NCBI GenBank assembly: GCA_020630395.1
Contig: JAHDBM010000017.1
Location: 1-51,398 of the forward strand
DNA: 51,398 nt
Origin: Flavobacteriales bacterium
GTDB lineage: Bacteria; Bacteroidota; Bacteroidia; Flavobacteriales_D; CAJJDF01
Direction: 5' to 3'
Shown in pieces: positions 1 to 51,398 of the stretch (position 1 is the first letter of the stretch; each line of letters begins with the position of its first letter). The position numbers were made by a program, and so were the translations under genes. Below the pieces are notes generated by a model. The model saw nothing but the letters and a program-made list of their open reading frames with translations, was not told where the DNA came from and made no database searches.

Positions 1-2576
1 GCCTTCTTGGTGATAGTATTTTCTTAGATAGTTTAATATCTCTACTTAGAGACAGTATTAATACTGATGATCAAAACATTGATAGTGTACGAATTAATGG
101 TGATATATTGACTGTATATATCGAAGATGGGGCAGCTGCATCTCAGAGTTTATTACCTTTACTAGATAGTTCTGAGTGGATTGAAGGTAGTAAAGTAGGA
201 CTTCATCCAAATTACATCTATTCCAGAAGAGCCTTATTAAATGGAGATACAACATCAATTTCTCAAAACGGTAATTTGGCTGTTGGAAAACAAAATGACA
301 CTTTAAAAATTAGATATAGCAATATTGATTATCAATTTACCTATCCAATTTCAGCTAATGGGGCTATATACAACAAAAATCATCATGTAATTGAAAATAA
401 TGGTGGGAGCAGTCCTAATTTAACTTTTTTAAGAAGTCTAGGAACACATAATAACAGACTTCAGATTAATAATAATGACTGGTTAGGTGCTATTTTATTT
501 AGTGGGTATCAAAACAATGTTGGATATACAGCAGGTAGTAATCCACAGCCTGCTCTTATACATGCAACTGCTGTTGTTGGAAACTCCGATTATATTGGAG
601 GTAACTTAATTTTCAAAACAAGAGATACAGGACAAACAGTAAGTACGCCTGTTATGAGACTTACTCATGAACAACAAGTTAAAATAGGAACAGGAAATCC
701 TACTCATAAGTTACATGTTGCTGATGCAAACGACCCTTTAAGAATTGAAGGTCTTCAAATGCAATCTGCAATAACAGATAGTATTTTAGGAATTGATGCT
801 AATGGTGTTGTTAAACTCTTCCATAAAGATTCTATACTTAGTGGAGCTTCATCAGGAACTGACAACCAAATGATTGATAATTTCTCTCTATCGGGAACTA
901 CCTTAACTCTTGAAATGGAAAATGACGGACAAGCTCCACAAACGGTTAATCTTTCTTCTTTACAAGATGGAACTGGAACTGATGACCAAAATTTAACACT
1001 TTCGAATGTGGTTGGAAATACAGCCACTATTCAAATGGAAAACGGTAGTGATATTAATATTGCTGGTGGAAGTGGAATTACATTAACCAGATCAGGAACA
1101 ACTTTAACTATAACTGGATCAGCTGCTGGGGGTGATAGTGACTGGGATATAAATGGAAATGGAACTGGATTAGAAGGTAATCCGGGAACTAATATTGCTA
1201 GTGGAACAAACTCACTTGCAGCTGGACATAGTGCAACTGCAAGCGGATTAAACTCATTCGCTTTTGGTCAAAATTCTCGAGCTTTGGGTCAAAATTCTAT
1301 TAATCTTGCTCAAAATAGTTATGCAGGAAGTTTTAATACAACTGTATCAGGAGGACTCAATAATACAGGTATTGGTGCACGATCAACAATTGCCGGAGGG
1401 GAAAACAATACTACAAACGGTAGTCACTCAACTGTATCAGGAGGAAACAATAACCAAGCAAGTGCATCTGGATCGTCTATTATTGGAGGAAATGACAATA
1501 CAGCTTCAGGAAGTAGATCTTCAGTCATTGGTGGTATTGGAAATACCGCTTATTCATATTCTGAAATTGCAGGCGGAAGTTACCCCACAACATATACGGC
1601 TAATAGTACTAATAGTTTTAATGCGAATGACCGTGCTTTGGTTATTGGTAATGGAACCTCTAATGCAGCAAGATCAAATGCTTTGGTGTTATATAAAAAT
1701 GGAGCCTTAGAAATTAATGAAGAATATACTCTACCAAATACTGACGGAACTGCAAACCAAGTATTACAAACTAATGGTGCTGGTGTGGTTAGCTGGGTAA
1801 CAGTATCTGCTGGAGGTGACAACTGGGGATCACAAACAGTCGCTACTTCAGGAGGAAATATTTCTGGTAATGGCACAGCTGGGAACCCATTAATAGTTAC
1901 AGGAGATGGAACTGGCACAGATGATCAAAATTTGACTGTTCTAGCTGGAGGGGCAAATACCTCAATTTTAAATATGGAAAACGGAAGTGATGTAACCCTT
2001 ATTGGAGGAACTAATGTATCTCTTACCGAAACAGGAACGTCAATAACAATTAACGCTACAGGAGACGGAACAGGAACAGATGACCAAAACTTAACCCTCT
2101 CAAATATTGTAGGAAATACAGCTACCATTCAAATGGAAAACGGAACTGATGTCAATATTGAAGGTGGAACTGGTATCACTTTATCAAGAAGTGGATCAAC
2201 ATTAACTATTAATTCTAGTGCAGGTGGTGGAGCAATAACTTGGCATAACGTAGGAACTTCTGGTGAACCCTCATTTGAAAATTCATGGAATAATACAAGT
2301 ACCACAACTGATTATGATTTACAATTTGGTAATGACGGAAATACAGTTTGGATTAGAGGAGGCATCATAATGTTTGGAACTTATTTAGCTGAACAAACAG
2401 TATTTACCCTTCCCCCTGCATATAGACCAAGCAAAGACACTAGGATATTAATTGATATGACAGGAGCAACTTCAACAGAAAATTATGTTGAAATTTTTAG
2501 CAATGGTGAAGTTAGGTGTTTTAAATCTAATGGAGCAGTGAGCTATATGTTCGAAATATCATTTAGGATTGATTAA
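1..2576 (+). CDS. Surface protein with YadA-like head repeats, 5'-truncated by window edge
   Basis: The frame (codons from base 3) is open to the left edge, so the N-terminus is missing; the TTG at 108 is an internal Leu codon. What is visible: several modules of the type GTGTDDQNLTLS...ENGSD...GGSGITLTRSGTTLTI; a motif HKLHVADANDPLRIEGLQ around 709-762 common in Bacteroidota surface proteins; and, at about 1195-1600, a Gly/Ser/Asn-rich stretch (SLAAGHSATASGLNSFAFG, then SGGLNN, AGGENN, SGGNNN, IGGNDN) resembling the left-handed beta-roll of YadA/trimeric autotransporter heads. The last ~100 residues (FTLPPAYRPSKDTRILID) resemble C-terminal domains of phage tail-fibre-type proteins. There is no C-terminal beta-barrel anchor and no recognisable T9SS sorting domain. 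A role as a secreted or surface-exposed fibrous adhesin is inferred; the export signal would lie outside the window. Confidence 0.75.
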   Translation, partial: LLGDSIFLDSLISLLRDSINTDDQNIDSVRINGDILTVYIEDGAAASQSLLPLLDSSEWIEGSKVGLHPNYIYSRRALLNGDTTSISQNGNLAVGKQNDTLKIRYSNIDYQFTYPISANGAIYNKNHHVIENNGGSSPNLTFLRSLGTHNNRLQINNNDWLGAILFSGYQNNVGYTAGSNPQPALIHATAVVGNSDYIGGNLIFKTRDTGQTVSTPVMRLTHEQQVKIGTGNPTHKLHVADANDPLRIEGLQMQSAITDSILGIDANGVVKLFHKDSILSGASSGTDNQMIDNFSLSGTTLTLEMENDGQAPQTVNLSSLQDGTGTDDQNLTLSNVVGNTATIQMENGSDINIAGGSGITLTRSGTTLTITGSAAGGDSDWDINGNGTGLEGNPGTNIASGTNSLAAGHSATASGLNSFAFGQNSRALGQNSINLAQNSYAGSFNTTVSGGLNNTGIGARSTIAGGENNTTNGSHSTVSGGNNNQASASGSSIIGGNDNTASGSRSSVIGGIGNTAYSYSEIAGGSYPTTYTANSTNSFNANDRALVIGNGTSNAARSNALVLYKNGALEINEEYTLPNTDGTANQVLQTNGAGVVSWVTVSAGGDNWGSQTVATSGGNISGNGTAGNPLIVTGDGTGTDDQNLTVLAGGANTSILNMENGSDVTLIGGTNVSLTETGTSITINATGDGTGTDDQNLTLSNIVGNTATIQMENGTDVNIEGGTGITLSRSGSTLTINSSAGGGAITWHNVGTSGEPSFENSWNNTSTTTDYDLQFGNDGNTVWIRGGIIMFGTYLAEQTVFTLPPAYRPSKDTRILIDMTGATSTENYVEIFSNGEVRCFKSNGAVSYMFEISFRID
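966..1112 (+). repeat. TDDQNLT-type module, copy 1
   Basis: In-frame repeat of about 49 codons encoding GTGTDDQNLTLSNVVGNT... followed by ATIQMENGSD and GGSGITLTRSGTTLTI. It is close in both protein and DNA to the copy at 2064-2210, which suggests recent duplication or conversion inside the gene. Confidence 0.75.
1905..2056 (+). repeat. TDDQNLT-type module, copy 2 (diverged)
   Basis: Same pattern as the copies at 966 and 2064 (GTGTDDQNLTV..., MENGSDVTLIGGTNVSLTETGTSITI), but the middle section differs (LAGGANTSILN in place of LSNVVGNTATIQ). It lies directly upstream of the third copy, giving a tandem pair. Confidence 0.7.
2064..2210 (+). repeat. TDDQNLT-type module, copy 3
   Basis: Nearly the same protein as the copy at 966-1112 (LSNIVGNTATIQMENGTDVNIEGG). 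It is followed directly by the C-terminal tail-fibre-like domain. Confidence 0.75.
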
Positions 2577-2663
2577 AACCTATTATCAAACCATACTTAC
2601 ACAGCAATGAAAGCCAAAGATTAAATTAATTACCAAAAATTTGATGCAGATAAATGAAAAAAT

Positions 2664-2683
2664 ATTAGATCTATTAATCTAAT
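2664..2683. terminator. Weak AT-rich hairpin in convergent gap
   Basis: A 7-bp stem ATTAGAT/ATCTAAT with a 6-nt loop lies between the ends of the convergent genes at 2576 and 2759. Read on the minus strand it is followed by ATTTTTTC, so it could terminate the TPR operon; on the plus strand only a short TTT follows. The stem has one G-C pair, so this is tentative. The rest of 2577-2758 shows nothing I recognise. Confidence 0.35.
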
Positions 2684-2758
2684 TTCAACATCTACCCAAC
2701 AAAATGATAATGAAGTAATTAAGCTATTAAGTAAGATCTAATCCCCGATACTAATCAA

Positions 2759-4627
2759 CTACTGATTTATCGTATTTATTGAGTCATCAGTAACCCCAAA
2801 CTGCTCTTTATATGCTCTATATCTTTTTCGAGCTTCTACAACAAACAAACTGCCAGGGTAATCAAATAGAAGCTTTCCATAAGTTTGGAAAGCTTTCTTT
2901 TCATCTTTTAATTGATTTTCATATAACTCTCCCAATTTAAAAAGAGCATTATCGGCTAAAATATCTTCGCTATATGTTTTAACAATTTCATTTAAAAATT
3001 CTTCTGCCTTAATGAATTCTCGTTTCTTAAAGGCAATTTCATATCGTTTATATAAAATCTCATCATTTAATGAATGAGCCGGAGCTTCCATATTAATACT
3101 ATCTAATTTTGTTAACGCTTCCTGATATTTATTTTGTAAAATCAATAAATCCGCTTGTGAGAATCTATTCATGTGAACAACTGTTGTGTCCATATTATAA
3201 TTATCAGTAATTAATAAGGATAAGTCCATTGCATCATTTGAAATTAACTTACTTGTACTTGCTTTTAATGAATTTAACTGATTTTGACTCCATTCATAAT
3301 CACCTGTGAAATAATAAAGCCTTGCATTTTTAAACTTAGCAGTATGGCCTATTACATCTTGCTTAAACATTTTTTCCACTTGCATATATAACAATGATGC
3401 ATCCCAAACCTCATTTTCAATTAATAACAAATCTGCTTTCAAGGTTTTTGCTAAAGCAATGCTTTTTTTATCCAGTCCTGGATAAGCTAATACTTCGTCT
3501 AATAAAATTCTAGCAGTATCTAAATTATGGATATAATAAATTTCAAGTTTTGCTAAATCCATTATTAGCGGAACTTTTTCTCTATAATTTTTAACATTGC
3601 CAAGCGTAGCAACATATCTGCTTTCTAATTTCGAAAGATCATTATCATTATAACTATTATTAGTTGTGATTTTTTCATTTAACACCCCTAAGATCTTTTT
3701 CTCACTCGACTTGTAATAATAATTTTCATTAGAAAAATTTGATAAAATATACTCATATCCATCAATTGCTAAATTATACTCTTTGTTAGAGGTACATAAA
3801 TTAGCAAATCGGTAAACCTCTTCTCCTTTAGCTTTTTTTCGTTTATCTAAAGCTTTAACCTGAATAAAAGCTGACCTAAACTCACCTCTTTGCTGAAAAA
3901 ACCAAATTAACATTCTATTAAACACAATGTTAGATGGCTCTGACTGTATTTTTTTTAAAAGCTTCACCCTCAACAATTCACATTTAGCATTATCCTCTTC
4001 AAAATCTATTGTTCTTGGTAAAACAGATTGAACACGAGATAACTGACCAGGATTTTTACTCAATATAGCTAAATAAGCATCTATCATTTCTTCATGCATA
4101 TTCTTTCTACCATATAAATCGGCTATGTAAATACCAAAATTTAGATTAGTGTTTTTTATATTTTTATCACCTTTTTTATATACTTCAAGCGCATAATTAA
4201 GTTTATTTAATTTGGTAAACTCATTACCTAATAACTTATACTGAACATAAGTTGTATTGTTATCCAGATCATTTATTATTTTTTCGAAATAAGAAGCTGC
4301 TTTATCTTTTCTACCCACTTTTTCATATACCGAACCAACATTTAATTTATAGGTAATACTATTTGGATTTTTCTTAGCTTGTTTTTCAGCTATTTTTACA
4401 GCTTGTTTGTTTTCCCCTACTTCTATTAAACTGTTAACATAATAGGTGTAGTTTTGATTGGAACTATTCTTCTTATATACTTTTTCAAGATAAAGTACCG
4501 CTTTATCAAATTCATTGTTATTGTAATAATAGTATCCTAATTCTTCATCAGTAGTTTGCGAAAAACCACTAAAAGATATACTTAAAATAAGTCCAAAAAG
4601 GATAAGATGTATATTATTTATTACCAT
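2759..4627 (-). CDS. Secreted tetratricopeptide-repeat protein
   Basis: Predicted 622 residues from the ATG at 4627; a GTG two codons upstream (4633) is also possible. The N-terminus (MVINNIHLILFGLILSISFS, then GFSQ) is a signal peptide ending at a typical Bacteroidota SPase I site. The mature protein is helical with many degenerate TPR units (for example YYYNNNEFDKAVLYLEKVY near the start and ALFKLGELYENQLKDEKKAF near the end), consistent with a periplasmic or outer-membrane scaffold. Its start overlaps the end of the upstream lipoprotein gene by 14 nt, so the two are probably translationally coupled and functionally linked. No catalytic motif is visible. T9SS/gliding TPR proteins (SprE/PorW) are lipoproteins of different size, so I do not assign it to them. 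Confidence 0.8.
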   Translation of the reverse strand: MVINNIHLILFGLILSISFSGFSQTTDEELGYYYYNNNEFDKAVLYLEKVYKKNSSNQNYTYYVNSLIEVGENKQAVKIAEKQAKKNPNSITYKLNVGSVYEKVGRKDKAASYFEKIINDLDNNTTYVQYKLLGNEFTKLNKLNYALEVYKKGDKNIKNTNLNFGIYIADLYGRKNMHEEMIDAYLAILSKNPGQLSRVQSVLPRTIDFEEDNAKCELLRVKLLKKIQSEPSNIVFNRMLIWFFQQRGEFRSAFIQVKALDKRKKAKGEEVYRFANLCTSNKEYNLAIDGYEYILSNFSNENYYYKSSEKKILGVLNEKITTNNSYNDNDLSKLESRYVATLGNVKNYREKVPLIMDLAKLEIYYIHNLDTARILLDEVLAYPGLDKKSIALAKTLKADLLLIENEVWDASLLYMQVEKMFKQDVIGHTAKFKNARLYYFTGDYEWSQNQLNSLKASTSKLISNDAMDLSLLITDNYNMDTTVVHMNRFSQADLLILQNKYQEALTKLDSINMEAPAHSLNDEILYKRYEIAFKKREFIKAEEFLNEIVKTYSEDILADNALFKLGELYENQLKDEKKAFQTYGKLLFDYPGSLFVVEARKRYRAYKEQFGVTDDSINTINQ

Positions 4628-5168
4628 AAACACTAACTATTGAATCTAAATACTCTGATACATTATTGTATTCTGTTAACGCATAATTTGCTTTAGAATT
4701 GTACCATTTAATATTCAAAATAAAGTCATTCATTGCATTTAGTTCACTATTTACATATTTAGTAACAGTATCTTGAAAAAAAGTTTCGTTAATCAAATTT
4801 TCTCTAAGTGATTCATATTGACTTTTATTGTATATATATTCTTTTTGTATGTTCTGATTACTAAACTTTATTTTTCCAAGCCCCTTAACAAAGTTACCTT
4901 TCATTATAGCTAATGCATTGTCATATGGTAAAATAACAGTATCAGATATATAACCTTTTCTTGCATTATCATATTTAACTCTAGCACTATCAATTATAGA
5001 AAAAACTGCTTCATGATTAATCTCATTAAATTGCTTCATTAAGCTATCAGATTCAGCTGCTTTTTCATCTAAGGCAAGTATAGAATCTTTATACTTAGAA
5101 TTTTCAGCAGTTTTTTGACAACTAATACAAATAGTTAAAAACAAAATGATTGAAAAAACAATTCTCAT
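4614..5168 (-). CDS. Putative lipoprotein of unknown function
   Basis: 184 residues starting MRIVFSIILFLTICISCQKT. A hydrophobic stretch ends in Ile-Ser-Cys17, a plausible but non-ideal lipobox, followed by a polar mature N-terminus. The remainder is charged and helical with no domain I recognise. It sits 3 nt downstream of serS and overlaps the next gene (TPR protein) by 14 nt, so the three form one transcription unit. Lipoprotein plus TPR protein suggests a small envelope complex, but that is inferred from gene order only. Confidence 0.7.
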   Translation of the reverse strand: MRIVFSIILFLTICISCQKTAENSKYKDSILALDEKAAESDSLMKQFNEINHEAVFSIIDSARVKYDNARKGYISDTVILPYDNALAIMKGNFVKGLGKIKFSNQNIQKEYIYNKSQYESLRENLINETFFQDTVTKYVNSELNAMNDFILNIKWYNSKANYALTEYNNVSEYLDSIVSVYGNK

Positions 5169-5171
5169 ATA

Positions 5172-6440
5172 CTAAATTTTATCAAAAGATAAATACGGAT
5201 GCAACACTTTAGGAACTTCTATTCCATCTTCAACTTGAAAATTTTCTAAAATAGAGGCTAATATTCTAGGTAAAGCCAAGGCACTTCCATTAAGTGTGTG
5301 TGCTAATTCCTTTTTACCATTTTCATTTTTAAACCTTAATTTAAGTCTATTCGATTGATAAGATTCAAAATTAGATACAGAACTAACTTCCAACCATCTT
5401 TCTTGAGCTGCAGAATACACTTCAAAATCGTAAGTTAAAGCTGATGTAAATCCCATATCACCTCCACAAAGCTTTAACAATCGATAAGGCAATTCTAATT
5501 TTTCGAGTAGAGACTTAACGTAATCTACCATCTCATTTAAAGTTTCATAAGATTTAGACGGGTGCTGCACTTGAACTACTTCAACTTTTTCAAATTGATG
5601 CAACCTATTTAACCCTCTAACATCTTTTCCATACGAACCTGCCTCTCTTCTAAAACATGGACTATATGCTGTGTATTTAATAGGGAAATCTTCCTTTTTA
5701 AGCATTTCACCTCTAAATATATTAGTTACAGGAACTTCAGCTGTAGGTATTAAGTAAAGATCATCTTCACTTACATAGTACATTTGTCCCTCTTTATCTG
5801 GTAGTTGACCTGTTCCGTAACCAGAAGCTTCATTCACCATGTATGGGGGAATAATTTCCTTATAACCAGCTTTCTCAGCTTCGTCTAGAAAAAAATTAAT
5901 TAATGCTCTTTGTAACTTAGCACCTTTACCTTTGTACACAGGAAATCCTGCACCAGTGATTTTAACCCCTAGTTCAAAATCGATTAAATTATACTCTTTA
6001 GCTAAATCCCAATGAGGTTTTGCTTCTTTATGCAAAACTGGAATATCACCTTTGCTCATTACAATTTCATTCTCAGCTGATGTTTTACCATTTGGCACAC
6101 TTTCATGCGGTAAATTTGGAAGCTGATACAAAATATCATTTAATTCTTTTTCGATATCAGATAACGATTTCCTCAATTTATCTGCATTATCATTTATTAA
6201 TGCCGTTTCTTCTTTTAATCTATTTGCTTCATCTACATTTCCTGCTTTAAAGAAAGCTCCTATTTCTTTACTAATCGTATTTCTCTTACTTAGAACATCA
6301 TCTAATTTAACTTGAGTTTCTCTTCTTTTTTGATCCAATTCCAATACAGAATTAACCAAAATATTAGCATCTAGACCTCTAACACTTAATCTATTTATAA
6401 CTAAATCTTTATCCTCTCTTATTTTTTGTAATTGTAACAT
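5172..6440 (-). CDS. serS: Serine--tRNA ligase
   Basis: 422 residues, a usual length for bacterial SerRS. It charges tRNA-Ser (and tRNA-Sec where present) with serine in the cytosol. Residues 1 to about 105 form the antiparallel coiled-coil arm that contacts the tRNA long variable arm. The class II catalytic core follows, with motif 2 at about 262-275 (FRREAGSYGKDVRG) and motif 3 at about 384-397 (GSALALPRILASIL). The ATG at 6440 is the natural start because the family begins with a motif like MLQLQKIRED. It is the first gene of a serS-lipoprotein-TPR unit and is divergent from the giant T9SS gene; the 183-bp gap holds only near-consensus promoter boxes (GATATTTG on the minus strand, TATATTTA on the plus strand). 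Confidence 0.97.
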   Translation of the reverse strand: MLQLQKIREDKDLVINRLSVRGLDANILVNSVLELDQKRRETQVKLDDVLSKRNTISKEIGAFFKAGNVDEANRLKEETALINDNADKLRKSLSDIEKELNDILYQLPNLPHESVPNGKTSAENEIVMSKGDIPVLHKEAKPHWDLAKEYNLIDFELGVKITGAGFPVYKGKGAKLQRALINFFLDEAEKAGYKEIIPPYMVNEASGYGTGQLPDKEGQMYYVSEDDLYLIPTAEVPVTNIFRGEMLKKEDFPIKYTAYSPCFRREAGSYGKDVRGLNRLHQFEKVEVVQVQHPSKSYETLNEMVDYVKSLLEKLELPYRLLKLCGGDMGFTSALTYDFEVYSAAQERWLEVSSVSNFESYQSNRLKLRFKNENGKKELAHTLNGSALALPRILASILENFQVEDGIEVPKVLHPYLSFDKI

Positions 6441-6623
6441 TTAATAATTGTAATTTTCCTTAAAATGAATCTTCAAACTCAAATATCGAGAATTTAATTG
6501 AAATTATAGCGCTAAAACCATCATTAGAATGTAAAATATAATTTAAAATTTAGCAACCATTGATTATATGAAAACGTTCTATTATTAGTATATTTAAATA
6601 AAGTAAGATTACAAATTAACATT

Positions 6624-9600
6624 ATGCGATCAATATTGTTGTTTATTATTGTAATAAGCACTATTTCATACACTTACAGTCAAAACACTTTTTTCGTTAC
6701 GGCTCCTGGCTCTAATACTCCAAGTGGAACTGAACCTTCTATGGAGTTATTTACATGCGAGGCTAGTAAAGAATATGTGGTTTTATTTGATAATTTCTCT
6801 CCACACTCTGCTCAAAACATAACACTTAATTTTACTCTTCCACCTGGATTAGTATATGATTCTTCTTTACCTAATTCAGTGTCAGTGACAAATAATAATT
6901 CCTCTACTGGTACAACAACTTCATTTACCTCATCAGCTGGCTCTAGCAATGTACAGGTTGCAATAGGCAATATGAATACACAAGATAAAGCACAAATCAA
7001 ATTTTATATAAAAGCTACATGTGGATCATACCAGCATGGATCAGGAAATAATGCATTTACACCTTCAATTTCTGTAAATTACACACCTTCAAGTACAGGA
7101 GCACCTACTTCTGAAACATATAATTTACCAGACATAGATGTTAGATATCCTAATTTACAAATGGTTGTTGATAATTATTTATCATCTGCAAGAGTAATTA
7201 GTTATCCTACAACAAATCCTGGAATTGGTGATACTATATTTAGAGAAATTAGAATAAAAAATGGAGGAGCAGCCTCTCTATCTACTTTTATCTACAGAGC
7301 TAAAAATGATGATTGTCTTCAAATAAGAGGCCATAACCTTGGTTCTTTGAATTCACAAACTTCTGGTGGATACACATTTAATTCTGTAGTTTTTAATGGA
7401 ACAGATTTTTCTACTATAGGTAATGGTGACAACTTTTTTGATCCGAATGAAGAAATCATATTACTTGAAGAGGCTATAATATTATGCTGTAATAATCCAG
7501 TAACACAACATCAGCTTATGTGGGGTTGTGGAAGCGATATTTGTCAATTCGAAAAATATAATAATGGAATAACATTTCCTCCGAGTTCTCCAAGAATTAT
7601 TGCTACTCCTTTTTCAATGGTTGGTGCATCTTCTAGTGACACCTTGTGCTATGGTGATTTTAATGCCGTTACTATGCATCTTGACTTAAAAAATGTTGGT
7701 TCTGAATTTCCAGCCCCCTCCCCAACTATTGACTCTGCACAAGATGTTATTGTAGATATATACCAAGGAAGGAATGGTTTTTCTTCAAATATGCTAAGTA
7801 TTATTGATGTAAGTACTATTCAAGTAATTAATAAAAATTCTGGCGCAATTTTACCTTACAGTACAATTAGTTCTTCGCCAAATTCATCAGCTTATTGTAG
7901 TGGTCCTAATCCAGCTAATGCAGTTGGCAGGTTTCAAATTAAAATAGATAAGCTATATGCAAATGAAGAAATAAGAATTAGCTGGGATGTTTTTTCATGT
8001 AATAATAACTCATGCTCTAATATTAAATTAGGAGCATACAGTTGGAGATATAATGTGACTTATTATAATAGATGTGACAAAGCATTTAATGAAATTAGAA
8101 ATAAAGAAGGTTATAAATGGACCGAACTTCAACATTCACTAACCTCATTAGGATCTAACCCAAATAATATTAGTGGATCATCTGCTTTACAATATATTTT
8201 TAAATTTGAAATATCTCAATCAGATTTTAATATACCTCATGATGCAAGTGATTATTTAGAATATAAAATTGTTATTCCTCCATGTATGACTTTCAGTCCT
8301 ACTGGTGCTGATATATTTTTAGATGATTGGTTACCTTCTACTCCGAGAATAACACCTGATAACATATCTATTTCTCCATCTAATGACACAATTTACGCGC
8401 GATTTAATGATGGATTTGAACAATTAGAACAGTGGGTTTTAAATGTAAGGTTTACATCAGAAATTTGCGCTTCGTGTTCAACTACCGGTAGACAATCAGT
8501 TAAAGTTCAATCTTATTACAAGGCTACAAACTCTTGTGGTAACGCTCATGCTCTTGGTTGTGCGGAATCATTTTATCAAAGAATTTGCGGAAACTGTCCT
8601 GGAAACATTTCTCTTAATGTTAATGCAGGTAATAAAAACGGATTTGCAAGGACATCTTTTGGAGATATTGATAGTGATGATGATGGTGTTTCAGATGGTG
8701 CTGGACCAACAAATGCTGCTCAAAGTGGAGTGAGAGTGGATAGAGCTAGTTATGGTGATATAGTAACCATGACTTATGATTTTGAAAATCCAAATGGAAG
8801 ATTTTTAAACGTAGACCCAGCATTTTGTCCCGGCTTTCCTTCTTCTGCAAGGACTCCTGCTCCAAACTTTATATACACTTACATAAAAGTAAGTAATGCT
8901 TCGTTATTCCAACTTCAATCAATTGATTTAAATCTATCGCATAGTTTATGTAATTTTAGTTCAACAACAACAACCTATACCAATGTTGCTCACACGAGTT
9001 CAATAATACCTTTAACGAACGATTCTTCAATTATTAATATTGAACTAGACATTAATCAATTACACGCAGCAGGTGATTGGCCTGAATTTGTTAACACAGG
9101 TCAGATCAAACTAAACTTCGAAGTTATATCGAACCCTAATGTAGCAGTTAAACAATGTCCTTACGAGTTTGGTATGTTTGCTAATAATACAGCAATAACA
9201 TTAAATACAATAACTAATTCTAACGCTAATTTTTGTCGAATTTTAAATGGTAATTTTGATATCATTGGGTACCGATATGCAAGTTATGCTAGGAATTATT
9301 TTAATTTCCATAGCTGTGATAATGTTGAAGTTAGTGAACGTTATAGGTTTAATGTAGGTGTTTGGTTTGAAGGTATGGTAGGTACTAATTATTATCCTAA
9401 TGAATACAGACCATATTCTTATGTTGATACACTAATAGCATCTACTACTAATGAATATAGACTCGTTAGTGCTGAATTGAATTATTATAGAACTAATGGT
9501 GTAAATTCACAAGAGTTGATTCCTTTTACTGATATCATGCCACACCTATCATCACCATTAGTGGGGTCAAATTTTAAATTTAATGTTGGTGATTTATTTA

Positions 9601-12600
9601 GATTAGGCACGTTCCCTCAATCAGATGAAGGATACATGGGAGATGTTAAATTAGTTTTTGAACCTACTTGTGCAACTGAAGAAATTCCAGACACAATTAA
9701 TTATAACTGGGTATTTAATGAAAGTAGTATGCTAGCTGGTTCTAATACTTCTAATACCGAATCTAGTAATGATATTATTACTTATCAAGCACCAGATATT
9801 ATTCCACAAACTACTCAACAAACAGCTCAAGTTATTGGAACAAATTTTTCATGGATTATTCTAATTCCTAATAATTCTAATATATCAACTGCTCAAAATT
9901 CTTGGTTTGCTATTGACAATGCTGGATCGACTATTGTTATTGATAAAGTAGAAAGGATTGACGGATCACAAAACACTACTTTTGGTATGGGTAGTGGTAC
10001 TGCAAGTGATGTTAATGGAATCTATCAAATGAGAAGATTAGATCCAAGTAAATTTAATAGAATTAAAATATCTGCACATTTAACTACATGTAATGCTGAT
10101 AGTGTAAAATTACTATTAGGATATGATTGTGATGGATATCCTAGTAGTATAAATAATATATTATGCCCTGTAGAAGAAATGATGCTATATGCAGAACCTA
10201 AGTTCCCTACAATAAGTAATGTAATAACTGCATCTAACAATCCTGTTGATTTATGTGATGACGTTACCTATACTATTAAAGTTGAAAATTCTGGGTTAGG
10301 TATTGCTTATAATGTTTTAAGTAAAGTATCTCTACCATTACAAATGACTTATGTTGTAGGTTCTGCTGAAATATATGATCCAAATAACAGTAGTGCAGGA
10401 TGGGTAAGCTTTGTCCCAAATCAAGCACCAGGTGCTCTAACATTTGATATTGATAATTTAATCCCTTTGATTGGTTCAAATGGACTTATTGGCATTACTA
10501 ATCCAAGTAAAAATTATGTTAAAATACGTTTTAAGGTTACTACTGACTGTGGATTTGTCTCTGGTACAAAAATTCAATGCGTAAATGAAGCAGTTGCAGC
10601 ATGTAACAGACCTTTTACATCTCAACCATTTACTTCTGAACCATATTTAATCAATGGAGCAATTGCTACACATCAAAATCAAATTATTATTGATGCGGGA
10701 TGGCTTACACCATGTGATACCTCAACCCCTGTTCAAGTTAAAATCATTAATCTTGGACCAATAAATAATTGGGTTGGAGATTCTATAACAGTTGTATTGC
10801 CAAATGGTATTCATTATAAAACTGGTTCTTATGATTCGATCCAAAACGTTTCTTCTGCTCCTCCTGTTATTACTAGTTTTGGTAATAAAGAATATTTAAG
10901 ATGGGAATTAAGCAACTTAGTTGCTAATACTGACACAGCAAAATTTGGTTTTCAAATATTATCACAGCCTGACTCTATTAAAAGTTGTATTAATCAATTT
11001 ATGCAAGTGTATACAACTAATGAAGATAATGCTATCTGTAGTTCTACTGGGTTAGGATGTAAAGTAAATGTATTAACTGGAGATACACTTGAGCCTTTAT
11101 TTGTTGAAAAAGGTTCATTATTATTAGCTAATGCATCAGCCTTTAGTATTCCTAATCCAACAACTGGTGAAAAAGTATATGTAAACTTTGATATAGACAA
11201 TATTGGACCAGCAATAAATGGCAATATTAATGGATTGCCTAATGGTACAGTTGTAAGTTATTTTGATGATATTGATGGAACTAACACCTATACATTAGCT
11301 GACACCTTACTTGTAACTGATACTATATGGGACACCATTCCTAATGGAACTTATTCATATAATGACAGCTTACTATTACCAGCTGGCAAAGCCTGTAAAC
11401 TTCTCGTAGTACTAGATTATTTAAACAATCCTTGTATTTGTTCATCAAGTGAAATTTTAATTCCTAATGTTTCAATGATAACAAATGAAGAAGACGATTC
11501 TGTTTGTGCACTAATTCCTACACCTATAGGTTATGAAGATTCAATTACAAGGTACAATTATTCATGGAGAAGAATTAATTTACCTGGAGCGGGTGGTGGA
11601 ACTTCCTATTTAAATGATGACAGTACACATAACCCAATAATTACAGCTCCAAATCCGATAGGGGGAATAGATACATTAACTTATGAAATAACAATAGATA
11701 GAATTAATTGTACTACATTAGATACAATTAATGTTATCATTACTTCTAGTCCATTAGCTGATGCAGGAGCTGATGATTCTGTATGTTTATCTTCTTATAA
11801 TTTAGATGGGAATATTCCTTTAGTCGTTCCTGGTATTATTAATACAACTGGAGAATGGACAGTAGATAATTCTTATGGAAATGGTGGATCTTCATCAATA
11901 AGATTTATTGATAGTTCAATATACAATACTACAGTTACTGGCTTGGAAGATGGCTTATATAGATTTATATGGACACTCGATAATGGATTTTGTGAAGGTA
12001 CACCTGACACTATGGAATTAACGGTTTTCTTAACCGACTACTTACTTGGTAATGACACCATTTTATGTAACCAAAACAACTTTACAGTAACAGCTCCTTC
12101 TTTATCTACTGGTTACACAGGAAATTGGAGCTTTACAAGCAATAGTGCAACTGGTGCAATAATTAGCTCAACAACAACTAACACGACTACAATTAATGGT
12201 CTATTGGATGGAGAATATGAATTAGAATGGGAGGTTACAGCTCCTAATGGACTTTGCACCTATAAAGACAGTATTAAAATTTATAATTACATACATGATA
12301 CAGCTTATGCAGGAAGTGATTCAGCTATTTGTGGTGTATTTAATTTTAACTTATGGGCTGATAGTTTAATTAATAGCAACATTGGAACATGGAGTATTGA
12401 TTCGTCTCTTGGTAATGCCAATAACATCTCTATAAGTGACATTAACAAGCACAATAGTCTTGTTGCCTTTGCTGATAGTGGGAATTACACATTAGTGTGG
12501 ACCAGTATAAGTGGTCCTTGTGATACAACAACTGACTCTGTTAATATATCAATATCTAATATTCCTGTATCATCTACACCAGATACTCTTATTATATGTA

Positions 12601-14153
12601 ATGAAGACACATTATTACTAACTGCTAATGTTCCTCTACCAAATGAAATTGGAAGATGGAAAGCTTTAGCTACTAATCCTTCTATTATTGCATTTGATGA
12701 TGATTCTAGTCCTAATACGATTGCACGTAACTTCATTAATGGTACTTATAAGTTAGTTTGGATAGTTGATAATGCAGTGTGCGATTCTGTTACAGATACT
12801 TTAACCGTGATTTCTAGCGCTAAACCAATAATCAGTGCTGGAGCTGACAGTAACAGTTGTGAAACTACTTCAATACAATTATCAGCTACTCCTATTGGAT
12901 TAATTGAAAAAGGAAAATGGAGACAATTAGATGGTAATGCCCCTGTTAATTTTGTTTCTATAAATAGCCCAACCTCATTAGTTACTGGTTTATCTGTAAA
13001 CAACTATGAGTTTGAATGGTCAGTAACTAATGGCATATGTGACACTGCCTATGACACAGTTAATATTAACATATTTGAAGCGCCAATTGCTGATGGCGGA
13101 ACAAACATTAGTTATTGTGACACTAATGAAGCTACATTAAGAGGCAATATATTAACTACAATGAATTATCATACGTATGAGTGGAGCTTTAATTCTTCTT
13201 TATCTCAAGCTAGTAATTCTCCAATAATAGTTAATCCTGATTCTATTGTTAGTGAAATAAGAAACTTAGAAGTTGGTATTTATGCTTTTGTTCTTGAAGC
13301 AACTAATGGTTATTGTGACTCAGTAACTGATACAGTATATGTTACTATACATGCAAATCCTGTAGTAAACTATACTGCCACTCCTAATACAATTTGTGAA
13401 GGAGACTGTATTGAATTTAATGATGCATCATCAGTAACAGATTCATCTGGATCAGTTATTTTAACGTATAGTTGGACTTTTGGAAACGGAAACAGTAGTG
13501 ACAATAAAGATGTTCAAGAATGTTACACAACTCAAGGAGAATACGACATATCTCTTGAAGTAACTACTGATAAAGGTTGTAGAACATCTATTATTGTTCC
13601 AAATGATATAACGGTCAATCCTAATCCTGTAGCTGATTTTAATTATATTCCTAATGTTAATATTACACCTGAACTAGACATTACCATAGAAGACTTAAGT
13701 TCTGGAGCTGTTGGTTACAAATACAGTTTTGGGGATGGTAATACTGATGAAGGAAATGCAAATACTTCTCATGCATATGCTGATACAGGAATATATGAAT
13801 TAAAACAACTTGTTACTAATGAATTTGGTTGTACTGATTCAATTATTAAATTAATTGAAGTTAAAAACCAAGTGTTTATTGTAATACCAAATTCGTTTAC
13901 TCCAAATAATGATAATGTTAATGATGTTCTTTCACCTGTAGCTCTTGGTATTGAACAAGATAGTTACACCTTCTCTGTTTTTAATAGATGGGGACAGTTA
14001 GTATTTTCTTCTAAAAGTATAGAGGAAGGATGGGATGGTAAGCATAAAGGACGTGTTGTACCAGATGGAAATTATGTTTGGAAAATAAGCTTTAAAGAAA
14101 AAGATGGCGTTAGAATATTTGAAAGAACTGGCCATGTAACTGTTTTCAAATAA
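6624..14153 (+). CDS. Giant T9SS type B cargo protein, adhesin-like
   Basis: 2,509 residues. A signal peptide (MRSILLFIIVISTISYTYSQ) starts it; the ATG at 6624 is the only sensible start. The N-terminal ~1,700 residues are beta-rich, Cys-containing and DUF11-like (for example DVTYTIKVENSGLGIAYNV at about residue 1210), with an Asp-rich calcium-binding-like segment (DIDSDDDGVSDG, about residue 685). Residues ~1711-2242 hold six modules of about 85-95 residues with W and paired Cys. Two PKD domains follow (about 2243 and 2332; YSWTFGNGNS, YKYSFGDGNT). The last ~90 residues (IPNSFTPNNDNVNDVLSP ... VFNRWGQLVF ... GHVTVFK) are a T9SS type B (CHU_C) sorting domain. Expected path: Sec export, then T9SS secretion to the surface or medium. 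A SprB-like adhesin role is plausible but not shown. It is monocistronic. Confidence 0.93.
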   Translation: MRSILLFIIVISTISYTYSQNTFFVTAPGSNTPSGTEPSMELFTCEASKEYVVLFDNFSPHSAQNITLNFTLPPGLVYDSSLPNSVSVTNNNSSTGTTTSFTSSAGSSNVQVAIGNMNTQDKAQIKFYIKATCGSYQHGSGNNAFTPSISVNYTPSSTGAPTSETYNLPDIDVRYPNLQMVVDNYLSSARVISYPTTNPGIGDTIFREIRIKNGGAASLSTFIYRAKNDDCLQIRGHNLGSLNSQTSGGYTFNSVVFNGTDFSTIGNGDNFFDPNEEIILLEEAIILCCNNPVTQHQLMWGCGSDICQFEKYNNGITFPPSSPRIIATPFSMVGASSSDTLCYGDFNAVTMHLDLKNVGSEFPAPSPTIDSAQDVIVDIYQGRNGFSSNMLSIIDVSTIQVINKNSGAILPYSTISSSPNSSAYCSGPNPANAVGRFQIKIDKLYANEEIRISWDVFSCNNNSCSNIKLGAYSWRYNVTYYNRCDKAFNEIRNKEGYKWTELQHSLTSLGSNPNNISGSSALQYIFKFEISQSDFNIPHDASDYLEYKIVIPPCMTFSPTGADIFLDDWLPSTPRITPDNISISPSNDTIYARFNDGFEQLEQWVLNVRFTSEICASCSTTGRQSVKVQSYYKATNSCGNAHALGCAESFYQRICGNCPGNISLNVNAGNKNGFARTSFGDIDSDDDGVSDGAGPTNAAQSGVRVDRASYGDIVTMTYDFENPNGRFLNVDPAFCPGFPSSARTPAPNFIYTYIKVSNASLFQLQSIDLNLSHSLCNFSSTTTTYTNVAHTSSIIPLTNDSSIINIELDINQLHAAGDWPEFVNTGQIKLNFEVISNPNVAVKQCPYEFGMFANNTAITLNTITNSNANFCRILNGNFDIIGYRYASYARNYFNFHSCDNVEVSERYRFNVGVWFEGMVGTNYYPNEYRPYSYVDTLIASTTNEYRLVSAELNYYRTNGVNSQELIPFTDIMPHLSSPLVGSNFKFNVGDLFRLGTFPQSDEGYMGDVKLVFEPTCATEEIPDTINYNWVFNESSMLAGSNTSNTESSNDIITYQAPDIIPQTTQQTAQVIGTNFSWIILIPNNSNISTAQNSWFAIDNAGSTIVIDKVERIDGSQNTTFGMGSGTASDVNGIYQMRRLDPSKFNRIKISAHLTTCNADSVKLLLGYDCDGYPSSINNILCPVEEMMLYAEPKFPTISNVITASNNPVDLCDDVTYTIKVENSGLGIAYNVLSKVSLPLQMTYVVGSAEIYDPNNSSAGWVSFVPNQAPGALTFDIDNLIPLIGSNGLIGITNPSKNYVKIRFKVTTDCGFVSGTKIQCVNEAVAACNRPFTSQPFTSEPYLINGAIATHQNQIIIDAGWLTPCDTSTPVQVKIINLGPINNWVGDSITVVLPNGIHYKTGSYDSIQNVSSAPPVITSFGNKEYLRWELSNLVANTDTAKFGFQILSQPDSIKSCINQFMQVYTTNEDNAICSSTGLGCKVNVLTGDTLEPLFVEKGSLLLANASAFSIPNPTTGEKVYVNFDIDNIGPAINGNINGLPNGTVVSYFDDIDGTNTYTLADTLLVTDTIWDTIPNGTYSYNDSLLLPAGKACKLLVVLDYLNNPCICSSSEILIPNVSMITNEEDDSVCALIPTPIGYEDSITRYNYSWRRINLPGAGGGTSYLNDDSTHNPIITAPNPIGGIDTLTYEITIDRINCTTLDTINVIITSSPLADAGADDSVCLSSYNLDGNIPLVVPGIINTTGEWTVDNSYGNGGSSSIRFIDSSIYNTTVTGLEDGLYRFIWTLDNGFCEGTPDTMELTVFLTDYLLGNDTILCNQNNFTVTAPSLSTGYTGNWSFTSNSATGAIISSTTTNTTTINGLLDGEYELEWEVTAPNGLCTYKDSIKIYNYIHDTAYAGSDSAICGVFNFNLWADSLINSNIGTWSIDSSLGNANNISISDINKHNSLVAFADSGNYTLVWTSISGPCDTTTDSVNISISNIPVSSTPDTLIICNEDTLLLTANVPLPNEIGRWKALATNPSIIAFDDDSSPNTIARNFINGTYKLVWIVDNAVCDSVTDTLTVISSAKPIISAGADSNSCETTSIQLSATPIGLIEKGKWRQLDGNAPVNFVSINSPTSLVTGLSVNNYEFEWSVTNGICDTAYDTVNINIFEAPIADGGTNISYCDTNEATLRGNILTTMNYHTYEWSFNSSLSQASNSPIIVNPDSIVSEIRNLEVGIYAFVLEATNGYCDSVTDTVYVTIHANPVVNYTATPNTICEGDCIEFNDASSVTDSSGSVILTYSWTFGNGNSSDNKDVQECYTTQGEYDISLEVTTDKGCRTSIIVPNDITVNPNPVADFNYIPNVNITPELDITIEDLSSGAVGYKYSFGDGNTDEGNANTSHAYADTGIYELKQLVTNEFGCTDSIIKLIEVKNQVFIVIPNSFTPNNDNVNDVLSPVALGIEQDSYTFSVFNRWGQLVFSSKSIEEGWDGKHKGRVVPDGNYVWKISFKEKDGVRIFERTGHVTVFK
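11755..13350 (+). repeat. Six-fold module array in the giant T9SS protein
   Basis: Six diverged in-frame modules start near 11755, 12046, 12298, 12570, 12826 and 13084. Each opens with a segment such as ADAGADDSVC or PIISAGADSNSC, has a central W (GEWTVDN, GKWRQLD) and closes with a segment such as FIWTLDNGFC or FEWSVTNGICDTAYDTVNI. The pattern is of the SprB/PKD-like repeats of Bacteroidota adhesins. The repeats are protein-level; DNA identity looks low, so they are old. Confidence 0.75.
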
Positions 14154-14234
14154 TGAACTAATTTAATCTAGAGAATCTAACTATTAATTACTTGTATCTA
14201 ACACAAGTCGTAATGTTAAAAGACGAGTCTAGAT

Positions 14235-15011
14235 TTAAAAACCTTCAAACACTCCTAAACCAAACAAAGCAAAATCATACTTAACTGGATCCAATGGATC
14301 CAGTTTTTTTAATGCTATGTCTAGCTCTTGTACAGCCTTAAAATCATCTTGTTTTCTACTTAACAGGCCTAACTTTCTAGCCACTCTTCCACTATGAACA
14401 TCTAATGGACATGACAATTGAGCCGTTTGTATAGATTGCCAAATTCCAAAATCTACTCCTCTATTATCATTTCTTACCATCCACCTTAAGTACATGTTAA
14501 GTCTTTTAAAGGCTGATCCTTTTATAGGATTCGAAACATGTTTTTGAGTTCTTTTATTAACTTCAGTTGCTTGTTCAAAAAACAGTTTTCTAAACTGTAT
14601 TATTCCATTGTAAATATGATTATCGGTTGGTTGTATTCCATTAGCAAATGATTGCTCTAACCCTCCATGATTTTTATATAAATGATGTAAAGACTGAAAA
14701 AAAAATATCAGATCTTGTTTATTAAAAGTCCTATGCTTAAAATCTGGTAATTTCTGTTCAATAGTTGAAGAGTATGACATAATAAAATCATACGGACTAT
14801 TTCCCATGATTTCCATTAATCTTTTACCATTATTGATTATTGTTTTTCTTTGTCCCCACGCAATGCTCGCTATAATGAATCCAATTATTTCTATATCCTC
14901 TTTATTGTGATATTGATGTGGAATCGATATAGGGTCAGATTCTATAAAAGTTGATCGATTATATTGATCTACTTTTTCATCTAAAAATGATTTTAGTTCT
15001 AATTTTTTCAT
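14235..15011 (-). CDS. TIGR02757/DUF2400 family protein
   Basis: 258 residues, matching the family I recall in Bacteroidota, with the conserved stretches DIEIIGFIIASIAWGQR, NPIKGSAFKRLNMYLRWMVR, and PLDVHSGRVARKLGLL. The helical layout with an HSGRV/ARKLGL segment is reminiscent of HhH-GPD DNA glycosylase folds, but the biochemical role is unknown to me. It is convergent with the giant gene (81-bp gap). It is separated from the upstream OmpA-family gene by a strong terminator, so it probably has its own promoter within the 66-bp gap, though I see no clear box there. Confidence 0.85.
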   Translation of the reverse strand: MKKLELKSFLDEKVDQYNRSTFIESDPISIPHQYHNKEDIEIIGFIIASIAWGQRKTIINNGKRLMEIMGNSPYDFIMSYSSTIEQKLPDFKHRTFNKQDLIFFFQSLHHLYKNHGGLEQSFANGIQPTDNHIYNGIIQFRKLFFEQATEVNKRTQKHVSNPIKGSAFKRLNMYLRWMVRNDNRGVDFGIWQSIQTAQLSCPLDVHSGRVARKLGLLSRKQDDFKAVQELDIALKKLDPLDPVKYDFALFGLGVFEGF

Positions 15012-15028
15012 ACTAGTTAAGCAAAGAA

Positions 15029-15057
15029 AAAAGTCATTCTTGCTAAGAATGACTTTT
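15029..15057 (-). terminator. Rho-independent terminator after the PorE-like gene
   Basis: A perfect 13-bp stem (AAAAGTCATTCTT / AAGAATGACTTTT) with a 3-nt loop lies 20 nt past the stop of the minus-strand gene at 15078. In the minus direction it runs into TTTTCTTTGC. It separates that gene from the TIGR02757 gene. Confidence 0.85.
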
Positions 15058-15077
15058 ATACTCCTATACGTTAAAAA

Positions 15078-17111
15078 CTATATGCTTTTAATAATAAACT
15101 CAGTTCTTCTATTTTTTGCTCTATTATACTCACTGGTATTTTTCATTTTAGGTTTAGTTTCCCCAAAGCCTTTAGCGCTTAAACGACTAGATTTTATACC
15201 AGATTTCTCTAAATATTTCTTTACTTCATCTGCTCTATTTTGTGAAAGCGTTAAGTTTTCTTTCGCGTCACCTACATCATCTGTATGCCCATGAACAGCA
15301 ATTTTAACTGATGGATTTTCTTTTAAATAATCTACAAATCCTGATAAAATAAATTTCACTTTATCATTTAACTCAAACGAATTAGTAGCAAACGTAATAT
15401 CATTTATAGCATAAGGCTTTCCAACCTTTATCTTTTCTACTTGAATATCTTTTCCTTTAATTACACCACCTTTTTTAACATCTTCTTTTTCTATAATTCT
15501 AGATTTGAAAGCATGTCCTTTCTTTTTTGTTGTAATCAGTACTTTGTCGTCTTTTTCCATGTTTACAACAAGTGCAAATTTACCATCATCTGATTTTACT
15601 TTTACCTCTTCTTCTTTTTTAGAATCAGCATAATTAATTTTAAAAGAGGCTTCTTTTACAGGATCTCCTTTCTCATCACTTAATGTTCCTTTAACAATAA
15701 CTACTTTTTCGGGTTTAGCTTCTTCAGGTGGTTCAAAAGCAAAAATATCTTTCCCTCCTACTCCATCACTGAATCTACCTGATGAAAAATAAGCCATTGA
15801 GCCATCTAAACTTACAATCAAGGCTTCTTCTGCTCTTTCTGAGTTTATTGGATATCCTATGTTTTTTGGCTCACCCCACTTCCCATTAGAATCTTGTTTA
15901 GAATAAAATATATCAAAATCTCCGGCTCCTTTTCTTCTTCCTCCTACTTGACCAGCAAAGTATAATGTTTTACTATCGGTATGCATAAAAGGAGATTTTT
16001 CATTCATGGAGGTATTAATCTTTGATCCAATGCTTCTAGCTTTTCCCCAAGAGCCATCTTCTTTCCTTTTGGAATAATATATGTCTTGACCTTTACTTGT
16101 TGGTCTATTCGTAGCAAAAAATAATGTTTTTCCGTCAGCAGATATAGAAGGTTGAGCTTCCCAGGTATTTTCTCCATTAATTCCCGATCCTAAATTTTTT
16201 AATTCAGACCATTTATATTCCATTTTACCTGTTTTCTCATTTTCAATATACTCATACTGAGTTACAAAAATATCGCAATTGTTATACTTCTTTTCATTCA
16301 TACTGCACGCACAAACAAATAGCTCTTTATTATCTACAGATATTGATACACCTCCATAATTATCTCCTACATTAAATGGCTTTGGTAATGCATCACCCGA
16401 ATTAAAATCAATAACTGCTGACTCTCTATTACTTAATACAAGTTCTTCTATTTTTCTCGCTACAATATCTCCTAAGTTCTTCTGTTCATAAGCTCTAGTA
16501 AAAAATAACAATTCATTATCAGGAGATATCATAGGTAAATATTCATCTCCTTTAGTAGATACATTCCGAACAACTTTAGGGTTAAACTTAACTGGCTTAT
16601 TAAAAAAGTTATTCTGAAAATCTAACTCTGGCAAAATACCCTTAGCAGCTTGAAGTTTATCTGGATAATTTCTAGCGAATTTTTCATCATCATCACTTCT
16701 AAACTCGATAAACTTTTTAAAATACTTTTCGGCTTCTTGATACTCTTTTTCCTCATAATTAATGATTCCTAAATAGTAATAAATATCTGAATGATAATCG
16801 GGACATAGATTCTCTACCTCTTGGTAATACTTTCTTGCTCCATTATATTCTAAGCCTTTAGATTTAGCCCGAGAAAAACTTTTACGAGCTAACTGCCATA
16901 AGCATGGAACACATTCTTCATCTTCTTCTATTGCCTCTTTTAAAAATTTAAACCGCTTTGTTGGGTCCTTATATTTTTTCCTGTCTTGAGATTGTTTATA
17001 TAGTTTTTGAACCTTTTTATTATCGGGTAAAGGACATGTTTCTTCTTCATCTTGTGCAAAAACACCTAAATAAGTGAAACATAATAAAACTAAGAGTACC
17101 TTTTTAATCAT
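15078..17111 (-). CDS. PorE-like TPR / beta-propeller / OmpA-domain protein
   Basis: 677 residues. In order: signal peptide (MIKKVLLVLLCFTYLGVFAQ); TPR region ~35-150; a PD40/WD40-like propeller ~185-445 (SISADGKTLFFATNRP, SPFMHTDSKTLYFAGQVGG, LDGSMAYFSSGR); a carboxypeptidase-regulatory-like domain ~450-540 (VKGTLSDEKGDPVKEASFKI); and an OmpA C-terminal domain ~560-677 with the peptidoglycan-binding pattern HGHTDDVGDAKENLTLSQNR. This order matches PorE (PG1058) of Porphyromonas gingivalis, which links the type IX secretion complex to peptidoglycan. Bacteroidota carry several paralogues with this layout, so PorE identity is likely rather than certain. Unlike PorE, which is reported as a lipoprotein, no clear lipobox is seen. 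It is followed by its own terminator. Confidence 0.82.
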   Translation of the reverse strand: MIKKVLLVLLCFTYLGVFAQDEEETCPLPDNKKVQKLYKQSQDRKKYKDPTKRFKFLKEAIEEDEECVPCLWQLARKSFSRAKSKGLEYNGARKYYQEVENLCPDYHSDIYYYLGIINYEEKEYQEAEKYFKKFIEFRSDDDEKFARNYPDKLQAAKGILPELDFQNNFFNKPVKFNPKVVRNVSTKGDEYLPMISPDNELLFFTRAYEQKNLGDIVARKIEELVLSNRESAVIDFNSGDALPKPFNVGDNYGGVSISVDNKELFVCACSMNEKKYNNCDIFVTQYEYIENEKTGKMEYKWSELKNLGSGINGENTWEAQPSISADGKTLFFATNRPTSKGQDIYYSKRKEDGSWGKARSIGSKINTSMNEKSPFMHTDSKTLYFAGQVGGRRKGAGDFDIFYSKQDSNGKWGEPKNIGYPINSERAEEALIVSLDGSMAYFSSGRFSDGVGGKDIFAFEPPEEAKPEKVVIVKGTLSDEKGDPVKEASFKINYADSKKEEEVKVKSDDGKFALVVNMEKDDKVLITTKKKGHAFKSRIIEKEDVKKGGVIKGKDIQVEKIKVGKPYAINDITFATNSFELNDKVKFILSGFVDYLKENPSVKIAVHGHTDDVGDAKENLTLSQNRADEVKKYLEKSGIKSSRLSAKGFGETKPKMKNTSEYNRAKNRRTEFIIKSI

Positions 17112-17130
17112 ATTTTTTCTTTTATCTATG

Positions 17131-17138
17131 CAAAACTA
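17131..17138 (-). promoter_or_regulatory. Candidate -7 box upstream of the PorE-like gene
   Basis: TAGTTTTG matches the Bacteroidota -7 consensus TAnnTTTG, 19 nt upstream of the start codon at 17111. No TTG/TTTG lies at the expected 17-23 nt spacing; the nearest TTTTG is about 31 nt away. Confidence 0.35.
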
Positions 17139-17268
17139 CCTTATTCTTATTACTTATTAAAAAGAAGAACAAAATAATATAGCGTAGTTATATTAAGTCT
17201 ACACCTATAACACGATAAAGCAAAACTATTATTATTCAAAAAAAATTAATCACAAAAGTTTAACATTC

Positions 17269-18690
17269 TTACCTAAAAACAACCACATGACCAATTTTAA
17301 TCGTATTGTCTTCTTCTTCTTGTAATTTATAATTTAATTTCCAAATATAGACACCCAATGGAACCTCAACTTCATTATGTTTTACATCCCAATAATTACC
17401 TAGTTCATTTGTAAAAAAGATTTCACTTCCCCATCTATTAAACACTGTGAATTCAAACTCATCAATCCCGCAATTATCTCCAAAAACAGGAAGCAAATAA
17501 TCATTAAAGCCATCTTCGTTAGCTGAAACAGCATTTGGAATATAGGGCATACAACTTGTAAAACAATCATCTTCTGTAATCCTTATAGTATCATTTCCAG
17601 TACAGCCATTTAAGGTAACTTCAATAATATACTCTCCTTCTTTATTAATCACAATATCGTGAGTATTATCTCCAGTATTCCATATATAACTATCATAGGT
17701 ATTCTCTACAAACAAGCTAAACTCTTTACCAATACATAAGACCTTTGATCCATAAATTAGTGGTTTAGGTTTTTCTTGAATAGCTAAATTTACAATTGTT
17801 ATACTATCACAAACACCTGTATATATCGTATCTGTATATTGACCTTGAGATTTTTCCCAATTACTATGTATCATAACACTATCGCCATCACAAATTGCTG
17901 TATAAGTGACACTTGATGCCTGTGTAAAAGGTTGCCTCATAGCATTAATCCATTGAGTATTTTGTATAGAATTTCCTAATCCGGGTGATCCTTGGTTTTG
18001 GCTAAGAAATACCCAATTAGATTGATTAAAAACATCATTATCAACAACATTATCCATTAAAAGAACTTTACCTGAAGCATTTCCAGGGTTATAAATATCT
18101 GTTCCTGCAATGTTATTTCCCCAACCAACAGAGTGGCTAGCTGTAGTAGGGTTTAACGGGTTAACTAGTTGAAATACATCTCCATCATTTTTTAATGCTA
18201 TCATATTCCAATTACCAGTTCCATTAGAATATGCTCCTGTTCCATAACTTGTTATAGGTATTGATCCCGAAGGCAAAGTTGAATTACTTTCAATATAGTT
18301 TGATGTAGGAGAAAGGATATAGACATTATCTTGATTAGCATCTGATGGATCAGCTGTAAGTCCAGGATATGGGTTTTGATTATTATATAACACAATAATA
18401 CAACCGTAAGGTACACATTCCCATTGGGGATCATTAGAAAATCTTAAATGTCCATCTGCAATTCCTGAATTACCATAAAAACCAGCATTATCATCAATAA
18501 TCCAACCTCTAATATCTAAGCAAGAATCAGTGCACGTTTTATCTCCTACAACAACAAGCTCTATATATTCACTTGGTGGATTTCCTCCTGAACCTTGGGA
18601 CACCTCATTAATATACAGTTGAGATGTTCCATTATTACTATAGAAACCTAACAGCAATATAAATAAAACGACTTGTTTCAAGTAAAGCAA
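17269..18690 (-). CDS. T9SS type B cargo protein with lamin-tail-like N-terminus
   Basis: 473 residues. No ATG or GTG fits: the frame is closed by a stop just upstream, so translation begins at TTG 18690 or TTG 18681; both keep the signal peptide (LKQVVLFILLLGFYSNNGTS). The mature N-terminus (LYINEVSQGSGG, YIELVVVG, IRGWIIDDNAG) resembles a lamin-tail-type Ig-like fold. An Ig/PKD-like stretch follows (~305-375), and the last ~90 residues (YIPNAVSANEDGFNDYLLPV, FTVFNRWGSEIFF, GHVVVFR) form a T9SS type B sorting domain. It begins 4 nt after the stop of the AsmA-family gene, so it is probably translated by coupling with it. A secreted, surface or extracellular protein is expected; the function is unknown. 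Confidence 0.87.
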   Translation of the reverse strand: MLYLKQVVLFILLLGFYSNNGTSQLYINEVSQGSGGNPPSEYIELVVVGDKTCTDSCLDIRGWIIDDNAGFYGNSGIADGHLRFSNDPQWECVPYGCIIVLYNNQNPYPGLTADPSDANQDNVYILSPTSNYIESNSTLPSGSIPITSYGTGAYSNGTGNWNMIALKNDGDVFQLVNPLNPTTASHSVGWGNNIAGTDIYNPGNASGKVLLMDNVVDNDVFNQSNWVFLSQNQGSPGLGNSIQNTQWINAMRQPFTQASSVTYTAICDGDSVMIHSNWEKSQGQYTDTIYTGVCDSITIVNLAIQEKPKPLIYGSKVLCIGKEFSLFVENTYDSYIWNTGDNTHDIVINKEGEYIIEVTLNGCTGNDTIRITEDDCFTSCMPYIPNAVSANEDGFNDYLLPVFGDNCGIDEFEFTVFNRWGSEIFFTNELGNYWDVKHNEVEVPLGVYIWKLNYKLQEEEDNTIKIGHVVVFR

Positions 18691-18694
18691 CTGC

Positions 18695-21634
18695 TTATCG
18701 CTTTAATTGATTTGCTTTAACATTTGCAGCATCTAACACCTGTTGTGCTCTTTTATCTGCTTCAGTTTCTAGCTTGTTTGCTTTATCATCAGCTTGATTT
18801 TTTGAAATATCGCCAGCAGCATTCGCTTTTTCAACTGCTTTTGCATACTTTTTATCAGCTTCAATTCTCATAGCTTTAGCTGCTGCTTGTTTCCCTATTT
18901 TTTCAAGCGGATTCTTAGCACTTTTCTCCACATCATCTGCGGCTTTATAGGCTTGCGCTTTCAAATTATCGGCAACTTTTAATGCTTCTGCTTTAGCTTT
19001 TTCTGACGCAGCTTTTCCTTCAACTCTTAATTTATCAGCTTTTACTTTTGCTTCCGTTCTTATTTTATCTGCTTGTGCCTGTGCATCAGCTAAAATTTTG
19101 TCTATTTCAGCATTAAACGTCTTTTTAATGGTATCGAGCACTTTGTCTTTAATATTGTTAACTAAATCTGTTGCTTTACTCCTTAAATTTGTTTGAAGTT
19201 TGGGATTAGTAACTGTACCTCCAATAATTACAGAAACAGGAATAATATTAGGAACTGAAACATCTAATCCTTTAGCATTTGCTTTACCCATTATTGATTC
19301 CATAAATTCATTGGCTTTACCACCTAACTTAGCTTTAGGAACCTCCATTTCTAAATCATACTTAATCGATTGATCAAAACTGGTATAACCAGAAACATTA
19401 GTTTTCATGCCAGACAATTTAGTATCAAAAGGCTTAACTACTACCCTTCCATCTTTAAAAGCAAAGGATAAATTTAAATTTTTAAGTGTTTGCTCAGAGA
19501 TATCTTTAATTTTTAACACATCTGCTAACTTATCCAATACTTTTACCCCAGCTACTGTTAATGTGTTGGATGTTAAACCTCCAAAACCATTGATTGTGTT
19601 TAATAGTGGAGACATGGTTTGATCCAATTCAGTAGCCATATTTAAATTGGTCGATATTTTTCCTTTACATTTTTTTGCAATAGGTGCAATGGTTTCGATA
19701 GTATTAAAATATTGTACTACATGTTCTACATTTACACTTTTAATATTATAGTTAAAGTCTACTAGTGGATTTATTTTTTGTGAGTTATAACTTCCATTTA
19801 ATATAATATTACCTCCCATTGTATTCATGCTTACATTGTTCATCAATGCAGTTTCGTCTTTAATCCCAACTTTACCTTTAATATTCTTAACTGGTAAACC
19901 ATCATATATAAGTTCTTTAATATCTGCATTTAAATTCATATTGTAATTTGCTGGAACTCTAAAGACTTCTGGTTCTTCTTCTTCACTTGCTTTTTCAGCT
20001 TCATCTGCATCAGCTGTAGCAACTTCTGGGACTGACATTAATTCATCTAAGTCCATTTTATTAGAGTTAACATTAAATGTTCCTTTAAGCTCTTCATCCA
20101 TTAGTAAATACTGGAGAATATTATCAATTTTTCCATTTGCCACAATATCAGTAGTTCCCATTTGAGATTCAAATGTTTTAAGGTTAGCAAATTGAGGAGT
20201 GAACTCTACATCAGTTTTCTTTATCATAACATCATAAGTCAACTCTTTACTTTTATATAACATATTGGTTATGCCAAGCATTCCTTCTGCCTTAAAATTT
20301 TGATATTGCTCTTGCTCTAAAGCAGATAAACGCCCACCAATATGAATATCGGCATCTATCAATCCATTATATTCTTCGCCAGCAGTCATAGGCATAACTG
20401 TTTCTAATTTTTCTAAATCTAGTTTAGCTATTATATTACTTGTAATGTTAGGATCAGTAATAGGATTAGATAATTTTAATGTTGCATCTATTGGATTTTG
20501 AGCCAACTCAACATGAAACTTAGGTATATTTATTTTCATTTTATCTAGTATACCTTGTGGGTGAGTGATATTAACTTTAACATTGATGTTATCAGCTGAA
20601 TTAGGTAAATCAGGGTATTTAAAATACCCATTACCTACTGTCATATTAACATCAAAAGCTGGTAATTTATCTCCTTTCATTTCTCCTTTAACCATACCAT
20701 TTAAAGCTAAAGTTCCTTTAGTTTTAACCCCATTAAAATCGGTAAGGTATATAGAAGGAACTAATGATAAAATATTTTTAAATGCAGTTTGTTTAGACTC
20801 AAATGTTATATCCATATTCATGGATTCATCTAACAATTCAAGCCATCCATCAAAACCTAAATCCAATTCATTTATTTTAAGGTCATTTTCTTTTAATGTA
20901 TACTTTACAAATTTATCTATTGTAACATCAGCTAATAAATCGACTTTATCTTTATTCATGTAATTTATACCTGCCATTTTGTATGTTAAGGCTTCAATAC
21001 CTGTTTTAGTAGATACATCAAAAATATCTTGTGTAAAGTCTCCAGTCATTTCAAAATCTAGATTCTTTACCTTAGTATACATACCTCCTTGTTGATCGTC
21101 ATAGATTATATTAGCTTTTGCTATTGTTAAGCTTTGCAATCCAATGGCATATTGTGTCTCTTCTGAAGAAGTTTCTTCTGATTTTACTGTGCTATCGGCT
21201 TTTGCTATATCATAATTTGCAAAACCTTCTTTATCAACTATCACATTAAAAGTAGGTTCATTTAAATTGACTGCTTTTACTTCGTATTTATCTCCTGAAA
21301 TAACACTCATTAAATCTAATGTTATATCTGTACGTTTAATTTCAGCTAATCGAACACCTTCAAAATGGTCAACTCCATCAACTGTTACGTTATTGATTTC
21401 GAACGTGAAGTTGGGAAATGTACTAAATAGAGTTAAATCAAATTCTCCAAAATCTACTTTAGCATTTAACGTATTATTTACCTCTTCTTTAACAATTTCT
21501 ATTAATTTATCTTTGAAAAGAAAAGGCAATATAATCACAAGAATTAACAATAGTAAGAAGGTTATACCTGTCCATTTAAATATTCTTTTAACTATACTTT
21601 TTTTCTTTTTTTCTGAATTAAACTTTCTTGTCAT
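18695..21634 (-). CDS. AsmA-family envelope protein with long C-terminal coiled coil
   Basis: 979 residues. A basic N-terminus is followed by one membrane anchor (~19-41, WTGITFLLLLILVIILPFLF). An AsmA-like N-domain comes next (KVDFGEFDLTLFSTFPNFTF), then a long beta-strand-rich body and an AsmA C-terminal domain (~640-810). AsmA-like proteins (AsmA, TamB, YhdP) are repeating beta-groove proteins implicated in lipid movement to the outer membrane. From ~815 to the end the sequence is Ala/Lys/Glu-rich (ILADAQAQADKIRTEAKVKA), predicted as a long coiled coil, which could span the periplasm or bind a partner. It is the first gene of a two-gene unit with the T9SS cargo gene at 17269; that pairing is unusual. 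Confidence 0.88.
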   Translation of the reverse strand: MTRKFNSEKKKKSIVKRIFKWTGITFLLLLILVIILPFLFKDKLIEIVKEEVNNTLNAKVDFGEFDLTLFSTFPNFTFEINNVTVDGVDHFEGVRLAEIKRTDITLDLMSVISGDKYEVKAVNLNEPTFNVIVDKEGFANYDIAKADSTVKSEETSSEETQYAIGLQSLTIAKANIIYDDQQGGMYTKVKNLDFEMTGDFTQDIFDVSTKTGIEALTYKMAGINYMNKDKVDLLADVTIDKFVKYTLKENDLKINELDLGFDGWLELLDESMNMDITFESKQTAFKNILSLVPSIYLTDFNGVKTKGTLALNGMVKGEMKGDKLPAFDVNMTVGNGYFKYPDLPNSADNINVKVNITHPQGILDKMKINIPKFHVELAQNPIDATLKLSNPITDPNITSNIIAKLDLEKLETVMPMTAGEEYNGLIDADIHIGGRLSALEQEQYQNFKAEGMLGITNMLYKSKELTYDVMIKKTDVEFTPQFANLKTFESQMGTTDIVANGKIDNILQYLLMDEELKGTFNVNSNKMDLDELMSVPEVATADADEAEKASEEEEPEVFRVPANYNMNLNADIKELIYDGLPVKNIKGKVGIKDETALMNNVSMNTMGGNIILNGSYNSQKINPLVDFNYNIKSVNVEHVVQYFNTIETIAPIAKKCKGKISTNLNMATELDQTMSPLLNTINGFGGLTSNTLTVAGVKVLDKLADVLKIKDISEQTLKNLNLSFAFKDGRVVVKPFDTKLSGMKTNVSGYTSFDQSIKYDLEMEVPKAKLGGKANEFMESIMGKANAKGLDVSVPNIIPVSVIIGGTVTNPKLQTNLRSKATDLVNNIKDKVLDTIKKTFNAEIDKILADAQAQADKIRTEAKVKADKLRVEGKAASEKAKAEALKVADNLKAQAYKAADDVEKSAKNPLEKIGKQAAAKAMRIEADKKYAKAVEKANAAGDISKNQADDKANKLETEADKRAQQVLDAANVKANQLKR

Positions 21635-21794
21635 TTTATACTATTTTAATCGTAACGAAATTATAATAATCCTTAGTATTACCATTATTTTTAATACCAT
21701 ACTTTTCCCCATTTATTAAGAATTATTAACGTTTTACGTGTTTTGTAATTTTTCATCCAACTAGTCGTCTATATTTATAATTATACACCAAATC

Positions 21795-22385
21795 ATGAAA
21801 GATTTATTAAAAAATAAACTGAAACACACCATTTCTTACACTGATTACCGAGCTTTAGTTAAAGAAAAATTAATTAATAATGAATCTACCACTGAAAACG
21901 GAAGCGAAGCACTTGTTCATTACAGTATGTTAAATGACAAACGAATGGATAGGTTAGACAAAAAAATTGAACTAACCCAAGACATTATTGAATCTGCTAA
22001 GCATGCGAAAAAACAAACATGGATCATATTAACTGAAGGTTGGTGTGGAGATGCTGCTCAAAATATACCTGTCTTAAATAAAATTGCTGAATCAACAGAT
22101 AATATTGATTCTAAGATAATCCTCAGAGACCAACATCTTGATTTAATGAACCAGTTTTTAACAAATGGCGGGCAGTCTATACCTAAGTTAATTGCTATTA
22201 ATGAAGAGCATGAAGTATTATACACATGGGGCCCCAGACCTTCTACTGCCACTAAAATGGTAAAAGACTACAAAGCAAAACATGGTAAACTTGATGATGA
22301 GTTTAAAACTATCTTACAAAAATGGTATAATAAAGATAAAGGGGTGGATGTTATGAATGATTTTTTAAAATTATTGACCCCTTAA
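21795..22385 (+). CDS. Thioredoxin-family protein, single-cysteine type
   Basis: 196 residues, no signal peptide, so cytosolic. A thioredoxin fold is centred on WIILTEGWCGDAAQNIPVLN (W83, C84). The second Cys of the usual CxxC is replaced (CGDA), as is normal for this Bacteroidota subfamily. The later segment TNGGQSIPKLIAINEE carries the cis-Pro loop. The substrate is unknown; a monothiol redox or chaperone-type role is possible. It is divergent from the AsmA-family gene and convergent with the Mth938-fold gene, with 4 nt between the stops. Confidence 0.85.
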   Translation: MKDLLKNKLKHTISYTDYRALVKEKLINNESTTENGSEALVHYSMLNDKRMDRLDKKIELTQDIIESAKHAKKQTWIILTEGWCGDAAQNIPVLNKIAESTDNIDSKIILRDQHLDLMNQFLTNGGQSIPKLIAINEEHEVLYTWGPRPSTATKMVKDYKAKHGKLDDEFKTILQKWYNKDKGVDVMNDFLKLLTP

Positions 22386-22389
22386 TTCA

Positions 22390-22809
22390 TCAACATGTTA
22401 AATGAAAAATTGCATTTATTCTTTTAGAATAATGAGTTTTAAAATACTCAACTGCTTTTCGTGTTTTTAGCATAATTAAGGCTATTCCTTTTTCTTTAGC
22501 CTTAGATTTAACAGCTTCTGTTATTGGCAGCTTACCACTCATCCCAATTCCTATAATTAATGTGTCACAATCCCAAGGGATATTTTCTTGTAATGTTAAA
22601 GGCGTATGACCATAATCGGTTTTGAATGATTTCGAGACTTTTTTATTTCTCTTCTCAACTTCTCCATTTTTAATCACAACATCTTTTTGATAAGGTATTT
22701 TATTTATAGTGATTCTACCCCATCCTAGGTCTGTAATTTTTGGAGGTTTAATATCTTCTTGAAAAGAAAAGAAACTAAATATTATAGCTAGTGTAATAAA
22801 TGAATGCAT
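22390..22809 (-). CDS. Mth938-fold (DUF498/NDUFAF3-like) protein with N-terminal hydrophobic segment
   Basis: 139 residues. After a hydrophobic N-terminus (MHSFITLAIIFSFFSFQEDI) the sequence matches the Mth938/DUF498 fold: PPKITDLGWGRITINKIPY, DTLIIGIGMSGKLPITEAV, and KGIALIMLKTRKAVEYF. Family members are normally cytosolic or mitochondrial (NDUFAF3 assists complex I assembly); a leader that looks like a signal peptide or anchor is unusual. An alternative start past the hydrophobic segment would need to be non-canonical, so I keep the ATG at 22809. An inverted repeat lies right before the start codon. Confidence 0.8.
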   Translation of the reverse strand: MHSFITLAIIFSFFSFQEDIKPPKITDLGWGRITINKIPYQKDVVIKNGEVEKRNKKVSKSFKTDYGHTPLTLQENIPWDCDTLIIGIGMSGKLPITEAVKSKAKEKGIALIMLKTRKAVEYFKTHYSKRINAIFHLTC

Positions 22810-22811
22810 GA

Positions 22812-22836
22812 AAGTTTACCGTTATAACGTAAACTT
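22812..22836. promoter_or_regulatory. Inverted repeat at the start of the Mth938-fold gene
   Basis: AAGTTTAC and GTAAACTT, 8 bp each with a 9-nt centre that is itself nearly self-complementary (CGTTATAAC), begins 3 nt upstream of the minus-strand start codon at 22809. It may be an operator or a hairpin in the 5' leader. The rest of 22837-22966 shows nothing I recognise. Confidence 0.45.
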
Positions 22837-22965
22837 AACAAAAAGTTACAAAGATTTTTTAATAGAACAGCTTTTACTAGCCTCTAGACTTCAATCTATA
22901 TTAGGTTGATTTTATATAAAATATTGATTCTTTTTTATCTATAGCCTTCTAAAAAAGATACTTAA

Positions 22966-22999
22966 ACAAAAAAAGCCAAGCAATAGTTATTGCTCGGCT
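22966..22999 (-). terminator. rpmF: Rho-independent terminator after rpmF
   Basis: An 11-bp stem with one mismatch (AGCCAAGCAAT / ATTGCTCGGCT) at 22974-22999, loop AGTT, followed on the minus strand by TTTTTTTG. A second small hairpin (ATCACT/AGTGAT, 23005-23019) lies between it and the rpmF stop. It ends the DUF177-rpmF unit. Confidence 0.85.
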
Positions 23000-23024
23000 G
23001 TATAATCACTATTAGTGATAAAAA

Positions 23025-23222
23025 TTATGCTTCTGTAACGACTTCGTTATCAATAACAACTTTACCTTTCCAGTAAAGTTTCCCTTCGTGCCAATATGCT
23101 CTATGGCTTAAATGAAATTCCCCAGTTGTTTGACATTGAGAAATTTGTTGTTTTTTCGCTTTATAATGCGTTCTTCTCTTTCTTCTTCTCTGTGTGGATA
23201 TCTTTCGTTTAGGATGTGCCAT
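23025..23222 (-). CDS. rpmF: 50S ribosomal protein L32
   Basis: 65 residues starting [20 protein letters not shown], the standard L32 N-terminus, followed by [16 protein letters not shown]. It is a component of the large ribosomal subunit. It lies 20 nt downstream of the DUF177/YceD gene, the pairing conserved across bacteria, and is followed by a terminator, so the unit ends here. Confidence 0.97.
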
Positions 23223-23242
23223 TTCGCTTTATTTATAATCGT

Positions 23243-23743
23243 TTAATTCAAATCTTTTAACTTATCCCACATGGGATTAGTTCCTGTTTGTTCTTCTTTA
23301 GGAGCAAATTTCGCTAATGCTTTTAAAACTTCTTCATTACACTTACCTTCTTCATGTGTATTTCTAAGAGGAAGACCTAGCATAAAATACTCATAAATAA
23401 ATGGTGAAACATTTATTTCAAAATCATTAGGAGGTAACACAATTACATCTTCATTAGTACTTTCTTCGTTTCCAAATTTTACAAATAATCTGTTTTCACA
23501 GTCTATTAATTGTTCCATTTGGTCTCCGCAAGTATCACAAGGTGTAACCCAATCACCAATAATATCAAAATCAAACACAAGCATTGTAGACTGTTTTTCT
23601 AAAAAAACTTTTACATCAAGATCTACATTGTAAACCTCATCTGTAAATTGCTCAAAAAATACTTGATTGATTTTATACTGAAATTCATGTTTACCGACTT
23701 TTAAACCTGAAAACTGAATTTCATATGTATTATCAAACTCCAT
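23243..23743 (-). CDS. DUF177/YceD family protein
   Basis: 166 residues, cytosolic. The pattern DTYEIQFSGLKVGKHEFQY ... PCDTCGDQMEQLIDCENRLFVKF ... NEDVIVLPPNDFEINVSPFIYEYFML is typical of DUF177 (YceD), which is encoded next to rpmF in most bacteria and is linked to 23S rRNA/50S biogenesis. Cys residues in PCDTC and DCEN could bind metal. It is co-transcribed with rpmF; a TATCTTTG box at 23771-23764 gives this pair its own promoter. Confidence 0.88.
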   Translation of the reverse strand: MEFDNTYEIQFSGLKVGKHEFQYKINQVFFEQFTDEVYNVDLDVKVFLEKQSTMLVFDFDIIGDWVTPCDTCGDQMEQLIDCENRLFVKFGNEESTNEDVIVLPPNDFEINVSPFIYEYFMLGLPLRNTHEEGKCNEEVLKALAKFAPKEEQTGTNPMWDKLKDLN

Positions 23744-23763
23744 GTTAAAGAACTTAAGGACTG

Positions 23764-23771
23764 CAAAGATA
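23764..23771 (-). promoter_or_regulatory. -7 box for DUF177-rpmF
   Basis: TATCTTTG (then CA) matches TAnnTTTG exactly, 20 nt before the start codon at 23743, inside the 66-bp gap after pdxA. No well-spaced TTG is seen for the -33 element. Confidence 0.5.
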
Positions 23772-23809
23772 TGAATATATCTTTATTTATAATAGTTATT
23801 TCAACAAAA

Positions 23810-24856
23810 TTATTTAGCTCTTCTTAATGGCAAGGGATTACTGTTCATCTCTTTCCACTGTTTTCTTGTTCTAAAAATTTCAACTGCTTGAAAAAGAGCA
23901 CTTCTAAACGAAACTTCTGATGCACCATTCTTACCAGCAATGTCATAAGCTGTACCATGATCGGGAGAAGTTCTTACAATGGGTAATCCAGCTGTATAGT
24001 TTACTCCACTCCCAAATGATAAGGTTTTAAAAGGTGCTAAGCCTTGATCGTGATACATAGCAAGTACTCCATCAAAATTTGAAAACGAACCATTTCCAAA
24101 AAATCCATCTGCGGGATAAGGGCCAAAAGCTAATATACCTTTTTGACGAGCATTCGATACTGATGGACTTACTATATCATTATCTTCCTCTCCTATCACG
24201 CCATTATCTCCTGCATGAGGATTTAAGCCTAAAACAGCTATTCTTGGTTTAATTATACCAAAATCTTTTTTTAACGATTGATTCAATAAATCTAATTTTT
24301 CTAAAATCAATTCCTTTGATAAAACTTTAGCAACTTCTTTCAAGGGAATATGACCTGTTGCCACTGCCACTTTTAATTTATCTGCTATCATTAACATTAA
24401 AACCTTATCTGCATTAGCAAAATCTGCTAAATACTCGGTATGTCCTGGATAATTAAATTCACTTGATTGCACATTCTCTTTATTGATTGGTGCTGTAACT
24501 AAAACATCTATTTTTCTATCAGCTAAATCATTAGTAGCTGCTTTTAATGATTTTATAGCATACTTACCTCCATCTGATGTTTGTTTACCTAGTTCAATCT
24601 TAACATCCTCTGTCCAACATTCTCTATAGTATATATTTTTTCCTTTAAATTCTTTATTTGGATCAGCTTTAACCAAATTCAAATCTCCTATTTTGAGTGA
24701 TTTTTTATGATAGTTAATTACTTTATTAGATGCATAAATAATTGGGATCATGAAATCTAACATTCTATTATCTACAAATGATTTTAAAATGATTTCTAAT
24801 CCAATACCATTAATATCTCCTACTGAAATTCCTACTATTACTCTTTTACTAGCCAT
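23810..24856 (-). CDS. pdxA: 4-hydroxythreonine-4-phosphate dehydrogenase
   Basis: 348 residues. It oxidises 4-phosphohydroxy-L-threonine in the DXP-dependent pyridoxal phosphate pathway, in the cytosol. The start MASKRVIVGISVGDINGIGL is typical. The three metal-binding histidines of PdxA are in place: H169 (VATGHIPL), H214 (GLNPHAGDNG) and H269 (MYHDQGLAPFK). The segment IVRTSPDHGTAYDIAGKN near the C-terminus is diagnostic. It lies upstream of DUF177-rpmF, a common Bacteroidota order, and divergent from mrp. Confidence 0.97.
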   Translation of the reverse strand: MASKRVIVGISVGDINGIGLEIILKSFVDNRMLDFMIPIIYASNKVINYHKKSLKIGDLNLVKADPNKEFKGKNIYYRECWTEDVKIELGKQTSDGGKYAIKSLKAATNDLADRKIDVLVTAPINKENVQSSEFNYPGHTEYLADFANADKVLMLMIADKLKVAVATGHIPLKEVAKVLSKELILEKLDLLNQSLKKDFGIIKPRIAVLGLNPHAGDNGVIGEEDNDIVSPSVSNARQKGILAFGPYPADGFFGNGSFSNFDGVLAMYHDQGLAPFKTLSFGSGVNYTAGLPIVRTSPDHGTAYDIAGKNGASEVSFRSALFQAVEIFRTRKQWKEMNSNPLPLRRAK

Positions 24857-24927
24857 AAATTCTATTAAACATATTTTGTATACCCTTTAAAATGCTTCAT
24901 CCTATTGAGGATTTCTATAAAAGGTGC

Positions 24928-24943
24928 TACCTTTACAAAGGTA
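24928..24943. promoter_or_regulatory. Palindrome containing a -7 box between pdxA and mrp
   Basis: TACCTTT-AC-AAAGGTA is a perfect 7-bp inverted repeat. Read on the minus strand it begins with TACCTTTG, an exact Bacteroidota -7 box (24943-24936) facing pdxA, about 80 nt before its start; on the plus strand it reads TACCTTTA facing mrp. No clear -33 element is seen on either side. It may be a shared promoter/operator. Confidence 0.4.
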
Positions 24944-24990
24944 TTTGATTTTATCAAGAATACGAAAACATATAACACTATACTAGTACA

Positions 24991-26094
24991 ATGAGTTTCA
25001 GTAAAGAAGAAGTGCTTCATGCATTAGAACATGTAATTGAACCCGATTTAAAAAAAGATATCGTTTCTTTAGGGTTAGTCTCTGATGTATCAATAGATGG
25101 GGAAAACATTCATTTGAAATTGAAAATAAGTAATCCTGCTATGCATAATAGAAAGCGGATGGAGGAAGCTGTAACGTTTAATTTAGAACGTAAATTAGGG
25201 AAAGACATAAAAGTTGTAGCAGAAATAAGCGGTATTTCTAGTCAAGAGGCAGATCCCAATTTAAGAAAAGTACTTCCAGGAGTTAAAAACATCATTGCAG
25301 TTGCAAGTGGTAAAGGTGGTGTTGGTAAATCAACCGTTACTACTAACCTTGCGATTGGCCTTGCAAAAAAAGGGTATAAAGTTGGATTAATAGATGCTGA
25401 TATTTATGGACCATCTATGCCTATAATGCTTGACTGCCCTAACGAGAAACCTGTAATGACAGAGATTGACGGAAAAAGCTATATTAAACCTATTGATACT
25501 TATGGCATTAAATTAATGTCTATTGGTTTTTTTACTGAATTAAATAAAGCAATTGTATGGAGAGGTGCTATGGCATCAAAGGCTATTCGTCAAATGTTTA
25601 TGGATACACACTGGGGTGAGTTAGATTATATGTTAATTGATTTACCTCCTGGAACTAGTGATATTCATTTAACTATAGTACAACTAGCTCCTATAACTGG
25701 TGCCGTTATCGTAAGTACACCACAAGAAATAGCACTTGCAGATGCTCGTAAGGGAATTAACATGTTTGAATTAGATAATATTAAAGTGCCTGTACTAGGC
25801 TTAGTAGAAAACATGTCTTATTTTACTCCTGCTGAACTTCCTGATAATAAGTATTACATTTTTGGCAAAGATGGAGTGAAAAACTTAGCAGAAGGAATGA
25901 ATGTTCCTTTACTTGGAGAAATACCTCTCGTACAAAGTATTCGTGAAGCTGGTGATGTCGGCAATCCTGCAGTATTACAAGAAGGTACTCCAAGTTCTAT
26001 TGCTTTCGATTTATTAGCAGCTAATGTTGTTGAACGTGTAGCTTGGAGAAATAAGAATATCGAGCCAACTAAAGTTGTAAAAATGGTTCAATAA
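24991..26094 (+). CDS. mrp: Mrp/ApbC-family P-loop ATPase
   Basis: 367 residues, cytosolic. An N-terminal DUF59/MIP18-like domain (~1-90; EEVLHALEHVIEPDLKKDIV) is followed by a deviant Walker A (GKGGVGKST, ~107-115), then DADIYGPSMP and the Walker B-like YMLIDLPPGTSDIHLT. Mrp/ApbC proteins carry and transfer Fe-S clusters. The C-terminal CxxC that binds the bridging cluster in ApbC/Nbp35 is absent here: the segment reads VENMSYFTPAELPDNKYYIFG. Its stop overlaps the start of the next gene (TAATG), so it is the first gene of a three-gene unit with two outer-membrane-type proteins. Confidence 0.92.
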   Translation: MSFSKEEVLHALEHVIEPDLKKDIVSLGLVSDVSIDGENIHLKLKISNPAMHNRKRMEEAVTFNLERKLGKDIKVVAEISGISSQEADPNLRKVLPGVKNIIAVASGKGGVGKSTVTTNLAIGLAKKGYKVGLIDADIYGPSMPIMLDCPNEKPVMTEIDGKSYIKPIDTYGIKLMSIGFFTELNKAIVWRGAMASKAIRQMFMDTHWGELDYMLIDLPPGTSDIHLTIVQLAPITGAVIVSTPQEIALADARKGINMFELDNIKVPVLGLVENMSYFTPAELPDNKYYIFGKDGVKNLAEGMNVPLLGEIPLVQSIREAGDVGNPAVLQEGTPSSIAFDLLAANVVERVAWRNKNIEPTKVVKMVQ

Positions 26095-26909
26095 TGAAAA
26101 GACTGATACTATTTCTTTTGATTATTAATTCAATTTCAGTTTTTTCGCAAAATTGGACAAAGAATAACAATTTTTACATTTCTTGGGGGTATAATCGCTC
26201 GCATTTTGCTTTAAGCAACATTCATCTTACTGGACCTGGATATGATTTTAAACTTAAAGGTGTTCATGCTGCTGATCGTCCTTCTAAATTTGAGCCAAAA
26301 GTATACTTTAACCCTGCTTTATTATCTATACCTCAATTTAATTTTAGAATGGGGTATTTCATAAATGAGAATTGGGCTATTTCTTTAGGATATGACCACA
26401 TGAAATACGTAGTAGAACAAGATCAAAAAGTCCCCATATACGGAACCATTGATTCGTCTGCTACTACAGATTACAATGGCATTTACAATGGAGAACTCAT
26501 TAAACTAGAGCAAGACTTTCTTAAATATGAACATACTGACGGACTAAATTTTGCTTCCATTGCATTAGAATATCATGACCATATATTTCAAACATCCAAA
26601 CAAAACTTCACAATTGATTTCTTTGGAAGCATAGAAGTGGGCGGAGTAATTCCTAAAACATGGGCTAGATTATTTGATAAAAGAGGGACGGATGCCTATC
26701 ATCTAGCAGGAGGTGGAATTGCTGGTTCTATTGGCTCAAGGTTCTACTTTTTTAAACATTTTTATATTCATATTGGTGGTAAAACAGGTATATTATTTAT
26801 GCCTAATGTTGCTACAAATGCTCTAGCTGAAGACAAAGCATCTCAAAACATTAATTTTTATGAAGGTTATTTTCAATTTGGTGGCATATTCTCCTTATCA
26901 AAAAAATAA
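26094..26909 (+). CDS. Outer-membrane beta-barrel-like protein, paralogue 1
   Basis: 271 residues. A signal peptide (MKRLILFLLIINSISVFSQ) precedes a beta-rich body with alternating aromatic strands: NNFYISWGYNRSHFALSNI, FNFRMGYFINENWAISLGYD, and a C-terminal strand ending YFQFGGIFSLSKK. This resembles a family of Bacteroidota outer-membrane proteins of unknown function with a WGYNR motif. It starts inside the mrp stop codon (TAATG), so translation is coupled. It is paralogous to the next gene. Confidence 0.72.
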   Translation: MKRLILFLLIINSISVFSQNWTKNNNFYISWGYNRSHFALSNIHLTGPGYDFKLKGVHAADRPSKFEPKVYFNPALLSIPQFNFRMGYFINENWAISLGYDHMKYVVEQDQKVPIYGTIDSSATTDYNGIYNGELIKLEQDFLKYEHTDGLNFASIALEYHDHIFQTSKQNFTIDFFGSIEVGGVIPKTWARLFDKRGTDAYHLAGGGIAGSIGSRFYFFKHFYIHIGGKTGILFMPNVATNALAEDKASQNINFYEGYFQFGGIFSLSKK

Positions 26910-26947
26910 CTTATATTTAAACCAATCAGTTAATCTAATAAGATCTT

Positions 26948-27727
26948 ATGCGTTTACTAATATTTATACTAGCTATAATACCAGCTCTATCTTTTTCTCA
27001 AAAAAAAGAAGAATATTACTTAGCTGAAAACAACAAAGGAAGAGTTGCGTTATCTTTTGGAGTAAACAGAAGCTCATTCGACTTAGGTAACTTTAGTGTA
27101 CTTGGAGATAATAAAAACTTTACACTTCATGATTATGAAGGCAATGACGGCTTCAAAGGAATTAATTTCTCTGCAAACAATATAAAACTAGAATACTTTT
27201 TTCATAATCGTTTATCAGCAGCTATTAGCTATAGCAACATGAATTATGTTGGATTTAATAATCGTCTTATTCAAATCTCTGGGCAAATAGATACTGGAAA
27301 TTACAAAGGACAATACCTTGAAAGAGAAGATGTAATTAGAACAACACCTGATTTAATTACAAACAACACTCAAATATCTACAATATCATTAAGTGTTTTT
27401 GCTCATGATGACTTTATGGTATTTGCTGATGAATTGATCGTATGGAGTTATTATTTTGGTGTTGGTGGAGGCATAGTAACTTCTAAAAGCGACATCAGTA
27501 TTCTTAACCAAGAATCTTATTCTTCATCAAATGGAATGAATGGATTTAATTTTCAATCTAATTTTGGAACTCGACTAAATATTGGTCCAGCTTTTATTGA
27601 TTTTGGAGGTAAAGTTGGAACCGTAAGAATGAATAATATTGCATTAGATGAAAATGGGACTATTGCCAAACAAAGTTTTATTTTTGCCTCTGGAATTGCT
27701 AGTATTGGTGTTAGCTATAATTTTTAA
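26948..27727 (+). CDS. Outer-membrane beta-barrel-like protein, paralogue 2
   Basis: 259 residues. Signal peptide MRLLIFILAIIPALSFSQ; the motif VALSFGVNRSSFDLGNFSVL lines up with SWGYNRSHFALSNIHLT of the preceding gene, and HNRLSAAISYSNMNYVGF lines up with NENWAISLGYDHMKYV. The C-terminal strand ends IGVSYNF, with a terminal Phe as in many barrel proteins. It lies 38 nt downstream of paralogue 1. Its stop shares bases 27724-27727 with the stop of the convergent ABC exporter gene. The function is unknown. Confidence 0.72.
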   Translation: MRLLIFILAIIPALSFSQKKEEYYLAENNKGRVALSFGVNRSSFDLGNFSVLGDNKNFTLHDYEGNDGFKGINFSANNIKLEYFFHNRLSAAISYSNMNYVGFNNRLIQISGQIDTGNYKGQYLEREDVIRTTPDLITNNTQISTISLSVFAHDDFMVFADELIVWSYYFGVGGGIVTSKSDISILNQESYSSSNGMNGFNFQSNFGTRLNIGPAFIDFGGKVGTVRMNNIALDENGTIAKQSFIFASGIASIGVSYNF

Positions 27728-29523
27728 GCAAATTGTATACTTGCTAAATGCTTGTAAATACCATTCTCAATTAAAATAAGCTCATCATGAGTACCTTGCT
27801 CTACAATTCTTCCCTTATCAAACACTAAAATTTTATCACAATTTTTAATAGTAGATAGCCTATGCGCTATAATAATTGATGTTCGGTTTATCATTAGTTT
27901 ATCTAACGCTTCTTGTACTACCTTTTCTGATTCTGAATCTAATGAACTTGTTGCTTCATCTAATATAAGTATAGAAGGATCTTTTAATATTGCTCTGGCA
28001 ATTGCAACTCTTTGTCTTTGTCCACCTGATAATTGAACACCTCTCTCGCCAACTATAGTTTCGTAACCTTGCGGAAATGACATAATAAATTCATGTGCAT
28101 TTGCATGCTTGGCTGCTTCAATTAAAGTATCATAATCCACTTCTGTATCACCATATAAAATATTTTCTTTGATACTTCCATTAAATAAAAACACATCTTG
28201 AGGAACAACTGTCATCTCATTTCTTAACCTGCTTAAATCGTATTCTTCAGCTTCAACATCATCAAAAAAGATTTTACCTCCGGTTGGTTTATAAAACTGA
28301 AGTAACAATGATGCCACTGTCGACTTACCTGCTCCAGAACTACCAACTAGAGCAACCTTACTTCCCGATTCAATTGATAAATTTAAATCTTTAAGAACTT
28401 GTAAATCTGGTCGAGTTGGATAATAAAATCCAATATCTTTAAACACTACCTTTCCTGATAAATTAAGAGGAACAATTTTACTACCTAATTGAACTGGTTC
28501 AATTTCTTGCTTCATGATTTTCATTAAACTATCGGTTGCTCCAATTGCTTTCTGAATACTTGCATAAGAATTAGGGATACTTCCAATAGAAGACCCAATA
28601 AAAATCGTAAAAAATATAAACTGATAAAATTCCTCTTGAGTAATATCCTTATTATCTACCGACTCCATTCCTTGCCAAATGATAAATACAATAACACTAA
28701 ACATAGACACTACAATAAAACTTATAAATGCAGCTCTCCATCTCACACTTTTAAGTGCATATTTTTTTATATCCTCAGCTGATTTTTTAAATTTCATCAA
28801 CTCAAAAAATTCATTTGAAAATGACTTAACGGTTGCAATACCTGATAATGCTTCATTTAAAACATTAGTAGAATCAGCAGAGCTATTTTGCGCCTTTTTA
28901 GAAATTTTTTTGATATAAGATCCAAAAACAATTGCTACTACAATCACTACTGGCAAAGTAGCTAACATAATTAAACTTAGTTTTGGAGCAAAAATAAGCA
29001 ACCCAACCACACTAAATAATACAATTATAATTTGTCTTATAAATTCTGCAATTGTAACATTAAGTGTTTCTTGTAGTAAATTAATATCTGTTGCAATTCT
29101 ACTGGTTAACTCTCCTACTTTATTACTATTAAAGAAAGACATTGGAGATTTAATCATATGCTTAAAAGCATCTTGTCTTAAGTCATTCAAAGAATTTTCA
29201 GTCATATAACCAGTCAACAAAATTCTTAAATAAGAAAAAATTGCTTGACAAACAAACACAAGTATTAATCCAATTACAACTGATAATCTTGTATCAAAAA
29301 ATTCATCTCCAAAATTTGACTGAACAGAAGTAGTTACTTCATCACTGCTAAGCAGTTTTCCCATTAAATAAGGAAATAATAATGCAATTAGACTTCCTAA
29401 AACAAGAAAAATAAATCCTCCAATAAAATACCCTCTATAAGGCTTAATGTATTTAAAAAAGGAGGATGCCCCTTTAACAACTCCTTTTTCTAACTTAACT
29501 CGCTCTCCTCTTTTTCTTGCCAT
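27724..29523 (-). CDS. ABC-type exporter, fused membrane and ATPase domains (MsbA-like)
   Basis: 599 residues from the ATG at 29523 (MARKRGERVKLEKG); a TTG three codons upstream is less likely. An N-terminal six-helix ABC exporter domain (~30-320) is followed by an ATPase domain with Walker A at ~389-397 (GSSGAGKST), signature LSGGQRQRVAIARA, Walker B ILILDEATSSLD and the H-loop (IIAHRLSTI). It works as a homodimer in the inner membrane. The substrate is not given by the sequence; lipid, lipid-linked glycan or drug are all possible. It follows the glycan cluster by 63 nt on the same strand, which fits export of a glycan-related product but may be chance. Confidence 0.92.
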   Translation of the reverse strand: MARKRGERVKLEKGVVKGASSFFKYIKPYRGYFIGGFIFLVLGSLIALLFPYLMGKLLSSDEVTTSVQSNFGDEFFDTRLSVVIGLILVFVCQAIFSYLRILLTGYMTENSLNDLRQDAFKHMIKSPMSFFNSNKVGELTSRIATDINLLQETLNVTIAEFIRQIIIVLFSVVGLLIFAPKLSLIMLATLPVVIVVAIVFGSYIKKISKKAQNSSADSTNVLNEALSGIATVKSFSNEFFELMKFKKSAEDIKKYALKSVRWRAAFISFIVVSMFSVIVFIIWQGMESVDNKDITQEEFYQFIFFTIFIGSSIGSIPNSYASIQKAIGATDSLMKIMKQEIEPVQLGSKIVPLNLSGKVVFKDIGFYYPTRPDLQVLKDLNLSIESGSKVALVGSSGAGKSTVASLLLQFYKPTGGKIFFDDVEAEEYDLSRLRNEMTVVPQDVFLFNGSIKENILYGDTEVDYDTLIEAAKHANAHEFIMSFPQGYETIVGERGVQLSGGQRQRVAIARAILKDPSILILDEATSSLDSESEKVVQEALDKLMINRTSIIIAHRLSTIKNCDKILVFDKGRIVEQGTHDELILIENGIYKHLASIQFA

Positions 29524-29586
29524 TATATACAATTAAAAAACATTAAATACACCTAGATAATACTAAAACGAATTTAATAAAGGGAA

Positions 29587-31269
29587 TTAATACACAATCT
29601 CTAAAACATAAGCTTCTTCAGTAACTCCAAATTTTTTGAGGATTTTAATTTTGTTTGGATACTGCAATTGTATAGCCCTTACATATGTATGAATAGTTCC
29701 AATAAATTTATTAGGAATCATTTTAGTAGGATCCATCCTAATTTTACCTAATAAAACATGAGTAATCCCTTGGTCTTTAAACTCTTTTAGAACTTCATCT
29801 GCTTTAGACTTAGTGCTCCTATGTCTTCCTACAAATGTTACATTACCATTCATACTATATGCTTTAGATGAATTTGGTTTTCTACAAACTACCATACTCC
29901 CTTCAGGTAAATTTTCTGAAGCCCAAGTAGTTGCTGCTAAATAATTTTGCCAATCTTGTGTATATCCAGCAAAATCATTACCCGCAAAGTAATCTCTTCT
30001 CTCTTCACTATTTTCTTCTACTTTACTTGGTAAGTGCCTTAAATTCACTAAGCACAAAATAAAAATAAAGAAAAGTAACATTTTTTGATGTATTATATTT
30101 TTTTTGGATAACCAATGTCTTAACGATTCAAAAATAAAAACAATGATTAGCGGAATAAAAACAATGATCATTCTATCTTGTTTCCATTGTGCTTGCAATG
30201 CCAAAAATGTACCACCAAGCATCATACTAACATAAAGACCTATAAAGAAAATCTTTTTTCTATTTTTAAATACTAGAATCAAACAGAATAAAAATAGAAG
30301 GATGAATATAATTGTTATAACTGGTTGTGGAGTTAATTTTATATTATCTCTAAAACCAAGTATTCTCATTAAATCACATGATATATGGTAATTTAAGTTT
30401 TCCCACACTCTAGTTAATAAGCCTAAAAAATCCTCATTTCCAAGTTCTGGCTTATAATAATCTTTTAACCATAAAGTAGACGATCTATTAGATAAACTCT
30501 CAATATTAAAAATGCTTTTAATGACTAAATCAAAACTAAGCTTGAATATTCCAAATAACCCACCTACTATTAATATATTTTTCCACTTTCCGTTTAATAG
30601 CAAATAAAATAAAACTGACATAATTGCAATCAGTCCAATACCTTTGGATATGCTTACCAAAAAAGATAATAACACTATAACTATTACCCCCTTAACATAA
30701 CTAATTAATTGTTTCCCGGTAAACTGAAAATTAGTCATTAATTTTTCATGATTCCTGTATACGAAATAAATGAAAAGCATTTGAATAAACATAAAAAATG
30801 CCTCTGACATAACTGAGCTGGAATAAAATAATATAGCAAAGCTAGTAGCATACATAAATAATACACTGAACAAAACAAATCGAGTTGTTTCTTTCTTAAA
30901 TGTATAATAGGTTAAGGTAAAAGCTCCAAGAGCAAAAACAAACGATAATATTTTAATAAAGAATATACTTGTACCAGATATCAATATTGGTATTGAAAGG
31001 ATAAAATGATACAAATAAGTTTCATGAACTGAAGGGAATTCTCCGTTAAAAATAAAATTATGAGGCGCTATAATATAATCAGCATCATCTTGCATTAAAA
31101 CAATCGATCCTTTAAATAATAAAAAAGAAACAACACCCATTAAAGTCAATAGTAAAATGAAAATTTTGGGTTTTAATTCCTTTTTATCTTGAGCTACATC
31201 AGCTTTAACATCATTGCTTTGAGCTGGAATATCTTCTTTTAGTTTCGATTGCTTTTTTAGCTTGCTCAT
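29587..31269 (-). CDS. Polytopic GT-C-type glycosyltransferase-like membrane protein
   Basis: 560 residues. A Lys/Gln-rich cytosolic N-terminus (~1-33) precedes about 11 predicted membrane helices and a soluble C-terminal domain (~440-560). After the first helix comes a loop with acidic residues (GSIVLMQDDADYIIAPHNF), the place where GT-C enzymes of the ArnT/PMT type (GT39-like) keep their catalytic Asp/Glu. Such enzymes take a sugar from a polyprenyl phosphate donor on the periplasmic side. The neighbouring gene encodes a DPM1-like GT2 domain that could make that donor. The exact substrate is unknown and GT-C membership is an inference from topology and loop motif. Confidence 0.65.
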   Translation of the reverse strand: MSKLKKQSKLKEDIPAQSNDVKADVAQDKKELKPKIFILLLTLMGVVSFLLFKGSIVLMQDDADYIIAPHNFIFNGEFPSVHETYLYHFILSIPILISGTSIFFIKILSFVFALGAFTLTYYTFKKETTRFVLFSVLFMYATSFAILFYSSSVMSEAFFMFIQMLFIYFVYRNHEKLMTNFQFTGKQLISYVKGVIVIVLLSFLVSISKGIGLIAIMSVLFYLLLNGKWKNILIVGGLFGIFKLSFDLVIKSIFNIESLSNRSSTLWLKDYYKPELGNEDFLGLLTRVWENLNYHISCDLMRILGFRDNIKLTPQPVITIIFILLFLFCLILVFKNRKKIFFIGLYVSMMLGGTFLALQAQWKQDRMIIVFIPLIIVFIFESLRHWLSKKNIIHQKMLLFFIFILCLVNLRHLPSKVEENSEERRDYFAGNDFAGYTQDWQNYLAATTWASENLPEGSMVVCRKPNSSKAYSMNGNVTFVGRHRSTKSKADEVLKEFKDQGITHVLLGKIRMDPTKMIPNKFIGTIHTYVRAIQLQYPNKIKILKKFGVTEEAYVLEIVY

Positions 31270-31301
31270 TATAAAATATATTTAGTGCTTTCTTTAAGCT
31301 T

Positions 31302-32723
31302 TTAATAAAATTTAATCTTATTCATTGCAAACATGACCATACGCAATAAAATTAATCCGTGCTTGAATCTAGATATATTAGTTTCACCATAAACCCTTTC
31401 TTTATATCTAACTGGAAGATCAATGATTTTTAAATTTAATTTATATGCACCAAATAATAAATCGAAATCTCCAAAAGGATCAAAATCTCCAAAATACTTT
31501 CTATTCTCTGCTAATTTTATGTAATCCTTTCTAAACATAACTTTAGTTCCACACAATGTATCTTTTATTGGCTGTTCCAATAACCATGAAAATGCATACG
31601 AAAAAAACTTATTACCAATAATATTTAAAAAACGCATTGCCTCTTTTTCCATTGGATATACTAATCGACTACCATTTATAAACTCTCCTTTAGAGGTAGC
31701 TAATGCATCATAAAATTTAGTTAAATCTTTAGGAGGAACAGTTAAATCCCCATCTAATATCATTAAGATATCACCAGTTGCAATATCATATCCTTTTTTC
31801 ACAGCATCATATTTACCTTTTCCTGGTTGTCTATCAATAATAATTTTTCTTGTATCCTTGTACTTTTCTGCCATTTGTTGGATTACCTCCCAAGTATCGT
31901 CTGTAGAATTACCTTCAATAAAGATCAATTCGGTTCCTAAACCTAATTCAGGAGTTTCTAATATTGCTCGCTCTATGTTTCCACTTTCATTTCGAGCAGG
32001 AACAACAACTGTTACAGTATAATCTTTATGTTCTTTTCCTGGAAATGGTTTTGCAAATACATATTGTGATAAGCACATATGATGCAACAAAGGTAATTTC
32101 GCAAAAAACTTATTAAAAATAAATGATATTAATGGTATGTTGAAGGGAATAAGTAACCTTGTGTTATCTCTAAAGCTATCAAAACCTGATAAAAACAATA
32201 GGTTTTTAATATCATGTTGAGATAACCAATTTTGTTCAGGAGATTTTTTCTTAATTCTAATAAATTCAGCAAAATTGATTAAGGGCTGCCAAAGACGATT
32301 ATAATGATTAATAAAAACCTTTGTGTTTTGATGACAACAATTTGAAATATTATTCAAAACATCAGAAACGTTTTCAAAACATCCAATAACATTTGACAAA
32401 ATAATAACATCATATTTCTCTTCCTCTTTAAAATTTGATGCATCAGCAAGCTCAAATTCTATATCGGGATAATTGCTTTTAGCCTGCTTTATCATATTTG
32501 GACTAAAATCTATTCCCTTTTTTCTATCTCCTTTTAGTTCATTTAAAGTATCACCTATACCACAACCTACTTCGAGAATACTATTGGTATCCAATAAAAA
32601 GTAATTGAAGTATTTAATATTATCTTTTCTGTAATATTTAAACCTATTTTTATATTTAGAATATGTAGATGCTAGAGCATCAAAATGTTCTATCCATCTA
32701 TTTTTAAATGACTTATTCTCCAT
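31302..32723 (-). CDS. Bifunctional SAM methyltransferase / GT2 glycosyltransferase
   Basis: 473 residues. Residues ~20-220 are a class I SAM methyltransferase (ILEVGCGIGDTLNELKG for SAM binding, then DVIILSNVIGC). Residues ~235-473 are a GT2 domain of the dolichol/polyprenyl-phosphate mannose synthase type: VTVVVPARNESGNIERAI, ELIFIEGNSTDDTWEV, DILMILDGDLTVPP (DxD), and DFDPFGDFDLLFGAYKL. No membrane helices follow, as in soluble DPM1. The GT2 domain probably loads a sugar on polyprenyl phosphate; the methyltransferase target is unknown. It overlaps the upstream methyltransferase gene by 11 nt and lies 32 nt before the GT-C gene. Confidence 0.85.
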   Translation of the reverse strand: MENKSFKNRWIEHFDALASTYSKYKNRFKYYRKDNIKYFNYFLLDTNSILEVGCGIGDTLNELKGDRKKGIDFSPNMIKQAKSNYPDIEFELADASNFKEEEKYDVIILSNVIGCFENVSDVLNNISNCCHQNTKVFINHYNRLWQPLINFAEFIRIKKKSPEQNWLSQHDIKNLLFLSGFDSFRDNTRLLIPFNIPLISFIFNKFFAKLPLLHHMCLSQYVFAKPFPGKEHKDYTVTVVVPARNESGNIERAILETPELGLGTELIFIEGNSTDDTWEVIQQMAEKYKDTRKIIIDRQPGKGKYDAVKKGYDIATGDILMILDGDLTVPPKDLTKFYDALATSKGEFINGSRLVYPMEKEAMRFLNIIGNKFFSYAFSWLLEQPIKDTLCGTKVMFRKDYIKLAENRKYFGDFDPFGDFDLLFGAYKLNLKIIDLPVRYKERVYGETNISRFKHGLILLRMVMFAMNKIKFY

Positions 32724-33477
32724 TTTCTTTCTTTTTTACCTCTATTAATTGAAACATCCCATTTAAAAAATAAAAAGGTGTAAACAAAAGTTCTATAAAT
32801 TTAGCGAATCCAAATCCCCATGCTGGGAATAATGCTCTATGTGAAAACCCTCCACTTAAAAAATATAAAAAAGGTGTATGTAATTTTCTTTTGGTTATAC
32901 TAAATTTTGGATATTTTTTTAAAAAAATTTCTTTATCTCTTTTAAAAACTATCCAAGGTATTGCTCCATTAGCGTTACTTAACGGACCTCCTTTAGTTGT
33001 TATTTTCCACCCTGCTTTTGGATCAAATGGTTCGTGGTGAAATTTTTTGTAAAAAAATCGACTAAAAGGGGTGTTAGCCGGTTCAGACATTAAGATTATT
33101 CCTCCATCTACTAAACATCTTTGAGCTTCTTCGAAAAATAACTCACAATTAGGTATATGATGAAGTACATCAATCATAAAGATACATTTCAATGAATTAT
33201 CTTCAAAAGGCATTGATTCTGCTGAGAAAACCATATCTACATTAGATAATTCCATTACATCAGATGTAATAACTTCTGGAAGTAATTCTTTTAAAAAACC
33301 TCCTCCGGATCCTATTTCTAAGATTTTACCTTCTTTTGGTAAAGTATCAAGACGATTTAATAAAAAACCATACCAACTTTTATATAATTTATATAAAAAT
33401 TTCTTATTCTTTAACTCATCTTTTCTTTCAAGAGTTAATGATGGGTCATCCAGTTCTTCAAGTAATTCTTTAGCCAT
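32713..33477 (-). CDS. Class I SAM-dependent methyltransferase
   Basis: 254 residues. A Methyltransf_11-type domain: EGKILEIGSGGGFLKELLP (motif I), SAESMPFEDNSLKCIFMIDVLHHIP, and CLVDGGIILMSEP. The C-terminal part (FLSGGFSHRALFPAWGFGFA) is hydrophobic and may be membrane-associated. Together with the fused methyltransferase downstream this gives two in one glycan cluster, pointing to a methylated sugar or lipid carrier product. It starts 2 nt after the fcl stop. Confidence 0.85.
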   Translation of the reverse strand: MAKELLEELDDPSLTLERKDELKNKKFLYKLYKSWYGFLLNRLDTLPKEGKILEIGSGGGFLKELLPEVITSDVMELSNVDMVFSAESMPFEDNSLKCIFMIDVLHHIPNCELFFEEAQRCLVDGGIILMSEPANTPFSRFFYKKFHHEPFDPKAGWKITTKGGPLSNANGAIPWIVFKRDKEIFLKKYPKFSITKRKLHTPFLYFLSGGFSHRALFPAWGFGFAKFIELLFTPFYFLNGMFQLIEVKKKENGE

Positions 33478-33479
33478 AA

Positions 33480-34409
33480 TTACTTAAGGGTATTTAGATA
33501 TAACTGATACGTTTTTGCTAAACCATCTTCTATCTCTGTTTTGTATGACCACCCTAATTGATTAATGTTAGTTACGTCCATCAATTTTCTTGGTGTACCA
33601 TCAGGTTTTGAAGTGTCACAAACAATTTCACCAGTATATTGAGTAACTTCTTTGATTATCTCAGATAATTCCTTTATAGAAATATCTTTTCCAACACCTA
33701 TATTCAAATGCTCTCTTCCATTATAATTTTTCATTAAAAACAAACACGCCTCTGCTAAATCATCAACAAATAAGAATTCTCTTTTTGGAGTTCCAGTACC
33801 CCAAATAACAACCTCTTTTTTACTATTTATTTTTGCTTCATGAAATTTTCTAATCAAAGCAGGAATAACATGAGAATTATTTAAATCATAATTATCATTT
33901 TCTCCGTAAAGATTAGTTGGCATTGCTGAAATAAAATTACAGCCATATTGTTCTCTATAAAATTCGCATAATTTTATACCTGCTATTTTAGCAATGGCAT
34001 ACGCATCATTAGTAGGTTCTAAAGATCCTGTTAACAGATATTCTTCTTTAATAGGCTGCTCACTAAATTTTGGATAAATACATGAAGAACCTAGAAACAA
34101 TAGTTTTTTTACTCCAAATTCATATGAACTATGAATAACATTGTTTTGAATACTTAAATTATCAAATAAAAAATCTGCTTTGTATTTACTGTTAGCTAGA
34201 ATTCCTCCAACTTTTGCAGCTGCTAAAAAGACGTAACTAATATTTTCCTCTTTAAAAAAATGTTTTACATCTTCTTGCTTACGTAAATCTAGCTCTTTGG
34301 ATGATCTAGTTACAATATTATTAAACCCTTCTTTTTTTAACGCCCTTAATATTGATGAGCCAACCATTCCATTATGCCCAGCTACAAATATTTTTTCTTC
34401 CTTATTCAT
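33480..34409 (-). CDS. fcl: GDP-L-fucose synthase
   Basis: 309 residues, the normal length. It converts GDP-4-keto-6-deoxy-D-mannose into GDP-L-fucose (epimerase and NADPH reductase). The Rossmann motif is [17 protein letters not shown]; the catalytic Ser and Tyr/Lys are in [10 protein letters not shown] and [11 protein letters not shown]; and [19 protein letters not shown] is family-typical. It overlaps gmd by 8 nt, so both steps of GDP-fucose synthesis are coupled. Confidence 0.96.
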
Positions 34410-35517
34410 ACTCTTTGGCTAATAAATATCCTCCTTTTCTAAGATATTCATCTTTTTTAAACAATTTAATATCACTATCAACCATATCTTTAATCAATTG
34501 ATCAAGGCTGTATTTTGGCTCCCATCCTAATTTTTCTTTGGCTTTAGTAGCATCTCCAATTAGTAAATCCACCTCAGTAGGTCTAAAATATCTAGGATCT
34601 ATCTCTACTACAACATCATCAACATTTAAAAAGTCTAATTCACTATTGTTTATCTCAGAAATTATCCCTTTCTCATCTATTCCATTCCCTTCAAATCTAA
34701 TCTTAACCCCTATATGATTAAATGCCTTTTCTACAAAATCTCTAACCTTAGTGGTTTTTCCTGTAGAAATTACAAAATCCTCTGGAGTTTCTTGTTGCAA
34801 CATTAACCACATTGCCTCTACATAATCTTTAGCATGTCCCCAATCTCTTCTTGCATCTAAATTACCCAAGAAAAATTTTGATTGCAAGCCAAGTGATATC
34901 TTGGAAACGGCTCTAGTAATCTTTCTACTCACAAATGTTTCACCTCTTAATGGAGATTCATGATTGAACAATATTCCATTACAAGCATATATATTATATG
35001 CTTCTCTATAATTCACTGTTATCCAATAAGAATACAGCTTAGCAACTGCATATGGTGATCTAGGATAAAAAGGTGTTGTTTCTTTTTGCGGAGTCTCTTG
35101 AACAAGACCATACAACTCAGATGTAGACGCTTGATAAAATTTAATATGTTTCGTTAAATTTAGTAATCTAATTGCCTCCAAAATTCTTAGTGGACCTAAT
35201 GCATCTGTATTAGCGGTAAACTCTGGTGTGTCAAAACTAACTTTAACATGAGACATTGCTCCTAAATTGTAAATTTCATCTGGTCTTACTTCTTGAATTA
35301 TTCTAATAAGATTAGTCGCATCTGTTAAGTCGCCATAATGTAAAATAAAATTTCTTTTACCATCATGGGCATCTTGGAACAAATGATCTATTCTTGATGT
35401 ATTAAAAAGAGAACTTCTTCTTTTTACACCATGAACCTCATAGCCTTTACTCAATAAAAGCTCTGCTAGATATGCCCCATCTTGACCTGTAATTCCTGTT
35501 ATTAAAGCTTTTTTCAT
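34402..35517 (-). CDS. gmd: GDP-mannose 4,6-dehydratase
   Basis: 371 residues. It makes GDP-4-keto-6-deoxy-D-mannose from GDP-D-mannose. The NADP-binding motif is [19 protein letters not shown]; family signatures include [36 protein letters not shown] (catalytic Thr/Ser-Glu), [12 protein letters not shown] (Tyr/Lys) and [18 protein letters not shown]. It is the first gene of the glycan cluster (gmd-fcl-MT-MT/GT2-GT-C, then perhaps the ABC exporter), reading left from a promoter candidate at 35633-35664. Confidence 0.97.
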
Positions 35518-35632
35518 ATATTATTCAATAATCACTTATTTATCAATTTAGTGATGTATCCCAACTCTTTAAACTTAATACTTAAATCATATAAAGTAAG
35601 TAAGGAAAAATTAAGCAATGTTTTGTAATCGT

Positions 35633-35664
35633 CAAATATATAACATCACATCATAATATAACAA
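35633..35664 (-). promoter_or_regulatory. Candidate promoter for the gmd-fcl glycan cluster
   Basis: On the minus strand TTG (35664-35662), a 21-nt spacer, then TATATTTG (35640-35633), fitting the flavobacterial pattern TTG-N17-23-TAnnTTTG. The 5' leader would be about 110 nt. No other pattern is evident in 35518-35632. Confidence 0.45.
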
Positions 35665-35741
35665 CTTAAAGCCCAAAATTACGATCTCAGTGTATACTTT
35701 TATTATTTTTAGAATTTAAGTCAATAAATAAATCATTTTAT

Positions 35742-35771
35742 TTTGGATAAAAGAATAATTATATATCTTTG
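35742..35771 (+). promoter_or_regulatory. rpmH: Promoter for rpmH
   Basis: TTTG (35742-35745), an 18-nt spacer, then TATCTTTG (35764-35771), an exact -7 consensus, 22 nt before the rpmH start codon. This is the best-matched promoter in the window. Confidence 0.65.
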
Positions 35772-35793
35772 CCTTCCGCAAATGTAACAAGTT

Positions 35794-35952
35794 ATGAAAA
35801 GAACGTACCAACCATCAAATAGAAAGAGAAGAAATAAGCACGGTTTTAGAGAAAGAATGGCTTCCGCTAATGGAAGAAAAGTGCTAGCAAGAAGAAGAAA
35901 GAAGGGACGTAAAAAACTTACCGTTTCTTGTGAAACAAGACATAAACGTTAA
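35794..35952 (+). CDS. rpmH: 50S ribosomal protein L34
   Basis: 52 residues: [20 protein letters not shown] at the N-terminus, then [20 protein letters not shown] and [11 protein letters not shown], the standard L34 sequence with Bacteroidota-type length. It is a component of the large ribosomal subunit. The gene lies alone between a well-formed promoter and a strong terminator, in a gap that would otherwise look empty between gmd and carB. Confidence 0.97.
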
Positions 35953-35968
35953 TCGTTAATAACTTTTG

Positions 35969-35998
35969 AAAGGACAACTAACTAGTTGTCCTTTTTTT
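35969..35998 (+). terminator. rpmH: Rho-independent terminator after rpmH
   Basis: A perfect 11-bp stem AAAGGACAACT / AGTTGTCCTTT with loop AACT, running into a run of T (35992-35998), 17 nt after the rpmH stop. carB starts 49 nt further on. Confidence 0.92.
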
Positions 35999-36046
35999 AT
36001 GCCCTTTTTTTTATTTTTAACCCATCAAATAATATAGATAAGTTTT

Positions 36047-38860
36047 ATGCCAAGAGATAAAAGTATCCAGTCAATATTAATTATAGGTAGTGGTCCTATT
36101 GTAATTGGTCAAGCATGTGAATTTGATTACTCAGGATCACAAGCTGCAAGATCGCTAAGAGAAGAAGGAATTGAAGTAACCCTTATTAATTCGAATCCTG
36201 CAACTATCATGACAGATAAAATGGTAGCTGATAATATTTATCTAAAACCTTTAGAGCCAGAATCTATTGAAGAAATATTAGAACAACATACTATTGATGC
36301 AGTTTTACCAACCATGGGGGGACAAACTGCCTTAAACTTATGTATTAAATGTAAAGAGTTAGGAATTTGGGAAGAACATGGAGTAGATATTATTGGTGTA
36401 GATATTGATGCAATTGAAATAACCGAAAACCGTGATGAGTTTAGATTATTAATGGGTGATCTTGGAATTCCTATGGCCCCTCAAAAACCTGCAAAATCAT
36501 TTTTGCAAGGGAAAGAAATTGCTCAAGAATTTGGATTTCCATTGTGTGTTCGTGCATCATATACTCTTGGTGGAGCAGGTGCGGCAATTGTATATGACCC
36601 AGAAGAATTTGATCAAATGCTGGAAACAGGATTAAAAATCTCTCCAATTCATGAAGTAATGATTGATAAAGCTGTTATTGGCTGGAAAGAATATGAATTA
36701 GAGCTTTTACGTGATGAAAATGATAATGTAGTTATTATCTGTTCAATTGAGAACTTCGACCCAATGGGTATTCACACTGGTGACTCTATAACTGTAGCTC
36801 CAGCTATGACATTATCAGATACTACGTATCAAAAAATGCGTGATATGGCCATCAAGATGATGCGTTCAATTGGAAACTTTGCAGGTGGCTGTAATGTTCA
36901 ATTTGCTGTTTCACCTGATGAAAATGAAGATATTATTGCAATTGAAATTAATCCAAGAGTTTCTCGATCTTCTGCTTTAGCATCAAAAGCAACAGGATAT
37001 CCTATTGCAAAAATTGCCTCTAAATTAGCAATTGGATACACATTAGATGAACTAGATAATCAAATTACGAAAACTACTTCTGCCCTATTCGAACCTACTT
37101 TAGATTATGTTATTGTAAAAATTCCTAGATGGAATTTTGATAAATTTAAAGGAGCCAACCGTGAACTAGGTCTACAAATGAAAGCCGTAGGAGAAGTTAT
37201 GGGAATTGGCGGATCTTTTCAAGAAGCATTACAAAAGGCTTGTCAATCTCTTGAGGTTGGAAGAAATGGATTAGGAGCTGATGGACGAGAAGAGAGAAAT
37301 CAAGAAAAATTATTACACAGCTTAAAACATGCCAGTTGGAATAGATTATTTCATATTTATGATGCAATAAAACTTGGAATACCCTTTAAAACCATTAAAG
37401 ATCTTACTAAAATTGATGATTGGTTCTTAAGACAAATCGAAGATTTAATTAAAACTGAAAAGAAAATTGAAAAATATTCTTTAGCTGATATTCCAAAGGA
37501 TATCTTATTTGAAGCCAAGCAAAAAGGATATGCCGATAGGCAAATCGCCCATCTTTTAAGATGCTGGGAAAGTGAAGTTTATGCCAAAAGAGAAGAGTTC
37601 AATATTAATCGAGTATATAAATTAGTAGATACTTGTGCTGCAGAGTTTGAAGCGCAAACCCCATACTACTACTCTACTTTTGCAATGGAAAATGAATCTA
37701 TTGTAACAGATAAAAAGAAAATAATTGTTTTAGGTTCTGGACCAAATAGAATAGGTCAAGGAATCGAATTTGATTACTGTTGTGTACACGGAATATATGC
37801 AGCCAAAGAAATGGGATACGAAACCATTATGATTAACTGTAATCCTGAAACTGTTTCAACTGATTTTGATACTGCTGATAAGTTATACTTTGAACCTGTA
37901 TTCTGGGAACATATTTATGATATTATTCGTCATGAAAAGCCAGAGGGCGTTATTGTACAATTAGGAGGGCAAACAGCTCTTAAATTAGCTGAAAAATTAG
38001 AAAAACACGGAATCAAAATTATAGGTTCAGGTTTTGACTCGCTAGATTTAGCTGAAGATAGAGGAAGGTTTTCTCATAAATTAGAAGAATTAAATATTCC
38101 ATATCCAAAATTTGGTGTAGTTGAAAGTGCAGAACAAGCTTTAGAGAAAGCCAAAGAGTTAGGATTTCCATTACTGGTTAGACCATCTTACGTTCTTGGC
38201 GGACAAAAAATGAAGATTGTAATTAACGAGCAAGAACTTGAAACACATGTTGTTGACATTTTAAGAGATATGCCTGATAACCAAATTTTGGTAGATCACT
38301 TTCTAGGAGGAGCCATTGAAGCAGAAGCTGACGCAATATGTGATGGAGAAAATGTATATATTATTGGAGTAATGCAGCACATAGAACCAGCAGGAATACA
38401 CTCTGGAGATTCTTATGCTGTTTTACCTCCTTATAATCTTGGAGATTTAATTCTCACTAAGATGGAAGAATACACCAAAAAAATCGCTCTAGCATTAAAT
38501 ACTGTAGGATTAATTAATATTCAATTTGCCATAAAAGATGACGAAGTATATATCATTGAAGCTAATCCAAGGGCATCTCGTACTGTTCCATTTATTGCTA
38601 AATCTTATGAAGAACCCTACATCAATTATGCAACAAAAGTCATGTTAGGGGCCAAACTAACTGAATTTAATTTTACTCCTAAGAAAGAAGGGTATGCTAT
38701 TAAAATACCTGTATTCTCTTATAGTAAGTTTCCTGAAGTAGCTAAAGAGTTAGGCCCAGAAATGAAATCGACAGGAGAAGCAATTTATTTTATTGACGAT
38801 TTAAAAGATAAATTCTTTAGAAAGATATACTCTGAAAGAAATATGCTGTTGAGTAGATAA
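36047..38860 (+). CDS. carB: Carbamoyl-phosphate synthase large chain, lacking the allosteric domain
   Basis: 937 residues. With CarA it makes carbamoyl phosphate from bicarbonate, ammonia (from glutamine) and 2 ATP for pyrimidine and arginine synthesis. Two homologous ATP-grasp halves: IIGSGPIVIGQACEFDYSGS with LCVRASYTLGGAGAAIV, then VLGSGPNRIGQGIEFDYCCV with LLVRPSYVLGGQKMKIV. The sequence ends just after KELGPEMKSTGEAIYF, at the point where the ~135-residue C-terminal MGS-like allosteric domain (site of UMP/ornithine control in E. coli CarB, 1073 residues) would begin. The stop is clean with a terminator behind it, so it looks like a natural short form. carA is not in the window. Confidence 0.95.
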   Translation: MPRDKSIQSILIIGSGPIVIGQACEFDYSGSQAARSLREEGIEVTLINSNPATIMTDKMVADNIYLKPLEPESIEEILEQHTIDAVLPTMGGQTALNLCIKCKELGIWEEHGVDIIGVDIDAIEITENRDEFRLLMGDLGIPMAPQKPAKSFLQGKEIAQEFGFPLCVRASYTLGGAGAAIVYDPEEFDQMLETGLKISPIHEVMIDKAVIGWKEYELELLRDENDNVVIICSIENFDPMGIHTGDSITVAPAMTLSDTTYQKMRDMAIKMMRSIGNFAGGCNVQFAVSPDENEDIIAIEINPRVSRSSALASKATGYPIAKIASKLAIGYTLDELDNQITKTTSALFEPTLDYVIVKIPRWNFDKFKGANRELGLQMKAVGEVMGIGGSFQEALQKACQSLEVGRNGLGADGREERNQEKLLHSLKHASWNRLFHIYDAIKLGIPFKTIKDLTKIDDWFLRQIEDLIKTEKKIEKYSLADIPKDILFEAKQKGYADRQIAHLLRCWESEVYAKREEFNINRVYKLVDTCAAEFEAQTPYYYSTFAMENESIVTDKKKIIVLGSGPNRIGQGIEFDYCCVHGIYAAKEMGYETIMINCNPETVSTDFDTADKLYFEPVFWEHIYDIIRHEKPEGVIVQLGGQTALKLAEKLEKHGIKIIGSGFDSLDLAEDRGRFSHKLEELNIPYPKFGVVESAEQALEKAKELGFPLLVRPSYVLGGQKMKIVINEQELETHVVDILRDMPDNQILVDHFLGGAIEAEADAICDGENVYIIGVMQHIEPAGIHSGDSYAVLPPYNLGDLILTKMEEYTKKIALALNTVGLINIQFAIKDDEVYIIEANPRASRTVPFIAKSYEEPYINYATKVMLGAKLTEFNFTPKKEGYAIKIPVFSYSKFPEVAKELGPEMKSTGEAIYFIDDLKDKFFRKIYSERNMLLSR

Positions 38861-38866
38861 AACAAA

Positions 38867-38895
38867 AAAGGCTTCAATTAAATTGAAGCTTTTCT
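38867..38895. terminator. Bidirectional terminator between carB and the M61 peptidase gene
   Basis: Stem AAGGCTTCAAT / ATTGAAGCTTT (one G-T pair) with loop TAA. It is followed by TTTTCTATTTT on the plus strand and by TTTTTTGTTTT on the minus strand, so it can serve both convergent genes. Confidence 0.85.
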
Positions 38896-38916
38896 ATTTT
38901 ATTAACGGTTATGATA

Positions 38917-40590
38917 TTATTTATTGTGACTTCCATCATCAATACTGTAAGTGTAAAACTGATTTTCATTTGGTCCATTAAGTATCACTTTTCTTAACTT
39001 GTTATTCGATTGAACTAACAGTTTAATATCATCCTTGTTAAAATAACCTAACCATTTATCTAAGTTGCCTTCAAGCATAATCCCATTTACACATACAATT
39101 TCATCACCTCTAGTTAAACCACTTACCATAGCAGATGAACCTTCTCTAACATGAATAACTTTAGACGCTTTACCAGAGGCTGAGCATATAACTCCATAAT
39201 TTTCAGATCGAATGTTCGAGTTCTTTTTCTTTAACTCAAAACCAAAAATGGGTAATGCGCTTGATAACGCTAGCTCCATGTCATGCACTCCATTGATGTG
39301 TTTATTATAAAATGATGATATGTCTTTTCCTATAGCTTCTTGTATTTCATCCAAATAATTTTTCTCAGTATAACCGTCAGATTCAGCTCCATATTTTTCA
39401 TACATATTTTTCATTACATGATGTAAATTGAGCTTATTATCTGAATTCCCTCGTATCAGTGCATCTAAAACAAAAGAAATTAATGCACCTTCAATATAGA
39501 TAGAAGATTTTCTTCCAGGTATCCCCATTACATATCCATCTAACCATGTATCATATGAAGAATCTGCCACTGATAAATTTAATCTACCATCATTACTAAA
39601 ATGACGTTTTAAGTATTGATTAAACTCTTTTATATAGTCCTCTTTTGTGAAAACACCACTCTCCCAAAGTGTTAAATCACCCATATATGTGGTAACACCT
39701 TCAGCTACATAACCTAGACGCGAATAATTCTCTTTTGCATAATTATAAGGTTTCATTTCTTTAGCCCGAATAGTTTTTATATTCCATGTATGGTATAATT
39801 CATGAGAACTAATCCCCAATAATTCAGAATACAAACTATCAAACACCTCATAACTTGGACCTAGTGTAATAATGGTAGATTTTAAATGCTCTACTCCATG
39901 ATATGCCTTAAAAGGATGAATAATATTTATAAAATGATATTCTTCAACTGGAAAGGATCCAAATTGGGCGATTTGAAATTGAGTAAACTTCTTAAAATCT
40001 TCTATTAATCTATCCCATTGAGGTTTACATTCTCCATAAAACCAAACATAAAAAAGAACTCCTTTAACTGTATATGTTTTATACTGAAGTCTAGAACTAA
40101 CTATAAAAGGATTATCAACTAATTCATGAAAGGTTTGTGTAGTTAACAACCCTTCTTCTATAGTTTCTCCAGATGCAATTTGCTGACCTGATGCTACAGG
40201 TATTGTTACTTTACATTCTTTATTTATATAATCATCAACATATAGAAAGCAATTAACTGGATTAACATATAACACATCTTTTCCTAAATATGTAGAACCA
40301 GCATTAAAATCTATAGCATAATAAGTATAATCTATTATAACCTCAATTTCTCCTTCATGATCTATATGCCATCTATCTTTAGTGATTTTATAAAAATTTA
40401 AAACTTCTCCTGAACCACCAGTTACCTTAAACTCTTTTATGTTTTTAGCAAAATTACCTAGCTCATACCTACCTGGTCTCCATGATGGTAATTGTACTTC
40501 TGTGAAATTGCTAGTAAGCTCAACATTAAATTGAAACTTAATCGATAAAAGATGTTGATTTTCCTTTTCGGTACTTAAGGTATATTTCAT
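38917..40590 (-). CDS. M61-family metallopeptidase with PDZ domain
   Basis: 557 residues. N-terminal beta-domain (VQLPSWRPGRYELGNFAKNI), a thermolysin-like catalytic domain with HELYH at 263-267 and the downstream Glu ligand in YVAEGVTTYMGDL, and a C-terminal PDZ domain (~465-550; GSSAMVSGLTRGDEIVCVNG). M61 enzymes (glycyl aminopeptidase type) trim peptides with N-terminal Gly/Ala. Many homologues have a signal peptide; here the protein starts MKYTLSTEKENQHLLSIKFQ with no hydrophobic leader, so a cytosolic location is expected unless the start is wrong. It probably has its own promoter (59-bp gap to the upstream gene). Confidence 0.92.
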   Translation of the reverse strand: MKYTLSTEKENQHLLSIKFQFNVELTSNFTEVQLPSWRPGRYELGNFAKNIKEFKVTGGSGEVLNFYKITKDRWHIDHEGEIEVIIDYTYYAIDFNAGSTYLGKDVLYVNPVNCFLYVDDYINKECKVTIPVASGQQIASGETIEEGLLTTQTFHELVDNPFIVSSRLQYKTYTVKGVLFYVWFYGECKPQWDRLIEDFKKFTQFQIAQFGSFPVEEYHFINIIHPFKAYHGVEHLKSTIITLGPSYEVFDSLYSELLGISSHELYHTWNIKTIRAKEMKPYNYAKENYSRLGYVAEGVTTYMGDLTLWESGVFTKEDYIKEFNQYLKRHFSNDGRLNLSVADSSYDTWLDGYVMGIPGRKSSIYIEGALISFVLDALIRGNSDNKLNLHHVMKNMYEKYGAESDGYTEKNYLDEIQEAIGKDISSFYNKHINGVHDMELALSSALPIFGFELKKKNSNIRSENYGVICSASGKASKVIHVREGSSAMVSGLTRGDEIVCVNGIMLEGNLDKWLGYFNKDDIKLLVQSNNKLRKVILNGPNENQFYTYSIDDGSHNK

Positions 40591-40649
40591 GTTATTGTCG
40601 TAATTAATAATCTAAAACTACCTAAATAAATGAATATTACTAAACGAAT

Positions 40650-43118
40650 TTATTGAATAATTTTGCCTTCATTTTCTAATTTAACCTTACCTCTTTTACG
40701 CTTAAAAAAGAATAAAAATTTCTTTTCTTGTTTTTCAATAAAAGTTCTACCTTCCATAGATGCATCTGTAACTTTACATCCATCAATAACCAAAGTAGCT
40801 TTAGGGGCTAAAATAATCTTAACATCTTTACCTAATCGAAGGTTATGTTTAATGGTTAACGTTTTTTTCTTTTTAACCATGATATTGTGATCCAAAAAAG
40901 ACACGGTAGAATCATAAAGCGTATGTTCTTTGATTTTTTCTGTAAACTTATTATACTGAGGAATAGACACTTTCCATACACTCCTACCATAAGTGGAAGC
41001 AAAAAGTTCATTTGTACAATAATTTATTTTTAAATCTGTACAGGTAATATTCATAGGAAAACCATTCCCCAAAACCTCCCATTTAGACATTTTTTTGGTT
41101 TTATAATAAACACCATCATCCGTACCACAAAACAATAATTCCTTGGATCCATTATGTTTAATAATTTTAAAGGCTGGATAATCAGGTAAACCATCAGAAT
41201 AATCAATCCATGACTCTCCTCCATCTCTACTTTTTAACACTCTATATCGTTCAAAAGGTTTAACCCAATCCGTTTTTTCATACACTCCTGTTAAAGATAT
41301 ATACACAATATCACTATTGTGTTTATCTATTTCAGCATCACTTATATACCTGTAATCTAATATCCTTAACAAACTAGTTGTATCACTATAATTGTCAGCA
41401 TATACTGGTTTATCGGTTATATCTAAAAATACTTTACCACCATCAGTGCTTTTAACTAATCTTGGTCGTTTTTCTGACCAACCATTAAAATCTGCTGAGG
41501 CTATATAAAGTAGGCTATCATCATTATCAGAAACCTCAATTTCTCCAATTTTTTGCATTCTATCTATTTCCACACCAATATCATTGGTTCTTCTACCATC
41601 AGTTGAACTGGTGTAAAAAATAGCGCCTTTTGCCGATTTCTTTTTCTTACTTCCAAATACTAATGTTTTTTCGTCTCTTTTTACATTTGCAGGAAAATCT
41701 AAAAACCAACCCGATCTATTCTTATTAGGACTAAAGTATTTCCTTCTAACTCCTTCAAAAAACATTAAACTAGCATTTACACTATAAAACTGTTTACGTC
41801 CGTCTTTTGATAACCAAGAAGCTCCTCCATCTCCTCCAGCCATCCAATACCAATCATCTTGAGTAGTATAAGTAAAAGTTCCATTGTCCTGTGTTCCAAT
41901 CAAGATTTTGTAGTCTTTTTCTTGAGACAATCCCATATTATAAACCTGTAGCGTATTTAAATCTTTACCATTTATACTTTTAAATCGTTTTTCATTGGGA
42001 TAATAAAAACTCACACCTCCATCATTCCCCATCAATAAAACATCCTTACCTTTTTTTAAATATACTTTCAAGGAACGAACATCATCATGTTCTTCACTGG
42101 TAATATTTGCTGTTGGGGATAATAATTTTAAGCCTCTTTTTTTAGTCCATTCAAAGAACTCTACAAATCCTAAATAAACCTTGTTTGGGTCTTGTTTGGA
42201 TACTTCAATTTCAAACTTTGTAGCTTTTCCATCACCAGTTTCATGATTCTTTTTTATAACCCCAACTTTTTCAAATGACACTGCTTTATCTCCAGACTTA
42301 TATAATACAATTGTATTTTTAAGAGAAACACCAACATAAATAACACTATCTACAACTTCAGATAATTTTGTGCCTTGTACCCAATTGCCCTTAACTCCAC
42401 TTAGTGTTTCGTTTTCATATAAATCAACCCAAGTTTTCCCAAAATCTGCTGTAGACCATAATTGACCCGAATTACCCCATTTTTGAGAACTTGAAACCAA
42501 TACTTTCTCTTCATCCAGAATACTAAAATCAACTAAATCTTGACCATTAGTTTTTACATAATCTAGTTTTTCATCAAGTTTAAAAATAACATCCCAATGT
42601 TTTCCTTCATCTTTGGTGTGCACAATTTGTTTAGAAGTTGCTACTACTATAGTTCCTAATGAAGTAAATTCTACTTTAACAACTGGAGCCTTCCAATTAG
42701 GGTTTTTATACAAATCCCATATATCCCAAGAATTACCCGCATCTTTAGAAATTAAAACACAACCCCCGTATGTATCATCACCATATACAAAGTTACCTGC
42801 ACTAGCTAAAAAAAAATTTGGTTTAGTTGGATGTTGCACAATACTGGTTATTCCCAAACTGGGTACTAATCTTTTCTTATCAGTTAAACACCTCCAGTTT
42901 AATCCATTATTATTTGTTTTCCATAAACCACTAGAGTTTGTTCCAATAATAATCTCATTGGTGTCAGCTGGGTTCATCCAAACAGCAGAAACCAAGCCCA
43001 TAGAATGAAATTGACTTCCATTTTTTCTTTGACCATAAAAAGGACCAACAGGTGTCCATTCTTGGGCAAGAGTGATAACAGAAATCAATAAAAACAATAT
43101 GATTACATATAATTTCAT
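40650..43118 (-). CDS. Secreted BNR/VPS10-like beta-propeller protein
   Basis: 822 residues. Signal peptide MKLYVIILFLLISVITLAQ, then repeated BNR/Asp-box-type segments (SSGLWKTNNNGLNWRCL, GCVLISKDAGNSWDIWD, QLWSTADFGKTWVDLYE, RVLKSRDGGESWIDYSD) as in sortilin-like ten-bladed propellers and photosystem assembly YCF48-like proteins. The C-terminal ~100 residues (MVKKKKTLTIKHNLRLGKDV, then APKATLVIDGCKV) form a beta-helix-like tail of the kind seen in surface proteins, ending in a basic stretch, not in a recognisable T9SS sorting domain. Sialidase catalytic residues are not evident. It begins right after the phosphatase stop codon, in the same operon. Confidence 0.8.
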   Translation of the reverse strand: MKLYVIILFLLISVITLAQEWTPVGPFYGQRKNGSQFHSMGLVSAVWMNPADTNEIIIGTNSSGLWKTNNNGLNWRCLTDKKRLVPSLGITSIVQHPTKPNFFLASAGNFVYGDDTYGGCVLISKDAGNSWDIWDLYKNPNWKAPVVKVEFTSLGTIVVATSKQIVHTKDEGKHWDVIFKLDEKLDYVKTNGQDLVDFSILDEEKVLVSSSQKWGNSGQLWSTADFGKTWVDLYENETLSGVKGNWVQGTKLSEVVDSVIYVGVSLKNTIVLYKSGDKAVSFEKVGVIKKNHETGDGKATKFEIEVSKQDPNKVYLGFVEFFEWTKKRGLKLLSPTANITSEEHDDVRSLKVYLKKGKDVLLMGNDGGVSFYYPNEKRFKSINGKDLNTLQVYNMGLSQEKDYKILIGTQDNGTFTYTTQDDWYWMAGGDGGASWLSKDGRKQFYSVNASLMFFEGVRRKYFSPNKNRSGWFLDFPANVKRDEKTLVFGSKKKKSAKGAIFYTSSTDGRRTNDIGVEIDRMQKIGEIEVSDNDDSLLYIASADFNGWSEKRPRLVKSTDGGKVFLDITDKPVYADNYSDTTSLLRILDYRYISDAEIDKHNSDIVYISLTGVYEKTDWVKPFERYRVLKSRDGGESWIDYSDGLPDYPAFKIIKHNGSKELLFCGTDDGVYYKTKKMSKWEVLGNGFPMNITCTDLKINYCTNELFASTYGRSVWKVSIPQYNKFTEKIKEHTLYDSTVSFLDHNIMVKKKKTLTIKHNLRLGKDVKIILAPKATLVIDGCKVTDASMEGRTFIEKQEKKFLFFFKRKRGKVKLENEGKIIQ

Positions 43119-43649
43119 TTAATTAGCCTGTAATTGACCTTTCGTTAGCCACTTTTTATGAACCTTAAGTGTTTGTTCAATTACATCCCTAACTGCTCCT
43201 TTACCTCCTTTATAATGTGAAATATAATCGGCTACATCTTTAATTTCTTGACAAGCATCTTTAGGACAAGTTGGAATTCCTACTACATTCATCAAGTCAT
43301 AATCTGGAATATCATCTCCCATAAAAATGACTTCTTTATTTTTTAGATTATATTTCTCCTTTAACGTTTTATAAACAGATAATTTATCTCCAACTGCCAT
43401 AAAAATTTCAGTAACATCAAGATACTCTAGTCTTTTTCGCATGCTTTGAGATTCACCTCCAGAGATAATAAACACATTAAAGCCTTCGGCAGATGCTTTT
43501 CTCATTGCATATCCATCACGAGTGCTCATATTTCGTAAAAATTCACCTGAAGGATGCATCATTAAAACTCCATCCGTAATCACTCCATCAATATCAAAAA
43601 TAAAGGTTGTTACTTTCTTTAACTTTTGTTTGTAGCTTAATTTAATCAT
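43119..43649 (-). CDS. KdsC-like HAD-IIIA phosphatase
   Basis: 176 residues. HAD motifs: FIFDIDGVITDG (nucleophile D19, acid D21), FIISGGESQS (motif II Ser), and FMGDDIPDYDLM (motif IV). This is the tetrameric, cap-less type of 3-deoxy-D-manno-octulosonate 8-phosphate phosphatase (KdsC), which makes KDO for lipid A core. The other kds genes are not nearby, so a different sugar phosphate is possible. It overlaps the DUF2520 gene by 8 nt; DUF2520 next to a KdsC-like phosphatase is a pairing I recall from Flavobacteriia. Confidence 0.88.
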   Translation of the reverse strand: MIKLSYKQKLKKVTTFIFDIDGVITDGVLMMHPSGEFLRNMSTRDGYAMRKASAEGFNVFIISGGESQSMRKRLEYLDVTEIFMAVGDKLSVYKTLKEKYNLKNKEVIFMGDDIPDYDLMNVVGIPTCPKDACQEIKDVADYISHYKGGKGAVRDVIEQTLKVHKKWLTKGQLQAN

Positions 43650-44421
43650 GTTTAAATCTTATAATACTATCCGAAATTAGATTATACAGTTCTTTATAAA
43701 CGGAATTATCTATTAATAAATTATTATGTTTTTCCATTGTTACCCTATCTTCCCTAATTGCTGGGCCAGTTTGATGTTTAATTGGGTTTGAGTTTTCTAT
43801 TTTACTAAAGGTTTCATTAATCAAAGGCTTTAAAAATTCAAAAGGCACATTATTTTGCTCACATAAATCTTGAGCTATTGCTAACATGTGATTTGAAAAA
43901 TTACAAGCAAAAACAGCTGATAAATGTATCCTCAATCTTTGTTCACTGGTTATAACTGCAACTTTATTAGAAAATTCTTTAGCAAATCGTTCTAGTTCTT
44001 CTTCAACTTCATCTGTATTTCCTTCAATACATAACGGAACTGATAAAAAATCTATTTTTTTACCCTTTAAAAAAGTTTGCAATGGATAAAATGAACCAAA
44101 TAAGGATGTACCTTCTTTCAATACGTCTATGCCTATACTCCCCGAAGTATGAACTAAGGGAATAGAAACAGTTAATTTACTAGCTACTGTTGCAATGCTC
44201 GAATCTGAAATAGCAATTACAATTAAATCTGACTGGCAAGAATTAATATCGTTCAAATCATTTGTAAACTTAGCCTCCGCTATATTAGCCAATTGCCTTG
44301 CATCATCTATGTTTCGGCTATATACATAATCAATTATATAATTATGTTCATAAAATAAATGAACCAAATGCCATGCTAAATTACCAGAACCTATTATCGA
44401 TATGTGCTTAACAGACTTCAG
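43642..44421 (-). CDS. Rossmann-like DUF2520 protein, probable CTG start
   Basis: Predicted 259 residues. The segment KHISIIGSGNLAWHLVHLF at the N-terminus is the expected NAD(P)-binding motif of this family (F420-oxidoreductase-like Rossmann fold plus the C-terminal DUF2520 helical domain, GSFYPLQTFLKG ... HLSAVFACNFSNHMLAIA). The first TTG in frame (44367) lies after this motif and would delete it. Upstream the frame is open to a stop at 44430, which is the ccsA stop, and holds no ATG, GTG or TTG; CTG at 44421 is the best candidate (reading MKSVKHIS). It starts 6 nt after the ccsA stop and overlaps the phosphatase gene by 8 nt. The substrate is unknown. Confidence 0.85.
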   Translation of the reverse strand: MKSVKHISIIGSGNLAWHLVHLFYEHNYIIDYVYSRNIDDARQLANIAEAKFTNDLNDINSCQSDLIVIAISDSSIATVASKLTVSIPLVHTSGSIGIDVLKEGTSLFGSFYPLQTFLKGKKIDFLSVPLCIEGNTDEVEEELERFAKEFSNKVAVITSEQRLRIHLSAVFACNFSNHMLAIAQDLCEQNNVPFEFLKPLINETFSKIENSNPIKHQTGPAIREDRVTMEKHNNLLIDNSVYKELYNLISDSIIRFKHD

Positions 44422-44427
44422 TACAAG

Positions 44428-47127
44428 TTATTTATTAGATTTTCTATTAAGTTTAATTCTATTAAAAGCTGCCATTATACTACCTATCAACATAATTACA
44501 ATACCTAACCACAATAAATTAATTAACGGAAATGTCTTGGCTTGTACAACCACATATTCTTTTTCTGCAAGATCAAAAGAAACTTTAGCTGGTTGAATTA
44601 ACACACTATCTTCTCCATAAACAGCAGGAGAAACAGCTGGCATTCTAACTTTAGCATTAAAATTTCTTAATTTCTCTGCTGGAGCTGGAACTAAAACCGA
44701 ATCTCCTTGAATCATAAAAACGAGTTGAACATCTTCTGTTACTTCATCTTTAAAATCAGTAATCGAAAATACCGCACGTCCAGCTTTATCGTTCTCCATA
44801 TAAGGGTGAAGTTCAAAATCTTTTGCAATAACCCTACCTACACCAGTAATTACAGTATCTCCAATATCCATTTCAAATTGCTCGTAAGGCATATACCCAT
44901 TATTTTGCCCCTCGAACATAGATGGATTAGGATATTTAATAAAACTAAACACATCATAACTCCAATAATGTTTAGTAGAAGGCTCAGCTGCATTACCAAA
45001 TTGTTCATTTAATTGAACAAAAGGATTTAACGTAAACATTTTTTTACCTGGTCTATAACCATCAGCAGTGTTAACTTTTTCAAAATAATCCATCTCGTAA
45101 TAGATGTTTATTCCTTCCTGCCATCTTTTATTTAACGTAATAAAATACTCATTAACATCAACCGTATCTCCCATGGTTATTTGAGCATCTGCATCATTCT
45201 TAAAGTCCTCACTTAAAGAAGCTAAATCAAACTTACCTTTCATATTATTAGTAAGTTTTTTACTTTGAGAGTTAGATATTAATGCTCCAAACAATATTAA
45301 CCCAAAACCTATATGCGCAATTGATGATCCAGCTACATTCAATTTCCCTTTCATTAATCGCAAGTAATAATCTATATTTCCAATCACTGCATATATAGAT
45401 GTAAATAAAAGCGCTACATAAACGATAGGTTCAAAATCATCTATCATTTTAGTAGGCAAATCATAATTCTTCTTAAAATCAAAAACGTATAAACATAACA
45501 CAGTTATAAAAATGGAAACAGATAGAGAAATTGAAATCTGACTTAAAAACTTTTTAAAACTAGTCTTCTTATATTTTAAAAATTGAGTAAAACCAATGAA
45601 AAAACACACAAAAACTGCAAATGCTCCCTGCCAAACATTATAGTGCAATAAAAAAGGATCTGGCTTTGCATTATTTTGATTAAATAGTTTATTCCATACA
45701 GGAAAAGAGTTGTCCCAAAATATCTGAATACAAGCAAGAAATAACACAAAACTTCCTAAAAACATCCAAAATTCTCTACTCCAAATACTTTCATCTTCTG
45801 ATTTAGACCTTGGAAAATTTTTCAAATACCCCAATACTAAAAATACTACAACTACAGCAAAACTAATAGTAAATAATACACCTGAAGGATTAATTCCCAA
45901 AACAGACTCCTCATAATCGGCAAGAAACCCCATTACACTTATAAATAAAGTAAGAGTAGTAAATACAATTCGATAAAATCCTTTACCTAATATTGCATAC
46001 ACTGATAGCCAAACAAAAAACAATATATAAATTAAAAGTTGCCCCAACATTCCATTATCGGTAAATGCATGAACAGAGGAATCTCCTAACACCCCACTTT
46101 TTGTTAAAAAAGTCGAATACAAAACCAATATAAAAGATAATAGAGCTAAAATAAATGTTAGAAAAAGTGAAACTGGTTTTCGCTTATTAATCAACATTAG
46201 ATGTCCAGCTCCTACAAAGGTAAGCCAAGGAATATAAGATACATTTTCAACTGGGTCCCATGCCCAAAAACCTCCAAAACTTAATGATTCATATGCCCAA
46301 GCTCCTCCCATTAATATTCCAATTCCTAATATTCCAACCCCAATAAAAGTCCAAGGTAATGCAGGCTTAATCCATTCTACCATTTTCTTACGCCATAATC
46401 CAGCTATAGCATAGCAAAAAGGAACTGCTGTTAATGCAAAGCCTAAAAATAATGTCGGAGGATGTATAGTCATCCAATAATTTCTCAATAAAGGGTTTAA
46501 CCCTTTACCATCTCCAAACTTCTGAGGTAACTTTGTTATATAATCCTCCATTTCAGTCCATGGCAAACCTAAATTTTCAGGTAACATTCTAGTAAGCACA
46601 AAAGGACTTGAACCAATTTTTAAATCAAAAACATAGACTCCTAAAATCATGGAGCTTAAAAAAACTTGTATCAAACTAAAGGGTGCCATTACTGATGATT
46701 CCCATTTTTTAGCCTTCCACATTAAAAAACATCCAATTACAACATTCCAAAACGTCCACAATAAAAAACTTCCTTCTTGCCCTCCCCAAAAACAAGCAAA
46801 AATATATTTAAGAGGCATTGAATTATTAGAATATTTCCAGATGTATTGAAATTCATAAAAATGTGATAACAATAAATAAAAAAGTAAACCAATTAAAGTA
46901 ATAACCGAAGCAGAATGTCCTAAAAAAGCAATTCTGGCTATTCTCTTCCAATTAGATTCTATTACCAAATCACCCTCATTCCTAGCTGAAAAAAAATAGG
47001 AAACACTTGATAATAAAGCAAAAACAAAAGCTAAATAACCTAACACATAGCCAAACGAACTCAAAAAAGTATGTTCCATTAAATAATATCTCTTAAATAC
47101 ACTATAAATATCAAGCTTTTTTTCCAT
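44428..47127 (-). CDS. CcmF/CcsA-type cytochrome c haem lyase subunit
   Basis: 899 residues, polytopic inner-membrane protein. The haem-handling WWD region is GGFWAWDPVENVSYIPWLTF, with the related CFWGGQEGSFLLWTFW segment earlier and conserved His in MTIHPPTLFLGFAL. A long periplasmic domain (~630-850) lies before the final helix, as in CcmF. It functions in covalent attachment of haem to apocytochrome c. Start choice: the ATG at 47127 adds 16 residues (MEKKLDIYSVFKRYYL) before MEHTFLSSFGYVLG; the ATG at 47079 would give a start nearer the first helix and is a real alternative. It is the first gene of an operon with DUF2520, phosphatase and propeller genes. Confidence 0.9.
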   Translation of the reverse strand: MEKKLDIYSVFKRYYLMEHTFLSSFGYVLGYLAFVFALLSSVSYFFSARNEGDLVIESNWKRIARIAFLGHSASVITLIGLLFYLLLSHFYEFQYIWKYSNNSMPLKYIFACFWGGQEGSFLLWTFWNVVIGCFLMWKAKKWESSVMAPFSLIQVFLSSMILGVYVFDLKIGSSPFVLTRMLPENLGLPWTEMEDYITKLPQKFGDGKGLNPLLRNYWMTIHPPTLFLGFALTAVPFCYAIAGLWRKKMVEWIKPALPWTFIGVGILGIGILMGGAWAYESLSFGGFWAWDPVENVSYIPWLTFVGAGHLMLINKRKPVSLFLTFILALLSFILVLYSTFLTKSGVLGDSSVHAFTDNGMLGQLLIYILFFVWLSVYAILGKGFYRIVFTTLTLFISVMGFLADYEESVLGINPSGVLFTISFAVVVVFLVLGYLKNFPRSKSEDESIWSREFWMFLGSFVLFLACIQIFWDNSFPVWNKLFNQNNAKPDPFLLHYNVWQGAFAVFVCFFIGFTQFLKYKKTSFKKFLSQISISLSVSIFITVLCLYVFDFKKNYDLPTKMIDDFEPIVYVALLFTSIYAVIGNIDYYLRLMKGKLNVAGSSIAHIGFGLILFGALISNSQSKKLTNNMKGKFDLASLSEDFKNDADAQITMGDTVDVNEYFITLNKRWQEGINIYYEMDYFEKVNTADGYRPGKKMFTLNPFVQLNEQFGNAAEPSTKHYWSYDVFSFIKYPNPSMFEGQNNGYMPYEQFEMDIGDTVITGVGRVIAKDFELHPYMENDKAGRAVFSITDFKDEVTEDVQLVFMIQGDSVLVPAPAEKLRNFNAKVRMPAVSPAVYGEDSVLIQPAKVSFDLAEKEYVVVQAKTFPLINLLWLGIVIMLIGSIMAAFNRIKLNRKSNK

Positions 47128-47172
47128 TTAAACTATCATTAAAACAGGATATGAACAATTAAATATTATGCC

Positions 47173-47180
47173 TACCTTTG
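47173..47180 (+). promoter_or_regulatory. -7 box directly before the HPRT-Adk gene
   Basis: TACCTTTG is an exact TAnnTTTG match ending 6 nt before the ATG at 47187. Transcription would then begin at or within a few bases of the start codon, giving a leaderless or near-leaderless mRNA. No good -33 TTG is seen 17-23 nt upstream. Confidence 0.5.
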
Positions 47181-47186
47181 CTTTCA

Positions 47187-48296
47187 ATGAAAAAGCAAAT
47201 TAAGATTCACGATAAGTTTTTTGAGCCTTTTATTTCTAATCAAGAAATTGAGAGAGCTATTGCTAAAGTTGCAATTGATATAAACAAACAATATCAAAAC
47301 AAAAAACCTTTATTCATTGGAATTCTTAATGGTTCATTTCTATTCTTTGCAGATCTTTTAAAAAAAATAGATATAGAATGTGAAGTTGCGTTTTTAAGGG
47401 TAAGTTCTTATCAAGGAACTCAAACAACTGGTGAAGTAAAAAAAATATTAGGTCTTGATAAATCTATAGAAAATCGAGACATCATTATAGTTGAAGATAT
47501 TGTTGATACTGGTATTACACTTGATAGAATTTTTAATGATTTACAAAAGGAGAATCCTAATTCAATAAAAATTTCTACCTTACTATTCAAACCAAAAGCA
47601 TATACAAAAAAAATCCCTGTTGATTTTGTAGGCTTTGAAGTTGGAAATGAATTTCTAGTTGGTTACGGCTTAGATTATAATGAATTAGGAAGAAACTTAA
47701 ATGATATATACATAATTAGCGAAAATAAAATGATCAATTTAGTATTATTTGGCCCTCCAGGTGCAGGAAAAGGAACCCAATCCGAATTAATAAAAAAGAG
47801 ATTTGACTTGGTCCATTTATCAACAGGTGATATGTTTAGGTATCATTTAAAAAATGAAACTGAACTAGGTAAATTAGCTAAATCATATATGGATGGAGGA
47901 AACTTAGTTCCTGATGAAGTTGTAATTAACATGATCGATAGCAGATTAGATTATGAAAAAGGAGCTAAAGGATTTATTTTTGATGGATTTCCAAGAACAC
48001 TAGATCAAGCAAAAGCATTAGATGAATTATTAGAAAAAAAAGGATGGGAAATTTCTAACATGGTATCTTTAGAAGTCGATCAAGAAGAATTGGTTAAACG
48101 ATTACTATTAAGAGGGAAAGAATCTGGAAGAAAAGACGATCAAGATGAATCTGTTATTAGAAACAGGATGAACGTATATGAAACTCAAACAGCTCCTTTA
48201 AAAAATTACTATGCTAATCAAGGAAAACACAAAAGTGTTGAAGGAACTGGATCAATAGAAGAAATCAGTGAAAAGATTGCAGTAGCGATTAGTTAA
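47187..48296 (+). CDS. Hypoxanthine phosphoribosyltransferase - adenylate kinase fusion
   Basis: 369 residues from the ATG at 47187; a TTG at 47178 lies inside the -7 box and is rejected. Residues 1 to ~178 are a purine phosphoribosyltransferase with the PRPP loop IIIVEDIVDTGITL and the N-terminal GILNGSFLFFADLL, salvaging hypoxanthine/guanine. Residues ~182-369 are a short-type adenylate kinase: P-loop LFGPPGAGKGTQ, HLSTGDMFR (AMP site), GFIFDGFPRTLDQA, and LLLRGKESGRKDDQ with a short LID lacking the zinc-binding insert. An internal ATG (47730) at the domain junction could allow separate Adk. It is convergent with the SpmAB-type gene, with stop codons abutting. Confidence 0.93.
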   Translation: MKKQIKIHDKFFEPFISNQEIERAIAKVAIDINKQYQNKKPLFIGILNGSFLFFADLLKKIDIECEVAFLRVSSYQGTQTTGEVKKILGLDKSIENRDIIIVEDIVDTGITLDRIFNDLQKENPNSIKISTLLFKPKAYTKKIPVDFVGFEVGNEFLVGYGLDYNELGRNLNDIYIISENKMINLVLFGPPGAGKGTQSELIKKRFDLVHLSTGDMFRYHLKNETELGKLAKSYMDGGNLVPDEVVINMIDSRLDYEKGAKGFIFDGFPRTLDQAKALDELLEKKGWEISNMVSLEVDQEELVKRLLLRGKESGRKDDQDESVIRNRMNVYETQTAPLKNYYANQGKHKSVEGTGSIEEISEKIAVAIS

Positions 48297-49607
48297 TCAT
48301 CCAAAAAATAAGTATCCTAAAATAATTGCAGCTAAAATACCTGCAAAATCTGCTATTAATCCAACAGCTGCCGCATATCGAGTATTTTTAATATTTACTG
48401 ATCCAAAATAAACAGCTAATACATAAAAAGTTGTCTCTGTAGATCCTTGCAAAACAGATGTAAGTCTCCCTACAAAAGTATCAGCTCCACTTATTTCAGG
48501 AAATTTAGCTTGATCCCATAGCGCAGTTATATTACATTTTATCAAGCCACTTACATCATAGTGTTTAAACAATTCCCAACTTTCAATCATAGCCCCCCTA
48601 GCACCACCTCCTGATAATGGTTTCATCATAGCTGTAGGCAATGCGTCAACAAATCTTGTATCAAAACCAAACAAATTAAAAAACCAAGCCAATCCATCAA
48701 TAATATAATCCATTGCTCCTGAAGCTGTAAAAACTCCAATTGCACATAATATTCCTATTAAATAAGGAATAATTTTAATTGCTACATTAAAACCATCTTT
48801 AGCTCCTTCAATAAAAGAATCATAAACGTTAACTTTTTTGTAAAGTGCTAATGTAATAAAACTAATGATTACTCCAAATAGTATAATACTAGAAAACAAC
48901 TTAGAGAAAACCTCCATTTCTTCTTTATCTAAAGTTGTTGTATACAATATTAAACTACCAATAAGAATTAAGGCAGAACCTAAATACGATAAGATAACAC
49001 GATTAAATAAATTAATTTTCTGAATAATCGAAGTAACAATTAAACCTACCATGCTAGAAATAAAAGTAGCTAATAAAATAGGAAGAAAAACATCTGTAGG
49101 TCCTTTAGAACCATCTGTAGCTCTTAAAGCTAAAATACTAACTGGTATTAAGGTTAAACCAGAAGTATTAAGCACCAAAAACATAATTTGCGCATTACTT
49201 GCCTTTTCTTTATTAGGATTGACTTTCTGTAAATCTTCCATAGCTTTTAACCCCATAGGAGTAGCAGCATTATCTAAACCCAGCATGTTTGCAGAAAAAT
49301 TCATCATCATAGATCCAATAGCAGGATGATTTTTAGGCAACTCTGGGAATAATCTAGTAAATAATGGACTTACAACTTTAGATAAAATTTTGATAGCTCC
49401 TCCATTCTCTCCTATTTTGAGAATTCCCATCCAAAGAGCTAAAACACCTGTTAACCCAATTGATAATTCAAAACCCAATGTAGCTCTTGAAAATAAAGAA
49501 TCTAACATGTTAGAGAAAACATCTATATCACCAAAAAAACAAAGCTTAACAATAGCTACTATAAATGCAGCTAAAAAAAAGAAAATCCATATATAGTTAA
49601 GTGCCAT
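48297..49607 (-). CDS. SpmA-SpmB-type nucleoside recognition (Gate) domain membrane protein
   Basis: 436 residues, about ten membrane helices. It holds two Gate-domain halves corresponding to SpmA (FSRATLGFELSIGLTGVLAL, NFSANMLGLDNAATPMGLKA) and SpmB (IKIIPYLIGILCAIGVFTAS, LPTAMMKPLSGGGARGAMIE, VLQGSTETTFYVLAVYFGSV). Despite the name, it is widespread in non-sporulating bacteria, where its transport role is not established. It lies 12 nt downstream of the TsaC-like gene in one operon. Confidence 0.9.
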   Translation of the reverse strand: MALNYIWIFFFLAAFIVAIVKLCFFGDIDVFSNMLDSLFSRATLGFELSIGLTGVLALWMGILKIGENGGAIKILSKVVSPLFTRLFPELPKNHPAIGSMMMNFSANMLGLDNAATPMGLKAMEDLQKVNPNKEKASNAQIMFLVLNTSGLTLIPVSILALRATDGSKGPTDVFLPILLATFISSMVGLIVTSIIQKINLFNRVILSYLGSALILIGSLILYTTTLDKEEMEVFSKLFSSIILFGVIISFITLALYKKVNVYDSFIEGAKDGFNVAIKIIPYLIGILCAIGVFTASGAMDYIIDGLAWFFNLFGFDTRFVDALPTAMMKPLSGGGARGAMIESWELFKHYDVSGLIKCNITALWDQAKFPEISGADTFVGRLTSVLQGSTETTFYVLAVYFGSVNIKNTRYAAAVGLIADFAGILAAIILGYLFFG

Positions 49608-49619
49608 ATATAATGAACT

Positions 49620-50237
49620 TTAATAATAAAAAGCACCTATACCTTGTCTAACTAAAACAGGATCTTCATCTAGACAATCTATAACAGTTGAAGGTTCTAT
49701 ATTTCCAAGACCTCCATCAACAAAAATATCAACTGAATGCCCCATAGAACTGAATAATTCTTGAGGATCATTCTCATACGCTAAAACATCATCTTTATCT
49801 ATAACAGATGAAGTAACCATTGGCACACCTAAAGCTTCAACTATAGCCTTACATATATTATTATCTGGTATTCTAATACCTATTTCTTTTCTTTTGGAAT
49901 TAAATAGTTTAGGTATAGCGTTATTAGCCTCTAATATAAAAGTATACGGACCTGGCAATGACTTATTAAGTAACTTAAATGTATTTCTACTATACTGCTT
50001 AGTATAATTACCTATTTGAGATAAATCTTTACAAATTATAGAAAATTTAGACTTATTTAATTTTTCACCTTTAATTTTAGCAATTCTCTCAATAGCTCTC
50101 TTATTCTCAATAGAACAACCAAAACTATACACTGAATCAGTTGGATATATAATAACTCCTCCCTTTTTAAGTATTGAAACTACTTCTGAAATTTTTCTAC
50201 TTTCCGGATTAACAGGATGTATCTCTACATAACTCAT
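49620..50237 (-). CDS. TsaC/Sua5/YciO-family protein
   Basis: 205 residues, the YciO-like length without a Sua5 C-terminal domain. The fold signature is GGVIIYPTDSVYSFGCSIEN ... LPGPYTFILEANNAIP ... EIGIRIPDN ... VPMVTSSVI ... GLGNIEPSTVIDCLDEDPVLVRQG. TsaC makes threonylcarbamoyl-AMP for the t6A modification of ANN-decoding tRNAs. The usual KxR-xxxPL nucleotide-binding segment is here IKGEKLNKSKFSIIC, closer to YciO, so annotation as a t6A enzyme is plausible but not certain. Spacing is 12 nt on each side, so it is in an operon with the aldolase and SpmAB-type genes. Confidence 0.87.
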   Translation of the reverse strand: MSYVEIHPVNPESRKISEVVSILKKGGVIIYPTDSVYSFGCSIENKRAIERIAKIKGEKLNKSKFSIICKDLSQIGNYTKQYSRNTFKLLNKSLPGPYTFILEANNAIPKLFNSKRKEIGIRIPDNNICKAIVEALGVPMVTSSVIDKDDVLAYENDPQELFSSMGHSVDIFVDGGLGNIEPSTVIDCLDEDPVLVRQGIGAFYY

Positions 50238-50249
50238 CCCAATAATTAA

Positions 50250-50906
50250 TTAAGAATTTAACTTATTATAATCAGCTAAAAACTTCTCTAAACCAATATC
50301 AGTCAATGGATGTTTTAGTAATGCTTCAATAGCAGACAAAGGACCAGTCATAACATCAGCTCCAATTTTAGCACATTCTATTATATGCATAGGATGTCTA
50401 ACTGATGCAGCTAATATTTGAGTATCATAACCATAGTTATCATAAACAACCCTTATTTCTTCAATTAGATATAAACCATCTCTAGATATATCATCTAATC
50501 TTCCAACAAAAGGAGAAACATAGGTAGCTCCCGCTTTTGCTGCCAATAATGCTTGACCTACAGAGAAAACAAGAGTACAATTAGTCTTTATACCATTGTC
50601 GCTAAAATACTTAATCGCTCTAATACCGTCCTTGGTCATAGGCACTTTAACAACTATATTAGATTTTAATTTTGCAAGAGCCAAACCTTCACTTATCATC
50701 CCGTCATAATCAACTGATATTACCTCTGCACTTACTGGCCCATCAACTATATTACAAATTTCAACATAGTGATTTAAGATATTATGTTGACCAGATATTC
50801 CTTCTTTACTCATTAAAGATGGATTTGTTGTAACTCCATCCAAAACACCAAGATCATTAGCTTCTTTAATAGAGTTTAGATTTGCTGTATCAATAAAAAA
50901 TTTCAT
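50250..50906 (-). CDS. Transaldolase / fructose-6-phosphate aldolase (TalC/FSA type)
   Basis: 218 residues from the ATG at 50906; family proteins start [17 protein letters not shown] exactly here. A longer reading from 51002 would run through the rRNA terminator and 5S region and is rejected. Signatures: [13 protein letters not shown], the Schiff-base Lys K87 in [38 protein letters not shown] and [12 protein letters not shown]. It is a cytosolic enzyme of the pentose phosphate or fructose-6-phosphate aldol reactions; sequence does not separate the two activities. It is first in the unit aldolase-TsaC-SpmAB. The leader before its ATG is the T-rich tail of the rRNA terminator. Confidence 0.93.
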
Positions 50907-50927
50907 AAAAAAGTATAAAAAAAAGTA

Positions 50928-50957
50928 TAAAAAAAAAGCAAGACTTTCGTCTTGCTT
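50928..50957 (-). terminator. rRNA operon terminator
   Basis: A perfect 9-bp stem AAGCAAGAC / GTCTTGCTT (50936-50957) closed by a GAAA tetraloop on the minus strand, followed by a long T run, just after the 5S rRNA 3' end. It sits only about 30 nt before the aldolase start codon. Confidence 0.88.
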
Positions 50958-50963
50958 AAATAA

Positions 50964-51072
50964 AAATAGCAACTTCATACTCTCCCGCCTTAGCAGTACC
51001 ATCTGCGCAAATGATCTTAACTTCTCTGTTCGAAATGGTAAGAGGTGTAATCACCGCAATAATCACTATAAA
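50964..51072 (-). rRNA. rrf: 5S ribosomal RNA
   Basis: On the minus strand the sequence contains the conserved ACCATTTCGAACAGAGAAGTTAAG (split: CCATTTCGAAC, AGAGAAGTTAAG), then GATGGTACTGC and GGCGGGAGAGTA. Ends are set from helix I: ATAGTGATT near 51070 pairs with AAGTTGCTAT near 50966. Ends are accurate to a few bases. Confidence 0.93.
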
Positions 51073-51099
51073 ATAAGATTTGTTGTATTTGTAAATAAT

Positions 51100-51398
<299 letters not shown>

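Follow-up and report, generated by a model that had tools for sequence, protein, structure and literature searches.

Repeat-independent sequon enrichment in a giant T9SS cargo protein suggests a glycosylated surface fibre in an uncultured Bacteroidota lineage

Introduction

Whether a high density of O-glycosylation sequons in a giant secreted protein reflects selection for glycan attachment, or follows from the protein's repeats and composition, is the question raised by P0001, a T9SS cargo protein of 2,509 aa. The protein is encoded by an open ORF on the + strand (6624..14153) of a 51,398-nucleotide stretch of DNA, hereafter the window. The sequon, D-[ST]-[AILVMT], is the common three-residue motif of the general O-glycosylation of Bacteroidota, known from B. 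fragilis, T. forsythia, P. gingivalis, P. intermedia and F. johnsoniae. The oligosaccharyltransferase of this system is called undiscovered in the available text of a 2025 review (PMC12871550).

Results

Architecture of P0001

P0001 begins with a signal peptide (residues ~1-20; 6624..6683, + strand), recognised by eye and with a simple hydrophobicity rule, and ends with a CHU_C / Bac_Flav_CTERM type B T9SS sorting domain (residues 2420-2507; 13881..14144, +) that scores above both cut-offs (CHU_C, 57.9 vs 27 bits; TIGR04131, 54.4 vs 35 bits). On the strength of this leader and sorting domain, the protein is predicted to be exported to the periplasm or beyond. Between them lie an N-terminal and middle region (residues 21-1616; 6684..11471, +) with 16 sequons vs 5.9 expected and seven Ig/PKD-like modules of 86-94 aa each (residues 1617-2245; 11472..13358, +), in which two Cys and one Trp are invariant. 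Two PKD_4 stretches were matched, the better of which spans residues 2244-2322 (13353..13589, +), together with three K319L-like PKD stretches and a weak DUF11 match at residues 1201-1260 that fell below the DUF11 cut-off.

In an AlphaFold2 model covering modules 5-7 (264 aa, mean pLDDT 94.6), the three closing sites fall within the final strand of their modules, and the C-D-[ST] sites lie at the first residues of that strand or immediately ahead of them. Residues 1040-1640 were also predicted to be mostly beta (mean pLDDT 82.1); their loose fold neighbours were Ig-domain proteins, with a query-normalised TM of at most 0.26 among the 50 matches listed. A search for relatives with residues 1-2225 returned four stretches, none of them a relative.

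Sequon count and composition

The initial annotation had counted about 40 sequons by hand, at roughly three times a composition estimate and concentrated after residue 1400, and each of these statements was borne out. The exact count is 40 (18 with S and 22 with T), a 3.6-fold excess over the composition expectation of 11.2, and none of 5,000 shuffles (11.2 +/- 3.2) reached it. Thirty-two of the sequons lie in residues 1401-2509 (6.6 expected; 0/3,000 shuffles), and the eight in residues 1-1400 (4.9 expected) were matched by 353 of 3,000 shuffles and are not a significant enrichment. Within the dense part, eight sequons vs 1.1 expected occur in the stretch preceding the modules (residues 1401-1616; 10824..11471, +), 23 vs 4.3 in the modules and one vs 1.2 in residues 2246-2509.

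S, N, T and D are abundant in P0001, which could favour an origin of the sequons in chance or amino-acid composition. The shuffles rule out chance as their source, and the control motifs for E (E[ST]hyd, 1 vs 6.9) and N (N[ST]hyd, 12 vs 18.0) and the reversed motif hyd[ST]D (12, with the same expectation as the sequon, 11.2) were not raised, so that we give composition virtually no credence as an explanation. One other motif, S[ST]hyd, was raised (34 vs 19.1).

The closing strand of the modules

All seven modules of P0001 close with a sequon, starting with D1700-T-I in module 1 (11721..11729, +) and continuing in modules 2-7 (starts 12006, 12267, 12534, 12795, 13053 and 13329, +). The earlier observation that many sequons close the repeat modules therefore applies to every one of them, and the string quoted for it, CDSVTDTV, occurs exactly once (module 7), with CDTTTDSV in module 4, CDSVTDTL in module 5 and CDTAYDTV in module 6.

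The module was followed beyond P0001 in 1,594 ORFs, and 135 matches yielded 133 distinct alignment rows, from 20 proteins. Loci L001-L008 and L118-L128 were dropped from the set as duplicates. No ORF of the named contigs L018-L097 yielded a module row. Modules sought in phages were not found, and in plasmids they were found in two records, from Flammeovirgaceae and Hymenobacter, both of which we take to be Bacteroidota.

In the closing column of this alignment, D is present in 95% of 127 rows and the following S/T in 92% of 128. The two residues can be lost separately: among the 127 rows, D is retained in 8 of 10 modules lacking S/T, and S/T in 4 of 6 lacking D. Their coupling is weak (Fisher p 0.03 in the 124 rows with all three letters; 0.07 in 127 rows). 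The seven closing-strand sites of P0001 thus look fold-bound, and because their Asp is read as tied to the fold, these 7 of the 40 sites are poor evidence of selection for glycosylation. They are valid sequons all the same, and may also be used for glycans.

Such conservation is what would be expected if fold were the only cause, that is, if beta-sandwich modules required D-T-hydrophobic at strand starts and the sequons were a by-product of the repeats. Against this explanation, D and S/T show a coupling, if a weak one, even at the closing strand.

Sequons beyond the repeats

To keep the repeats intact, residues were permuted inside each alignment column. Under this shuffle the modules of P0001 held 21 sequons (the 23 sites less two outside match columns) vs 9.1 +/- 1.8, and with the closing strand removed 14 vs 3.0 +/- 1.6, a count that none of 1,000 column shuffles reached. 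Across all module rows, again minus the closing strand, 117 were observed vs 56.7. None of the control motifs (200 shuffles each) was clearly raised: E[ST]hyd, 5 vs 8.5; N[ST]hyd, 52 vs 71.9; [QSG][ST]hyd, 158 vs 151.7; hyd[ST]D, 27 vs 30.4; D[AGNVLI]hyd, 72 vs 63.6 +/- 6.4; and D[ST]polar, 20 vs 41.5. The repeat-preserving shuffles proposed with the initial annotation thus left the excess standing, and its suggestion that part of the excess is structural, the modules themselves ending in DTV/DSV, can be kept for the seven closing-strand sites and not for the remainder.

The dependence between the residues was measured with a Mantel-Haenszel test stratified by column, with the closing strand excluded. 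In the 133 modules, D was coupled to a following S/T with an odds ratio of 3.95 (z 8.9) before A/I/L/V/M/T, and of 0.86 before other residues. Columns 9 and 76 had first been chosen from sequon counts, and the pooled test, which takes all columns except 80, is free of that selection. The module rows are related by duplication, and the effect was kept in 65 representatives from 50% clustering (4.80, z 7.5, before A/I/L/V/M/T; 1.18 otherwise), in draws of one module per protein (3.29) and when each of the 20 proteins was left out in turn (3.59-4.22). By genome group, the odds were 5.04 in this genome, 4.20 in the same family and 2.37 in other families (27 rows).

With N, E, Q, G, K, S, T, A or P in place of D, the odds in the hydrophobic-third class were 0.28-1.20, and the one clearly raised control, A with other third residues (1.95, z 4.7), fell to 1.12 at the 65 representatives. 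Taken by third residue over all rows, the odds for D were highest for L (11.4), followed by A (5.7), V (4.6), I (4.0) and T (2.2); N (2.2, z 1.1) and S (1.6, z 1.2) followed, G and F were near 1, C had 0 observed of 2.5, and M had no data in the module rows. This preference is similar to the order of third residues at occupied O-glycosylation sites, L, I, V, T, A, S, M, as it appears in the excerpted review (PMC12871550).

Conservation outside the modules and in homologues

A coupling of the same kind was found outside the seven modules. For residues 1-1616 of P0001, aligned with nine homologues, the odds of S/T after D were 3.09 (z 5.3) with a sequon third residue and 0.73 otherwise; the highest control was Q with another third residue (1.71, z 1.9). 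Two sites, D1159-S-V (10098..10106, +) and D1386-S-I (10779..10787, +), are sequons in all ten aligned sequences, with I, V or L in the third place of the former and I or V in that of the latter.

The homologue L009 is 36% identical to P0001 and likewise adjoins serS. Of the 80 named loci retained for comparison, a Flavobacteriales metagenome bin has the serS nearest to that of this genome (68%). Of the 40 sequons of P0001, 21 are still sequons in L009, including S/T and third-residue swaps, and 6 of the 8 in the first 1400 residues are kept; over the whole alignment, 70 of 149 D and 224 of 478 S/T are kept. The comparison with homologues that had been proposed as a check therefore found sequons conserved as three-residue units. 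P0001 also lacks a sequon at several positions where most relatives have one (e.g., 712, 824 and 1206), which indicates that sites also turn over.

These results bear directly on the fold-only explanation. It draws on the closing-strand Asp, with 7 of the 40 sites of this type, and it has no place for the 14 vs 3.0 sequons left over after column-preserving shuffles, for a coupling that hinges on the third residue and does not extend to N, E, Q, G, S or T, or for the coupling in residues 1-1616. Fold alone was rejected on these three grounds, and we consider it an improbable account of the sequons as a whole.

Sequon bias across the genome

The genome was sampled as the window plus 20 stretches of 20 kb, with ORFs taken as mechanical longest-first picks and export classes assigned with a hydrophobicity rule rather than SignalP. 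In this sample the observed/expected ratio of D[ST]hyd was 1.91 for exported proteins (109 proteins; interval 1.47-2.25) and 1.14 for cytosolic proteins (151), and since some high-scoring "cytosolic" proteins clearly bear leaders, the cytosolic ratios tend to be too high. Among proteins of at most 450 aa, the sequon was enriched in exported proteins (2.18; 98 vs 45.0, n=66) and not in cytosolic ones (0.97; 78 vs 80.1, n=125), and this enrichment of small exported proteins is a further point against a fold-only origin.

Named Bacteroidota contigs gave a comparable picture (exported 2.02, 188 proteins; cytosolic 0.98, 470), and E. coli K-12 showed no excess in either class (exported 0.89, 16 vs 17.9, n=25; cytosolic 1.02, 65 proteins). 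The proteome count was made in three versions. The first gave 233 vs 122.2 for Sec-SP proteins and 163 vs 132.8 for cytosolic ones; the second and third shared an exported count of 327 vs 171, with cytosolic counts of 152 vs 129 in the second and 141 vs 123 in the third, from which incomplete sequences were dropped (6 in this genome, 13 in the named contigs). The reversed control was also raised in exported proteins of the named contigs (1.17; 1.05-1.28). In this genome, D[ST]-polar was depleted among cytosolic proteins as well (0.63), so that part of the third-residue effect may be general.

The bias is not uniform among exported proteins. The intervals for sampled lipoproteins (1.60-fold; 0.93-2.32, 18 proteins) and polytopic membrane proteins (1.26-fold; 0.76-1.69) both hold 1. 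Several long proteins are depleted of the sequon, among them a TonB receptor (1 vs 3.9) and an OmpA protein (2 vs 2.7), which argues against a uniform rule. In the window, an OmpA protein has 0 vs 1.4 and a DUF748 protein 2 vs 3.5. A subtilase with a type A tail and five PKD_4 domains has just 4 sequons vs 5.4 expected, although a fold-only origin would lead one to expect more in such a cargo. A neighbour of P0001 in the window, an exported protein of 184 aa (4614..5168, - strand) that is lipoprotein-like by eye and matches no Pfam family, has 6 sequons vs 0.5 expected (0/20,000 shuffles reach 6), and is thus enriched without a recognised Ig domain.

By ratio, P0001 stands 12th of 46 long proteins (at least 800 aa, complete sequences only). 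Each of the 12 sampled long proteins that carry a type B tail, a group to which P0001 belongs, was enriched (1.8- to 4.7-fold, median 3.4). The set is biased, since 10 of the 12 are on stretches gathered by likeness to P0001; among the 29 long proteins of the window and the 20 other stretches, two are type-B proteins. Within this set P0001 is an ordinary member of the long type-B cargo class, and the comparison did not support the view that its sequon richness is unusual.

The depleted long proteins of this genome, on L100, L098, L106, L116 and L117, have 0.2-0.8 of the expected sequons and include an ankyrin-repeat protein beside the TonB receptor and the subtilase. The incomplete giant ORF at L109:8454-20000 has 90 vs 20.7 expected, the most in the sample.

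Glycosylation genes

In the excerpted review (PMC12871550), the metG-wzx-glycosyltransferase locus is described as not conserved phylum-wide, and it therefore does not define the general O-glycosylation system. The Bacteroides-type layout was not found beside metG in this genome, on a contig that ends 4.2 kb past metG. Two Polysacc_synt flippase matches were inspected by eye over the first 50 residues of the neighbouring proteins, and no glycosyltransferase cluster was recognised there. One of them, L130:8460-10348, is a Polysacc_synt-type flippase followed by what appears by eye to be a dUTPase-like gene, and offers a possible lead to a candidate core-glycan flippase.

The window also contains a sugar cluster (27724-35517, - strand) with a GDP-mannose 4,6-dehydratase and an adjoining epimerase, a pair that is presumably of the GDP-fucose type, a methyltransferase fused to a family 2 glycosyltransferase, a second methyltransferase and an ABC exporter. 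These are possible candidate glycan genes.

Discussion

Sequence comparison establishes that P0001 has an excess of sequons, that part of this excess is independent of the repeats, that it is conserved and specific to the three residues, and that the genome favours the motif in exported proteins. Most probably, therefore, the sequons are genuine sites for the general O-glycosylation system known in Bacteroidota. The reading of the initial annotation, that they are glycosylation sites, is thus favoured by the excess beyond the repeats, the three-residue rule and the conservation, and loses the seven closing-strand sites as evidence. As in the described systems, the motif is enriched in exported proteins and a hydrophobic third residue is preferred; the Bacteroides metG-wzx layout was not found, and the system is indicated here by its sequons.

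Enrichment is in itself no proof of modification, and Asp and Thr at strand starts could serve local structure, so that selection of the motif for another use, for instance to bind metal, to cap a turn or to mark a processing site, has to be weighed. The hydrophobic third residue, the interchange of S and T and the bias towards exported proteins agree with the known sequon instead, and we regard such a use as very unlikely.

We consider it quite probable that P0001 represents a giant, largely tandem Ig-like type-B T9SS cargo that receives periplasmic O-glycans at D-[ST]-[AILVMT] and is displayed or released as a glycosylated stalk or fibre. The protein would cross the inner membrane by Sec, acquire its glycans in the periplasm, and only then pass the outer membrane by T9SS, either to stay on the surface or to leave the cell as a stalk or fibre. 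The glycans might confer protease resistance, stiffness or a particular surface chemistry.

The fibre part of this reading fits the tandem Ig-like domains and the relation of the modules to the base of GhpA, described in excerpts of two reports as a heptameric T9SS-secreted hook (PMC13319060, PMC11205867). The modules of P0001 are homologous to the Ig/PKD-like modules in the C-terminal and base part of GhpA of Aureispira sp. CCB-QB1 (9flp, 9fly; profile E 7e-62), and in Foldseek the GhpA base (9fly) was the top match (E 1.4e-16, TM 0.60), with other Ig proteins at ~1e-11. The Ig fold is common: 693 PDB chains matched at E up to 0.001, and a TM of 0.60 was reached by Robo1 as well. GhpA has 5,898 aa, whereas P0001 has 2,509 and is known here from its sequence and from models; residues 23-1599 had no match among PDB sequences at E up to 1, so that homology to GhpA was not found in the N-terminal part. 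P0001 is therefore likely to be a tandem Ig-like stalk or fibre bearing a different head, and the results suggest a surface fibre coated with sugars, of a type whose outline is already known.

For the glycosylation of T9SS cargo, T. forsythia is a precedent and P. gingivalis a counter-example. In the excerpted sources, 19 of 20 predicted sites of T. forsythia TfsB were detected as glycosylated (PMC8550257), and 120 sites in 18 T9SS cargo proteins are quoted for this species (PMC10897501). TfsA and TfsB likewise are T9SS cargo with many sequons; they are S-layer proteins, whereas the 40 predicted sites of P0001 lie on Ig-like domains. According to the text available from PMC8729774, P. gingivalis has 7 sites in 5 cargo proteins, and the motif is missing from its most abundant T9SS cargo, which indicates that cargo glycosylation is species-dependent. 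In F. johnsoniae, SprE is glycosylated and O-glycosylation is reported as important for stability in the excerpt of PMC10994853. Among the papers listed on general O-glycosylation and T9SS, no title or abstract opening mentioned sequon placement in Ig-like modules of giant T9SS cargo, though such work may exist.

A bolder and rather doubtful possibility is that giant type-B T9SS Ig-fibres are the main scaffold on which this lineage displays its general O-glycans, giving cells or hook-like fibres a protein-bound glycan coat. The idea follows from the placement of sequons on facultative strand-start positions while several other long exported proteins are depleted, and it would be the opposite of the abundant-cargo pattern of P. 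gingivalis.

Sequence alone is thus enough to show that, in an uncultured Bacteroidota lineage, a family of giant cargo proteins retains sequons as three-residue units. The column-stratified test, which is cheap, separates likely true sites from repeat by-products, and it yields a third-residue preference resembling that of an enzyme still called undiscovered in the available part of the review (PMC12871550). The results also add a lineage with sequon-rich T9SS cargo, as opposed to the avoidance reported in P. gingivalis.
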